IMG/VR virus record: IMGVR_UViG_3300036390_000008
Coordinates: 1 to 42,272 of that record
Strand: one strand, 5' to 3'
DNA length: 42,272 nt
From: a virus
In this document: piece by piece, positions 1-42,272 of the stretch
Numbering within the stretch: position 1 is the first letter of the stretch
Layout: the number at the start of each line of letters is the position of its first letter
Notes under the pieces: model-generated
The model's database searches: none
Told to the model about the DNA's origin: nothing
Seen by the model: the letters and a program-made list of their open reading frames with translations, nothing else
Program-made: the position numbers and the translations under genes

Positions 1-1143
1 TTAGACACTTTCGTTCCGCTTACGGTCCATCGGCACGACCTTTTCGCCTTGGTCGCGGTAGGCATTTTGAACCGTGTCAGCCATCTCTTTCAGCATCGAT
101 CGGCGCTTGGCCCGCCGCGAATAGTGCTCGGTGATCGTCTCTGATCCATGCCCAAGCAGATGCTTGACCTTCTCCCCCTCATATCCCGCCTCAGCGAGAA
201 TCGTCGCCACTGTATGACGAGCTCCGTGGAAGGTGATCCCAGGCGCGACCTTCCCTTGCTCGAGTAGGGTATCGCGCCACTTGCCCCATGACGTCCTAAA
301 TCCGTCTGGCGTCCATGGCCGGCCACGGCTGTTGACGAACAACGTCATGGCCAGGTCATTGATGATTTCGCTTGGGCGCTTCGCCTGCTGCGCTTCCCAG
401 TGCTCCGCCCGCCACTTGCTGAAGCTGGTCAAGATCGTCCAGAGATCGTCGCAGACAGGCAATTCCAGCGATCTGCGGGTCTTGCTTGTGGTGAGAACAA
501 CAAGACGTTCCTGCAAGGCGCTACGAGGCATCTTGAGTATGTCGCCCTCTCGAATCCCAAGATAGGCGGCCATGGCAATCGGGCCCGCCAAGTAGATCGG
601 AGCCCGCAGTAGCTCTGCGGCCTCCTCTGCCGCCCATGGCCTGTTGGCCTCTGCCAATGTGGCTGGGCGAGCAACAGGACTCACGTCCTTTGCAGGATTG
701 TCCCGCATGTGACCGTACTCGACGCCGAAGGTGAAAAGCATCTTCATGCAGACGGTGGTTTGGTTGGCGAACTTAAACCCATGTTTATCGCGAGCACGGT
801 CGCGCATGTGGACCAGCACTGGCGTGGTGAACCGCTTCAGGTCTTGGTCTAGGACCGGGGCGAGCGAAGTGAACACCCGTTCGTAGTCCGCTTGGGTTCG
901 TTCGCGCAGGCCTTTCCAGTGCTGAGACTTAGCTTTGTATTCTTGAATGAGAATGCGCAGCGTTCCTGCGACCGGGGTCAGAGGCTTGTAAAGTGCGTCC
1001 AAGCGGGCAATCTCCGCAACAAGCGCCGCACCCTTCAGATCCATGCTAATGGCGACTGACGGGGCACCCTTGCGGCGGTAATAGCGACGACGCCGGCCGT
1101 GGCGGTCGGTGTATTCCTTAATGCCGGTCACGCGGACCCTCAT
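1..1143 (-). CDS. int: Tyrosine-type site-specific integrase
   Basis: Tyrosine recombinase that would catalyse prophage integration and excision between attP and attB. The 380-residue protein has an N-terminal arm/SAM-like core-binding part (about residues 55-155) and a C-terminal catalytic domain. The catalytic set is visible: R198 (LGIREGD), K221 (TSKTRR), H306 and R309 (HGARHT), H332 (LLGHGS) and nucleophile Y341 (EHYSRR). Length is normal for phage integrases. It is the last gene of the long leftward early operon and its start overlaps the end of the excisionase-like gene. A GAGG lies about 9 nt before the ATG. The window ends at its stop codon, so the attachment site cannot be seen; it is expected just beyond position 1. 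The family call is secure. Confidence 0.96.
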   Translation of the reverse strand: MRVRVTGIKEYTDRHGRRRRYYRRKGAPSVAISMDLKGAALVAEIARLDALYKPLTPVAGTLRILIQEYKAKSQHWKGLRERTQADYERVFTSLAPVLDQDLKRFTTPVLVHMRDRARDKHGFKFANQTTVCMKMLFTFGVEYGHMRDNPAKDVSPVARPATLAEANRPWAAEEAAELLRAPIYLAGPIAMAAYLGIREGDILKMPRSALQERLVVLTTSKTRRSLELPVCDDLWTILTSFSKWRAEHWEAQQAKRPSEIINDLAMTLFVNSRGRPWTPDGFRTSWGKWRDTLLEQGKVAPGITFHGARHTVATILAEAGYEGEKVKHLLGHGSETITEHYSRRAKRRSMLKEMADTVQNAYRDQGEKVVPMDRKRNESV

Positions 1144-1366
1144 TGTACAGCGCCTCGACTATATCCATGCCATCTGAGGGCAGGGATTGGCTTAGGCTAT
1201 CAAGCCACTCGTCAAGCCGCTGCCGATCGTAGCGCACGCAATTCCCGTAATTCACAGGTCGAACTCTCGCAGAGGACTCGAAACGAGCCACCGAAGGGAA
1301 GCCGCAGTAGCTAGCAGCTTCGTCCTTGGTGAGCATACGCTTGGATGGGGCAGGGAGCTTAACCAT
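1118..1366 (-). CDS. Excisionase-like DNA-binding protein
   Basis: Small (82 aa) MerR/AlpA-type helix-turn-helix protein, the usual form of phage excisionases. The segment MLTKDEAASYCGF near the N terminus is the recognisable 'target this column' helix-turn-helix, followed by a basic wing-like stretch (VRPVNYGNCVRYD) and a short acidic tail. I chose the ATG at 1366 because AAGGAGG sits 5 nt upstream; an upstream in-frame start at 1402 lacks such a site. The gene overlaps the integrase start by 26 nt, an arrangement typical of xis-int pairs. The excisionase function is inferred from size, fold and position. It could also be a plain AlpA-like regulator. Confidence 0.8.
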   Translation of the reverse strand: MVKLPAPSKRMLTKDEAASYCGFPSVARFESSARVRPVNYGNCVRYDRQRLDEWLDSLSQSLPSDGMDIVEALYNEGPRDRH

Positions 1367-1412
1367 CCGCGCCTCCTTGACGGCCGTTGCTGCCAGGATC
1401 AATCATCGGCAG

Positions 1413-1628
1413 ATGAACCCCCGTGATCGCCTCAGACTTAGCATGGACACGCTGCGCAATTACGAGGCCGGGGGCGTGGCCAGCTTGGAGAACTTGACGC
1501 TCATCCGTGACGAGATGGTGCACATCGAGACTTTGGGAATGGAACATTCCGAGCTCGCCATAGAGGCCGCCCAGATCATCGCCAGGTGGCAGGGATACGT
1601 GAACCGGCTTAAACTGGGGCTGCACTGA
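1413..1628 (+). CDS. Hypothetical small protein, opposite to its neighbours
   Basis: A 71-aa reading frame on the plus strand inside the leftward operon. Its composition looks like a real small helical protein (LRNYEAGG, then amphipathic helices ending in a basic tail), while the minus-strand frame here reads like a shadow rich in H, P and G. No good ribosome-binding site precedes the ATG at 1413, and the ATG at 1443 is an alternative start. No family recognised. If real, it would be the only rightward gene in positions 1-7454. If it is not, positions 1367-1636 are a noncoding gap within the operon. Confidence 0.4.
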   Translation: MNPRDRLRLSMDTLRNYEAGGVASLENLTLIRDEMVHIETLGMEHSELAIEAAQIIARWQGYVNRLKLGLH

Positions 1629-1636
1629 ACTACGTG

Positions 1637-1921
1637 TCATGCTGCATCCCGTCCTGCCGCCTGCAGCACCGTCTCTGGTGTTCCTCCATCTATGTTCACA
1701 ATCATGGGCTTGGGTTGATTGAAAGCCAGGTATGCCAAGATGATCAGGATCAGGGTCAGAACCGTGCGAATATCACGCAGCACATCCAATAATTGGAACT
1801 CATGGCTAGCCGTCAGATGATTGCGCCACATGGCGGGGAAGTTAACCCTGCGCCACGCCTGCCTTGCTCTTGCAATGTGATGGATGCGTAGCGCTCGGTC
1901 TTTGATCGGAGTGCGGGTCAC
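1637..1921 (-). CDS. Small single-pass membrane protein
   Basis: 94-aa protein of unknown function. The N-terminal 45 residues are basic (several R/K/H), followed by one clear hydrophobic helix at about residues 51-67 (VLTLILIILAYLAF) and a short tail of about 25 residues. By the positive-inside rule the basic N terminus would be cytoplasmic and the tail periplasmic. The start overlaps the stop of the upstream gene as ATGA, so the two are probably translationally coupled. It is an accessory early-operon gene. Confidence 0.7.
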   Translation of the reverse strand: MTRTPIKDRALRIHHIARARQAWRRVNFPAMWRNHLTASHEFQLLDVLRDIRTVLTLILIILAYLAFNQPKPMIVNIDGGTPETVLQAAGRDAA

Positions 1922-2142
1922 GCTGCATCCCTCTCGCCCTGCATGGCGCGGAGGCCTTCGATCAAGCGCTGTTCTGCCGGGGTGACGACGAACTCAGGCG
2001 GTGGTGCATCCCATTCGCGGCGCCGTAGCAGCTCTTGCGCCATGGAGCGGATCATCCAGGCACGGTCGCGGACATTGCTCCCGCTCTTGGCGAGGGACTT
2101 TAACTGCTCCGTTGTCAGCGGCGGATCGTCACGGTGTGCCAT
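1918..2142 (-). CDS. Hypothetical early protein
   Basis: 74-aa charged, probably helical protein (TTEQLKSLAKSGSNVRDRA, then AEQRLIEGLRAMQGERDAA). I chose the ATG at 2142 because a G-rich Shine-Dalgarno-like run (GGGGG) lies 6 nt upstream; the ATG at 2148 would abut that run. The stop overlaps the next start as ATGA. No family recognised and no cysteine clusters or membrane segments. Expected to be a small early cytoplasmic protein. Confidence 0.65.
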   Translation of the reverse strand: MAHRDDPPLTTEQLKSLAKSGSNVRDRAWMIRSMAQELLRRREWDAPPPEFVVTPAEQRLIEGLRAMQGERDAA

Positions 2143-2193
2143 TACCATCCCCCATCTGAGACAGCGCCAGTATTGCAAGACCATGTGGGGAGG

Positions 2194-2403
2194 TCATGGG
2201 TATGGCTCCCGGTAAAAAGCCGGAGTGCCATCATCCTTGACGAAGTGGGCTGGCAATTCATCCCGCAGGCAGTAGGGCAGCGCACGCTCCGAGACATGGC
2301 CGCAGACATGGCAAGCGCCATGCCCGGAGCAGAATGGCTTTTGAATGAAGCCGTCGCGGCAGACTTGACCCTTATCGTTGTATGAAGCGCATTGATCGCT
2401 CAT
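2194..2403 (-). CDS. Small cysteine-rich, probably zinc-binding protein
   Basis: 69-aa protein with six cysteines and several histidines in its first 45 residues (MSDQCASYN, GQVCRDGF, FCSGHGACHVCGH, PYCLRD), an arrangement that suggests one structural zinc site or more. The ATG at 2403 overlaps the upstream stop as ATGA and has an AGGGAG about 8 nt ahead. The long upstream extension of the frame has no start signal and is not used. The function is unknown. Zinc-ribbon proteins of this size in phage early operons often bind nucleic acids or host proteins, but nothing here identifies a partner. Confidence 0.65.
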   Translation of the reverse strand: MSDQCASYNDKGQVCRDGFIQKPFCSGHGACHVCGHVSERALPYCLRDELPAHFVKDDGTPAFYREPYP

Positions 2404-2786
2404 GGCTTGGCTCCCTGTTGGAGGGTGGCGATAGGAGGGGTGGGGAGGGGTCTCCATGCCGCTGGCGCTACAACACCGAAACCTGGTGCTCGCCATTCCA
2501 TATCTTCTCTGTCGAAATATCCCTCGCACACTGTGCGGAAATCGCTTTTGAGGTTTGGAACATGGAGCAAGATATCGCTCCAATCCTTCGGCGCTGTCTC
2601 AATGTCCTGCCACTCCCCCATTGCTTCTAGCGCAGGGATGGGGCGGGAGGCGCGGTCAGCTAAGATAGCGCGAGCGACGAGCTCGGCCCACCTATTGGGA
2701 TCTGTAGAGCCGAGCGCTCGACCGGAGTTGATAACTCGGCGCCCTGCCTCCCAAACATCTTCTGGAATATCCTCGGGCTTGCTCAT
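2400..2786 (-). CDS. DUF551-like phage protein
   Basis: 128-aa protein. The C-terminal half matches the pattern of DUF551-type phage proteins: WQDIETAPKDWSDILL, then a stretch ending in AAWRPLPTPP, where the family has W-x-I-x-TAPKDG, ILL and a final W-x-PLP-PP. The N-terminal half starts MSKPEDIPEDVWEA and is a helical segment also seen in other phage accessory genes. The biochemical role of the family is unknown. The gene is coupled by ATGA overlaps on both sides, between the cytosine methyltransferase and the cysteine-rich protein. Confidence 0.75.
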   Translation of the reverse strand: MSKPEDIPEDVWEAGRRVINSGRALGSTDPNRWAELVARAILADRASRPIPALEAMGEWQDIETAPKDWSDILLHVPNLKSDFRTVCEGYFDREDMEWRAPGFGVVAPAAWRPLPTPPIATLQQGAKP

Positions 2787-3517
2787 CTCTGGCTCCCTTC
2801 TGGCTGGGCGGCGATGGCGCGGAAGGCAAGCATGTAGCCGATGACTTCGGCCATCGCAGGCGGGTTGCTGTCCCCTAAAGCCTCGACGCGCTCTCGACGC
2901 TCATGCACGTCTTCGGTGCGCCAAGTATCCAGATCGAAAGTTGGGATGGTATCCGGGTGCCAATCACCTCGGGCCATTGCTGCCCTCTTGGCGCGGTCAA
3001 TCGCGGATGGTCCCGTCTGCCAGGCGATCTCCAGTCTCGACAGGCTGGTGCAGGCAATAAGGTACACTCGCCGTCTTGGATAAGGCGCACCAACGTCCGA
3101 AGCGCCGAACTCAAATCGGGCGACGTGGTAGCCAGCTTGTGAAAGGTCGGCAGTGACTTCGGCTTCCCACGCTGCGTTGCCGGGCGGCTGCTCCACGACA
3201 AACCATTCTGCTCCGGCGTTGATCCCGGCACGGAGCATGTGCGGCCATAGGCTTTCGCCGTCGCGCTTTCCATGGATGGCGGCAGCAACGCTTGTGCGTT
3301 GGCATGGCGGGCCCCCAAAGATGACATCGGCGGCAATGGCAGGCAGAGTTGTGATGTCGTCATAGATCGGTGTTCCTGGGTGCAAGCGGGCAAGCTCATG
3401 ACGGCGGCGTGGGTTCTTTTCGCACAGCGCGGCAATCTCGAAGTCTCCGGCACGTTTAAGGCCAAGACCGTGAAAGCCAATGCAGGAGAAAACGTCGAGC
3501 ACTCGGATGTTGCTCAT
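2783..3517 (-). CDS. DNA (cytosine-5) methyltransferase, compact and divergent
   Basis: C5 methyltransferase-type protein, 244 aa. Visible motifs: motif I region VLDVFSCIGFHGLGL (residues 6-20, binds S-adenosylmethionine), motif IV GGPPCQ with the putative nucleophile C72, motif VIII-like RRRVYLIA (148-155) and motif X-like ALGDSNPPAMAEVIGYML near the C terminus. Two features are odd. The usual ENV of motif VI is EQP (109-111). There is also almost no room for a target-recognition domain, since ordinary enzymes are 300-450 aa. It may be a minimal solitary methylase protecting phage DNA, or an altered enzyme with reduced activity. No cognate restriction enzyme is adjacent. Coupled to its neighbours by ATGA overlaps. 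Confidence 0.85.
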   Translation of the reverse strand: MSNIRVLDVFSCIGFHGLGLKRAGDFEIAALCEKNPRRRHELARLHPGTPIYDDITTLPAIAADVIFGGPPCQRTSVAAAIHGKRDGESLWPHMLRAGINAGAEWFVVEQPPGNAAWEAEVTADLSQAGYHVARFEFGASDVGAPYPRRRVYLIACTSLSRLEIAWQTGPSAIDRAKRAAMARGDWHPDTIPTFDLDTWRTEDVHERRERVEALGDSNPPAMAEVIGYMLAFRAIAAQPEGSQR

Positions 3518-4278
3518 GGCGTCTCGCTCCTATTAGTGCTGAGAGCGGCGCGGATGCGGTCTGACATGATGTCGAAGACCTCAAGCGCCGAACGGTTGCT
3601 GATGCCAATGATGGGGCGAGTTAGTCGCTCAATCTGCTCATCGCTAACCGCTTCGGGCTTCGGGGATGGTGGGGTGGCGTAGAGGGGGATAGCGCCAGAG
3701 ATGCTAAGAACGTGCTTTTCGTATTCACCAGGCTCATAGTCCTGAGGGTCGGTTAGGCGGCTGTAAAACGCCCACCCAGTCTGCCCAAGAACTTCATGCG
3801 TGACGGGGAGCATATACGCCACCGCCTCTGCTATCGGCTCTGGCGCGGGGGATGAGAGGGCGGCGGCGATCCTGTTGCGCAACCGCTCGTCATTAGTCCT
3901 GATCCGCAAATCGCTCTGCTCATTTACCAGCCCGTAATAGCCAGAAAGCTCGTCACGAACCGGCTTCCAGTCCTTCACCTCTCCCTGAATTGGAGAGCGC
4001 AGGGCTTGGAGGATGCCGTATGCCACTGCCTGTTCAGTGCTCATATCCGCAGCGTCTGAAGCTTGATTGGTCAACTCTACCAAGTCACTAAGCCATTTTG
4101 GCCAAGCATCGCAGTCCATAGCCTGATCAATTATTGCCGCTGGTTCTGCGCTCACTACTTCATCACTGACCGCCTCTATGCTGTTCATGGGGGTGGGGGT
4201 CGGATCGCGAAGGATCGGCTCGATCTGCGCGCGGACTTCTGCATTGCGCTTGGCGCGCTCGGGGCTGATGTTGGTCAT
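3514..4278 (-). CDS. Hypothetical protein with Ea22-like accessory pattern
   Basis: 254-aa acidic protein. The middle carries a stretch (AEAVAYMLPV ... GWAFYSRLTDP ... GAIPLYATPP) resembling the VAY ... PLYTAPP pattern common in Ea22-like and related phage early proteins, where it occurs in variable modular genes of unknown function. The N-terminal part is rich in A and E and probably helical. The ATG at 4278 overlaps the upstream stop as ATGA; a GTG at 4293 is an alternative. No catalytic motif seen. The family resemblance is by pattern only. Confidence 0.6.
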   Translation of the reverse strand: MTNISPERAKRNAEVRAQIEPILRDPTPTPMNSIEAVSDEVVSAEPAAIIDQAMDCDAWPKWLSDLVELTNQASDAADMSTEQAVAYGILQALRSPIQGEVKDWKPVRDELSGYYGLVNEQSDLRIRTNDERLRNRIAAALSSPAPEPIAEAVAYMLPVTHEVLGQTGWAFYSRLTDPQDYEPGEYEKHVLSISGAIPLYATPPSPKPEAVSDEQIERLTRPIIGISNRSALEVFDIMSDRIRAALSTNRSETP

Positions 4279-4673
4279 GAGAGCATTGTCCACTTCTCGA
4301 TCTTACGGGTTGCCGAATGCTGCTTCGGTCGCGGCGCAAAGCCAGCGGAGCGCATTGTCGGTTCTGGCCTGATGCCAAGGTGCTTTTTACGGACGCGGGC
4401 GCTGGCGGCCTTCTCTGCGACGTCCTCGCGGGTTTTCTCCCGGTGCTTGGCTCGAATGACCGGGAAGATGTTGCTCTCCCGATTGCCGTGGCCTTCGCCG
4501 GTCCAGTTGATCAGTGCAATACGATGGTCATAGTCGACCTGGTCGCTGGCTGTGATCTTGCGGCCGGAAAGGTAGCAGACGTCGTTCTCCCGCTCACGAA
4601 CACGTAGCTTTACGCGATCGGGGATCTTGCTGTCGGGCGTTCGGCCAATCCATTCCGGCAGTGACCTAGCCAT
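4275..4673 (-). CDS. HNH endonuclease-like protein
   Basis: 132-aa protein with an HNH (beta-beta-alpha metal) core: CYLSGRKI, then DYDHRIAL (H50), N69 in SNIFPV and H77 in RAKHREKTR. The D-H ... N ... H spacing fits small phage HNH nucleases, and the highly basic C-terminal third would suit DNA binding. I chose the ATG at 4673 because GAGG lies 6 nt upstream; the ATG at 4694 lacks a site. The start overlaps the winged-helix gene by 8 nt. It might be a homing or packaging-associated nuclease. Its target is unknown. Confidence 0.75.
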   Translation of the reverse strand: MARSLPEWIGRTPDSKIPDRVKLRVRERENDVCYLSGRKITASDQVDYDHRIALINWTGEGHGNRESNIFPVIRAKHREKTREDVAEKAASARVRKKHLGIRPEPTMRSAGFAPRPKQHSATRKIEKWTMLS

Positions 4674-4881
4674 GGTCAGCCTCGGATCGCCCATGGGCGG
4701 AAAGCGTCACCAGAGGGCCATCGTCGGTCGGCTCGACCGTGAGATAGCCACAACGCTCCAAACTGCGCAGTGTCTTGTGGCCTGCCGCAGGGATATTGTC
4801 CTCTTGGCGGAAGCAATGTGATCCGCCGGCACTAGCAACACGCTCAAGCAGCTGACGCTCTTGGTCGGTGAGCTTACGCAT
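4666..4881 (-). CDS. Small winged-helix-like protein
   Basis: 71-aa protein that reads as a compact winged helix: LTDQERQLLERVASAGG, an inserted HCFRQEDN turn, then KTLRSLERCGYLTVEPTDDGPLVTLSAHG, which has the helix-then-beta-wing pattern of MarR/PadR-type domains ending in the common L-T-x-x-G strand. The start at 4881 has GGAAG 7 nt ahead and overlaps the HNH gene before it. It has only this domain, so it may be a small DNA-binding regulator. No target is evident. Confidence 0.55.
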   Translation of the reverse strand: MRKLTDQERQLLERVASAGGSHCFRQEDNIPAAGHKTLRSLERCGYLTVEPTDDGPLVTLSAHGRSEADHG

Positions 4882-5536
4882 TGGCTGACTTCCGCTTCTG
4901 CTTGATCGTGTGATCGATCTTGGCAATCGCTAGGAGCGCCGGTTTCAACTCTGCCGGGGCGCTATCGTAGGCCATCACCCGAGTTGCCTTGCCGCCGTTG
5001 AGGCGGGGTAGCAGGCCGCGCGGGATAAGCTCCCAGTTCGAAGGGTCGGTATTAAGCTTGTTGCCGTCCAGGCACTTGAGGCAGTGGCCCTCAGGCACAG
5101 GTCCGTTGGCTTGCTCCCAGAGATGCACATGTTTGTGCACCGGGCTGGTCTTCGCACCGGTCCAAGGGTTCACCTCGTCCACGATCATAATGATGTAGCC
5201 GTCCTTGCTATCGATGCGCTCATGGCCGGCGCCTTGAGTATTGTGCGGCAGCTGCCCTTTTCTGAACTGTGTCTTCTGAGCGTTCGGGTGGCGGCCACCT
5301 ACGCCAGGAGGGCAGATCTTGCCCTTGTTCATGGGCGTCTGGCCTTTTACGAAGCAGCCGGTGCGCCCAGTCTTCCAGCCCCTGCGCTTGCGAAGCCCAT
5401 GGAGGTTCAAAGCTGAAATTTCAGGCCGCTGGAACCGTTCAACAAACGCAGCGTGATAGTCGCTGATTACCATCATGCGGTTAGTTTCTAGCCAGGCCAT
5501 TTCTTCGGCGGTGTAGCTGATCCCTTGCCCCCTCAT
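4874..5536 (-). CDS. HNH homing endonuclease
   Basis: 220-aa phage HNH endonuclease. The N-terminal part (YTAEEMAWLETNR ... GLRKRRGW) is the helix-turn-helix-like DNA-recognition segment common in this family. The middle carries the TPMNKGK and FRKGQLPHNTQGAG motifs, and the nuclease core follows: HKHVHLWEQANGPVPEGH (H134, H136, H151), LDGNKLN (N159) and NWELIPR. These proteins nick or cut DNA and often act as free-standing homing genes. The start at 5536 overlaps the upstream stop as ATGA. The same partner gene precedes homologous HNH genes in other phages, so this is a conserved two-gene unit. Confidence 0.9.
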   Translation of the reverse strand: MRGQGISYTAEEMAWLETNRMMVISDYHAAFVERFQRPEISALNLHGLRKRRGWKTGRTGCFVKGQTPMNKGKICPPGVGGRHPNAQKTQFRKGQLPHNTQGAGHERIDSKDGYIIMIVDEVNPWTGAKTSPVHKHVHLWEQANGPVPEGHCLKCLDGNKLNTDPSNWELIPRGLLPRLNGGKATRVMAYDSAPAELKPALLAIAKIDHTIKQKRKSANA

Positions 5537-5790
5537 TCACCAGCCTCTACCGTGACGGACTTGCCGATCAGCCCGGAAAGGGCAGGCCGGTAGCGGTCGC
5601 CATGTGTGGCTACGAAGGTGGCAGCCTTGAAAGTCAGGTCCGCGTTCTTGAGGATCTGTTCTGAGACAGCGACCAGCGCTTCCCCGCGCTTTGCCTCCTG
5701 CTCGATCTGCTCGGCTGTAAGGTTTTCCTCCGACAACCGCTCGAGCTGCGCAAACAAGTGGTCGTTCAAGTCTGAAAGCTTGTTTTTCAT
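5533..5790 (-). CDS. Conserved phage protein paired with HNH gene
   Basis: 85-aa protein beginning with KLSDLNDHLFAQLERL, a signature I recognise from small phage proteins that sit directly upstream of HNH endonuclease genes in many lambdoid phages. The rest is helical (QIEQEAKRGEALVAVSEQI) and ends in an acidic tail. The biochemical role is unknown. A competing frame at 5537-5794 is a shadow with unnatural composition. It is coupled to the HNH gene by ATGA, and its ATG directly follows the stop side of its own neighbour. Confidence 0.8.
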   Translation of the reverse strand: MKNKLSDLNDHLFAQLERLSEENLTAEQIEQEAKRGEALVAVSEQILKNADLTFKAATFVATHGDRYRPALSGLIGKSVTVEAGE

Positions 5791-5937
5791 TCACGCAGCC
5801 TTCTTTGGTTCAGCGACTCGATCAGGAGCAGGAGGAACTTCAACCCAGCCATTGCCCTTGCGAGTGAGGATCACAGGCACCTGACGCCAGTTACCGAAGG
5901 TGTCGCAGGTGTACTTGGTGGTGAGGATGGAGGTCAT
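5791..5937 (-). CDS. Hypothetical 48-aa protein
   Basis: Very small early protein, 48 aa, with the pattern KYTCDTFGNWRQVPVILTRKGNGWVEVPPAP, probably two or three beta strands. I chose the ATG at 5937 because it overlaps the preceding stop as ATGA; the longer upstream frame reads as non-protein. It has one cysteine and no membrane segment. No family recognised. Its stop is immediately followed by the start of the HNH partner gene. Confidence 0.6.
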   Translation of the reverse strand: MTSILTTKYTCDTFGNWRQVPVILTRKGNGWVEVPPAPDRVAEPKKAA

Positions 5938-6188
5938 GACGCCGACTCCCCGTTCGCCTCTGCAAACCCGGCGAGCACCTGGCTCAAGACAGCAGCGTCG
6001 TAGGGCGTTAGATACATCCAAAGCTCCTGCTTTGTGCCGTCCATCAGGTCGCGCTTGTAGATGACTTGAAGGGCCTCACCTTCGTCGTGCGAGATCCTCC
6101 ACTGAGCTTCGATCTCGCCTGAGTAGTAAGCCAGAGTGAGGTTTTCGGAGCAGCCGCCTTTGGCGAAGAATGTACGCAGGCCCTTCAT
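5934..6188 (-). CDS. Hypothetical early protein
   Basis: 84-aa soluble-looking protein (GCSENLTLAYYSGEIEAQWRI, then KRDLMDGTKQELWMYLTPYDAAVLSQVLAGF). Alternating hydrophobics in the first half and a helix at the end suggest an alpha/beta fold. The ATG at 6188 has GGGAGGG about 9 nt upstream and overlaps the stop of the 36-codon gene before it. Function unknown. Confidence 0.65.
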   Translation of the reverse strand: MKGLRTFFAKGGCSENLTLAYYSGEIEAQWRISHDEGEALQVIYKRDLMDGTKQELWMYLTPYDAAVLSQVLAGFAEANGESAS

Positions 6189-6295
6189 GGCAGCAGCCCT
6201 CCCCAGATTGGAGCATCGAACCGCATCCAGTAGGCAGCAGCGATCGCAAGCGCGAACCAAGTAATGCAGAGGGTGCTGTTACGGGCGGCGGTCAT
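6185..6295 (-). CDS. 36-aa single-pass membrane microprotein
   Basis: A short gene easily missed by length cut-offs. The frame starts MTAARNSTL, has one hydrophobic helix (CITWFALAIAAAYW, about residues 10-23), then MRFDAPIWGGLLP and a TGA stop. Its start overlaps the upstream stop as ATGA and its stop overlaps the downstream start as ATGA, exactly like its neighbours. Without it there would be a 103-nt gap in an otherwise gapless operon. Predicted topology is a single inner-membrane helix with a short basic N terminus. The function is unknown. Confidence 0.7.
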   Translation of the reverse strand: MTAARNSTLCITWFALAIAAAYWMRFDAPIWGGLLP

Positions 6296-6549
6296 TGCCC
6301 AGCCTCAATGTTGTCGTGGTTCAGATCAGTGTCCCCTTCGACAGCAACACGGGCTTCCATGTCCTTGATGCGGTTCAGGGCAGGGGTGTTGCAGCCCATC
6401 CGGTCTAGGTAGTCGTCCATGAACTTCTTGTCGGCTGCGAGCTGCTCGGGCGTCTTGGGGACTGCTACCAACTTAGGCTTGCTGGACTTCCGGTAATCCG
6501 GGTCCTGCCAGCCATGCCGCAATGTCTTCAGTCCTGCTCTACGTGACAT
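6292..6549 (-). CDS. Hypothetical basic early protein
   Basis: 85-aa protein with a strongly basic N terminus (MSRRAGLKTLRHGWQDPDYRK, SSKPKLVAVPK) and an acidic C-terminal half (MEARVAVEGDTDLNHDN). The middle LAADKKFMDDYLDRMG is a predicted helix. No domain recognised. The stop overlaps the next start as ATGA. A nucleic-acid-contacting N terminus is possible but unproven. Confidence 0.6.
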   Translation of the reverse strand: MSRRAGLKTLRHGWQDPDYRKSSKPKLVAVPKTPEQLAADKKFMDDYLDRMGCNTPALNRIKDMEARVAVEGDTDLNHDNIEAGQ

Positions 6550-6552
6550 AGG

Positions 6553-6759
6553 TCAGCCTTCCTTGCCGCCAGGTGGCAGCATCTTGAGGTCGTTAAGGGT
6601 GCGTTGAACGAGGCCAGCCTTGTGGATCGTCTCGCGGGATACCAGACCACCGTTGCCGCCTTGCATATGGCCGCCGATGATTGCGCCGTTGTCGTCAAAC
6701 TGGACGGACTTCGCGAGATCGGCGGAACGCTCGATCAGCTGGTGAAGAAGGGGGTGCAT
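6553..6759 (-). CDS. Hypothetical early protein
   Basis: 68-aa protein starting MHPLLHQLIERSADLAKSV, with a glycine-rich middle (GGHMQGGNGG) followed by a helix (RETIHKAGLVQRTLNDLKML). It is separated from its neighbours by only 2-3 nt, so it belongs to the leftward operon. No family recognised. Confidence 0.6.
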   Translation of the reverse strand: MHPLLHQLIERSADLAKSVQFDDNGAIIGGHMQGGNGGLVSRETIHKAGLVQRTLNDLKMLPPGGKEG

Positions 6760-6761
6760 GG

Positions 6762-7445
6762 TTAGTAGTCACCCATGCTGGTGACGACATCGTCTTCGTC
6801 CAGGATGATCTTGGTGCCGCATGCCACATAGGCCCGCAGCTTCTGATCGATGTTGTAGAAGTGGCCAAAGCGTGTGGCCTTCTTCAGGTCTTGGTTTGCA
6901 ATCGTGGCGGCGTATATCTTCCCATCGGGGTCGATTGCGAGGCGGTGCTGGCACCGATACTTCTCGCGAGGCTCGATGACCTCTTCTTCGTCCAAATAGA
7001 TATGGGAGTATCCGCGATCCGCATGCTCAACGATGACGGTGATCACCTCGCCATAGCTTCCGTCGCTATGTCGGCACTCGATCATCTCTTTCGCGATTTC
7101 AGACAGCTTCACCGACTTTGGAGCCAGGCTGAGAAGCTCGTCCATTTCCTTCGCCAGTGTCCCCGCTACTAGATCGGACACCTTAGCCTCGATCTGCGTC
7201 TTCAGGATTGCCGCGACTGTTATCCCGTAGCTGGGCAGATCGAGCTTCTCGACGCGGAGTGCATCCTCGACGGCCTTCTCGATCAGCTTCGCCGTCTCGG
7301 AGTAGCCACGAAGCGCACGGTCGACAGCCTCAACAACAAGCTTAGAGACGCGGCCTTCGACTTCCTTCTCCACGAAGGCAGCATCGAGTTGCTTGACAAC
7401 GGTGGCGCTGATCAACTCGCCTAGGCCATTCGCGTTTTCGCTCAT
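6762..7445 (-). CDS. Hypothetical 227-aa protein, first gene of leftward operon
   Basis: Promoter-proximal gene of the leftward early operon, so expected to be the first one expressed after induction. The N-terminal half is long alpha-helix rich in A, E, K and V (GELISATVVKQLDAAFVEKE, then KLIEKAVEDALRVEKL), likely to form a helical bundle or coiled coil. The C-terminal half is beta-like (YGEVITVIVEHADRGYSHIYLDEEEV) and ends acidic. The ATG at 7445 has GGAG 8 nt upstream; the GTG at 7454 does not. The position corresponds to where lambda has N, but it shows no arginine-rich motif. Function unknown. Confidence 0.65.
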   Translation of the reverse strand: MSENANGLGELISATVVKQLDAAFVEKEVEGRVSKLVVEAVDRALRGYSETAKLIEKAVEDALRVEKLDLPSYGITVAAILKTQIEAKVSDLVAGTLAKEMDELLSLAPKSVKLSEIAKEMIECRHSDGSYGEVITVIVEHADRGYSHIYLDEEEVIEPREKYRCQHRLAIDPDGKIYAATIANQDLKKATRFGHFYNIDQKLRAYVACGTKIILDEDDVVTSMGDY

Positions 7446-7491
7446 CCCATCCACTCCATAGAGGCGCTTGCCTCAGTGATCTGATGGGCAG

Positions 7492-7521
7492 ACTATGCGA
7501 TATTCGCACAGTGTAGGTCAA
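7492..7521 (-). promoter_or_regulatory. Leftward early promoter (PL-like)
   Basis: On the minus strand a -35 element TTGACC (top-strand positions 7516-7521) is followed 18 nt later by a -10 element CATAGT (7492-7497). The 19-bp operator at 7493-7511 fills the spacer and overlaps the -10 box, so bound repressor would block RNA polymerase. Transcription would begin near 7485 and lead into the gene starting at 7445. It is the only good promoter seen ahead of the leftward operon. Confidence 0.65.
7493..7511. promoter_or_regulatory. Repressor operator OL1
   Basis: CTATGCGATATTCGCACAG, an 8-3-8 inverted repeat of half-site CTRTGCGA. It shares the motif with four other sites in the immunity region and overlaps the leftward promoter. 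The expected ligand is the S24 repressor at 9120-9821 and perhaps the Cro-like protein. Confidence 0.75.
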
Positions 7522-7528
7522 GCTACAA

Positions 7529-7547
7529 TTGTGCGAAAAATGCACAG
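7529..7547. promoter_or_regulatory. Repressor operator OL2
   Basis: TTGTGCGAAAAATGCACAG, the same 8-3-8 palindrome, with its centre 36 bp from OL1. This is about the same spacing as between the right-hand operators, suitable for cooperative binding of dimers on one face of the helix. A lone half-site (TTGTACGA) follows at 7568-7575. Confidence 0.72.
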
Positions 7548-7642
7548 CAACGACTTAGTTAAAATGCTTGTACGAATCGCTCTCGACTCTTTCCGCGTTC
7601 TCGGGAATCAATGTGGATGAGTACAAAACAGGAACAAACACG

Positions 7643-7879
7643 ATGTTCGAAGGAACGCCTCGGGTAAATGTCTTCCTCGTTCACTGCCAATGCGCCAACT
7701 GCCAACGGCCCAGCACCAAGCGTGTGCCGGTGCCTAGAGTGGATGATGCACCAGCGACGGTGGATGAGTTCATAGAGGCTCTGGAGCACAGTCCAGTGCC
7801 GTTCATGTGCCGACACTGCGAAAGCCTAATTGGCGAGCTGGTGGGCGTTACTATGGAGGCTGGCTATGCAGCAGCATAA
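7643..7879 (+). CDS. Small zinc-ribbon-like protein
   Basis: 78-aa protein with two cysteine pairs (CQCANCQ near residue 15 and CRHCE near residue 62), together a plausible four-cysteine zinc ribbon. Between them lies a charged segment with VDEFIEALEHS. I chose the ATG at 7643 because the upstream extension begins at a TTG inside the operator region and reads as non-protein; AGGA lies about 8 nt before this ATG. It is the first of three rightward genes placed between the left operators and the repressor, a location where phages often carry exclusion or other lysogeny-expressed genes. Function unknown. Confidence 0.6.
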   Translation: MFEGTPRVNVFLVHCQCANCQRPSTKRVPVPRVDDAPATVDEFIEALEHSPVPFMCRHCESLIGELVGVTMEAGYAAA

Positions 7880-8183
7880 GGTAAGCGAGTTCATCGTCAT
7901 CGCACCAGCTGGCATGGGCAAGGCGGTGGAGTGGGCAGAGGAGCGGCTGATGCTGTTCCTGGAAGCACACTTTCCAGACTATCAGTTTCGGGTGGAGCCG
8001 TTCGGTCCCTTTGCCGACGAGTGGGACTTCGGCATCATTCCAATCATGAACCGCATGCCTGGTCCCGGAGACATGCCGGAGCGTTCAGACGTCACCTACA
8101 TGTGCCGCCTCGAACCGGACGTTATTCCGGAAATAATGCGTGTGCTGCAATCGTTCGATCCAGCAGCTTCGACAACTCACTGA
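7866..8183 (+). CDS. Hypothetical protein in immunity-region cassette
   Basis: 105-aa alpha/beta-looking protein (SEFIVIAPAGMGKAVEWAEERLMLFLEAHFP, then FRVEPFGPFADEWDFGIIPIMNR). I chose the ATG at 7866 because GGAGG lies 6 nt upstream, inside the end of the preceding gene, with which it overlaps by 14 nt. The GMGKA resembles part of a P-loop but is too short and lacks a partner Walker B, so I do not call it a nucleotide-binding protein. Function unknown. Confidence 0.6.
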   Translation: MQQHKVSEFIVIAPAGMGKAVEWAEERLMLFLEAHFPDYQFRVEPFGPFADEWDFGIIPIMNRMPGPGDMPERSDVTYMCRLEPDVIPEIMRVLQSFDPAASTTH

Positions 8184-8255
8184 GTAGATTGAAATGAATG
8201 CAGCGCGCGCAGCAGTATTTGATGTCGCTTAAGGCCACATCAACGGTCGGGTGTC

Positions 8256-9125
8256 ATGATGTTTGACATGATAGACATCTCCACCTCGGCAGACGGCGAC
8301 CGCTTGATAGTTGAGCTTGACCCAAATGAGCCAGTCGGTCTGGCTGAATTGGGTCAAAGCTTTCAAGCGCTGTCAAACATTTACACCCGAAGCTTCGGCG
8401 AAGAGACGGGAGCGAAGCTTTACATAACGCGGATAGAATCTGGCTCGGTTGTCGCGGAGCTTGCGCCTTACGCCACAATACTTGGCGCGATCGTGGCTAC
8501 CATGGACTCGTCAATGATCATCGCTGACTTTTCCAGGCGCGTAGGTCAGGGTATACAGGCGTTTGCTGGTGTTGAGACCGGTGCTAAACATACAGCTATA
8601 GCGACAGCATCCGCAGAGGCGGATGCCGAAGACCTCAAAGCTTTCACCAGCCCATTATTAGGTAAGCAGGGCGCTAAACTCGGTATCAAGCGAGCTAGAT
8701 ATACCTCACGAACCGGCGCGCGGGAGGTCACCGCAGAATATGAATTCCAAGAGCCTCAGTTGAACAGGGCCGCTTTGAACATTGATCGGTTCTTAGAACT
8801 GAGCCCCGAAGCCACGTTGCCTGCGAAACCCTCTTACGAGCAGTTTCACAGGAAGCTCTTGGTGGTCAGCCAAGCCAGCAGATTGCCTGGTAAAATCAGC
8901 GGGCGAACTGGTGATCGTGGCGAGGTGCCTGATATGCTGCCCGCCACTGAGTTGCCTCTCCACTTCGCAAAGAGCATCAATGATATCAAAGATAAGATGG
9001 TTAGGTCTTCTGCCGTGAACCCGCTCCACGAACATGCTTTCATTGTATCGGGCTATTTAGTTTCGGAGGGACCGAAGCCTAAGTCCTACCTCGTTACAGA
9101 AGTTCACGACGTAGTGGACCTATAG
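8256..9125 (+). CDS. Unrecognised 289-aa protein beside the repressor
   Basis: Soluble protein of unknown family. The N-terminal ~65 residues look like a small alpha/beta domain (DRLIVELDPNEPVGLAELG, a helix with FQALSNIYTR, then KLYITRIESGSVVAELA). A hydrophobic segment follows (ATILGAIVATMDSSMIIADF), then an Ala-rich stretch and a beta-rich C-terminal half (SYLVTEVHDVVDL at the end). The plan of an N-terminal domain ending in I-x-x-GS-x-x-x-x-L followed by a hydrophobic helix recalls a broad group of uncharacterised bacterial proteins, but I cannot name a family. It converges with the repressor gene, overlapping it by 6 nt. No strong ribosome site is seen at 8256, and 8259 or 8268 are possible starts. 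A superinfection-exclusion or defence role would fit the location but is only inference. Confidence 0.7.
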   Translation: MMFDMIDISTSADGDRLIVELDPNEPVGLAELGQSFQALSNIYTRSFGEETGAKLYITRIESGSVVAELAPYATILGAIVATMDSSMIIADFSRRVGQGIQAFAGVETGAKHTAIATASAEADAEDLKAFTSPLLGKQGAKLGIKRARYTSRTGAREVTAEYEFQEPQLNRAALNIDRFLELSPEATLPAKPSYEQFHRKLLVVSQASRLPGKISGRTGDRGEVPDMLPATELPLHFAKSINDIKDKMVRSSAVNPLHEHAFIVSGYLVSEGPKPKSYLVTEVHDVVDL

Positions 9126-9821
9126 TGGAAACTCGTTCCTAACCGCTCTCACCAACCCGATAATCGCAACCACAACGCCATCGTCGGCCTTCGCATCTCG
9201 TTTGATTATGATCGGCTTGTGGTTGGGGTTTGTGGAGCGTGGGTGAAACTCGGTGCGATCCTCATAGAGCTCAACCTGTTTGACGGACCACTCTCGCGTA
9301 TGGCCGCCGTCTCGAGTCCGCTCTACAACAACGATCATTCCGTCTCGAACCCGCACCTGGTCGGCGACATCCTCAAAAGAGACGCAGATCAACCGGTCGC
9401 CGCCCATGATCGGACGCGGCTTAAGATCGTTCATCGAGTCGCCTTCAACGTCGAATGCCATACGACGAGCGTTGGGAAAGCGCTCGTCAGGTGGCTCCCA
9501 AACACGTTCCGGCTCCGATTGGTCGAAGTCGTCCACCTCGCGAAACACGCCAGCCGCAAGCTTGCCATTAACAAGCACCGGCATCAGCTGAGGCGTAAAA
9601 ACCTGTCGCACATCGCCGGCCGGAGCCTCTTCGCCGAAATACTCAGAAGCGATGGGTATCTCGTGCGACTTTAGCCCTCGCTTTCCATTCACCAGCTTGT
9701 TGATGGCGGACGGGTGCACGCTGAGCCTCCTCGCCAGCTCACTTTGTGAGCGACCAGGCTTTTTAAGGTTCTCAATTACCCAGGTGAGCAGCGGATCTTC
9801 AGGCATGTGGATATTTCGCAC
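9120..9821 (-). CDS. S24-family (LexA/CI-like) prophage repressor
   Basis: Master repressor of lysogeny. The N-terminal helix-turn-helix is at about residues 26-50 (SQSELARRLSVHPSAINKLVNGKRG). The C-terminal S24 peptidase domain has S129 in VEGDSM and K181 in REWSVKQVE, and a putative Ala90-Gly91 cleavage site in KLAAGVF. RecA-stimulated self-cleavage, and hence SOS induction, is therefore expected from the family. The start is ambiguous: GTG at 9821 has GGAG 11 nt upstream, while ATG at 9806 gives a more typical N terminus but has no ribosome site. Operator OR3 (9805-9823) overlaps both, so the gene is probably autoregulated. Confidence 0.93.
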   Translation of the reverse strand: MRNIHMPEDPLLTWVIENLKKPGRSQSELARRLSVHPSAINKLVNGKRGLKSHEIPIASEYFGEEAPAGDVRQVFTPQLMPVLVNGKLAAGVFREVDDFDQSEPERVWEPPDERFPNARRMAFDVEGDSMNDLKPRPIMGGDRLICVSFEDVADQVRVRDGMIVVVERTRDGGHTREWSVKQVELYEDRTEFHPRSTNPNHKPIIIKRDAKADDGVVVAIIGLVRAVRNEFPL

Positions 9822-9823
9822 AG
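9805..9823. promoter_or_regulatory. Repressor operator OR3 (over repressor start)
   Basis: ATGTGGATATTTCGCACAG: one perfect half-site (TCGCACAG) and one degenerate half-site, in the same 8-3-8 frame as the other operators. It covers the start codon of the repressor, so binding here could limit repressor synthesis at high concentration. Confidence 0.55.
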
Positions 9824-9839
9824 CTATCTGTTCTCCGTC

Positions 9840-9858
9840 CTGTGCGATTGTCGCTTAG
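9840..9858. promoter_or_regulatory. Repressor operator OR2
   Basis: CTGTGCGATTGTCGCTTAG, 8-3-8 palindrome with one perfect half-site. Its centre is 35 bp from OR3 and 34 bp from OR1. The top-strand bases 9847-9852 read GACAAT on the minus strand, a possible -10 for the repressor promoter, so this site may control repressor transcription. Confidence 0.65.
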
Positions 9859-9865
9859 AAAGCAC

Positions 9866-9893
9866 TTGCCAGCCTGTGCGAAAAGCGCATAGA
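9866..9893 (+). promoter_or_regulatory. Rightward early promoter (PR-like)
   Basis: A -35 element TTGCCA (9866-9871) and a -10 element CATAGA (9888-9893) are spaced by 16 nt, with operator OR1 filling the spacer and overlapping the -10 box. This is the same architecture as the leftward promoter. The start of transcription would fall at about 9900-9901, at the ATG of the next gene, so the first message may be leaderless. Confidence 0.6.
9874..9892. promoter_or_regulatory. Repressor operator OR1
   Basis: CTGTGCGAAAAGCGCATAG, the best right-hand copy of the operator. It lies inside the rightward promoter, so repressor bound here would shut off the early rightward genes. Confidence 0.75.
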
Positions 9894-9900
9894 TAGACTT

Positions 9901-10146
9901 ATGCAGTGCGAACCAGCCACATCCATCATCACCAAGTTTGGCGGGCCCGACGCAGTGGCAGCCATTGTAGGCGCTACCTCTGGTCAAGTGCGGCGTTGGC
10001 GCCGGCCGAAGGAGCAGGGCGGCACCGGCGGTGCTGTTCCTCATTGGCATATCGCCAAGCTCATGGCTGCGGCCCAAGAACGCCGTATCAGGGTTAGGGC
10101 TGAAGACTTCCTGCCTGCGCCGTCGAAGCAGGACGCAGCAGCATGA
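9901..10146 (+). CDS. Cro-like (YdaS-type) transcriptional regulator
   Basis: 81-aa helix-turn-helix protein, first gene of the rightward early operon and divergent from the repressor, the place of Cro in lambdoid phages. The DNA-binding region is SIITKFGGPDAVAAIVG followed by TSGQVRRWRRP and VPHWHIAKLMAAAQER, a pattern shared by small YdaS/Cro-type phage regulators that recognise the same operators as the repressor. There is no Shine-Dalgarno sequence before the ATG, and the -10 box ends only 7 nt upstream, which points to translation of a leaderless message. The stop overlaps the next start as ATGA. Confidence 0.8.
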   Translation: MQCEPATSIITKFGGPDAVAAIVGATSGQVRRWRRPKEQGGTGGAVPHWHIAKLMAAAQERRIRVRAEDFLPAPSKQDAAA

Positions 10147-10493
10147 GCCGGCCTTCGGACATTCCAAACGAAACCTTCCAGCGTGCTGTGAGCTTCTGCC
10201 ATCGCTACCGCGATGCATCCAGCCAGGAAGAGATTGTAGCTCGTGTCCTGATGGCGATCGAAGGTCAGCAGGTGCGGGCAGGGCTCACACATCAGCAATT
10301 GGCTACGCTGGATTTCATCGAGAAGTACCAAGCAGAGCACCGGGTCGCACCTTCCTACGACGAGATCAAAGACGCCTTGGGCCTTGCCAGCAAGAGCGGC
10401 GTGCACCGGCTTGTTCACGGGCTGAAAGAACGTGGCGCCATTTTCATGCTCGACGGCCGCACACGCTCGATGGCACTTCGGAGGGCTGCATAG
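10143..10493 (+). CDS. Protein with LexA-type winged-helix domain
   Basis: 116-aa protein. The C-terminal two thirds match the LexA N-terminal DNA-binding domain: LTHQQLATLDFIEKYQ, a VAPSYDEIKDALGLASKSG recognition helix region, then VHRLVHGLKERGAI and a short wing with RTRSMALR. No S24 peptidase part follows, so it cannot self-cleave. The N-terminal 45 residues (FQRAVSFCHRYRDASSQEEIVARVL) are helical. It might bind LexA-like operators of the phage or host, or serve as a second early regulator. Coupled by ATGA to the Cro-like gene. Confidence 0.78.
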   Translation: MSRPSDIPNETFQRAVSFCHRYRDASSQEEIVARVLMAIEGQQVRAGLTHQQLATLDFIEKYQAEHRVAPSYDEIKDALGLASKSGVHRLVHGLKERGAIFMLDGRTRSMALRRAA

Positions 10494-11693
10494 ATGTCCG
10501 ACACCAACGTCGCCCAAGACCAGATCAAAGCCTTTGTCGATCGCATCCTTCGCATGAAGGAAGAGGCAGACGCTATCGCTTCGGACGTCAAGGAAATCTA
10601 TGCCGAAGCTAGGGCAAATGGGTTTGACAAAACCCAGATGGGCAACCTGGTCACCTACCTGCGCAAGAAGGACAAGGACGCGGACAAAGTAGCCGAGGGC
10701 GAAGCTATCTTCGACCTCTACCTTACGGCCTATCTCGGGGCGTCGGGCAAGGTTGGCACGAAACGTGCTACGCACACGTATGCGCCCGATGCCAGGGAAC
10801 AGCGATCCAAAGCTCGCCTGTCCGAGGCTATGGACGACAACAAGGCGTTCTCTGCTGAGTTGGTCGAGGCAGGGCTGATCAGCGAAGAGGCCCATGCCGA
10901 GAATGTGGCGCTGTCCGATGCTGTCGCAACGAAACTCGGGGCAGGGGTTATTAGTCCGGTGGCTGCACTCCGGGCCGATCCGGCCATGGCCATTGTCGAT
11001 CCTGCGGATCTGAAGACCAAATCCGAACCGCGGCCCGCTCCACCGGCTGCGCAGATGCAAGCTGACAAAGCGCCGGTTGACGCGGAAGTCGGTCCTGCTC
11101 CCTCGCTTGCTGGTGTCGAGGGCATCGCAGACCAGCAACCTATTCAGCCCGAAACGGCAATTGAGATGCAGAAGGCTGCTGGTGAGACAATCCAGACCGA
11201 CCAGCCGGAAGCACGGCCAGAGGGATCGCCCGAGATCGGCGGGAACCCCGAGGCCGCCCAATCCTCTCCCAAGTACGCTGCACCTGGCGTTATCACCTGG
11301 GAAAACCATCCACCTGAAGGCGTAGAGCGCAGCATCTATTCCATTGCCTTCTCGAACATGGGTCAGGATCCAGTTCTGATCGAAGACGAACTGGCCAGTG
11401 GTATAGCTCAGCCAATCGTCAAGCAGGGCAATGTCATCTTGGACGGCTGGGCCCGTTATATGATCGCCCGCAACATGCGTGAGCTCGACGGCTCTCCCCT
11501 GTCCTATGCCGTAGTCCAATACGACGGCAGCGATGTTCTGATGGACGTCATCCGCTGGAATGTTCAGGGCAGGGTGCTCACTGAACAGCAACGCCGTGCG
11601 GCCGCCCAGATGCTGAGCCGCCAACCTGAGTTCAAAGCTCGCAAGGCTGAAATTTTCGCCGCCATGGAGCTCGGAATGGAGCTCGTGCAATGA
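10494..11693 (+). CDS. GapR-like / ParB-like domain fusion protein
   Basis: 399-aa three-part protein. Residues 5-85 resemble the alphaproteobacterial nucleoid protein GapR (DUF2312): QIKAFVDRILRMKEEADAI, IYAEARANGFDKTQM and VTYLRKKDKD are the family hallmarks; free GapR is about 90 aa and binds overtwisted DNA. Residues 90-265 are low-complexity A/P/E-rich linker. Residues ~270-399 look like a ParB-type N-terminal domain (PIVKQGNVILDGWARYMIARNM, then YDGSDVLMDVIRWNVQGRVLTEQQRRAAAQML), a fold with DNA or CTP binding in ParB-family proteins. It may place or remodel phage DNA during early replication. The start directly follows the upstream stop. The domain calls are by pattern and the fusion is unusual. 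Confidence 0.78.
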   Translation: MSDTNVAQDQIKAFVDRILRMKEEADAIASDVKEIYAEARANGFDKTQMGNLVTYLRKKDKDADKVAEGEAIFDLYLTAYLGASGKVGTKRATHTYAPDAREQRSKARLSEAMDDNKAFSAELVEAGLISEEAHAENVALSDAVATKLGAGVISPVAALRADPAMAIVDPADLKTKSEPRPAPPAAQMQADKAPVDAEVGPAPSLAGVEGIADQQPIQPETAIEMQKAAGETIQTDQPEARPEGSPEIGGNPEAAQSSPKYAAPGVITWENHPPEGVERSIYSIAFSNMGQDPVLIEDELASGIAQPIVKQGNVILDGWARYMIARNMRELDGSPLSYAVVQYDGSDVLMDVIRWNVQGRVLTEQQRRAAAQMLSRQPEFKARKAEIFAAMELGMELVQ

Positions 11694-11830
11694 CCCGCGG
11701 TCGCCTCTCTGCAGATCAGTCGACCCGCCTCTGTAACTGCTTGGTGCTTGCCGCTGGCGCATGTCTGATCGTCATCGCTGCAGTTGAATTCGGATCGGCT
11801 ACGCTGCGGCTTATAGGCGGTGCGCTGTAG
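11690..11830 (+). CDS. 46-aa membrane microprotein
   Basis: Short gene coupled by ATGA to the GapR/ParB-like gene. It starts MTRGRLSADQST, has one hydrophobic helix (CLVLAAGACLIVIAAVEF, about residues 17-34) and a short tail ending LIGGAL. Predicted to be a single inner-membrane helix with a basic cytoplasmic N terminus. Function unknown. It is the last gene before a leftward gene. Confidence 0.6.
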   Translation: MTRGRLSADQSTRLCNCLVLAAGACLIVIAAVEFGSATLRLIGGAL

Positions 11831-11833
11831 ATG

Positions 11834-12079
11834 TCAGCATGCCCCATCATCAATTACAGCCAAGAAGGGACGCGCTCTGATGATGCGCATCCTTGGCTTC
11901 GAATTCGGGCGGAACTCCTCCCCGCCCGAGGGCGAGTGATCTTCATCGCAATCTCCCTCATCGAGAAGGTCATTCGCCCATTTCATCAAGTGCGGATCAA
12001 CGGTTCCAGCCGTCTTTCCGCGCAGTCCTTGCCGGCGCAGCAACTCTTTCAGTGTCTCGCTGACCGGCTCCATCGTCAT
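11834..12079 (-). CDS. Small leftward gene inside the rightward operon
   Basis: 81-aa protein (SETLKELLRRQGLRGKTAG, HLMKWANDLLDEGDCDEDH, basic C-terminal stretch RPNSKPRMRIIRARP). The composition looks protein-like, whereas the overlapping plus-strand frame 11831-12178 does not. GAGAGGG lies 7-8 nt before the ATG at 12079. Its stop is 3 nt from the stop of the upstream rightward gene, so the two converge, and it diverges from the gene at 12139. A perfect 8-bp inverted repeat lies between the divergent starts, suggesting local regulation. No family recognised; the call rests on reading frame and ribosome site. Confidence 0.5.
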   Translation of the reverse strand: MTMEPVSETLKELLRRQGLRGKTAGTVDPHLMKWANDLLDEGDCDEDHSPSGGEEFRPNSKPRMRIIRARPFLAVIDDGAC

Positions 12080-12103
12080 GCTTCTGCCCTCTCTAAAATC
12101 CCG

Positions 12104-12129
12104 CTCCGTCCTGATCACCATGGACGGAG
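12104..12129. promoter_or_regulatory. 26-bp palindrome between divergent genes
   Basis: CTCCGTCC at 12104-12111 and its exact complement GGACGGAG at 12122-12129, separated by 10 nt. The right arm contains the GGAG that serves as ribosome site for the gene at 12139. It could be a dimer operator for either divergent gene, or an RNA hairpin hiding that ribosome site in read-through transcripts. It has no T-run, so it is not a standard terminator. Confidence 0.5.
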
Positions 12130-12138
12130 TGAAAAGGG

Positions 12139-12591
12139 ATGGCGTTACCCAATTTCGGTAATGAGGTGCCCAAAGTGAGCGCCGCAACAGCGACCAAGTA
12201 CGTGCAGGAAATGGTTGTGCTGGAGACGATGACCAGCCGGACCAAGGACGCAGCGCTGAGGAAACTAGCGCGCGACTATGGGCTGACAGTCTCGCAGCTA
12301 ACCCACCTCTACAAAGCAAGAGCAAAGACTTGCGACGTGAGCTTATTCGCTCGCGTGAAGGCCGCATACCTCGACCGCTGCGCCAAGATGGCGACGAGGA
12401 TGCTGCACAAAATCGAACTGGAGGAGGCATCAGGCGGCGATGCTCATGATCAAGATCTGGTGGATCGGCTTGTTGCGATCCTGGCGGAAACTTCGACGCA
12501 AAGAGCGTCGATCAACCCGCGAGGGAAAGTAGCTCGACTTGGGTTCACTGAAGCAGATGAAAGCGCAGACCAGTCCCATTGGGGACGGTGA
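12139..12591 (+). CDS. Hypothetical helix-turn-helix-like protein
   Basis: 150-aa protein. The middle contains a segment that reads as a helix-turn-helix (ALRKLARDYGLTVSQLTHLYKARAK), followed by a long helix (ARVKAAYLDRCAKMATRMLHKIELE) and an acidic C terminus. GGAG lies 9 nt ahead of the ATG, within the palindrome at 12104-12129. Such an arrangement would allow autoregulation. Family not recognised, and a DNA-binding role is plausible but not shown. Confidence 0.65.
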   Translation: MALPNFGNEVPKVSAATATKYVQEMVVLETMTSRTKDAALRKLARDYGLTVSQLTHLYKARAKTCDVSLFARVKAAYLDRCAKMATRMLHKIELEEASGGDAHDQDLVDRLVAILAETSTQRASINPRGKVARLGFTEADESADQSHWGR

Positions 12592-12605
12592 AACGAGGAA
12601 CTATC

Positions 12606-13172
12606 ATGAACCGCACTGGCGATTGGATGCAGACCTATAGCGGCCGCAAGTTCTGGCCGCTCGATCCGCGTGCCGATGAGATCTTCATTGAAGACATCGC
12701 GCACGCGCTTAGCATGGCTTGCCGCTATGGAGGTCACTGCCAGCGGTTCTACAGCGTTGCCGAGCATTCGGTTCTGCTCTCGCGTGCTTTGCCACAACCG
12801 TACAAACTGTGGGGCCTTCTGCACGACGCCAGCGAAACCTATGTACTTGATGTGATCCGGCCGCTTAAGCCCTCATTGCCGGGCTACCGCGAAATTGAGG
12901 ATCGCGTCATCTTTGAAGTAGCCAAGAAGTTCGGACTGACGCTGGGTGGGCATGTCTTAAATCGCCCAAACTACATGCCAGAAATCGTCAAGGCTTACGA
13001 CACGCGCATTCTTGTCGATGAAAAGACCCAGTGCATGGCTCCGGGGCTGGTCTGGGGAACCGACGACCAGCAGCCGCTTGGCGTACGGCTTGAGTTCTGG
13101 ACCCCTGAGCAGGCAGAAGCTGCATTCCTCCGTGAATTCTCCTTGCTCACTGATGCGGCCGAGGCAGCATAG
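12606..13172 (+). CDS. HD-domain phosphohydrolase (YfbR-like)
   Basis: 188-aa HD-family hydrolase. Metal-ligand residues are visible in the order expected for YfbR-type 5'-deoxynucleotidases: H33 (DIAHALS), H73-D74 (LLHDASE) and D132 (AYDTRIL). The conserved HCQRFYSVAEHSVL and FWPLDPR motifs are typical of phage and alphaproteobacterial members. The likely reaction is dephosphorylation of deoxynucleoside monophosphates, shaping the nucleotide pool during phage replication. I chose the ATG at 12606 because GAGGA lies 5-6 nt upstream. It sits with DNA-modification and replication genes. Confidence 0.88.
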   Translation: MNRTGDWMQTYSGRKFWPLDPRADEIFIEDIAHALSMACRYGGHCQRFYSVAEHSVLLSRALPQPYKLWGLLHDASETYVLDVIRPLKPSLPGYREIEDRVIFEVAKKFGLTLGGHVLNRPNYMPEIVKAYDTRILVDEKTQCMAPGLVWGTDDQQPLGVRLEFWTPEQAEAAFLREFSLLTDAAEAA

Positions 13173-13174
13173 CC

Positions 13175-13336
13175 ATGGGCAACCCTCGTAATTGGACCAC
13201 CACATTCAACGCTCGGACACGTGAGCTACAGGCGTTCGTGAACAGGCGGGCAGGGAAGTCTCAGGTGAAGCGGAAGCTCGCTAGGGAGAGGGCTGCCATC
13301 CGGCCGGTTGCAGATCATGAAGGTGCTCGCCCGTGA
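13175..13336 (+). CDS. 53-aa basic microprotein
   Basis: Short basic protein (MGNPRNWTTTFNARTREL, then NRRAGKSQVKRKLARERAAI) with a predicted helical, arginine/lysine-rich core. It starts 3 nt after the HD gene and its stop overlaps the GTG start of the adenine methyltransferase gene, filling the gap exactly. A nucleic-acid-binding role would fit its charge but is unproven. Confidence 0.6.
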   Translation: MGNPRNWTTTFNARTRELQAFVNRRAGKSQVKRKLARERAAIRPVADHEGARP

Positions 13337-14007
13337 CAGCAGCTTCTGCACGCGGCCTGTTCCGCGCCACTGGCAAGAAGAGCAAGCCGGTTCCTCAGTT
13401 CCTCGACGGTGAGTGGTCAAAAGTCGATTCCCTCGAGCGAGAAAAGGACGACTTCTACCCGACACCACCAGAGCCAACGCGGGCGTTTCTGCATGCAGAG
13501 ATTGATCGGCTACGTGACTTCCTCGGCATCTGGGAGCCAGCCGCAGGTGACGGTGCAATGGTTCGCGAAATGCAGGCGCTTGGCTTGGTCACGTTCGCCA
13601 CCGACCTGGTGCAGCGCGGCGGCGCGGAACAGGTGTGTGACTTCTACGACTTCAGTATTCCGCTAACCACGGCCATCGTCACCAACCCACCTTTCTCCGA
13701 ATGCGGATGGGGCAACGGCAAGGCACGATGGCTGAAGCATGCACTCGACACGCTCAAGGTCGAATACATGGCTCTGCTGATGAACTGGGGCTGGCCTGGT
13801 GCTGGTGGCCTTGCGCCGTTCTATGCCGCGCATCCTCCCGCCCGCGTCTACCTCATGCGATGGAAGATCGATTTCACAGGGCAGGGCGCCCCACCAATGC
13901 TGAACGCTTGGTTCGTCTGGGACAAGCAGCACCAGGGCGAAACCGTCCTGCGCATGCTCGATCGGAAAGACGCTCGGCAAAGCGAACTGTTTGAGGCAGC
14001 ACAATGA
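13333..14007 (+). CDS. DNA N6-adenine methyltransferase-like protein
   Basis: 224-aa S-adenosylmethionine-dependent methyltransferase of the amino-methylase type. Residues 39-46 (DDFYPTPP) and motif I WEPAAGDG (67-74) form the cofactor region. VTNPPF (116-121) is the catalytic motif IV (NPPF) characteristic of N6-adenine or N4-cytosine methylation. The C-terminal third (GGLAPFYAAHPPARVYLMRW ... AWFVWDK) completes the fold. Members in phages modify phage DNA and are generally solitary. It starts at a GTG overlapping the upstream stop and couples downstream by ATGA. Together with the cytosine enzyme in the leftward operon, the phage carries two DNA methylases. Confidence 0.85.
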   Translation: MTAASARGLFRATGKKSKPVPQFLDGEWSKVDSLEREKDDFYPTPPEPTRAFLHAEIDRLRDFLGIWEPAAGDGAMVREMQALGLVTFATDLVQRGGAEQVCDFYDFSIPLTTAIVTNPPFSECGWGNGKARWLKHALDTLKVEYMALLMNWGWPGAGGLAPFYAAHPPARVYLMRWKIDFTGQGAPPMLNAWFVWDKQHQGETVLRMLDRKDARQSELFEAAQ

Positions 14008-14219
14008 CCCGGCAGCAATGGGCATTCACCGAACTAGACCTTCGGCGGCAGGAAGACGCTCGATTCCCCATCGAGCCAGCCTATGGCCACCCTGATCGGC
14101 CAGCATTCAACCGTATGAAACTCCAACGCGCTAGGCGGCGGAAGAACATGGGCTACTCCCGCGCGACTGCCAGAGACCTTGTTGCCTGGGCAGAAGCACA
14201 AGACCGGAGGGCAGCATGA
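14004..14219 (+). CDS. Hypothetical basic protein
   Basis: 71-aa Arg-rich protein (TELDLRRQEDARFPIEPAYG, then KLQRARRRKNMGYSRATARDLVAW). ATGA overlaps on both sides place it firmly in the operon. No domain recognised. Confidence 0.65.
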   Translation: MTRQQWAFTELDLRRQEDARFPIEPAYGHPDRPAFNRMKLQRARRRKNMGYSRATARDLVAWAEAQDRRAA

Positions 14220-14938
14220 CCGCCTCCTATCTTCCACTGCTCGCGATTCAACAGCGCTCGCACAGCCGCATCTACGCCATACCCGCTAGGGAGCTTGGCA
14301 GTACGTCCGAGATCCTGGCAGCTAGCCAAGAGGTCCGGCAGCGGCTTCGCGGCGTGGTGCTAGGCCTGCCAAAGCCTAAAGCCGCAGCAAAGCCAGAGAT
14401 GCATGTCGTTCCATGGCCGGAAACGCCGATAGTGGAACTGGTGCATGAGGCGCTCCTTGAGTCTGCCCCCCTCGATATGCACGCGCCTTGCTCCTGGAAG
14501 TTCCTGGTCAAGGTCGCGGCGTTGCAGCATGGTCAGACGTCAAAGGATGTTCTCGGGCGCGGCAGGACACCACCGGTCATCAAGGCCCGCCATTTGGCCA
14601 TGCACCTGGTCGCAACTCACACGGTGACGAACGCGACGAGGATTGGGCACAAGTTCGGGCGTGATCATGCAACCGTTCTCTATGCTTTAGGCAAGTTCCC
14701 TCAGGTAGAGCGTGAGCATGTTTCGCCACTTGTACATGTGGAGCCCATCAAGTCAGCGAGAACGCCGCCAGAGAAGGCTGCAATCATCGTTCGTGGCTTT
14801 GCTCAAGGCGTGCCGCGCAAGCAGATTGCCGAGCAGATTGGCATGTCGTTGGCATCGGTGAAGGGCTTTGCCTACCGGCACGGCCTTAAGCACGCCAAGC
14901 GGCCCTACTACGCCCGGCACGGCGAGGCTCAAGCATGA
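14216..14938 (+). CDS. DnaA domain IV-like DNA-binding protein
   Basis: 240-aa protein with the DnaA C-terminal DNA-binding signature: KARHLAMHLVATHTVTNATRIGHKFGRDHATVLYAL (about residues 123-157), where GRDHATV matches the box-recognition motif GGRDHTTV of bacterial DnaA. It lacks the DnaA ATPase domain. The C-terminal part carries a second helix-turn-helix (PRKQIAEQIGMSLASVKGFAYRHG). It could recruit or divert host replication machinery at DnaA boxes, or act as a transcription factor. One perfect DnaA box (TTATCCACA) occurs at 42019. It lies directly upstream of the replication protein gene and is ATGA-coupled to it. Confidence 0.82.
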   Translation: MTASYLPLLAIQQRSHSRIYAIPARELGSTSEILAASQEVRQRLRGVVLGLPKPKAAAKPEMHVVPWPETPIVELVHEALLESAPLDMHAPCSWKFLVKVAALQHGQTSKDVLGRGRTPPVIKARHLAMHLVATHTVTNATRIGHKFGRDHATVLYALGKFPQVEREHVSPLVHVEPIKSARTPPEKAAIIVRGFAQGVPRKQIAEQIGMSLASVKGFAYRHGLKHAKRPYYARHGEAQA

Positions 14939-15783
14939 GCATCCAGGCTGTAGCGTTCGTTCTCGACACTCATGTGCCCGAAGTGGCTGCCAAGATGCTC
15001 ATGGTGTCGCTGGCCAATGCTCACAACCAAACTACTGGGCTTTGCTGCCCTTCTGTGGCTCGCCTGGCAGCAGAGAGCAGCATGTCCCGCAGAAGCGTGC
15101 AGCGGTGGCTAAAATGGCTGGTCGCTCAATCGTTCATTGAGGTTGTTGAAAAAGCTGATGCCAGCGGTCGGCAGCAGGCCAATGAGTACCGAATCGTCGG
15201 CTTCGCAAGGGGTGCCAAATTGACGCCCTCCATCAAGGGGAAAGGTGGCTCGTCTGTCACCCTCGTGGGTGACACAGCTGACGCCCTCGTGGGTGACACT
15301 GTTGGCGTACCTCTAAAGGAACTGGAAGAATACCAGAAGAACGAACTGGAACGTGAGCGCGTGACGTTCGATGAAGTTTGGGAGGTGTTTCCCAAGCGGC
15401 CTAATCCGAACCGCAAGGAAGCTCAACGCGAGTTCGAAAGGCTCAGCGAGCAAGAGCATGGCCGGCTGCTCACCGCTGCAACCCGATTTGCTCGTTGGCA
15501 TATCGAGGATGCTGAAGCACGGGGTGAGCCACCTGAGACGCAACTTCAGTTCCGGCCTGGCCTAGGCAAATGGATTCGAACGGGGGCATGGGTCGAAGCG
15601 CTGCACCTGACCCTCAAAACCGACCCAGTTCCGCCATCTGCTAATGGGCTGGTAGTGCTCGATCCGGAGCATGCAGACTTCCAAGCAGTCCAGCGGCTGC
15701 GAGGCCGGCCGATCATGGTTGGCAAGTCAGGTAAGGCCACGTTCCGCATTGAGGAAATTGAGCAGGCGAGGGCTTCAGCATGA
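14935..15783 (+). CDS. Phage replication protein with N-terminal helix-turn-helix
   Basis: 282-aa protein with the layout of lambda O-like/DnaD-like phage replication initiators. The N-terminal winged helix (LMVSLANAHNQTTGLCCPSVARLAAESSMSRRSVQRWLKWLV) is the DNA-binding part, followed by a flexible segment with a duplicated LVGDT motif. A C-terminal helical region follows (FDEVWEVFPKRPNPNRKEAQREF), of the type that binds helicase or its loader. The linker DNA contains two 24-bp tandem repeats that may be origin iterons, as lambda has within its O gene. Coupled by ATGA to the DnaA-like gene. No helicase gene is present, so the host helicase is probably recruited. Confidence 0.8.
   Translation: MSIQAVAFVLDTHVPEVAAKMLMVSLANAHNQTTGLCCPSVARLAAESSMSRRSVQRWLKWLVAQSFIEVVEKADASGRQQANEYRIVGFARGAKLTPSIKGKGGSSVTLVGDTADALVGDTVGVPLKELEEYQKNELERERVTFDEVWEVFPKRPNPNRKEAQREFERLSEQEHGRLLTAATRFARWHIEDAEARGEPPETQLQFRPGLGKWIRTGAWVEALHLTLKTDPVPPSANGLVVLDPEHADFQAVQRLRGRPIMVGKSGKATFRIEEIEQARASA
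15254..15301. repeat. Two 24-bp tandem repeats in replication gene (candidate origin)
   Basis: Two adjacent 24-bp units (15254-15277 and 15278-15301) are identical at 21 of 24 positions and share the core CCCTCGTGGGTGACAC. The first unit also contains a perfect inverted repeat, GTCACCC-TCGT-GGGTGAC. They encode the LVGDT duplication in the linker of the replication protein. A further partial copy (TGACGCCCTC) lies around 15221-15230. Lambdoid phages keep origin iterons at this place, so this is a candidate origin. It may alternatively be a coding duplication without replication function. Confidence 0.5.
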
Positions 15784-15950
15784 ACCAGAACGCCCGTCTA
15801 CATGCACTGGAGGCTCGAGCAAGGGAACTGCAGTTCGCTGCTCGGAGATCATCTGGCAAACAGCGCCTAAAGCATCTGGACAGTCTCTCGAAGGTTCAGC
15901 GGCATATCGCAGCGATCAACATAGAACAACAAGGGGCGAAGAATGGCTAA
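15780..15950 (+). CDS. 56-aa basic helical microprotein
   Basis: Short, strongly helical protein (ARLHALEARARELQFAARRS, then KQRLKHLDSLSKVQRHIAAI), basic overall. It is coupled by ATGA to the replication gene and overlaps the next gene start by 8 nt. No family recognised. The regular charge pattern suggests a coiled-coil or nucleic-acid-binding helix. Confidence 0.6.
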   Translation: MNQNARLHALEARARELQFAARRSSGKQRLKHLDSLSKVQRHIAAINIEQQGAKNG

Positions 15951-16530
15951 GGGCAGACCACGTAAGGCAGGCGTAAAGCGGACCAAGAGCGGGCAGATCA
16001 GTCGCGCTTCCGGCGCCTACAATGAGAATGCCGATGCGATCGCACTGCGCATGAAGGTGTTTGGGCTGACGGAAAAGGAAGCTCGCGACCAGAAGGCAGC
16101 CACCTATGTAGGACGCCTTTGCTTGGCAGGAATGCGCAGCACCACCGACGGTATCACCACACCTCAGTACGATGCTGCCACTGCCTACCGTGAAGCCTAT
16201 GAAGAGTTCCAGCGGGCAGTGAAGTCACCTGACGCGCTCGCCAGTGGTAGTGGCGGCGCCAGCGGCTTTGAAGGCCCAGGCTATGAGCAGTGGTGCAAGC
16301 GAGCCGTGACGAAGTGGGAAGGCATCCAGAAGGCCATCCAGACAGAGCAGGGCTTTCACGAGAACCGCGGTGCCAACATGTGGGCTGCTTTGGATTACCT
16401 TGTCGGCCGTGATCAGCAGCACCCGCATATGGTCGGTGACCTTCGGCTGGCGCTCAATGCGATCGGCCATCACCTAGGCATGATCCAGCGGCCCAAGCGT
16501 CTCAGAGTGGATAACGCCAAAGCCGCTTGA
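15943..16530 (+). CDS. Conserved phage protein, candidate late-gene regulator
   Basis: 195-aa protein with a very basic N terminus (MAKGRPRKAGVKRTKSGQISR), a type of leader I recognise from uncharacterised alphaproteobacterial phage proteins encoded next to terminase genes. The body is helical (EKEARDQKAATYVGRLCLAGM ... YDAATAYREAYEEFQRAV) and no catalytic motif is seen. It is the last early gene, immediately followed by a short noncoding region with an inverted repeat and a terminator, then the late genes. That is where lambdoid phages put the antiterminator Q. A regulatory role is inferred from position only. GGGGCGAAGA precedes the ATG. Confidence 0.65.
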   Translation: MAKGRPRKAGVKRTKSGQISRASGAYNENADAIALRMKVFGLTEKEARDQKAATYVGRLCLAGMRSTTDGITTPQYDAATAYREAYEEFQRAVKSPDALASGSGGASGFEGPGYEQWCKRAVTKWEGIQKAIQTEQGFHENRGANMWAALDYLVGRDQQHPHMVGDLRLALNAIGHHLGMIQRPKRLRVDNAKAA

Positions 16531-16570
16531 CGATCATCCACAAATCAGTCTTTGTGCAGTTAATGCGATT

Positions 16571-16588
16571 TTCAGACTATCGTCTGAA
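16571..16588. promoter_or_regulatory. Perfect 7-bp inverted repeat in late control region
   Basis: TTCAGAC and GTCTGAA separated by TATC, directly ahead of the terminator at 16593. No T-run follows. It may be an operator or an RNA element used in late-gene control. A convincing -35/-10 pair was not found around it. Confidence 0.4.
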
Positions 16589-16592
16589 CCAG

Positions 16593-16620
16593 CCCGCCAG
16601 CGAAAGCCCGGCGGGTTTTG
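16593..16620 (+). terminator. Rho-independent terminator at early/late boundary
   Basis: Stem CCCGCC (16593-16598) with GGCGGG (16610-16615), loop of 11 nt, then TTTTG. It lies between the last early gene and the first late genes. If late transcription starts upstream, it must be read through, as at lambda tR'. Confidence 0.65.
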
Positions 16621-16641
16621 TTGTCTCTGGGGCTAGTTTTT

Positions 16642-16683
16642 ATGCCCAAGCTTACCACCCTCAAGCCCAGGTTGAGCAAGTAG
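16642..16683 (+). pseudogene. Remnant of an HNH endonuclease start, 13 codons
   Basis: The frame MPKLTTLKPRLSK followed by TAG. MPKL-TLKPRL is the standard beginning of the small HNH endonuclease that many phages encode beside terminase genes. Here the gene stops after 13 codons and the next gene begins 15 nt later. It looks like the left-over 5' end of an HNH gene replaced by another gene, though it could serve as a short leader peptide. Confidence 0.5.
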
Positions 16684-16698
16684 TCTGCGAGGCTCTTG

Positions 16699-17307
16699 AT
16701 GTCTCTCGAAGCTCAATCCCGCGCTATTCAGCAGAAGGTGCAGCGTAACCTCAACTTCGGTATTGCACGAGGCCTGACCAACACGGCGAAGTTCGCAGCA
16801 GCTAAGCTCGAGCAGCAGCTGCCCGCCATCTTCGACAGGCCGACACCTTTCACCAGGCGAGCCATTGGCTTCCAGTCTGCGAGCAAGGCCAAGCTTGAAG
16901 CTCGGGTGTTCGTCCGAGATCAGCAGGCCATGTACCTGATGCGGCAAGAGCAGGGTGGGCTACGCACACCTCAGCCTGGCAGCCCGATCAACATCGCAGT
17001 GGGTCAACGCCTCAACCAGTATGGCAACATTGCCAAGGGCAGCATCGCTAAGACCAAGGCTAGACCCAAGGTCTTCACCGCCACTGGCAAAGGCAACGCC
17101 AAGCACCTGTCTCTCGGCATCTACGAGCGCGTCAAAGGCAAAGGCAAGAAGAAGCCCGGCAAGCTGAAGCTGCTCGTGGCATTCAGGAAGCAGGCCGCCT
17201 ATGCCCCTCGCTTCCAGTTCGTGAAGCGCGTGTCAGCCATCGCTCGGGACAACGTCAAGCGCGAGATCGCTGCATCGATCGCCGATGCCATGGCGACTAT
17301 GAGATAG
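16699..17307 (+). CDS. Minor tail/completion-like structural protein
   Basis: 202-aa very basic protein. The N-terminal half (FGIARGLTNTAKFAAAKLEQQLP, RPTPFTRRAIGFQSASKAKLEARVFVRD) resembles phage minor tail Z/gp10-like completion proteins that begin with an A-x-x-LT-x-TA-x-x helix and a P-F-T-x-x-A segment. The C-terminal half is Lys/Gly-rich (RVKGKGKKKPGKLKLLVAF). It lies just ahead of the terminase genes rather than among the tail genes, which is unusual for such proteins. The ATG at 16699 is chosen over the TTG immediately before it; no strong ribosome site is evident. Confidence 0.55.
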   Translation: MSLEAQSRAIQQKVQRNLNFGIARGLTNTAKFAAAKLEQQLPAIFDRPTPFTRRAIGFQSASKAKLEARVFVRDQQAMYLMRQEQGGLRTPQPGSPINIAVGQRLNQYGNIAKGSIAKTKARPKVFTATGKGNAKHLSLGIYERVKGKGKKKPGKLKLLVAFRKQAAYAPRFQFVKRVSAIARDNVKREIAASIADAMATMR

Positions 17308-17318
17308 GAGTTGGCAAC

Positions 17319-17582
17319 ATGAGATTGTCTGCAGATCAAGATGATGTCGGCTTCGAGGACTACATTCGCACACGGCGTCGCAAGGCTATCATCAAGCTTG
17401 ACGGCAAGGTCATGGACAAGGTCATCACTGCTGATACTTCAGCCGGCTTCGTGGTGCGCGTTGTGACCGATCCCAATGGTCTGATGATGGTTGACCCCAA
17501 GAACGAAGGACAGGTGCTGACCGAGCGCCTTACCGGCAAGGTCGATATCACTTTCGAGGATGGTGACGCTGCAGAGGGCTGA
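17319..17582 (+). CDS. Hypothetical protein upstream of terminase
   Basis: 87-aa protein with a beta-rich look (RKAIIKLDGKVMDKVITADTSAGFVVRVVTDPNG, ERLTGKVDITFEDGD). GGAG lies 8 nt before the ATG. No family recognised. It pairs with the preceding basic protein gene and may be a small structural or packaging accessory protein. Confidence 0.6.
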   Translation: MRLSADQDDVGFEDYIRTRRRKAIIKLDGKVMDKVITADTSAGFVVRVVTDPNGLMMVDPKNEGQVLTERLTGKVDITFEDGDAAEG

Positions 17583-17738
17583 CCCGACCCGGTCACCGAT
17601 GGAGAGTGTGGCGGATGGGCAACACCCTCCGGGGTCCCTGGACGGTACCCAGATCACGGGTAATTCGGCACCTCGATTGGTTTCCCCGGCCAGGGTGCTA
17701 AAACCCTATTACAGGTTACAGGTTACAGGCTGGAGACG
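17583..17738. other. Noncoding region before small terminase, candidate cos
   Basis: 156 bp without a gene, directly ahead of the small terminase, the position of cos in lambda. It contains GC-rich imperfect palindromic sequence (about 17627-17657, including GGGGTCCCTGGACGG) and ends in three tandem TTACAGG copies. The cos assignment is by position and order only; I cannot define the cut site. Confidence 0.4.
17709..17729. repeat. Three perfect tandem TTACAGG heptamers
   Basis: TTACAGG occurs three times head to tail, ending 9 nt before the small terminase ATG. Tandem short sites next to a helix-turn-helix small terminase are what cosB/pac recognition sites look like, so these are candidate binding sites. 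They could also affect translation initiation of that gene. Confidence 0.6.
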
Positions 17739-18383
17739 ATGGCCAAATCGGACCCAGAAACCCTAACGCAATCGGCATTCGCCAAACGCCGAAACGTTTC
17801 GCGAAACGCAGTAAGCGTGTGGAAACGCAAGGGATTATTGGTTCTCAATAATGAGGGGCTGGTTGACGTTGAAAAGACCGAGTGGAACCTCGATCAGCGG
17901 CCAGCGAGCTATCGAGGTGGTGTAACCCATCGTCCAATTCGGAGAGCCGAGGGTTACACAAGCGTTGCGCCGCCAGACTCCAAACCGATCGCGCCGTCGG
18001 CGCCTACCCGCGTTCTAAAGGCCAGCGATGAACCGCCACAGGATGCGTCCTTTGACCCTGATGACCCAAATCTAACCCATGCCGAGGCGATAAGGCGCAA
18101 GGAAAACTACCTTGGGCTGCTGCGCAGGCGCGATCTGGAGATAGCGGATCGCGAATGGGTAAGGACCGACGAAGTCATCCGACAAGTCGAGCAGGAATAT
18201 GCCACTGTTCGGGAACGCCTGCTGATAATTCCGGGCAAGCTTTCGGCCCTGCTCGTCGGATTGGACCGCGCTGATATCGAAGCTGCGATTCGAGCCGAAG
18301 TCACTGAGGCATTGAATGAACTTCATGATCCAGCCGGGATCGTCGCTGCCGCAGAGCTTCTCGGAGAGACTGCAGAGGGCTAG
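17739..18383 (+). CDS. Terminase small subunit (Nu1-like)
   Basis: 214-aa DNA-packaging protein that would recognise phage DNA and hand it to the large subunit. The N-terminal winged helix (LTQSAFAKRRNVSRNAVSVWKRKG, residues 9-32) resembles gpNu1. The middle is a P/A-rich linker, and the C-terminal third (AEAIRRKENYLGLLRRRDLEIADREWVRTDEVIRQVEQEYATVRERLLIIPGKL) is the helical oligomerisation and large-subunit contact region typical of this family. It overlaps the large subunit by 68 nt. A GGAG sits only 3 nt before the ATG, so initiation may be weak. Confidence 0.88.
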   Translation: MAKSDPETLTQSAFAKRRNVSRNAVSVWKRKGLLVLNNEGLVDVEKTEWNLDQRPASYRGGVTHRPIRRAEGYTSVAPPDSKPIAPSAPTRVLKASDEPPQDASFDPDDPNLTHAEAIRRKENYLGLLRRRDLEIADREWVRTDEVIRQVEQEYATVRERLLIIPGKLSALLVGLDRADIEAAIRAEVTEALNELHDPAGIVAAAELLGETAEG

Positions 18384-20367
18384 GCAAGCGCTTAAGCCGC
18401 CACCAATACTCGACTTAGTCGGCTGGGCAGACACTTATCGCGGTGTTGCAAGCAAGACCTCTGCATCGCCAGGGCAGTGGAGGACTAATGCGCAGCCGGT
18501 GGCTTTTGGGCCAATGGCTGCGGTAACAGAACCGGACACGCACACCATCACCGTAATGGCCGGCACTCAGGTCGTTAAATCTGAACTGCTCATCAACGCT
18601 GCTGGCTATTTCATCCATCAGGACCCAGGTCCGATCCTGTTCGTTCAGCCTTCTCAAGGTGCGGCTGAAGCGTTTTCGAAGGAACGCTTCGAGCCAACCG
18701 TTGGAGCAACGCCAGCTTTGGCAGCGCTGGTGGAGAGAGCCCGGAAGCGCGACAGCACCGCGACCATTACCCACAAGCCCTATCCAGGTGGGTCTCTAGA
18801 TTTCGTTGGCTCGAACTCGCCGACTGATTTGGCTTCACGGCCGAAGCGCATCATTCTCTGCGACGAGATCGACAAGTTTCCGCCGAGCGCCGGTGACGAA
18901 GGCGACCCTCTGAAACTGGCCGAAGAACGGGCCTCAACCTATCATGCTCTAGGCCGTGCCAAATTTCTGAGGACTTGCTCGCCAACTGTAAAAGGTGTTT
19001 CGCGGATCGGTCGCGAGCATGAGGCCGGTGATCGCCGTGCGTGCTACCTTGAGTGCGTCCATTGCGGTCACGAACAGACGATCAGCTGGCGGCACGTGAA
19101 GTGGAGCCAGACGGAAGAGGGGGAACATGACCCCGAGAGTGCTGGTATAGCTTGCGAAGAGTGTGGGGTTATTTGGTCTGAAAAGGATCGTAACGCATCG
19201 CTGAACCGACTGGAATTCGCATCAGACCATGGATGGCGGCAGTCTCGGCCATTTCGTTGCTGCGGCGAGAAGCACGCCCCCACCAAGTGGAATGCTCAAG
19301 GCCGGTCAGTCTGTCCAACATGCGGCAAAGTAGCTCCTTATGGCGGGCATGCGAGCTTCCAGATTTCGAAACTGCTGTCGAAGCGGCATAGGCTACCCGA
19401 CGTGGTAAGGGAGTTTCTTGAAGCCGTGGGTAATCCGCAGCTGTTGAAGAAGTTCACCAACACCGCATTAGCCGAACTATGGGAAGAGCAGACAGAAGCC
19501 GTCGACCTTCATGCCCTCCAGGATCGTGCGCTGCTAAGTGATTGGAAAAGCATCGATGCTGAGGAACAACTGCTGCCGGCACCTGCCGGGGTTCTGGTGG
19601 TGTCGTGTGGTGTCGACGTTCAAGGCGATCGTGTTGAAATCGAGCGAGTAGGCTGGGGCGTTGCCGAACAGAGTTGGTCCCTGGACCACAAGGTCATCTA
19701 TGGCGATCCATCCACTCCAGAGATCTGGGAAGACTTAGACGAGTATCTACTTACACCGACCGAAACCGACGATGGGAGGCGCTTGCAGGTTGCCGCGACC
19801 GCCATCGACTCTGGCGGCCATTCGACGGATGCAGTTTACAATTTCGTCAGGGACAAAACTCGCCGCCGGGTCTGGGCTATCAAAGGACAGGCTGGGGAAG
19901 GTAAACCGGTTTGGCCAAAGCTGGCCAGTAAGAACAACAAAGGCCGAATTGCCCTTTTCAACATCGGCGTCGACAGCGCAAAAGACATTATCTACGGGCG
20001 TTTGCGCATTACGGCAGCTGGCCCAGGCTATTGCCACTTTCCCGCTGATCGCGATGGCGCTTACTTCGAGCAATTAACGTCAGAAATCGTCGTCACTCGG
20101 TACGTCAAAGGCTTCCCGGTACGGTCATGGGTTCCCAAGCCGAACACCAGGCAAGAAGCACTCGACTGTCGCGTCTATGCTTTCGCCGCGCTGCGCTCGA
20201 TGTCGATCAACTGGGGCAAGGTCCAAAAGATCATTGCTGACCAGAAGCTTGCAGCTCGGCGCCGAGAGGTTGTCGAAGAAGAAGTCGCACCCGTCGCTGC
20301 CGTCGCCGTTACTGCTGCTCGCCAGAAAAAGCGGGTGGTTTCACGATCTTCCTTTCTCCGTCGGTGA
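18316..20367 (+). CDS. Terminase large subunit (GpA family)
   Basis: 683-aa packaging motor with ATPase and nuclease domains. Walker A-like AGTQVVKS (82-89), Walker B IILCDEID (179-186) with catalytic E184. The nuclease part includes CGVDVQGDRVEIE, the AIDSGGHSTDAVYNFV segment and a C-terminal DCRVYAFAALR. A cysteine-rich insert (CVHCGHE ... CEECGVI ... CPTCGK) probably binds zinc, as seen in GpA-type terminases. Translocates DNA into the prohead and cuts it, consistent with cos-type packaging in lambda-like phages. GAGG lies 6 nt before the ATG inside the small subunit gene. Confidence 0.96.
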   Translation: MNFMIQPGSSLPQSFSERLQRARQALKPPPILDLVGWADTYRGVASKTSASPGQWRTNAQPVAFGPMAAVTEPDTHTITVMAGTQVVKSELLINAAGYFIHQDPGPILFVQPSQGAAEAFSKERFEPTVGATPALAALVERARKRDSTATITHKPYPGGSLDFVGSNSPTDLASRPKRIILCDEIDKFPPSAGDEGDPLKLAEERASTYHALGRAKFLRTCSPTVKGVSRIGREHEAGDRRACYLECVHCGHEQTISWRHVKWSQTEEGEHDPESAGIACEECGVIWSEKDRNASLNRLEFASDHGWRQSRPFRCCGEKHAPTKWNAQGRSVCPTCGKVAPYGGHASFQISKLLSKRHRLPDVVREFLEAVGNPQLLKKFTNTALAELWEEQTEAVDLHALQDRALLSDWKSIDAEEQLLPAPAGVLVVSCGVDVQGDRVEIERVGWGVAEQSWSLDHKVIYGDPSTPEIWEDLDEYLLTPTETDDGRRLQVAATAIDSGGHSTDAVYNFVRDKTRRRVWAIKGQAGEGKPVWPKLASKNNKGRIALFNIGVDSAKDIIYGRLRITAAGPGYCHFPADRDGAYFEQLTSEIVVTRYVKGFPVRSWVPKPNTRQEALDCRVYAFAALRSMSINWGKVQKIIADQKLAARRREVVEEEVAPVAAVAVTAARQKKRVVSRSSFLRR

Positions 20368-20376
20368 GGTTTCAGA

Positions 20377-20592
20377 ATGGCTTGGACCCAGACCGACGTC
20401 GACAAGTTGAAGGCGGCGATCGGGCAGGGCGCTACCAAGGTAAAATTCGCCGATCGGGAAGTGACTTATCGCAGCCTGGACGAGATGCGCGAGACACTGG
20501 GAATGCTGCAGGCTGAAGTAGACGCTCTGGCGGGCGTGAAGCGCCGCCGGTCACGGCAGGTGCGGTTCATCACCAGCAAAGGCCTGTACTGA
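20377..20592 (+). CDS. Head-tail joining protein (gpW-like)
   Basis: 71-aa protein with the gpW pattern: two N-terminal helical segments (WTQTDVDKLKAAIGQG), a short beta hairpin (KVKFADREVTYRSLDEM) and a helix (RETLGMLQAEVDAL) with a basic tail. gpW plugs the portal after DNA packaging and prepares it for tail attachment. Position between large terminase and portal is the same as in lambda. The stop overlaps the portal start as TGATG. Confidence 0.88.
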   Translation: MAWTQTDVDKLKAAIGQGATKVKFADREVTYRSLDEMRETLGMLQAEVDALAGVKRRRSRQVRFITSKGLY

Positions 20593-22109
20593 TGGTCGGT
20601 CCTGTTCGCTACCGCATTAAGGGCACGTCGGTTTACGTCAAGCCCACGGCGGCCAAGGCGGCATATGAGGGCGCAAGCCGGTCACCGCGCTTGGTTCGTT
20701 GGTCGGCTCCGTCAGCCGGGCCAAACTCTTTGCTCGATGGATCGATCGACACCCTGCGCGCGCGGTCTCGTGATGCCGTTCGGCAGATGGGTTATGCCGA
20801 GGCGGGCGTCGAAGCGCTGGTGTCGAACATTATCGGAACGGGGATCAAGCCGCAGTTCACCACTTCGAGCCCCGAATTCAATCGCCAGCTCGCTGATGCC
20901 TTCCTCGAGTGGACCGATGAAGCAGACGCTGAGGGTCGGCTAGACTTCTATGGCCTGCAATCACTCGCTGTTCGGTCGATGATTGAGGGAGGCGATGTTT
21001 TCTCGCGTATGCGGGTGCGCTTGCCGCAAGATGGTTTGTCCGTTCCGCTGCAAATCCAGGTCCTTGAGGCGGAATATGTGCCGGAAGACAAGAATTCGGG
21101 TGGCACAGGCACCAACGTGGTGCGGTGTGGCGTCGAATTCGATACGATCGGCCGTCGTTTTGCGTATCACATGCACAAGACACACCCAAATGATGGGCCT
21201 AACCTCATCACGCTCGGATTGATCAACACTTTCCCGGTTCCTGCCGGCGAAGTCGCTCACTTGGCCGCCATTCGGCGCCCGGGCCAGGTCCGAGGCGAGC
21301 CTTGGCTGACCCGTGCCCTGGTTAAACTCCATGATCTGGACAAGTACGACGATGCGCAGCTCGTCAGGCAGCAAATCGCCGCCCTTTTTGCCGGTTTCAT
21401 CACTGATGATGCTGATGAGGGTATTGGCGACGAAGAAGATCTGATTGGCGGAGAGGTTTCAGTCGATGGTGACCTCGAACTGGCGTCTCTGGAGCCCGGC
21501 ACCATGCAGGTTTTGCCGCCAGGACGCTCCGTCAACTGGTCGGCGCCGCCTTCACCCGGCGACAGCTATCAGGAGTTCATGCGTCAGCAACAGCGTGGCG
21601 TCGCCGTGTCTCTCGGCATCCTCTACGAGCAGCTGACCGGCGACTATTCGCAGATCAATGACCGCACTTTCCGCGCGGCCGTGAACGAATTCCGCCGCCG
21701 CTGCGCCATGTGGCAGCACCACCTGGTGGTGTTCCAATGGTGCCGGCCGATTCTTCGCCGCTGGGCTGAGTTGGCGATCCTATCGGGTCGGGTGAGGCTG
21801 CCGGCCGGTGTGACGGTGGGTCAGGTGGCTCGTGCAAAGTGGGTGCCCCAGGGCTGGGCTTACATCCACCCGGTGCAAGACGTGCAGTCAAAAGAGCTCG
21901 AAGTGCGTGCCGGCTTCAAGTCGCGCAGCGCTGTTGTTTCGGCCGCTGGTGATGACGTCGAGCAGGTTGATGCCGAAATCGCATCGGACAACACACGAGC
22001 CGATACAGCGGGCCTGGTGCTCGACACCGACCCGCGCAAGACCACCCGATCCGGCGCGAATGCCGGGCAGGAAGATGACGAGCAGCCCGAGGGCGCTCAA
22101 CCTAACTGA
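20592..22109 (+). CDS. Portal protein (lambda gpB family)
   Basis: 505-aa portal, the dodecameric ring through which DNA enters and leaves the head. Family features include SLLDGSIDTLRARSRDAVRQ near the N terminus, NIIGTGIKPQ, IEGGDVFSRMR, HLAAIRRPGQVRGEPWLTRALVKLHDLDKY and the late stem-like LYEQLTGDYSQINDRTFRAAVNEFRRR segment, all normal for lambda-type portals. The length is normal. The gene overlaps gpW by one base and is followed by the protease gene 10 nt later. Confidence 0.95.
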   Translation: MVGPVRYRIKGTSVYVKPTAAKAAYEGASRSPRLVRWSAPSAGPNSLLDGSIDTLRARSRDAVRQMGYAEAGVEALVSNIIGTGIKPQFTTSSPEFNRQLADAFLEWTDEADAEGRLDFYGLQSLAVRSMIEGGDVFSRMRVRLPQDGLSVPLQIQVLEAEYVPEDKNSGGTGTNVVRCGVEFDTIGRRFAYHMHKTHPNDGPNLITLGLINTFPVPAGEVAHLAAIRRPGQVRGEPWLTRALVKLHDLDKYDDAQLVRQQIAALFAGFITDDADEGIGDEEDLIGGEVSVDGDLELASLEPGTMQVLPPGRSVNWSAPPSPGDSYQEFMRQQQRGVAVSLGILYEQLTGDYSQINDRTFRAAVNEFRRRCAMWQHHLVVFQWCRPILRRWAELAILSGRVRLPAGVTVGQVARAKWVPQGWAYIHPVQDVQSKELEVRAGFKSRSAVVSAAGDDVEQVDAEIASDNTRADTAGLVLDTDPRKTTRSGANAGQEDDEQPEGAQPN

Positions 22110-22119
22110 GGTTCAGAAC

Positions 22120-23277
22120 ATGGCTGCCATCTTGGAAGACGGAAAGCTTCGGCTCTCCGGCTATGTCGGCGACTATTACTACGACGACGGTTTCACCTCG
22201 AACGATGTCGTCATCGCGCTTGCGCAGATCGAAGCTGACAGCGATCTCGACGTTTTCGTCAACTCGCCTGGCGGCATCGCGACAGAAGGTGCGGCCATCC
22301 ATGCGCTGCTGTCGGCTCGTCCCGGGATTACGAACATCATCGTTGAAGGGATCGCTGCGTCGGCTGCGTCTCTGATCGCCATGGCCGGCGCTACGGTGAC
22401 CATGTCGGCCGGTGCCGTGATGATGATCCACGATCCTTCAGGGATGACCTGGGGCACATCGGATGATCACGCCAAGACGATCGAGGGGCTTGAGGCGCTC
22501 GCGACGGCCTATGCCCGGGTTTACTCGGCGAAGTCGGGCAAGACCGCCGAAGAATGCCGCGAAATCATGAAGGCGGAGCGCTGGTTCACACCTGACCAGG
22601 CAGTGGACGAGGGGTTTGCCGACGCCACCACTGAGACGAAGGCCAAGGCCGTTGCCGCTTTCGATTACCGCATTTTTGCACACGCTCCGCAGAAGCTGAA
22701 AACGCTCGCGAGCAAGAAGAATTGGTCTCTCCCTGAGCCCAATACCCCGGCGGGAACCGCCGCTACCACCACCTCAACCGGAGATGATCCAATGGGTGAC
22801 AAAGAACGCGCGGACCAGCTTGCCGCGGAAAACGACAAGCTCAAGGGCGATGTGACCACGGCTGCAGCCGATGCCACTAAGGCAACGGCGGCAACTGCTG
22901 CCGACATCGTTGACCTTTGCAACACTGCCGGCGTGCCTACGATGGCATCGTCGCTGATCCGCGAAGGCGTATCGATGGACCTGGCCAAGGCCCGCACCAG
23001 CAATGCCAAGGACATCCGTGCTGCTGTTGATTTGGCACGCAAGTCTTGCCCGACGATCGAAGCCAATGCCGCCGATGCCTTCATTGCTGCCGGTATGAGC
23101 ATGGATGGCGTCCGCGCCAAGCTCTTCGAGCAGATCACGGGTGCCCAGTCGGCCGAGATCACCTCTGCTCACCAGTCCACCACTGGCGAGGCTGACGAGG
23201 CCAAGGCGGAAGCCGCCAAGGTTGTTGCGTCCATCCAGGGCGTCAATGGAAACACCAAGAAGGGGAGTGCTGCCTGA
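22120..23277 (+). CDS. ClpP-like head maturation protease with scaffold C terminus
   Basis: 385-aa fusion-type gene. Residues 1-180 are a ClpP-fold serine peptidase with the triad visible: S81 (EGIAASAAS), H104 (MMIHDPSG) and D168 (DEGFAD). NSPGGIATEGAAI forms the oxyanion region. The remaining ~200 residues are an Ala-rich scaffold part. The protease processes the scaffold and portal during prohead assembly, like lambda gpC. I chose the ATG at 22120 because GAGG lies 8 nt upstream; the longer frame reaching into the portal gene is not used. An internal in-frame start at 22792 would produce the scaffold alone. The stop overlaps the next start. Confidence 0.93.
   Translation: MAAILEDGKLRLSGYVGDYYYDDGFTSNDVVIALAQIEADSDLDVFVNSPGGIATEGAAIHALLSARPGITNIIVEGIAASAASLIAMAGATVTMSAGAVMMIHDPSGMTWGTSDDHAKTIEGLEALATAYARVYSAKSGKTAEECREIMKAERWFTPDQAVDEGFADATTETKAKAVAAFDYRIFAHAPQKLKTLASKKNWSLPEPNTPAGTAATTTSTGDDPMGDKERADQLAAENDKLKGDVTTAAADATKATAATAADIVDLCNTAGVPTMASSLIREGVSMDLAKARTSNAKDIRAAVDLARKSCPTIEANAADAFIAAGMSMDGVRAKLFEQITGAQSAEITSAHQSTTGEADEAKAEAAKVVASIQGVNGNTKKGSAA
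22792..23277 (+). CDS. Nested scaffolding protein (internal start, Nu3-like)
   Basis: In-frame internal start in the protease gene: ATG at 22792 preceded by GGAG at 22780-22783, 8 nt away. The 161-aa product begins MGDKERADQLAAENDKLKGD, a coiled-coil start, and is the free scaffold domain. Lambda makes Nu3 from the same kind of internal start within C, so the arrangement is well precedented. Confidence 0.72.
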   Translation: MGDKERADQLAAENDKLKGDVTTAAADATKATAATAADIVDLCNTAGVPTMASSLIREGVSMDLAKARTSNAKDIRAAVDLARKSCPTIEANAADAFIAAGMSMDGVRAKLFEQITGAQSAEITSAHQSTTGEADEAKAEAAKVVASIQGVNGNTKKGSAA

Positions 23278-23648
23278 TGGTCGCCTCGTTCACGTCTCAG
23301 GGCAGCTTCACGCCCGACGGCCTCTTTGCCGGCGAAGATGATCCACAGACCCGCCAGATCACGCTGATCACAGGCCAGAACCTTCCTCGTGGCGCCGTGC
23401 TCGGCAAGATCACCGCCTCGGGCAAGCACACGTTGAGCCTTTCAGCATCAAGCGACGGTTCGCAGGTACCAGTCTGCATTCTGGCTGAGGCCACCGATGC
23501 CACCGGCGCCGACAAGGTCACCGTGGCGTACCATGGCGGCGTGTTCGATGAGAACGCTCTGACCTATGGCACGGGTCACACCAAGCTGACAGTTCGCGAG
23601 CCGCTGCGCGACTACGGCATCAAGCTCCAGTCCAGCATCACGCGATAG
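23277..23648 (+). CDS. Head decoration protein (gpD-like)
   Basis: 123-aa protein resembling lambda gpD: SFTSQGSFTPDGLFAGEDDPQTRQITLITGQNLPRGAVLGKI at the N terminus, the AEATDATGADKVTVAYHGGVF segment and a C-terminal strand. gpD trimers stabilise the capsid after expansion. The start overlaps the protease stop as TGATG. It lies between scaffold and capsid genes as in lambda. Confidence 0.92.
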   Translation: MVASFTSQGSFTPDGLFAGEDDPQTRQITLITGQNLPRGAVLGKITASGKHTLSLSASSDGSQVPVCILAEATDATGADKVTVAYHGGVFDENALTYGTGHTKLTVREPLRDYGIKLQSSITR

Positions 23649-23657
23649 GAACCCGCA

Positions 23658-24695
23658 ATGGTCGATCTTTACAGTTCCGCGGTACTCAACCGCGTGGTTC
23701 AGGACCTGAAAGCTCAGGCACTTGATCCCTTTCTGCTCAACACCTTCTTCGGCGAGACGTCGATCTCGACCACCGAAGAGATCTACTTCGACGTTCTGAC
23801 CGGCAAGCCGCGCCTTGCGCCGTTTGTCTCGCCACTCGTGGAAGGTCAGATCGTTCAGTCGCAGGGTTACGTGACGAACAGCTTTCGGCCGGCCTACATC
23901 AAAGACAAGCGTGTCTTCGAGGATGGCAAGGCGGTGCGTCGTCTCCCTGGCCAAGCGATTGCTGGTCCACTCGATCCAATGGACCTGCGCCGCATCAATC
24001 TGGCGACCGAAAGCATCGACCAGATCGCCATGGTCAATCGTCGTCTGGAATGGATGGCGGCCAAGATCATGCTCACCGGGTCAGTCACCGTCACCGGTGA
24101 GAAATATCCGACAACCGTCGTGAACTTCGGTCGTGATGCAGCACTGACGGTCACCAACACCGGCACAGCTCTCTGGACGGACGCTGCGTCCGATCCTGTG
24201 TCCGACCTCGAAAACTGGGCCGGGCTAATCCGTGACAAGTCGGGGGCGAATGCTGTCGACGTGATCATGGCGCAGAACGTCTTCACGGTGTTCCGCGGAC
24301 ACTCCAAGGTCAAGGACCTAGTCGACAACAGCAAGGGCTTCAGCCGGCGCACCGACCTCGATCTCGGGCCGAACTCCATGCGTGCCGGTGCGAGCTATAT
24401 GGGTACTTTCGGAGCGTTCAATATCTGGGTTTACTCCGACAGTTTCGTTGATGAGACCGGAACCATCGGCAAGTTCATCCCAGACAACTACCTGGTGATG
24501 GCTGCCACTGGTCAGGTCGAAGGTGTTCGCCACTTTGGCGCCATCAAGGACGAGGCCGCCGGCTTCCAGGCTCTGGATTACTTCCAGAAGTCATGGACGA
24601 TGCCGGACCCGGCCGCTCGCTTCCTGATGCTCCAGTCCGCGCCGCTCGTGGTGCCGTACCGCATCAACGCAACCCTCAGCGCAAAGGCGATCTGA
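23658..24695 (+). CDS. Major capsid protein (lambda gpE family)
   Basis: 345-aa HK97-fold capsid protein of the gpE type. Recognisable stretches are PFLLNTFFGETSISTTEEIYFDVLTGKPRLAPFVSPLVEG, GQAIAGPLDPMDLRRINLATESIDQIAMVNRRLEWMAAK and the C-terminal PARFLMLQSAPLVVPYRINAT. Length is the same as lambda gpE within a few residues. No N-terminal delta domain is seen, in line with the separate scaffold. Nine nt follow the decoration gene. Confidence 0.96.
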   Translation: MVDLYSSAVLNRVVQDLKAQALDPFLLNTFFGETSISTTEEIYFDVLTGKPRLAPFVSPLVEGQIVQSQGYVTNSFRPAYIKDKRVFEDGKAVRRLPGQAIAGPLDPMDLRRINLATESIDQIAMVNRRLEWMAAKIMLTGSVTVTGEKYPTTVVNFGRDAALTVTNTGTALWTDAASDPVSDLENWAGLIRDKSGANAVDVIMAQNVFTVFRGHSKVKDLVDNSKGFSRRTDLDLGPNSMRAGASYMGTFGAFNIWVYSDSFVDETGTIGKFIPDNYLVMAATGQVEGVRHFGAIKDEAAGFQALDYFQKSWTMPDPAARFLMLQSAPLVVPYRINATLSAKAI

Positions 24696-24697
24696 TC

Positions 24698-24970
24698 ATG
24701 AAGCTTATTGCAATCAACACAGTGAACCTAGGCGGCGGCAAGTCGGTGGCACCAGGTGAAGAGTTCGAACTCGACAACCGTTACGAGGCAGAAGACCTGA
24801 TCAACGCCGGCGCTGCCTTTCGCAAAATGAAGACTGTCGCAGACGACAGCGACAATGCCGCAACGGGCGATCCGGCGACCGACCCGTCTCTGCCAGCTTC
24901 CGGTGCCACTCAGGCGCCTGACCCTGATGCGGTCGCCGCTGCCGGCAAACAGGCTAAGCGCACCTCGTAA
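24698..24970 (+). CDS. Small head accessory protein (FI-position)
   Basis: 90-aa protein in the place of lambda FI. The first half (AINTVNLGGGKSVAPGEEFELDNRYEAEDLINAGAAFRKM) resembles short phage proteins of DUF7210 type with a V-x-PG-x-x-F motif and E-x-LI-x-GA-A. The second half is disordered and rich in D, A, P. ATG at 24698 directly follows the capsid gene. Role in head completion is inferred from position. Confidence 0.7.
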   Translation: MKLIAINTVNLGGGKSVAPGEEFELDNRYEAEDLINAGAAFRKMKTVADDSDNAATGDPATDPSLPASGATQAPDPDAVAAAGKQAKRTS

Positions 24971-25335
24971 TGGACTTCTCATCCCTGAACAGCGCCGTCC
25001 TCGACGTGTTCGGGGAGGATCCTGGTACCTCGCCGGTGACAATCGACGGGGTTCCGGTACAGGCCATCTACGACAGTAGGCATTTCGCCAGCGAAGACGG
25101 TGAGGCCGGATCATCCGACCTCATCACCACCATTACCGTGCCTACGGCAGCTATAGACGGCATCACAGATGCGGCTGTCGTCGTGGTTCGTGGCAAGACG
25201 TACCGCATATGGGAGCCACGCCCAGACGGGCAGGGCATGACCGTGCTTGCGCTTGAGCGAGCCGAACCGAGTGCTGACCTTGATCAGGTCGAAAATAGCT
25301 ACATCGCCGCGCTTATCGAGGAAGAGGACAACTGA
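24970..25335 (+). CDS. Head-tail joining protein (FII-like)
   Basis: 121-aa protein at the FII position. The pattern GVPVQAIYDSRH ... ITVPTAAIDGITDAAVVVVRGKTYRIWEPRPDGQGMTVLALE fits phage head-tail connectors of the FII/ATP-binding-sugar-transporter-like family, which form the ring between gpW and the tail terminator. Starts at the last base of the previous stop and ends overlapping the next start. Confidence 0.85.
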   Translation: MDFSSLNSAVLDVFGEDPGTSPVTIDGVPVQAIYDSRHFASEDGEAGSSDLITTITVPTAAIDGITDAAVVVVRGKTYRIWEPRPDGQGMTVLALERAEPSADLDQVENSYIAALIEEEDN

Positions 25336-25742
25336 TGCCAGCTGATCCAGCCACCATTCCAATCCGGACCGCTACCGGAGCGCGAGTTGATCTTGTCCGC
25401 AATCCCGATCCTGCAAAAGGCGGAAAGCAGGACGAGACCAACGATCTGTTGGCAGAGGTCCTTGCCAGCCAAGAAGCCATCCTCGGTGCTTTGTCGCTGG
25501 TTCAAGCGGGTGTTGACCTCATCGCACCGGCGACGGCCTTGCAGCCAGTGGCGCCAAGCGACGCGACGGTCCTAACAGGCGTTCGCGCGATCTACGTCGG
25601 CACAGGTGGCAATCTGGTCCTGACCATCGGCGGACAGGACGTCACGCTGAACAACATCGCCGACGGTACGCTGCTTCCAGTCAAGGGTGTGACCAAGGTC
25701 AAACTGGTCACCACAGCGTCGAACATCGTGGCGTTCAAGTGA
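25335..25742 (+). CDS. Spike base protein (GTA Rcc01079-like)
   Basis: 135-aa structural protein. The C-terminal half (GVRAIYVGTGGNLVLTIGGQ, TLNNIADGTLLPVKG, TTASNIVAFK) matches the spike base protein family typified by Rcc01079 of the Rhodobacter gene transfer agent, which anchors head fibres on the capsid. The N-terminal half is helical (KQDETNDLLAEVLASQEAILGAL), which could be the capsid-facing or trimerising part. It lies between connector genes and fibre-like genes. The family call is by pattern and fairly clear. Confidence 0.8.
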   Translation: MPADPATIPIRTATGARVDLVRNPDPAKGGKQDETNDLLAEVLASQEAILGALSLVQAGVDLIAPATALQPVAPSDATVLTGVRAIYVGTGGNLVLTIGGQDVTLNNIADGTLLPVKGVTKVKLVTTASNIVAFK

Positions 25743-26164
25743 CCCACAAGCGCCAACTCATTCGCGAAGCCATCCGGCTCCGCCTCGAAGACATTCCTGA
25801 GCTCGCCGGCCGGTGCCACTCTACGCGCAGCCGACCCACCGAGGCCCGGGAGCTTCCTGTAGCAATTATCTACACCTTGAGTGAGAACGCCGAGCAGATC
25901 AGCGTCGGGCGCACTCTCATGCGCACGCTGTCGGCGGTGATCGAGATCCGGGCATCGGCTGCAGGCGCGATCGACAATGCCTTGGACGATCTCTCCCAAG
26001 TCGTAGAGCGAACCATGGCGCTTGACCCGACCTTTGGGCGCAAGGCTCTCAACTCGGCACTAGCGAGCACCACCGTCGGCCTCGATGGCGAGGGCGAGAC
26101 GCGTCAGGCTATCGCAACACTGACCTACAACGTCCGGTACCAAACCGACGGCAACGGCAATTAG
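25739..26164 (+). CDS. Tail terminator-like protein (gpU-like)
   Basis: 141-aa protein starting at a GTG that overlaps the upstream stop. KRQLIREAIRLRLEDIPELAG, then RELPVAIIYTLSENAEQIS, an AVIEIRASAAGAIDNALDDLSQVVERTMA segment and C-terminal strands (ATLTYNVRYQTD) match gpU-type tail terminators, which cap the tail tube and join it to the head. Its position among head-tail genes agrees. Confidence 0.82.
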   Translation: MTHKRQLIREAIRLRLEDIPELAGRCHSTRSRPTEARELPVAIIYTLSENAEQISVGRTLMRTLSAVIEIRASAAGAIDNALDDLSQVVERTMALDPTFGRKALNSALASTTVGLDGEGETRQAIATLTYNVRYQTDGNGN

Positions 26165-26173
26165 GAGGCCAGC

Positions 26174-26413
26174 ATGGCAAGCATCGACTCTGACGCACCG
26201 GCCGGCAAACTGGTCAAAGTGGCGAAGGCCAATTCAGCCTTGCCAGGTGGTACCTGCCGCGGGCTCCTCGTTGGCACCGAAGGCACGGCCACCATCGTGG
26301 ATGCATCGGGCAATGTCTGCGCCGACGTCCCGCTTCAGCAAGGCTACAACCCTATCGCCGTTCGCCAGGTCAGTACTGGCGGTACCGCGGACAACATCTG
26401 GGCGCTCTACTGA
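26174..26413 (+). CDS. Second spike-base-like protein
   Basis: 79-aa protein with the same kind of core as the larger spike base protein: CRGLLVGTEGTATIVDASGN, DVPLQQGYNPIAVRQVSTGGTADNIWALY. It may be a minor version of the same fold, reduced to the base domain. GGAGG lies about 7 nt before the ATG. Stop and next start overlap as TGATG. Structural role in head or connector spikes is inferred. Confidence 0.65.
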   Translation: MASIDSDAPAGKLVKVAKANSALPGGTCRGLLVGTEGTATIVDASGNVCADVPLQQGYNPIAVRQVSTGGTADNIWALY

Positions 26414-26568
26414 TGGGTATGTCTCTTGGACTGAGCATAGGGCTCACCAGTTCCACCCTTAAAAAGGGCGTGGGGTACGTGCCGCCCGGTTTCGTGCTGC
26501 TCAAAGGCGCCGATGGGGCATACCTCAAGGGCGCTGATGGCGCGTATCTTTACGGGGTAGCTCCATGA
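26413..26568 (+). CDS. 51-aa protein with internal repeat
   Basis: Short protein whose C-terminal half repeats the motif KGADGAYL (LLKGADGAYLKGADGAYLYG). The N-terminal part (MGMSLGLSIGLTSSTLKKG) is hydrophobic and glycine-rich. It overlaps its neighbours at both ends (TGATG and ATGA), so it is surely part of the operon. Repeats of this kind occur in phage structural and fibre-joining proteins. No named family. Confidence 0.65.
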   Translation: MGMSLGLSIGLTSSTLKKGVGYVPPGFVLLKGADGAYLKGADGAYLYGVAP

Positions 26569-27146
26569 CGACGCGCCAGATTGCCTCGCAAGATATGTTC
26601 CCATTTAACGCAGGTTGGCCAGCAAGTTCCTATCGCGCTTCTGAGAACGCATCCCTGTTTGGCTCATCGGCTGTTTCAACATCAGCGCTCGCGACATTCT
26701 TGCCGTTTCTCGTGCCGGTACGCACTACAATCGCCCGGATCGGCTTTTACCTTGTCACCGCCCAAGTTGGTGCCGAGTGCCGCCTCGGCCTGTATGCAGA
26801 TAGCAACGGCGCTCCTGGGGCACTGATACTCGACGCTGGAACGGTTGACCTATCTACCGGCGCGGGTGCCATTCGCGAGATTGTCACGAGCCTAGATCAA
26901 GCGCCGGGCCTTATTTGGTCCTGTTGCCAGATGAAGAACGTGGCCACTGCTGCGACTGTCATTCGCATGGGCGCTTCAATCACGCCTCGCATCCCCGTCA
27001 CAGCAGCAATATTGCTCGCGGCCAACGGCATGAGCCGGTACTACCAGCAGTCAATCATTTATGGTTCTGCGCTTCCTGCAACGGCCGGCGCCGTGACGCC
27101 TCAAGCTAGCACTGACGCACCCGCAATAGTGCTGCGGAGCGCATAA
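26565..27146 (+). CDS. Putative fibre/receptor-binding structural protein
   Basis: 193-aa beta-rich protein. TTIARIGFYLVTAQVGAECRLGLYADSNGAPGALILDAGTVDLSTG fits the jelly-roll/carbohydrate-binding-like domain often found in phage fibre and spike proteins (x-IGFYV-T ... LGLYAD-x-NGAPG). The rest continues as strands. The gene lies directly after spike-base genes, so it may be the fibre mounted on them. Coupled by overlap on both sides. Confidence 0.65.
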   Translation: MTTRQIASQDMFPFNAGWPASSYRASENASLFGSSAVSTSALATFLPFLVPVRTTIARIGFYLVTAQVGAECRLGLYADSNGAPGALILDAGTVDLSTGAGAIREIVTSLDQAPGLIWSCCQMKNVATAATVIRMGASITPRIPVTAAILLAANGMSRYYQQSIIYGSALPATAGAVTPQASTDAPAIVLRSA

Positions 27147-28336
27147 TGCCAGCTCCAAGACAGATACTTCCAAACGATATTTTCGGCACTGCCACCGTTA
27201 GCTCTGTAGCATCCAACCCCGTTGTTGAAACCGGCTATGCCATTAACATCGGTGGCGCAGCATCAAACGCCGCCTATCGGGTAGCAACCACGCTCGAAGT
27301 AACGTCGATGAACCCGGCGACTGATTTCCCGACAACTGGGTATCGAAACTTAATTGATCATAGTCGCCACTATGATTGGGTAGAGTCCAAGATCGGGCAC
27401 AATGAAAGCCTGTCTACCAATGATGGCCGCACCCAAGACAGCGTTTACCGTGTTCGCCTGATCAAGTCCGGTCAGGGCGACGGCGCTGCCTATAATTTCT
27501 CTGTGTTCGTAACTGCACCACAACGGCCTGGAGTGACGCACTGGCTGGCAAATGCTGCTGGTATAGGCATCAACGGCACTGTGGTTATTGCTGCGGATGG
27601 CGCTTATGCCAATCCGCGCGAAACGGTCATCACCGATAAGCCGAACACAATTGCCTACTATGGCACCGGCTACAATGATGTTGCTCGCATACGCAGGAAC
27701 GCCGGGAACCGGCCTAAAGCCAGTGGTGGCATAGGTGAGATACAGGGGGCTTATCGAGCCCTTAGCGAAGGCCCCGAGCCGGTTGATAATATTTTGTCGG
27801 CGACGGGAAAGTGGCATGTTGGCGTCGACCTGACCATGGCTTCGGCCGATTTCACGGACGGCAACGCGGTGGCGCTAAAAAAGGAAGATGGTATAGTGTT
27901 TGATGGCTCCGCTGCGGAGCAGGACGATGCTGAACATTTCCTACGCGCTGATGGGCGAATGACCAGTGGCGGACGATACAAAATCCGCTTTACTGGAGAC
28001 TCCGGCACGGATCGACTGCAGTTCCTTGCCGACAACCTTCAAGCGCTTGCGCTGCGCAGGGATGTGACGCTGGGGGCAATCGCAAGCGTCGAGAACTTGT
28101 TCGTCAATCAAGATGTCTACATGGCAGCAGGCAAACACCTGCGTATCAACGGAAAGCAGCTTTTCGGTGAGCGTCAGCCTGGATGGGGATTCCCCACCGC
28201 CACGCTGTCGCGGGCTGCGCTTTCCGATGCAAGCGACCTGGCTGCTGTCCGCTCTACTCTCGCGGCTTTGATAACCGACCTTTACTACACCACAGGCGTC
28301 TACACTCTCGGGCACGGCGCAATAGGATTGAGCTGA
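27146..28336 (+). CDS. Putative head spike or fibre protein
   Basis: 396-aa beta-rich structural protein. The first ~180 residues (VSSVASNPVVETGYAINIGGAASNAAYRVATTLEV, RVRLIKSGQGDGAAYNFSVF, TVVIAADGAY) resemble strands of an adhesin-like domain. The C-terminal half has a trimeric fibre look (WHVGVDLTMASADF, VFDGSAAEQDDAEHFL, RITG-type KHLRINGKQLFGERQPGWG) similar to fibre tips of tail fibres. It is the largest gene in the spike cassette between connectors and tail tube. Function as head spike or accessory fibre is inferred. Confidence 0.65.
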   Translation: MPAPRQILPNDIFGTATVSSVASNPVVETGYAINIGGAASNAAYRVATTLEVTSMNPATDFPTTGYRNLIDHSRHYDWVESKIGHNESLSTNDGRTQDSVYRVRLIKSGQGDGAAYNFSVFVTAPQRPGVTHWLANAAGIGINGTVVIAADGAYANPRETVITDKPNTIAYYGTGYNDVARIRRNAGNRPKASGGIGEIQGAYRALSEGPEPVDNILSATGKWHVGVDLTMASADFTDGNAVALKKEDGIVFDGSAAEQDDAEHFLRADGRMTSGGRYKIRFTGDSGTDRLQFLADNLQALALRRDVTLGAIASVENLFVNQDVYMAAGKHLRINGKQLFGERQPGWGFPTATLSRAALSDASDLAAVRSTLAALITDLYYTTGVYTLGHGAIGLS

Positions 28337-28338
28337 CA

Positions 28339-28656
28339 ATGAAGATTGATTTCAACCAAGCGCTGGAAGATTTCGACGGCAAACCAGTAGTTTTTGCTGC
28401 TCAAAAGGAGGGTGAAGCAACCCCACTATTGTTGAAGCGGGTTGCCACTGAGGCTCTGTTGAACGCAGCCCCGGAGATGGGGGACCAAGCTCGGGTCAAG
28501 ATCGCCCATTTTGAACTGGCCCGTCGTGTTCATACATCCACAGATTCGATTGACCTAAGGGCAGAGGACATCGCCCTGATCAAAGACGTGGTGTCAAAGT
28601 ATTGGTCTACTCTGGTCGTTGGCTTGGCTTTTGAATTGCTGGATCCTCCGAGCTAG
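28339..28656 (+). CDS. Conserved phage protein of unknown function
   Basis: 105-aa protein. The pattern MKIDFNQALEDFDGKPV ... LLLKRVATEALLNAAPE ... LRAEDIALIKDVVSKYWSTLVVGLAFELLD matches a widespread small phage protein (MKL-x-LNQ-x-L-x-DLDGKP ... EE-x-x-LIK-x-x-x-K-x-x-x-x-LVVG) found near structural genes. Its role is unknown. I chose the ATG at 28339 because the longer frame reads through the end of the fibre gene in a different frame. Confidence 0.7.
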   Translation: MKIDFNQALEDFDGKPVVFAAQKEGEATPLLLKRVATEALLNAAPEMGDQARVKIAHFELARRVHTSTDSIDLRAEDIALIKDVVSKYWSTLVVGLAFELLDPPS

Positions 28657-28686
28657 CATAGTGTGGCGGGACCATTGAGTTCCGCC

Positions 28687-29976
28687 ATGACAGCCTTAGT
28701 TGCGCCCGCGCCTCGCGAGTCCCTGCTCTTATCCGTCGCAAAAACACCTGCAGCGCTGATGTTAGTGGCTGTAGCCTGCTTCACTGCTGCGATGCCTGAT
28801 CGCTGGGCATCATTTGGCATAGCAGGAGCGTTGTGTGGCCTCGTTGTTGTAATCAGCGGCAAGATCTATCAACAGCCGCTCAAGGCGCTATCGGCGCTTA
28901 TTCTGATGGCTGTCTTGGCCCTCGTGGTCACTTTGATTTCGTCAGAAGGAATGGATGCTACTTCCGCGTTGCGCGGAACATTCTACTTCGCAAGAGTTAT
29001 AGCCTTTACCTACCTGGGCTATGCGATAGCTAAATTGGTCAAGACCGATGCGCCGATCTTGGTAGCGTTTCTGGCAGTCGGCACATTCGTTGCCGCGTCA
29101 TATCTTGTCCGCTACACAAGTGATCCGCTGATCAGGTTGGGCAGTCGAGAAGATGTCCGCAACAATGTTGGGACCGGCGGGCTCGTCTTGTGGCTTGTGC
29201 CATGTATGGCCGTTCTGTTATGGCGGCGAATGCGTTCTATGTTGGATCGTTGGTTGCTGACCCTGTGCAGCGCCGTTTCGATTGCAGCTACTATCGCTTC
29301 GACCTCGCGCTCTGCGTATCTCTCAATTGGCGTTTTTGTGCTGGTTCTGCTTCTGCCGTTCACTCCTCGGATATGGCGGAATGCGCCGTTTCTTTTGGTG
29401 CTAGCATTGCTAGCGATGCTGGCCTTGTTCACACCGCTCGTTGCGTGGTCATTGGGAACTAACGTGTTCTTTGACTTATCTGGCGGTCCGTTTAACGAGT
29501 TGATGCCGCCTTATGCTGGTGGCATGGGCTCAATCAACCAGCAATGGCGGGGTTACGAAGCCTGGGCGGCTTTTAGGCACGTGTTTGGTGAGGGCGGCGC
29601 TGCCATTGCTTTTGGCACGGGCCTTGCCTCACAGGTGCCGCTCGGGATTATGCAAGTGCTGGCAGGCCAGCCGGTGCAAAAGATCGAGATTTTTCACTCT
29701 GGGTTTTCCTTTGCTTTTGTGCGGGCCGGTGTTGTTGGACTGGCGCTTTACCTCTGGTTTGTTGCGCGCTCACTGCGGTCGCTAACTGCTGGAATGCAGC
29801 AGGACGGTACAGATTTACGCGTGTTTAGAGCTGGCCTAGCGGCATTTATCGTTCTTGCTCTCGGCACTCCGACTATCGCAGGCGTTTTCAACCCAGATGA
29901 CACAGGCCAAGTAGGGTTGCTTCTGTTCGGCATGGCTCTCGCACGAGCTTATCGTCCAGCAGCAGTTCCAGCCTAG
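28687..29976 (+). CDS. O-antigen ligase/polymerase-like membrane protein
   Basis: 429-aa integral membrane protein with about ten hydrophobic helices. A periplasmic-loop-like region contains RGYEAWAAFRHVFGEGG and IFHSGFSFAFVRAGVVGLALYLWFVAR, and an earlier segment has TSRSAYLSIGVFVLVLLL, features of the Wzy_C/O-antigen ligase family (WaaL, Wzy). Such enzymes polymerise or transfer surface polysaccharide at the periplasmic face. It sits in the middle of phage structural genes in the same orientation, without a phage function, so it is likely a lysogenic-conversion gene altering host surface glycan and blocking reinfection. The start is uncertain (GTG 28663, ATG 28687). Confidence 0.75.
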   Translation: MTALVAPAPRESLLLSVAKTPAALMLVAVACFTAAMPDRWASFGIAGALCGLVVVISGKIYQQPLKALSALILMAVLALVVTLISSEGMDATSALRGTFYFARVIAFTYLGYAIAKLVKTDAPILVAFLAVGTFVAASYLVRYTSDPLIRLGSREDVRNNVGTGGLVLWLVPCMAVLLWRRMRSMLDRWLLTLCSAVSIAATIASTSRSAYLSIGVFVLVLLLPFTPRIWRNAPFLLVLALLAMLALFTPLVAWSLGTNVFFDLSGGPFNELMPPYAGGMGSINQQWRGYEAWAAFRHVFGEGGAAIAFGTGLASQVPLGIMQVLAGQPVQKIEIFHSGFSFAFVRAGVVGLALYLWFVARSLRSLTAGMQQDGTDLRVFRAGLAAFIVLALGTPTIAGVFNPDDTGQVGLLLFGMALARAYRPAAVPA

Positions 29977-30009
29977 ACCCCCACACCCTCACATCGAATG
30001 TGCTTACCC

Positions 30010-30032
30010 AGCCCGCCAAGCGCGGGCTTTTT
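30010..30032 (+). terminator. Rho-independent terminator after polysaccharide gene
   Basis: Stem AGCCCGC (30010-30016) with GCGGGCT (30022-30028), loop CAAGC, then a T-run. It separates the O-antigen-like gene from the tail genes, which it precedes by 26 nt, and would block transcription from upstream unless antiterminated. Confidence 0.75.
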
Positions 30033-30057
30033 CATGCCTTACCCTCAGGAGGACACC

Positions 30058-30345
30058 ATGCAGGTTGTCTACTCGACCGAGCTCGTCGCCCACATGGAGG
30101 GCCGTGAGTTCCGCAACCCTCGTCACTTCCTCGCGCCAGTCGAAGGCGCCACAAAGGTCTACATAGCTGGCGACTGGCCGCTGGTAGTCCGCGCTTATGA
30201 GAAGGCCGGGGTGCCAGTCGCGCCGATCGAGGAGATGCGGGCGCTGCCAAAGGCCAAGGCACCGAGCGCACCCAAGCCGCGCAAACCGGCGGCAAAATCG
30301 CCGGCCACGACCGAACCCATTCCACCCGAACAGCCTCAGCAGTAA
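30058..30345 (+). CDS. Hypothetical protein ahead of tail tube
   Basis: 95-aa protein with an alpha/beta N-terminal part (VVYSTELVAHMEGREFRNPRHF, KVYIAGDWPLVVRAYEKAGVPVAPI) and a C-terminal Pro/Ala/Lys-rich tail. Strong AGGAGG lies 5-6 nt before the ATG at 30058. Functionally unassigned; it is the first gene after the terminator and part of the tail module. Confidence 0.7.
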   Translation: MQVVYSTELVAHMEGREFRNPRHFLAPVEGATKVYIAGDWPLVVRAYEKAGVPVAPIEEMRALPKAKAPSAPKPRKPAAKSPATTEPIPPEQPQQ

Positions 30346-30371
30346 CGCTCGGCAACTGAAAGGAGGCCGCT

Positions 30372-30854
30372 ATGGCCGCTTCAACCACGACTGGCTACAA
30401 GCTCTATATCGGCCCGGTTCGTACCGCGGCCACTAACACGGAAAGCGAGTTCGCTGCTCTAACGCCCTATGTTGAAATTGGCGAGGTGAACAACCTTAGC
30501 GAGATTGGCGACGAAAGCGCAGCTGTGACGGTCAGCAGCATCGGCGATGCTCGCAATCGCACCCTTAAAGGCGCCCGGACTGCGGCGGTGCAAAACCTGG
30601 TGGTCAACCGTGATCCGCTTGATCCTGGTCAGATTGCTCTGTTGGCAGCCGAAAAGACCAAGTTCGAATATGCCTTCAAGCTGGTCGCGGCCGATGCACC
30701 AGACGAGGACTACACCGATAGCGTGTTCTATTACGCTGCCCTGGTCATGTCGAATCGCACTCAGCTAAACGGCAATGACGCCGTGACCATGCGCGCCTTC
30801 AACCTGGCCATCCAGACCGAAATCTTCGAAGTCGAAGCGGCGGAGGTGCCGTAA
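30372..30854 (+). CDS. Major tail tube protein
   Basis: 160-aa tube subunit. TTTGYKLYIGPVRTAATNTESEFAALTPYVEIGEVNNLSEIGDESAAVTVSSIGDARNRTLKGARTAAVQNLVVNRDPLDPGQIALL and a C-terminal strand pair match phage_TTP-type (lambda gpV-like) tail tube proteins that stack in hexamers through which DNA passes. AGGAGG lies shortly before the ATG. It is followed directly by the chaperone genes, as expected. Confidence 0.9.
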   Translation: MAASTTTGYKLYIGPVRTAATNTESEFAALTPYVEIGEVNNLSEIGDESAAVTVSSIGDARNRTLKGARTAAVQNLVVNRDPLDPGQIALLAAEKTKFEYAFKLVAADAPDEDYTDSVFYYAALVMSNRTQLNGNDAVTMRAFNLAIQTEIFEVEAAEVP

Positions 30855-31261
30855 TGGATCTTGCAGCACTTGAGCCGGCAGAAGGCGCGACAATCGCTCT
30901 CCGTCACCCGGTCAGCAATGAGCCGCTGGTGGACGATAGAGGTCCTCTGACTATCGACATCGTCGGTGTCGACTCTCCCAAGTTTCAGGCTCGTCAGCGT
31001 CTGCTGACCAACAAGCGCCTGGCGACGTCCGGTAATCGCAAGTCCAAGCTCACGGCGGAAGACCTCGAAGAAGAGGGCATTGCTACCGTGGCGGCCTGCA
31101 TTACCGGGTGGTCTGCCAATATCGAACTCGACAAGAAGCCGCTGGAATTCTCCCGTGCCAATGCCAAGCTGCTGATTACGCGCCTTCGATGGATCGGGGA
31201 GCAGGTCGACCTTGCCATCGCCGATCGGGCAAATTTCTTGAAGGCCTCGCCGACGAGCTGA
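30854..31261 (+). CDS. Tail assembly chaperone G
   Basis: 135-aa protein after the tail tube gene, at the place of lambda G. The segments TIALRHPVSNEPL, TIDIVGVDSPKFQARQRLLTNKRL and EDLEEEGIATVAACITGW are typical of G-type tail chaperones that hold the tape measure before tube polymerisation. It starts at the last base of the tube stop. Near its 3' end lies a canonical -1 slippery sequence, so a fraction of ribosomes would make the longer GT fusion. The stop is at 31261. Confidence 0.88.
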   Translation: MDLAALEPAEGATIALRHPVSNEPLVDDRGPLTIDIVGVDSPKFQARQRLLTNKRLATSGNRKSKLTAEDLEEEGIATVAACITGWSANIELDKKPLEFSRANAKLLITRLRWIGEQVDLAIADRANFLKASPTS

Positions 31262-31278
31262 TCGCTTTCGCCGAGGCC
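31231..31278 (+). promoter_or_regulatory. Programmed -1 frameshift signal (G to GT)
   Basis: Heptamer A_AAT_TTC at 31231-31237 read in the G frame, a canonical X_XXY_YYZ slippery sequence. A complementary stem GGCCTCG (31243-31249) with CGAGGCC (31272-31278) begins 5 nt after it and encloses 22 nt. Slippage by -1 moves ribosomes exactly into the open T frame. Confidence 0.85.
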
Positions 31279-31620
31279 GCCGCGAACAAGGGCTGGAAGG
31301 GCGATCTTCCACCGCTCCCGCCTGAAGTCGAGCACATCTGGCAATGGTTTGTGGTGCTCGACAGCCGCCGGCAGATTGGCATAGCGGCATGCCCTATCTC
31401 TGAAATGCAGATCGAGGCGTTTGCTCGCCTGTCGGGTGTCGTGATCACTCCACTGGATTTCGAACTGATCTGCCGTGTCGACGATGCGGTCATGGGCGGG
31501 GCCACAAAGCCTGCGGCCAACCCAGATGCCGTTCCCGTCAGCGATGGTGCGGGGGCCGCTGCGCTGATGCGCGGCATGGGTGCAAAGAAGACGAGGAAAA
31601 AGCCGAATGGACCTGCTTAA
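31237..31620 (+). CDS. Tail assembly chaperone T part (GT by -1 frameshift)
   Basis: The T domain has no start of its own; the frame becomes protein-like exactly at the slippery site and reads LEGLADELIAFAEAAANKGWKGDLPPLPPEVEHIWQWFVVLDSRRQIG, the usual second half of tail chaperones. The expected product is a 255-residue GT fusion: residues 1-128 from the G gene (30854-31237) and 127 more from this part. GT binds the tape measure and recruits tail tube protein. The end overlaps the tape measure gene by 14 nt. The GTG-started frame at 31108 is not used. Confidence 0.85.
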   Translation, partial: LEGLADELIAFAEAAANKGWKGDLPPLPPEVEHIWQWFVVLDSRRQIGIAACPISEMQIEAFARLSGVVITPLDFELICRVDDAVMGGATKPAANPDAVPVSDGAGAAALMRGMGAKKTRKKPNGPA

Positions 31621-33577
31621 CGTCGTTATCCGCGCAGACACTTCAGGCTCCGATAAGGCTGCTCAGTCGCTGGATAACATGACCAGCTCGGCTAAGCAGG
31701 CTGATGCTGCAGTGAGAGGCGTAGGCACTGCATCTGGCATCGCCAGTGGCGCCGTCGGGGCTTCAACGACTGCTACGGACCGTGCAACAGCCTCGGCCCG
31801 CGCGCATGCGGCTGCGCTCCAGGCTCAAGCCGCTGCTTCGGCTGCATCGGTACGCCGAACAGCTGGTCTAGCCACGCAGCTCGCCGATATCGGTCAAATG
31901 CTTGCGCTTGGACAGGCCCCAATGATGACTGCGCTTCAGCAAGGCCCACAGATCTTCAGCATGTACGGCAACTCGCTTGCTGGCATGCGCACCGCCTTTG
32001 CTGACGTGGGAGGAATGGCGGGGGGCCTAGTAACCAAATTCCTACCCCTTATCGGCTTGGCTGCCGCCTTCGGCGTCGGCGTAGCATCTCTGACCCGGGA
32101 AATCGGGCAAGCCGGGAATAAGACAGTGGAGTTTGGGGATGTTGCCCTTGCAGCAATCCAGGTGCCAGCCCGAGCGATCTATGACTTTCTGGAGCCAGCC
32201 ATCAACGGCGTGTCGGATTGGTGGGGCAGGGAGATGGATATCTTTGCCGATCAGACGAAGGAAATCGTCAATTTCCTCACCCGCAACTTTCTGATCGGCT
32301 TTGAGACCATCAAGTCGGGCATCATGACCCTTCCTGATGCCTTCATCGTAGCCGGCGAAGCTGCTGCCAATGGCTTCCTCAACGGCATTGAATGGTTGGT
32401 TCAACAGGCAGCCGAGAAGCTCAATGGGCTGATGTCCGGGCTTAATGGCCTGCTGAGTATGGCAGGCATGGAGCCGATCCAGCTGTTTGACGTGGGAAGC
32501 CTGAGCATTCCCGATGCGAACCTCGGCGGCGGTGCGGCACAAGCTCGCATCAATGCCGAAGGTGCTGCGCTGGCTCGGCGAACGGCTGATATCAACTCGA
32601 CCGATTATGCCGGACAGGCTTTCTCTGCGATCAAAGATCAGGCTGGGCAGAACGCCACAGCACGGATTGCCAAAGAGAATGAAGACGCCCTGAAGAGGGC
32701 TGCAGCAGCTGCCGAACGGCTTGCCGAAGCTTACGGCAATATCGTTCGAGGCGGCCAGGAGTTCGTCGCTCAACAGGAGCTTGAACTTCGCTCCATCGGC
32801 ATGACGGAAGAAGCAGCAAATGCTCTGCGGTTTGAGCAGGAGATGCTCAACAAGGCCGCCAATGACAACATCAACCTCTCTGCTGCGCAGACTAGCGAAC
32901 TGGGTGCTTTGGCACAGGCTATGGCGGCAGCCGAGGCTGCCGCAAAGCGCGCCAAAGAGGTTTTCGAGTTTACGAAGGACTTGGCCAAGGGTTTCCTTTC
33001 CGACCTGCGATCCGAAATGCAGGATGGCGCCAGCTTCTGGGAAGCTTTCGGTACGGCCGGCATGAACGTTCTCGACAAGATCATCAGCAAGATTGAGGAC
33101 AATCTCGTAGATGCGTTGTTCTCTATGGGAAGCGCCGGTGGCGGAGGCGGGTTAGGGAACATCTTCGGCATGATTGGATCGCTGTTCGGTTTTGCCGATG
33201 GCGGTGTGTTCACCAATGGTCATGTCCAGGCGTTTGCTCACGGCGGTGTCGTGTCCAAGCCTACTCTATTCCCGATGGCTACAGGCATGGGCCTGATGGG
33301 TGAAGCCGGGCCCGAGGCCATAATGCCGCTGCGCCGGGGTTCAGACGGACGACTGGGCGTAGCAGCTGCGAACAGCAATCGCCCACAGCAAGTGCACGTC
33401 ACCGTAGGGGTCGCTGCTGACAACAATGGAAACCTTCTGCCCTTCGTTCAAGGCGTTGCCCAGAGCGAAGCGGGCAGAGCCGGTGTTGCTGCTGTTAGTC
33501 AGGCCAACAAGGCTGCGCCTGGTGCTGTAGCCCAGTTTCAGCAGCAGCGAGCAGGCGGAGATTACCGTGTTGCCTAA
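31607..33577 (+). CDS. Tape measure protein
   Basis: 656-aa tail length ruler, on the short side for siphophages. It starts DLLNVVIRADTSGSDKAAQSLDNMTSS and has an Ala-rich coiled first section, hydrophobic segment about residues 145-165 (FLPLIGLAAAFGVGVASL) and a helical second half. The C-terminal FADGGVFTNGHVQAFAHGGVVSKPT ... GEAGPEAIMPLRRG ... GRLGV is the standard lambda-type tape end. From the family rule of about 1.5 angstrom per residue, the tail would be about 100 nm. GAGGA lies 8 nt before the ATG at 31607, inside GT. Confidence 0.92.
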   Translation: MDLLNVVIRADTSGSDKAAQSLDNMTSSAKQADAAVRGVGTASGIASGAVGASTTATDRATASARAHAAALQAQAAASAASVRRTAGLATQLADIGQMLALGQAPMMTALQQGPQIFSMYGNSLAGMRTAFADVGGMAGGLVTKFLPLIGLAAAFGVGVASLTREIGQAGNKTVEFGDVALAAIQVPARAIYDFLEPAINGVSDWWGREMDIFADQTKEIVNFLTRNFLIGFETIKSGIMTLPDAFIVAGEAAANGFLNGIEWLVQQAAEKLNGLMSGLNGLLSMAGMEPIQLFDVGSLSIPDANLGGGAAQARINAEGAALARRTADINSTDYAGQAFSAIKDQAGQNATARIAKENEDALKRAAAAAERLAEAYGNIVRGGQEFVAQQELELRSIGMTEEAANALRFEQEMLNKAANDNINLSAAQTSELGALAQAMAAAEAAAKRAKEVFEFTKDLAKGFLSDLRSEMQDGASFWEAFGTAGMNVLDKIISKIEDNLVDALFSMGSAGGGGGLGNIFGMIGSLFGFADGGVFTNGHVQAFAHGGVVSKPTLFPMATGMGLMGEAGPEAIMPLRRGSDGRLGVAAANSNRPQQVHVTVGVAADNNGNLLPFVQGVAQSEAGRAGVAAVSQANKAAPGAVAQFQQQRAGGDYRVA

Positions 33578-34310
33578 TCTCAACTATGCGGTCTGGCCGG
33601 TAAGCTTGCTGCAGCCGTCCCAAGCCACAGCATCGCCGGTCGCGTTCACGCGCTCCGGTGGACGATCCCTCGGCGGAGTGGAACGCACGACCCGCACCGA
33701 CGCGGGCTTCTGGCGCATAGCGTTAAACAACGTCACCGTCTGGTCTCCGTCGATGCGCCGTAAGTGGAACGCGCTTAGAACTGCTCTGGGTGGCAAGGCA
33801 GGACTGGTGGCGGTGCCGGTCTGGTCATTCGATAGCGCTCCGTATCCCTCCGGAGAACGCGAGCCGATTGTGGAAACGAACCATGATGACGGCTTCGGCT
33901 TTGACGATGGGCTTGGCTACTCTGAGGGATCAATCAACATCGAGATGGCTTCCTTTGCCCCTTTGGGTGCAACGGTCGTCACGCTCCGCTTGGTAGAGGC
34001 CATCTCGGTTGAAGGCATACGGTTTAGCTACCAGCATGCGCTCTACGAGACTGGTCCGGCTATCTCGGAAGTGGAGCCCGGCGTCTTTCAGGTGCCGATA
34101 TTCCCCGCCGTCCGCATGCCCATTCCGCAGAACGCCGAACTCGAGGTGGATCAGCCTACTTGCTTGTGCAGGTTAGCGGACGACCGCGGCATGGATCTTC
34201 CGTTGAACAATTCCGAGATTGACAGCGCCAGTATCGAGTTTGTCGAAGCCGTCGACGTTTGGAATGATCTCGCAATTGGCTTGATCAGCTACTTTGAAGT
34301 GGCTGATTGA
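33567..34310 (+). CDS. Distal tail structural protein (L/M-region)
   Basis: 247-aa protein directly following the tape measure and overlapping it by 11 nt; starts at a GTG. The N-terminal half (NLNYAVWPVSLLQPSQATASPVAFTRSGGRSLGG ... FWRIALNNVTVWSPSMRRKWNALRTAL) and the beta-rich remainder are typical of alphaproteobacterial siphophage tail-tip proteins without a well-defined name. Position corresponds to lambda M/L. It probably forms part of the tail tip. Ends overlapping the next gene as TGATG. Confidence 0.7.
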   Translation: MLPNLNYAVWPVSLLQPSQATASPVAFTRSGGRSLGGVERTTRTDAGFWRIALNNVTVWSPSMRRKWNALRTALGGKAGLVAVPVWSFDSAPYPSGEREPIVETNHDDGFGFDDGLGYSEGSINIEMASFAPLGATVVTLRLVEAISVEGIRFSYQHALYETGPAISEVEPGVFQVPIFPAVRMPIPQNAELEVDQPTCLCRLADDRGMDLPLNNSEIDSASIEFVEAVDVWNDLAIGLISYFEVAD

Positions 34311-34882
34311 TGGCTAGCAAGAGCATTCGCGTTCTGGTTCGCATGGACTTCCCTAGCCAAACCTTGAGATTCTGGGATGGGGCAGGGCCATACCTTGACG
34401 CCAATGGAGACATCTGGGTCGGAGCTTCATTAACTGAGGGCCTCGATCAAATCGAGGGCGCCATGAATGGTGAGGCTGCGACCCTGATGCTGTCCATGTC
34501 CGGTATTGATCGCTCGATCTCCGATCTCGCCTACGAAGAGCTTGAGGCCGGTGATGTAATCGGTGCCCAGGTGCAAGTGCTAGTCCAGCCTTGTGACGCA
34601 TGGGACCAGCCGGAAGGCGAGCCTGAGGTAAAGTTCACGGGCACAGTGGACAACATGCCCAGCGATGACACTGTTTCGGGTGACCAGGTCGTTTCACGTA
34701 TCGTCCTGGAAGTGGCGAACCGCTTTACGCTCCGCACGCTGGTCAGTGGGGCAGTCTTGTCCGACGTTGATCAGCGTGCTCGATCTCGTATCCTCAACCC
34801 CCTCGCCACTGCGCTAGATCGCTTCTGCGAGCGGATCAACACGCTACTTGATCGCAACATCGTCTGGCCAAGGTTCACCTGA
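34310..34882 (+). CDS. Tail tip-associated protein
   Basis: 190-aa beta-rich protein (KSIRVLVRMDFPSQTLRFWDGAGPYLDANGDIWVGASL ... MLSMSGIDRSISDLAYEELEAGDVIGAQVQVLVQP). The pattern resembles the family of tail proteins that lie between the distal tail protein and the peptidase gene in rhizobial siphophages. Start at the TGATG overlap. Specific function unknown, expected to be a tail-tip hub component. Confidence 0.68.
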   Translation: MASKSIRVLVRMDFPSQTLRFWDGAGPYLDANGDIWVGASLTEGLDQIEGAMNGEAATLMLSMSGIDRSISDLAYEELEAGDVIGAQVQVLVQPCDAWDQPEGEPEVKFTGTVDNMPSDDTVSGDQVVSRIVLEVANRFTLRTLVSGAVLSDVDQRARSRILNPLATALDRFCERINTLLDRNIVWPRFT

Positions 34883-34885
34883 TCT

Positions 34886-35413
34886 ATGAACTGGACCCGC
34901 CAAAATACCCGCGCCTTAATCGAGGCAGCGGCCGATGTGCCGTGCATCACCAGGGGTGCGGTAAAGGTGATCCGCCGGCACTATGCAGAAGATGGCTTAG
35001 TCGAGCGAATGGCAGCCTTTGAGGACTTTTGCGATCGTACCAATGGCAGACCGTCCGTATGGGGCGAAAGTGATTGCACGCTGCGCGTCGCCGATTGGGT
35101 TGCTGAGAACGGCTATCCTGATCCGGCTGCCGTGTGGCGGGGTACATACGAGACGGAAGCAGAGTGCAGGGCACTCCTGGTAGCTCGCGGTGGGCTGATT
35201 GGCCATGTTCAAGCTTGTGCCTCGGATATTGGGTTGAAGCCTATCTACGAGCCTGAGTTCGGCTGCATCGCAGTCGTTGGCGCCGGCTGCAATTCTGACC
35301 GGCAATGGTCCGCTATCTGGAATGGTGCCCGTTGGCTGGTGCTCTGGGGTAATGAGCAGGCGGCACACTGGACGCCGTTCGTTGCCAAGCCGCTGGGGCT
35401 CTGGAGAGTTTAA
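34886..35413 (+). CDS. DUF6950-type cysteine peptidase-like tail protein
   Basis: 175-aa protein with a putative catalytic cysteine C64 in VWGESDCTLRVADW, then the spaced conserved pattern YPDPAAVWRGTYETEAECRALLVARGGL and a terminal GARWLVLWG. It resembles DUF6950/NlpC-P60-like tail proteins that open peptidoglycan during DNA entry. The expected second residue of the catalytic pair (a histidine) is not obvious, so enzymatic activity is uncertain. Location between tail-tip and J-like genes fits this role. Confidence 0.78.
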   Translation: MNWTRQNTRALIEAAADVPCITRGAVKVIRRHYAEDGLVERMAAFEDFCDRTNGRPSVWGESDCTLRVADWVAENGYPDPAAVWRGTYETEAECRALLVARGGLIGHVQACASDIGLKPIYEPEFGCIAVVGAGCNSDRQWSAIWNGARWLVLWGNEQAAHWTPFVAKPLGLWRV

Positions 35414-37464
35414 TGCCGCAAGCCCTGATCGCCGCCATCACGCCCTATGTGGCGTCGTTCCTCTATGGTGTGACCGCCAGCACGGCCTTCGTAGTTGCTG
35501 CCACGGCTGCTGTCTCCGCGGCGCTTGTTTATGGTGCCCTGGCAGTCGCGTCCTATTTGGTATCGGCCGCGTTTGCGCCAGCCAAGCCCGAAGCACCCAA
35601 GCCAGAGGATGGAAAGTTCAACCTGAAGCAGCCTGTGCCTCCATTGGCCTATGTCTTGGGTCGGGTGAAGAAGGGCGGCGACTATGCATTTCTCGAGGAG
35701 CGCGCGGGCGTGGCCAGCCACGTCATGGTGCATGCAGCGCATCGAATCAAAGGGTTTGTGGAGCATTATCTGCACGACGAGGCCGTGACGCTGAGCGGCA
35801 GCACTGTGGTGACCCCGGCTCATTTCGACGGCCGGGTGTTCATAGAAACCAGGTTAGGTGAACCTGCTTCTACAGCTTACGGCGATTTGGTAGCACGTTA
35901 TCCAGAGATCTGGACAACCGATCATCGGGGCGATGGTCTCGCTACGGTACAGATGAACGTTCAATCTGTGGCTGCAGAAAACCTGCAGAAGACCTTCCCA
36001 TCGGGGATGCCGCAGCACCAGGCTATCATCGATGGCCATGCCGAGATCCATGATCCGCGCACGGGCACTCATGGTTACACCACAAATCTTGCGCTGCATC
36101 GGCTCTGGCATTTGACTAGTCCGGTTGGTGGCAAGCTGTCGATGACAGACATGTATCTGCCTGACTGGTCAGTTGCAGCCGATGTCTGTGATCAGTGGGT
36201 GACGAACCGCGCCGGCGCCCAGGTCCGCCGCTACCATGGCGGGTTCTGGTTCCGCGCGAACAACGACCCAGTGCAGGTTGGTCGCATCATGGATCAAGCT
36301 GCCGAGCTGGTGGTTTATGAGCGGCCTGACGGTAAGGTTGGGGTGCATGCGGGCCGCTTTGTTGAACCTGATGTTCGGCTGACCGCTGTCGATATCGTCA
36401 GCCTGAGCTACGATCCCAATAAGCGCCGTGGCACAAATGTCCTTGCGGTGCGCGGCCGATACACAGACCCAGCCAAAGGCTTCAACACGGCAGACGCCGC
36501 TATCTATGGCGAGCCTTACCCGAGCGACGACGAGCGCACCAAAACGGTTGAGAACCAGGCCGTTCAGGATCATAATCACATGGGTCGCCTTCAGAAGCTG
36601 GCCTATGTCCGAGCGAATGCACCTCGGGTGAAGCTTGTTGCCCACTACGATAGTGCCAAGCTCGTTCCGTATCGGCGGTTCATCACGGTGCATTATCCGC
36701 CCAAGATGACCGAAGCGGTTATTGAGATCATCGGTCGGCCGACCCTGTCGCTGCGCAGCCTGAGTTATGACATCGAGGGCATCGTTGTTCCTGCAAACCT
36801 CTACAGCTTCGACTCTTCATCTGAGGAAGGTGAGCCCGGAACGAACGTGGTCCCGATCGAGCGTGGCGATGTGCCGGTGCCGGAGAACTTCGTCGTCACC
36901 ATCGAGACCGAAGAAGTAGGTGGCGGGTCCAGTGCGGCTTACGCCGAAGCAAGCTTTGACTTTCAGAATGACGCCTTCCAGTACGAGCTGGAGTGGCAGC
37001 CTACAGCCGGAGGTACCGTTCAAACGGTGCTAGGGTCACCTGGTGAACTGACGGTTCGCAGCACCTTCTTGGGTGACGGCGTGGAATATAGCTTCGGCGC
37101 CCGTACTTGGTCCGTTGGAACGCCGTCTGACAGGACTGCACCTCAGACCCTGACCGCGACTGCTGATCCTGTAGCGCCTGGTGTTGTGACAGGCGTTTCT
37201 GGGGTTGGCGGGGCAGGGCAGATCACCTTCAACTGGACGGCGCCGAACTCCTCGAACTACTCGGGTGCTCGGCTCTACTGGAACACGAGCAACACGATAG
37301 TCGGCGCCACACTCGCAGCAACAGAGTTTGGGGCGCCTAACGCGGCTGACACTCGGGTTGTCACCGGCATAAGCGCCGGAACTCGCTTCGGGTTCATTGT
37401 GGCCATCAATGGCTCTGGCGTAGCTGCTGCAGCCATCCCGACCGGCCCGGTCACCGTCACCTAA
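35413..37464 (+). CDS. Tail tip host-specificity protein (J-like)
   Basis: 683-aa central tail-tip protein. It starts with two hydrophobic segments (FLYGVTASTAFVVAATAAVSAALVYGALAVASYLV), like many J-type proteins, then the recognition domain (PLAYVLGRVKKGGDYAFLEER, TDMYLPDWSVAADVCDQWVTNRAGAQVRRYHGGF) and ends in a fibronectin type III-like domain (PGVVTGVSGVGGAGQITFNWTAPNSSNYSGARLYWNTS). The C-terminal domain likely faces the host receptor. Overlaps the peptidase gene by one base. Confidence 0.88.
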   Translation: MPQALIAAITPYVASFLYGVTASTAFVVAATAAVSAALVYGALAVASYLVSAAFAPAKPEAPKPEDGKFNLKQPVPPLAYVLGRVKKGGDYAFLEERAGVASHVMVHAAHRIKGFVEHYLHDEAVTLSGSTVVTPAHFDGRVFIETRLGEPASTAYGDLVARYPEIWTTDHRGDGLATVQMNVQSVAAENLQKTFPSGMPQHQAIIDGHAEIHDPRTGTHGYTTNLALHRLWHLTSPVGGKLSMTDMYLPDWSVAADVCDQWVTNRAGAQVRRYHGGFWFRANNDPVQVGRIMDQAAELVVYERPDGKVGVHAGRFVEPDVRLTAVDIVSLSYDPNKRRGTNVLAVRGRYTDPAKGFNTADAAIYGEPYPSDDERTKTVENQAVQDHNHMGRLQKLAYVRANAPRVKLVAHYDSAKLVPYRRFITVHYPPKMTEAVIEIIGRPTLSLRSLSYDIEGIVVPANLYSFDSSSEEGEPGTNVVPIERGDVPVPENFVVTIETEEVGGGSSAAYAEASFDFQNDAFQYELEWQPTAGGTVQTVLGSPGELTVRSTFLGDGVEYSFGARTWSVGTPSDRTAPQTLTATADPVAPGVVTGVSGVGGAGQITFNWTAPNSSNYSGARLYWNTSNTIVGATLAATEFGAPNAADTRVVTGISAGTRFGFIVAINGSGVAAAAIPTGPVTVT

Positions 37465-37490
37465 CTGCATCGTCATCATCGACCACCACA

Positions 37491-37515
37491 GCTCGCCTCG
37501 GCGGGCCTTTTTTTT
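37491..37515 (+). terminator. Rho-independent terminator before tailspike
   Basis: Stem GCTCGCC (37491-37497) with GGCGGGC (37500-37506), one G-T pair, very small loop, followed by eight Ts. It lies between the J-like gene and the tailspike gene, 9 nt before the latter's ATG. Confidence 0.75.
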
Positions 37516-37524
37516 GGGGCCACA

Positions 37525-39120
37525 ATGACCGCACTCACGATCCGCAGCGTTTTCGCCGAAGGCAAAGCTGTTAAGAAGACCGAAGTCATTCAGCTGCTTG
37601 AAGCGGGATTCTCAGGAGAGGTCATCGTACCGATAGACCATGGGACGTGGCAAAGCAGCGAGAGCTATTTCGCGGGTTCAACGGTGGCATATGGGGGGTC
37701 GCGTTGGATTGCCTTGGTCGACAACACCAATGTGGTTCCCGTCGATGGTGCCATTTGGGGACTCTATATCGCTGGCGGGTCTGTTGCAGACGGTTCACTT
37801 GGCGAGATTAAGCTTTCGAGCGCGTTGACCCAACGGCTAGGATATCGCCTCGACAGCGTTGCAGCGGCTGAGGCAACCCAGTTTCCAGCCGCTGTTCATA
37901 CAGTTCAAGCGGCAGGATTTTCCTCGATTGGAATTGGCGGCGGACTTTATGCGCGGACGACATCGCCTGCTATCTTGAAGTTTCAAGACACTAATGGCGA
38001 TTACTGGAACCTGCTCGACAATGAAATTCTACCAGAGCAGGCCGGCGTTGTGGGAAACGACAACACCAAGGGCGCCTTGAACGCTCTGGCCTTTCAAAAG
38101 GCAACAAACAGTGGCAAACGCGTCAAGTTGGCAGCCGCAAAAACGTACTTCTCGGATCCGTTTGTTCTGCAGGGTGGCCTGACTGGAACCAAGGGATCGT
38201 CAGTTCTATCTGCCACAGATTTGGCCAACCCTCTTATCCGAATAGATACGAACGAGGCTGTACTTCTCGAAAACATCCGGTTCAACGGATATGGTGCAGC
38301 TGGCGCAGCCATTTATGTAGCGCCAAGCGCTGGGAGCAATTATCGCTCCACCTTCCGAGACTTAGATTTTGCAGGCTTCGGAAAACAAGTTTGGTTCAGG
38401 AATGCCGCGACCTGGGGGGTAGAGCGCTGCACCTTCAGCGTGTACGGCGAGTCAGGCGTTTGGGTGCAGCACGATTTGCTGCCTGATAGCGGCGACAGTT
38501 TTATCGGCAATGGTTGCGTGTTCACAGGGATCGTGGGCGGTGCTGGCGCCGGCGTAGTTCAGAAGAACGGTGGTGGCCTAAAAGTCATAGGGAACAAGTT
38601 CCTGCTTGGTCAGTATGGCATAATAGCGTCTTACATTGGCGGGCCTAGCGCTACTACGCAAAGCACGTCGGTGCTGGTGATTGAGGGTAACTCGATCGAA
38701 CACTGCACAGTTGCCGGTATTGCTCTGAGCCGAGACGTTGCAGCGAATGCAGCTATCAGCTTCTTCAACGCTAATATCAGCGGTAATCACCTGAACAACA
38801 CGGATACATCCGGAGGAAGTGCCGCAGGCGCCGGCATTACTGTCGCCGATAATCTCAACATCAAGGGGCTTGGAATTACCAACAACGTCCTAGAAATTGG
38901 GCCGCATGGCGGGACAGGTATTCTCGTTGAAAGGTGCCGCGGAGGCATTGTCACCGGCAACTCCATCTATGGTAATGGAGGGCTGAACTCGGTTGGCATA
39001 TCGCTTGGAGCGGGTTTTAACGGCACCGTTGATCCAAATAACTATGGTGCTGGACTGACAACGCCTTTTTTCAAGGCGGTAGGAGCAACAGGATTCAAAG
39101 GGTCAGTAGCGGCGCTCTAG
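37525..39120 (+). CDS. Tailspike/tail fibre with right-handed beta-helix
   Basis: 531-aa receptor-binding protein. The first ~90 residues resemble a carbohydrate-binding/fibre N-terminal module (HGTWQSSESYFAGSTVAYGGSRWIALVDNTNVVP). Residues ~170-500 form repeated strands of a pectate lyase-like beta-helix (RTSGSVLSATD, NIRFNGYGAAGAAIYV, NGCVFTGIVGGAGAG, NKFLLGQYGIIASY, NSIEHCTVAGIALS, GNHLNNTDTSGGS, NNVLEIGPHGGTGILV), as in phage depolymerase tailspikes. It probably binds or cuts surface polysaccharide. The 3' end overlaps a leftward reading frame by 18 nt. GGGG lies 7 nt ahead of the ATG. Confidence 0.85.
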   Translation: MTALTIRSVFAEGKAVKKTEVIQLLEAGFSGEVIVPIDHGTWQSSESYFAGSTVAYGGSRWIALVDNTNVVPVDGAIWGLYIAGGSVADGSLGEIKLSSALTQRLGYRLDSVAAAEATQFPAAVHTVQAAGFSSIGIGGGLYARTTSPAILKFQDTNGDYWNLLDNEILPEQAGVVGNDNTKGALNALAFQKATNSGKRVKLAAAKTYFSDPFVLQGGLTGTKGSSVLSATDLANPLIRIDTNEAVLLENIRFNGYGAAGAAIYVAPSAGSNYRSTFRDLDFAGFGKQVWFRNAATWGVERCTFSVYGESGVWVQHDLLPDSGDSFIGNGCVFTGIVGGAGAGVVQKNGGGLKVIGNKFLLGQYGIIASYIGGPSATTQSTSVLVIEGNSIEHCTVAGIALSRDVAANAAISFFNANISGNHLNNTDTSGGSAAGAGITVADNLNIKGLGITNNVLEIGPHGGTGILVERCRGGIVTGNSIYGNGGLNSVGISLGAGFNGTVDPNNYGAGLTTPFFKAVGATGFKGSVAAL

Positions 39121-39290
39121 TTTCTTATCGAGCCGCAACCACTCCGGATTTAAAGCAGCGTAATTCAGCTGAAAAATTTTGGGGTTCGCTTCGTAGAAAG
39201 AATATTGCTCGTCAACAAAGGCCTTAAGGCTGGAGTGCGGTGCATCTCCGGCAGCTGGCGGTTGCCGAAAAAAGCAATTCTAGTCTTCAT
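39103..39290 (-). pseudogene. Small leftward gene with frameshift (62-aa product if repaired)
   Basis: Begins with an ATG overlapping the upstream stop (ATGA) and reads MKTRIAFF, then hits a run of six Ts (39268-39273). In frame zero it runs into a TGA ending at 39165 with unnatural sequence. In the -1 frame it continues as plausible protein: HSSLKAFVDEQYSFYEANP, LNYAALNPEWLRLDKKLERRY, ending at 39103, overlapping the tailspike end. TTTTTTC is also a perfect T_TTT_TTC slippery heptamer. So it is either a gene broken by loss of one T, or one expressed by -1 frameshifting, or a sequencing error in the run. Family unknown. Confidence 0.6.
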
Positions 39291-39559
39291 AACCCAAGGG
39301 CAACCTTACCTTCGCTGGTCAACTCTATCCTAAGCTCATCGCTCCACGGCCCGCCGGCCAAATGCCAGTGTATTAGCCCACGAGCTTCGGCATCCTCTAG
39401 GATCGCTTCGTCCAACTCACCAGCTTCGCTAACCACATAACGCCCGTTGTTGGTTGCCAGCGCCTCCAACAAATCTCTGGTGCTATGAATTGGTCGGTTC
39501 ACCTGCTCGACGCGCGGCGTGATGATGCGTGACCAGACAGCTTGTAAACTAGATAGCAC
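39287..39559 (-). CDS. Hypothetical winged-helix-like cargo protein
   Basis: 90-aa protein starting at a GTG (39559), opposite to all surrounding late genes. The second half reads as a winged helix: TRDLLEALATNN, DEAILEDAEARGLIHWHL, then a strand and wing ending LTSEGKVAL. GGGCGAG lies about 11 nt ahead of the GTG. The longer frame upstream is not convincing. With the downstream frameshifted gene it forms a two-gene leftward cassette between the tailspike and lysis genes, a typical site for genes expressed in the lysogen. Function unknown. Confidence 0.55.
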   Translation of the reverse strand: MLSSLQAVWSRIITPRVEQVNRPIHSTRDLLEALATNNGRYVVSEAGELDEAILEDAEARGLIHWHLAGGPWSDELRIELTSEGKVALGL

Positions 39560-39757
39560 CGCAGTTCTCGCCCTTTTCTGTTTGGATAAAGTCAACGCCG
39601 GGTATCGGCAAGCCCGCAACTGCCGACGCTTCTCCCCGCACATCAAGTGCATAGGGCAGGGCGCAGCGCAATGGGCGCTTGGCAAGTGACTACGGATCTC
39701 AACAGGCGCCCGCCGTAGGCGGGGTCGTCCGGGCCTCCCAGTACTATCACCTAAGCT
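39560..39757. other. Noncoding DNA between cargo cassette and lysis genes
   Basis: About 200 bp with no convincing gene on either strand. It contains a TTGACT on the minus strand (39590-39595) that could be a -35 box for the leftward cassette, but no good -10 follows. A hairpin CCCGCC-GTA-GGCGGG lies at 39709-39723 without a T-run. Confidence 0.4.
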
Positions 39758-39781
39758 GCCCGCCTCGTGCGGGCTTTTTTT
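39758..39781 (+). terminator. Rho-independent terminator before lysis genes
   Basis: Stem GCCCGC (39758-39763) with GCGGGC (39769-39774), loop CTCGT, then seven Ts. It ends 26 nt before the lysozyme ATG. Its stem closely resembles that of the terminator at 30010. Confidence 0.8.
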
Positions 39782-39807
39782 GTCTCTGAACATTTCTGGA
39801 GAACACC

Positions 39808-40569
39808 ATGAACGTGCCACCATGCGCGGCGCTTCCGGCCGTCGATTTTGACGTGGCGATGGAAGTGGCCAGCCATGAAGCCCTGATCCGTCAAACCTAT
39901 AAGGACAGCGTTGGCGTGCTGACCTGGTGCGTCGGCATGACGAACGCCACGGGTCATAAGGTTGACCGATATATCGGCAAGCCAGCTGCGCTGCAGCACT
40001 GCATGAACATCTTCGCCTGGGCGCTGCAGAACTACGCTGTCGGCGTCTACCGCGCCTTCAAAGGCTACTCTATCAACAAAGGCCAGTTCGCTGCGGCGCT
40101 GTCATTCCATTGGAACACGGGCTCGATCGAGAAAGCCTTGTGGGTAACGCTGTGGAAGCAGGGCAAAACCGAGGAAGCCAAAGCGGCTTTCATGAACTGG
40201 GACAATCCGCCTGAAATCACCGATCGGCGCCGCAAAGAGCGCGACCTGTTCTTTGATGGCAAGTGGTCGCACAACGGCAAAATGACCGAATACACCCGGC
40301 TGACCAAGAAGATGACGCCGGTGTGGTCGAGCGCGGTCAAAATCGATGTCAGCAAGGAGCTGCGAGCAGCGTTTGCCGCTCCGGTCACTGTGCCGCTCGA
40401 TGTCCCCATGCAACCTGAAGCGCCTGTTGTGGCGCCGACGGTTTCGCCTGGTGCAGAGCCTGCCAAGCAGCCTTCCAACTACAAGCGGCCAGCAATCCCG
40501 GGTTGGTTGATTGCAGCGCTCGTCATCATCGCCCTGGCAGCCGCCGGGGCTTTTTTCATTCGGTTCTAG
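39808..40569 (+). CDS. T4-type lysozyme (GH24 endolysin) with C-terminal membrane anchor
   Basis: 253-aa muramidase. The catalytic residues have exactly T4 lysozyme spacing: E24 (ASHEALIRQT), D33 (YKDSVG) and T39 (LTWCVG), i.e. E-x8-D-x5-T. The enzyme domain covers about residues 10-165 (FAAALSFHWNTGSIEKA, RRRKERDLFFDG). A Pro/Ala-rich linker follows and the protein ends in a hydrophobic helix (GWLIAALVIIALAAAGAFFIRF). A C-terminal tail anchor would hold it in the inner membrane with the enzyme reaching into the periplasm or cytoplasm depending on topology, unlike the N-terminal signal-anchor endolysins. GGAG lies 6 nt before the ATG. Confidence 0.9.
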   Translation: MNVPPCAALPAVDFDVAMEVASHEALIRQTYKDSVGVLTWCVGMTNATGHKVDRYIGKPAALQHCMNIFAWALQNYAVGVYRAFKGYSINKGQFAAALSFHWNTGSIEKALWVTLWKQGKTEEAKAAFMNWDNPPEITDRRRKERDLFFDGKWSHNGKMTEYTRLTKKMTPVWSSAVKIDVSKELRAAFAAPVTVPLDVPMQPEAPVVAPTVSPGAEPAKQPSNYKRPAIPGWLIAALVIIALAAAGAFFIRF

Positions 40570-40578
40570 GAGGCCGCT

Positions 40579-40767
40579 GTGGCCCAATTCATTCTTGCCT
40601 GCCTGGCCATCCTTGTAGGGCTAGTCTGTGCCGCCTTCGCACTGTTGTCAGCCGGCGCAAACCACATGGGCGGCGCCACCAATCCCTCAATGGTGGACCA
40701 CAAGCCCACCGTCATCTTCATCGTCCTCGCTGTCGGCTTCATCGGCCTTGGCGTGTGGCTCTTTTGA
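40579..40767 (+). CDS. Small two-helix membrane protein, holin-like
   Basis: 62-aa protein with two hydrophobic helices (FILACLAILVGLVCAAFALLSAG and TVIFIVLAVGFIGLGVWLF) joined by a short loop. Starts at a GTG with AGGAGG 5 nt upstream. The size and two-helix topology fit class II holins, and it directly follows the endolysin. A holin role is inferred; it could instead be an auxiliary membrane protein. Confidence 0.72.
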   Translation: MAQFILACLAILVGLVCAAFALLSAGANHMGGATNPSMVDHKPTVIFIVLAVGFIGLGVWLF

Positions 40768-40789
40768 CCTGCGCAGGAGGCGCACACCT

Positions 40790-41179
40790 ATGATCACGAC
40801 TATCGCAACCGCCATTGCCCAGAACGTCATCCTCGGCTGGCTCTGGCGCCGTGCCCAGGAGCTTGCCAGCTTGGGCGGCGTACTGGTCCCGATCTACCTC
40901 GCCATGCCCCCAAGCATGCAGGCTGACGTTCAAGCCATCTTTACAGGGCAGGGTGGTGGCTTGTCGATCTCGGCCGCCATAGGCCTTGGCTATTACCTCT
41001 GGACGCAGTGGCAGTCCTACCAAGCGACGGTGAAGCCGCAGGTGGTGACCAGCTCTGGTGAGAAGATCGCACTTCGCCCGAACGGCGCTACGGCCAAAGA
41101 GGTTGAGCAAGTTGCCAAGCTCGCGCCTCGGCAACAGACATTAGCCGAGCGGCTCGCCGGCATGTTCGCGCGCCATTGA
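40790..41179 (+). CDS. Membrane protein of lysis cassette
   Basis: 129-aa protein with two hydrophobic segments (about residues 24-40, LASLGGVLVPIYLAMP, and 57-71, LSISAAIGLGYYLWTQW) followed by a charged cytoplasmic-looking C terminus (KEVEQVAKLAPRQQTLAERLAGMFARH). The layout resembles phage holin proteins of alphaproteobacterial phages. AGGAGG lies 9 nt before the ATG at 40790. Between the small holin-like gene and the XhlA-like gene, it is probably part of the lysis apparatus. Confidence 0.7.
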   Translation: MITTIATAIAQNVILGWLWRRAQELASLGGVLVPIYLAMPPSMQADVQAIFTGQGGGLSISAAIGLGYYLWTQWQSYQATVKPQVVTSSGEKIALRPNGATAKEVEQVAKLAPRQQTLAERLAGMFARH

Positions 41180-41212
41180 CCCTTTCGACTAAACACATAT
41201 CGCGAGGGCGAC

Positions 41213-41566
41213 GTGCCAAACACCATTACCACCGAAGAGCGCGTTGCCCTTGTTGAGCGCAGCCTCGTAGATCACGCCAAGAGCCTCACGGCCTACAATG
41301 ACGAGTTTGCCAAGTTCGGCGCTCGCCTGCTTGCCTTGGAAGACTGGCGGCATGATCGGAATATAGCCGCTGCCCGCGAGGATGAGCGGGACAAGTCTCT
41401 TTACAAGCGGCTGGACGAAATCGAAGCTTCGATCGAAGCCATAGAAAAGCGGATGGACAACGCCGCCAAAGATCAAAAGGAAGGGCAGTTCCGTATCACC
41501 CTCCTGCTGGTCGCGGCCGTGGTCAGTCCCATTGGGACATTGATCGTGCAGCGGGTGTTCTCATGA
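41213..41566 (+). CDS. XhlA-like coiled-coil membrane protein
   Basis: 117-aa protein with a long N-terminal coiled coil (VALVERSLVDHAKSLTAYNDEFAKFGARLLALEDWRHDRN, then KRLDEIEASIEAIEKRMDNAAK) and a C-terminal hydrophobic helix (ITLLLVAAVVSPIGTLIVQRVF). This is the design of XhlA/hemolysin-type phage lysis proteins that attach to the inner membrane. Starts at a GTG with GAGG nearby. It overlaps the next gene as ATGA. Confidence 0.75.
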   Translation: MPNTITTEERVALVERSLVDHAKSLTAYNDEFAKFGARLLALEDWRHDRNIAAAREDERDKSLYKRLDEIEASIEAIEKRMDNAAKDQKEGQFRITLLLVAAVVSPIGTLIVQRVFS

Positions 41567-41988
41567 ACAAGATCATCCGCGGCCCGGTGTTCTGGCTGCT
41601 GCTCTGGCTCGCCGTAATGCCCCTAGTTCTGACACTTGGGCCCGCGCTTGAGACGCGGTATCTGCCCGTATTCAAGAGCTTCAAGCTTGTGTCCGTCACA
41701 GAGATATCGCCGGGGATAAGCCGGGTAGTGGTGTCGTTTGAGAAAGTCCGTGCCTGTGATCCCGCTGGATATGGCTGGTATCTCGGCACTCGCGATCGGG
41801 GGATATTCTCGGAAGTAGAGGTTCGCAGCGTTAACAATGGCAGCAACAACGGCCGCCCTCTAGGTCATCAGCTCTCGCTGCCGTTCGACGTATCAGCTAG
41901 CCCAAAGGACCTGCAGAACGTGTTCGTCAACATCTATTCCCGATGTCCGTTTCAGCCATGGGTCACGAAGTCGGAAGTCTATCCGTGA
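41563..41988 (+). CDS. Membrane-anchored periplasmic protein, spanin-like position
   Basis: 141-aa protein with one N-terminal hydrophobic segment (GPVFWLLLWLAVMPLVLTLG, residues 7-26) that would act as an uncleaved signal anchor, followed by a beta-rich periplasmic part with two cysteines (RACDPAGYG, SRCPFQPW) that may form a disulfide. It closes the lysis cassette, where phages usually encode the inner-membrane spanin; however it has no helical coiled-coil typical of i-spanins. Function unconfirmed. Confidence 0.65.
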   Translation: MNKIIRGPVFWLLLWLAVMPLVLTLGPALETRYLPVFKSFKLVSVTEISPGISRVVVSFEKVRACDPAGYGWYLGTRDRGIFSEVEVRSVNNGSNNGRPLGHQLSLPFDVSASPKDLQNVFVNIYSRCPFQPWVTKSEVYP

Positions 41989-42018
41989 TCACATCTGACT
42001 TGTGGTTTGTCCCCGCTC

Positions 42019-42027
42019 TTATCCACA
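42019..42027 (+). promoter_or_regulatory. DnaA box
   Basis: TTATCCACA, a perfect match to the 9-bp DnaA consensus, in the noncoding gap at 41989-42095. It may bind host DnaA or the phage DnaA domain IV protein. A single box does not make an origin. Confidence 0.5.
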
Positions 42028-42041
42028 ATCCCTAGCGGCTT

Positions 42042-42056
42042 GTTCTCATTCTGTTC
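42042..42056 (+). promoter_or_regulatory. Putative LexA (SOS) box, alphaproteobacterial type
   Basis: GTTC-TCATTCT-GTTC, exactly the direct-repeat GTTC-N7-GTTC recognised by LexA in alphaproteobacteria. It lies 40 bp ahead of the last gene's ATG, a position suitable for repression by LexA and induction by DNA damage. Confidence 0.68.
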
Positions 42057-42095
42057 ACGGTGGTAGGACTCGGCACTTCCAAGATGGAGGTCCCC

Positions 42096-42272
42096 ATGAT
42101 TCCGATTGCAGCAAAGCCACAGAACAAGGCTGAGATGATCCGGCTGGCCAAGGCTAAGGACCCGTCCATCAGCGATCAGGATATGGCTCTAAAAGTTGGC
42201 GCATCAGTGCAGCAGGTGCGTCAGGCGCTGCGCAGCAAGGGCGTGCCGCTCAAGCGAGGGCTAAGAGCCTGA
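42096..42272 (+). CDS. Small helix-turn-helix protein under LexA box
   Basis: 58-aa protein. Its C-terminal two thirds read as a helix-turn-helix (AEMIRLAKAKDPSISDQDMALKVGASVQQVRQALRSKGVPLKRG): a helix, a short turn and a recognition helix with basic end. I chose the ATG at 42096 because GGAGG lies 6 nt ahead; the ATG at 42084 has no site. It is preceded by a LexA-type box, so the gene is probably switched on by DNA damage and could be an antirepressor or other induction factor. Partner and target are unknown. Confidence 0.68.
   Translation: MIPIAAKPQNKAEMIRLAKAKDPSISDQDMALKVGASVQQVRQALRSKGVPLKRGLRA

What the first reader, a model, noticed from the sequence alone, without database searches (positions are those of the whole stretch)
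10494..11693. GapR-like domain fused to a ParB-like domain in one early protein
Residues 5-85 look like GapR, the alphaproteobacterial protein that binds overtwisted DNA ahead of replication forks and transcription. The last ~130 residues look like a ParB-type N-terminal domain. A low-complexity linker joins them. A phage protein that senses DNA twist through one end and carries a ParB-like partner domain would be an interesting replication or DNA-handling device. It is expressed early, among replication and methylase genes.
Basis: partly seen in the sequence, partly recalled or inferred. Interest (0 to 1): 0.62.

Follow-up and report, generated by a model that had tools for sequence, protein, structure and literature searches.

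The report
Phage GapR–ParB-like fusion protein
A temperate phage of rhizobia-like bacteria makes, very early in its gene programme, one protein that joins the bacterial DNA-twist-binding protein GapR to a ParB-type nucleotide-binding domain; related phages keep this design, swap its modules, and have more than once taken the GapR part from their own hosts.

Summary
ORF 10494-11693 (399 aa) has a GapR domain at residues 7-79 (Pfam PF10073, E=2.7e-17; GapR crystal structures, E=6e-15), a helical hairpin (98-149), a disordered linker (~165-262) and a C-terminal ParB/sulfiredoxin-type fold (264-392). Pfam ParB_N misses this last part; a 33-member family profile, an AlphaFold model (pLDDT 88; best PDB match pNOB8 ParB N-domain, probability 0.99) and alignment with host chromosomal ParB all place it there. 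The ParB phosphate motif GxxR (here DGWARY) is invariant. The Glu of GERR and of Box III is lost, and there is no HTH, dimerisation domain or ParA motif: not a partition ParB. 26 further loci, nearly all Rhizobiales phages or prophages, share GapR-linker-ParB-like, often just downstream of repressor/cro. N-terminal modules (three GapR subtypes, three others) and C-terminal modules (ParB-like or Cys-rich) are shuffled. Host gapR was captured at least about three times; in Shinella daejeonensis the prophage module is 71/71 identical to host GapR. I found no published GapR-ParB fusion. Best reading: an early phage protein that uses GapR to sit on positively supercoiled DNA and presents an NTP-binding ParB-fold domain there. 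Binding and NTP use are untested.

The parts
10494..11693 (+). GapR / helical hairpin / disordered linker / ParB-like fusion protein, 399 aa
   Evidence: ORF and translation; domain hits; models
10506..10742 (+). GapR domain, residues 5-83 (helices 5-41, 46-61, 63-83); subtype II with KTxMGxLV in place of the basic KxLRKV motif
   Evidence: PF10073 E=2.7e-17; PDB GapR E=5.7e-15; tree; AF2 secondary structure
10785..10940 (+). Helical hairpin module, residues 98-149 ('EAMDDNKAFSAELVEAGLISEEAHAENVALSDAVA'), also found in relatives that lack the ParB-like end
   Evidence: Conserved in L002-L013 and L023; AF2 pLDDT about 78-95
10986..11279 (+). Low-complexity Ala/Pro-rich disordered linker, about residues 165-262
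   Evidence: Composition; pLDDT below 50 over most of 173-256
11283..11669 (+). ParB/sulfiredoxin-type fold, residues 264-392
   Evidence: A2 family; Foldseek to pNOB8 ParB-N; hhalign to host ParB E=2e-6
11445..11456 (+). GxxR phosphate-binding motif, residues 318-321 (Gly-Trp-Ala-Arg) inside LDGWARY
   Evidence: G and R invariant in 33/33 members; motif role from PMC12704722
9120..9821 (-). S24/HTH phage repressor, divergent from the operon
   Evidence: PF00717 and PF01381
9901..10146 (+). Cro-like repressor, first gene of the operon
   Evidence: P22_Cro PF14549, weak, E=0.0021; position
10143..10493 (+). LexA-type winged-helix protein; overlaps cro and ends one base before the fusion gene
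   Evidence: PF01726 E=8.6e-11
11690..11830 (+). 46-aa ORF whose start overlaps the fusion gene's stop (ATGA)
   Evidence: ORF list; 74% identical counterpart just downstream of the fusion in L018

Best explanation
An early phage DNA-handling protein. Shown: GapR at the N-terminus, a ParB-CTPase-type fold at the C-terminus, and a conserved modular family in Rhizobiales temperate phages. Inferred: the GapR part forms the usual tetramer around positively supercoiled DNA ahead of RNA polymerase and replication forks. This puts up to four ParB-fold domains, on ~100-residue flexible tethers, where the template is being overwound. The ParB-fold domain binds an NTP through GxxR and, in its NTP state, pairs with other copies or recruits a phage or host partner, so that early phage transcription or replication is helped (for example by bridging DNA or bringing in topoisomerase). 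GapR replaces the missing HTH as the DNA-binding part.
For: GapR homology. Tetramer-interface residues of GapR (I78, L81, Y82 in PMC7498317) are I72, L75, Y76 here; Y76 is invariant in the 30 aligned modules. The C-terminal tetramerisation region is what topology recognition needs (PMC8360656). ParB fold. GxxR invariant in 33/33; R-to-A in GxxR was the negative control for NTP binding across the fold (PMC12704722). The same architecture is found in 26 further loci, many beside repressor/cro. Both ends are under purifying selection: dN/dS about 0.03 for GapR against L021 and about 0.17 for the ParB-like end against L017.
Against: In this member the GapR DNA contacts K34, K56, K59, K60 and R63 are A25, T47, G50, N51 and Y55; only K42, K49 (as Arg), K66 and structural R65 are kept (alignment; residues). 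Canonical CTP-pocket residues are lost (Glu of GERR becomes Trp; Glu of Box III becomes Trp). Only 11 of 28 purified ParB-fold proteins bound an NTP in the published survey, so fold alone does not prove binding. Alternative N- and C-terminal modules occur at the same position, so neither domain is obligatory. No experiment exists.
Confidence: 0.45

Rival explanations
1. Host-GapR hijack: the phage GapR module co-assembles with the host's essential GapR, so the tethered ParB-like (or Cys-rich) domain is delivered to host GapR complexes and redirects or blocks host replication and topology control.
For: The host gapR gene has been captured repeatedly as the N-module: the Shinella daejeonensis prophage module is 71/71 aa (202/213 nt) identical to its own host's GapR, and L028 is 79/80 identical to Devosia soli GapR. 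The tree forces at least 3 host/fused label changes. All 8 host genomes carry other GapR genes.
Against: The window's own GapR module belongs to a divergent phage-only clade (12 rows, support 100/100), about 52% identical to Devosia host GapR, so co-assembly is doubtful here. Capture could equally be for DNA or topoisomerase contacts.
Confidence: 0.25
2. The ParB-like domain no longer uses nucleotide; it is a protein-interaction or dimerisation module and the whole protein is an early nucleoid-type scaffold.
For: GERR Glu and Box III Glu are lost; the domain is interchangeable with a small Cys-rich module in relatives.
Against: GxxR, the preceding Asp and the C-motif strand-loop are invariant or nearly so across 33 diverse members, which is hard to explain without a ligand.
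Confidence: 0.17
3. A transcription regulator of the lysis-lysogeny switch or early operon (antisilencer or anti-repressor type, as KorB or VirB are ParB-derived regulators).
For: Sits just downstream of cro and next to a LexA-type winged helix; KorB is the second Foldseek hit.
Against: No HTH and no sequence-specific DNA-binding part; GapR contacts the backbone without base readout (PMC7498317). The KorB hit is weak (E=0.67, probability 0.47).
Confidence: 0.1

Closest known systems
GapR (Caulobacter CCNA_03428; Pfam PF10073)
   Same: Three-helix GapR domain, full-length profile match, tetramer-interface residues kept
   Different: Fused to ~315 further residues; subtype II hinge with a short insertion; several DNA-contacting lysines lost; well below NCBIfam's equivalog cut-off (58 against 140 bits)
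ParB-CTPase fold proteins (chromosomal ParB, Noc, KorB, pNOB8 ParB; survey PMC12704722)
   Same: Same predicted fold, GxxR phosphate motif, Box I-like strand/loop; fusions to lineage-specific domains in prophages are a known theme
   Different: No HTH, C-terminal dimerisation domain or ParA motif; GERR and Box III Glu lost; missed by PF02195; GapR fusion not mentioned in that paper's main text
ParB-like + MT-A70 methyltransferase proteins of Rhizobiales (L078, L083, L084)
   Same: Nearest cellular sequence relatives of the C-terminal domain in the order survey (profile E down to 7e-17); DGRNRY motif in the same place
   Different: ParB-like domain is N-terminal and fused to a methyltransferase; no GapR
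Sinorhizobium phage phiLM21 p022 and Devosia sp. SL43 plasmid protein WP_236900009.1
   Same: Same family, same position in the early operon; the Devosia one has GapR plus the ParB-like end
   Different: phiLM21 carries another N-terminal module, a possible remote GapR relative (hhalign E=1.5e-5)
SbnI / SerK free serine kinases
   Same: DGxxR[YF] signature like SbnI DGVHRF
   Different: Only a weak profile match to SbnI (E=0.73); the His of that motif is mostly Ala/Ser/Asn here

Membership tests
GapR (PF10073) | Match to the family profile over its curated cut-off | tested here: met
   62.6 bits against 22.6, profile positions 1-70 of 72
GapR (PF10073) | Three-helix architecture with tetramer-interface residues (I78, L81, Y82) | tested here: met
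   Helices 5-41, 46-61, 63-83; I72, L75, Y76 by the alignment; residues from PMC7498317
GapR (PF10073) | Basic residues contacting the DNA backbone (K34, K42, K49, K56, K59, K60, R63, K66) | tested here: inconclusive
   K42, K49 (as Arg) and K66 kept; K34, K56, K59, K60 and R63 replaced; other Lys nearby (K46, K59, K61)
GapR (PF10073) | Preference for overtwisted DNA | not testable with these tools
   Needs DNA topology assays
Nucleoid-associated GapR equivalog (NF052541) | Score over the equivalog cut-off | tested here: not met
   58 against 140 bits
ParB-CTPase fold | PF02195 match over its cut-off | tested here: not met
   No match for the window protein; 2 of 33 relatives, best E 0.029
ParB-CTPase fold | ParB/Srx fold | tested here: met
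   Model pLDDT 88.4; pNOB8 ParB-N probability 0.99, TM 0.59, though E=0.058; BFVD ParB/Srx proteins
ParB-CTPase fold | Sequence homology to ParB N-domains | tested here: met
   hhalign to host ParB E=2e-6, probability 89 (single pair); PHROG ParB-like families in many relatives
ParB-CTPase fold | Box II GxxR phosphate motif | tested here: met
   Invariant in 33 of 33
Canonical ParB CTPase | Box II Glu (GERR) and Box III Glu-Asn | tested here: not met
   Both Glu aligned to Trp; the Asn position is Asn or Gln
Canonical ParB CTPase | HTH and C-terminal dimerisation domain after the CTPase fold | tested here: not met
   The protein ends about 7 residues after the fold; no HTH hit
Canonical ParB CTPase | ParA-binding motif (L/F/I)G(K/R)G(L/F/I) | tested here: not met
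   Absent
Canonical ParB CTPase | CTP binding and hydrolysis | not testable with these tools
   Needs DRaCALA/ITC and hydrolysis assays

The most novel reading that the evidence does not exclude
A ParB-type NTP-gated clamp that is loaded by DNA topology instead of by a parS sequence: GapR recognises overtwisted DNA, the ParB-fold domains close on NTP binding, and the clamp is left where forks or polymerases have overwound the DNA, with phages re-acquiring host GapR to keep this compatible with each host.
Probability: 0.12. Interest if true: 0.85.

Novelty: new variant of a known kind. Interest (0 to 1): 0.58.

Why it matters
GapR is the best known natural sensor of positive supercoiling, and the ParB-CTPase fold has just been recognised as a widely reused NTP switch. 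A conserved family joining the two would make it directly testable whether an NTP switch can be addressed to DNA by its twist. Repeated capture of an essential host nucleoid protein by phages, as a swappable module, points to host replication or topology control as a target of early infection in Rhizobiales. The family is largely invisible to PF02195, so Pfam-based surveys of ParB fusions are likely to miss it.

Tried and rejected
PF02195, PHROG and PDB searches with the window protein alone do not reveal the ParB-like end; relatives and a model were needed. Alternative N-modules as hidden GapR: only the phiLM21 type is supported (hhalign E=1.5e-5, probability 79, three sequences); the ITRKG and LSSKF types are not. 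Sigma-70 promoter scan of 9700-12200: none found, not informative for an alphaproteobacterial-type phage. Canonical partition role considered and rejected: no ParA motif, no HTH. Foldseek with the full-length model recovered only the ParB-like part, because GapR and the hairpin are plain helices. A first dN/dS for L023 against its host was out of frame and was replaced by the in-frame comparison.

Full report
What is there. The window is a virus record of 42,272 bases. The ORF at 10494-11693 encodes 399 aa. Residues 7-79 match GapR (PF10073, E=2.7e-17) and the crystallised GapR proteins (E=5.7e-15 and weaker). Residues 98-149 form a helical hairpin, about 165-262 are a disordered Ala/Pro-rich linker, and 264-392 are a compact alpha/beta domain.

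The C-terminal domain. The window sequence alone is invisible to PF02195. Relatives were gathered from viral and genome contigs and aligned (A2, 33 sequences). Members match ParB-like PHROGs down to 1.4e-5. A profile of A2 finds the ParB-like domain of MT-A70 methyltransferase proteins at E=7e-17; two of the relatives found that way match PF02195 weakly (0.0018 and 0.0066, below cut-off). A2 aligns with chromosomal and plasmid-type ParB from Devosia, Shinella and Ensifer hosts at E=2e-6, with DGWAR over AGERR. The AlphaFold model (pLDDT 88.4) matches the pNOB8 ParB N-domain (probability 0.99) and, weakly, KorB, and many viral ParB/Srx models. A profile made only from relatives under 46% identical finds the window domain at 2.8e-30, with no hits in 2000 shuffles. 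The fold assignment is therefore firm, although each PDB Foldseek E-value alone is modest.

Motifs. The ParB survey of Kaljevic et al. 2025 (PMC12704722) takes GxxR as the phosphate motif and used R-to-A there as the non-binding control. G and R are invariant in all 33 members. The Glu of GERR and of Box III are replaced by Trp. [quoted passage not shown] NTP binding is thus plausible but unproven, and its nucleotide cannot be predicted.

The GapR domain. PMC7498317 lists DNA contacts K34, K42, K49, K56, K59, K60, R63 and K66. In the window protein three of these positions stay basic and five do not. The tetramer residues I78, L81 and Y82 are kept. PMC8360656 links the C-terminal tetramerisation region to topology recognition. 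Relatives fall into three GapR subtypes (canonical, KTxMGxLV, KAxRxAFR). The window is of the second, a phage-only clade.

A modular family. In 47 distinct loci (window included; sampling is biased by the queries), 33 start with GapR, 35 end with the ParB-like fold and 27 have both. Others pair GapR with a small Cys-rich end (for example CRNPEACAGYGDKHCHAC in L003) or put another helical module in front of the ParB-like end. In many loci the gene sits just downstream of a divergent repressor and cro, often next to a LexA-type winged helix and upstream of methyltransferase and DnaA_C/HTH genes. In the window the genes abut or overlap by 4 bases, which suggests one operon. In 297 genomes of the same order, 2 had a clear family member, so it is a phage trait and not a core gene.

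Capture of host gapR. All eight host genomes with such a prophage carry other GapR genes. The N-module of the Shinella daejeonensis prophage is identical over 71 residues to that host's own GapR, with 11 silent differences in 213 bases; DNA similarity covers only the GapR part. L028 is 79/80 identical to Devosia soli GapR. Rhizobium/Ensifer-type modules are up to about 92% identical to theirs. The tree needs six label changes and starred branches force at least three. The direction host-to-phage is inferred from gapR being a regular host gene.

Mechanism. I think the most likely role is an early protein that GapR places on positively supercoiled DNA, where tethered ParB-fold domains, probably in an NTP-dependent way, pair up or recruit a partner. 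Shown: domains, order, conservation, genomic position. Inferred: tetramer, DNA preference, NTP use, partner. The main rival, given the host-identical modules in some relatives, is co-assembly with host GapR to redirect host replication; it is weaker for the window's own divergent module.

Literature. Searches for GapR with phage, ParB or prophage found no GapR-ParB fusion. PMC12185513 reports a GapR gene in an Erythrobacter phage as the first in a phage genome; 82 phage records matched the window protein, most of them through GapR, including Sinorhizobium phage PBC5 annotated DUF2312. One Devosia plasmid member is already labelled 'GapR family DNA-binding domain-containing protein'. Mention in supplements or in subscription papers cannot be excluded.

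Verdict. A real, conserved, previously undescribed (as far as I could search) domain fusion of two known kinds; a new variant, not a new category.

Noticed in passing
L040:1512-3314: The family member here is 600 aa because an HNH/AP2-like homing-endonuclease-type segment appears to be inserted in the disordered linker, leaving the frame open (read from the sequence; not searched by profile).
   Followed up: no
L003-L013, L016 (C-terminal ~30 aa): Relatives replace the ParB-like end by a short Cys/His cluster (C-x4-C...HC-x2-C), possibly a zinc-binding knuckle; Pfam gave no match for the one member scanned (L016 protein).
   Followed up: partly
L014:4323-4616, L041, L049: The phiLM21-type N-terminal module (weak DUF6074 match) may be a remote GapR relative: hhalign E=1.5e-5 against the GapR profile, from only three sequences.
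   Followed up: partly
PHROG phrog_4212, matched by window 10494-11693: A phage family of unknown function carries GapR at its C-terminus (profile positions 276-348 of 353), so GapR fusions in phages occur in other domain orders too.
   Followed up: no
L021:4323-5231: In Devosia aurantiaca the closest GapR relative (94%) has a ParB-like end that breaks off after about 74 residues, near a contig end: a decayed prophage copy or a sequencing frameshift.
   Followed up: no
window 9820-9910: The repressor-cro intergenic region holds TGTGCGA-type repeats with partial palindromy (for example CCTGTGCGAAAAGCGCATAGATA), likely operators.
   Followed up: no
[quoted passage not shown] phage records with DUF2312/GapR-like proteins, such as Sinorhizobium phage PBC5, are in the phage collection.
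   Followed up: partly
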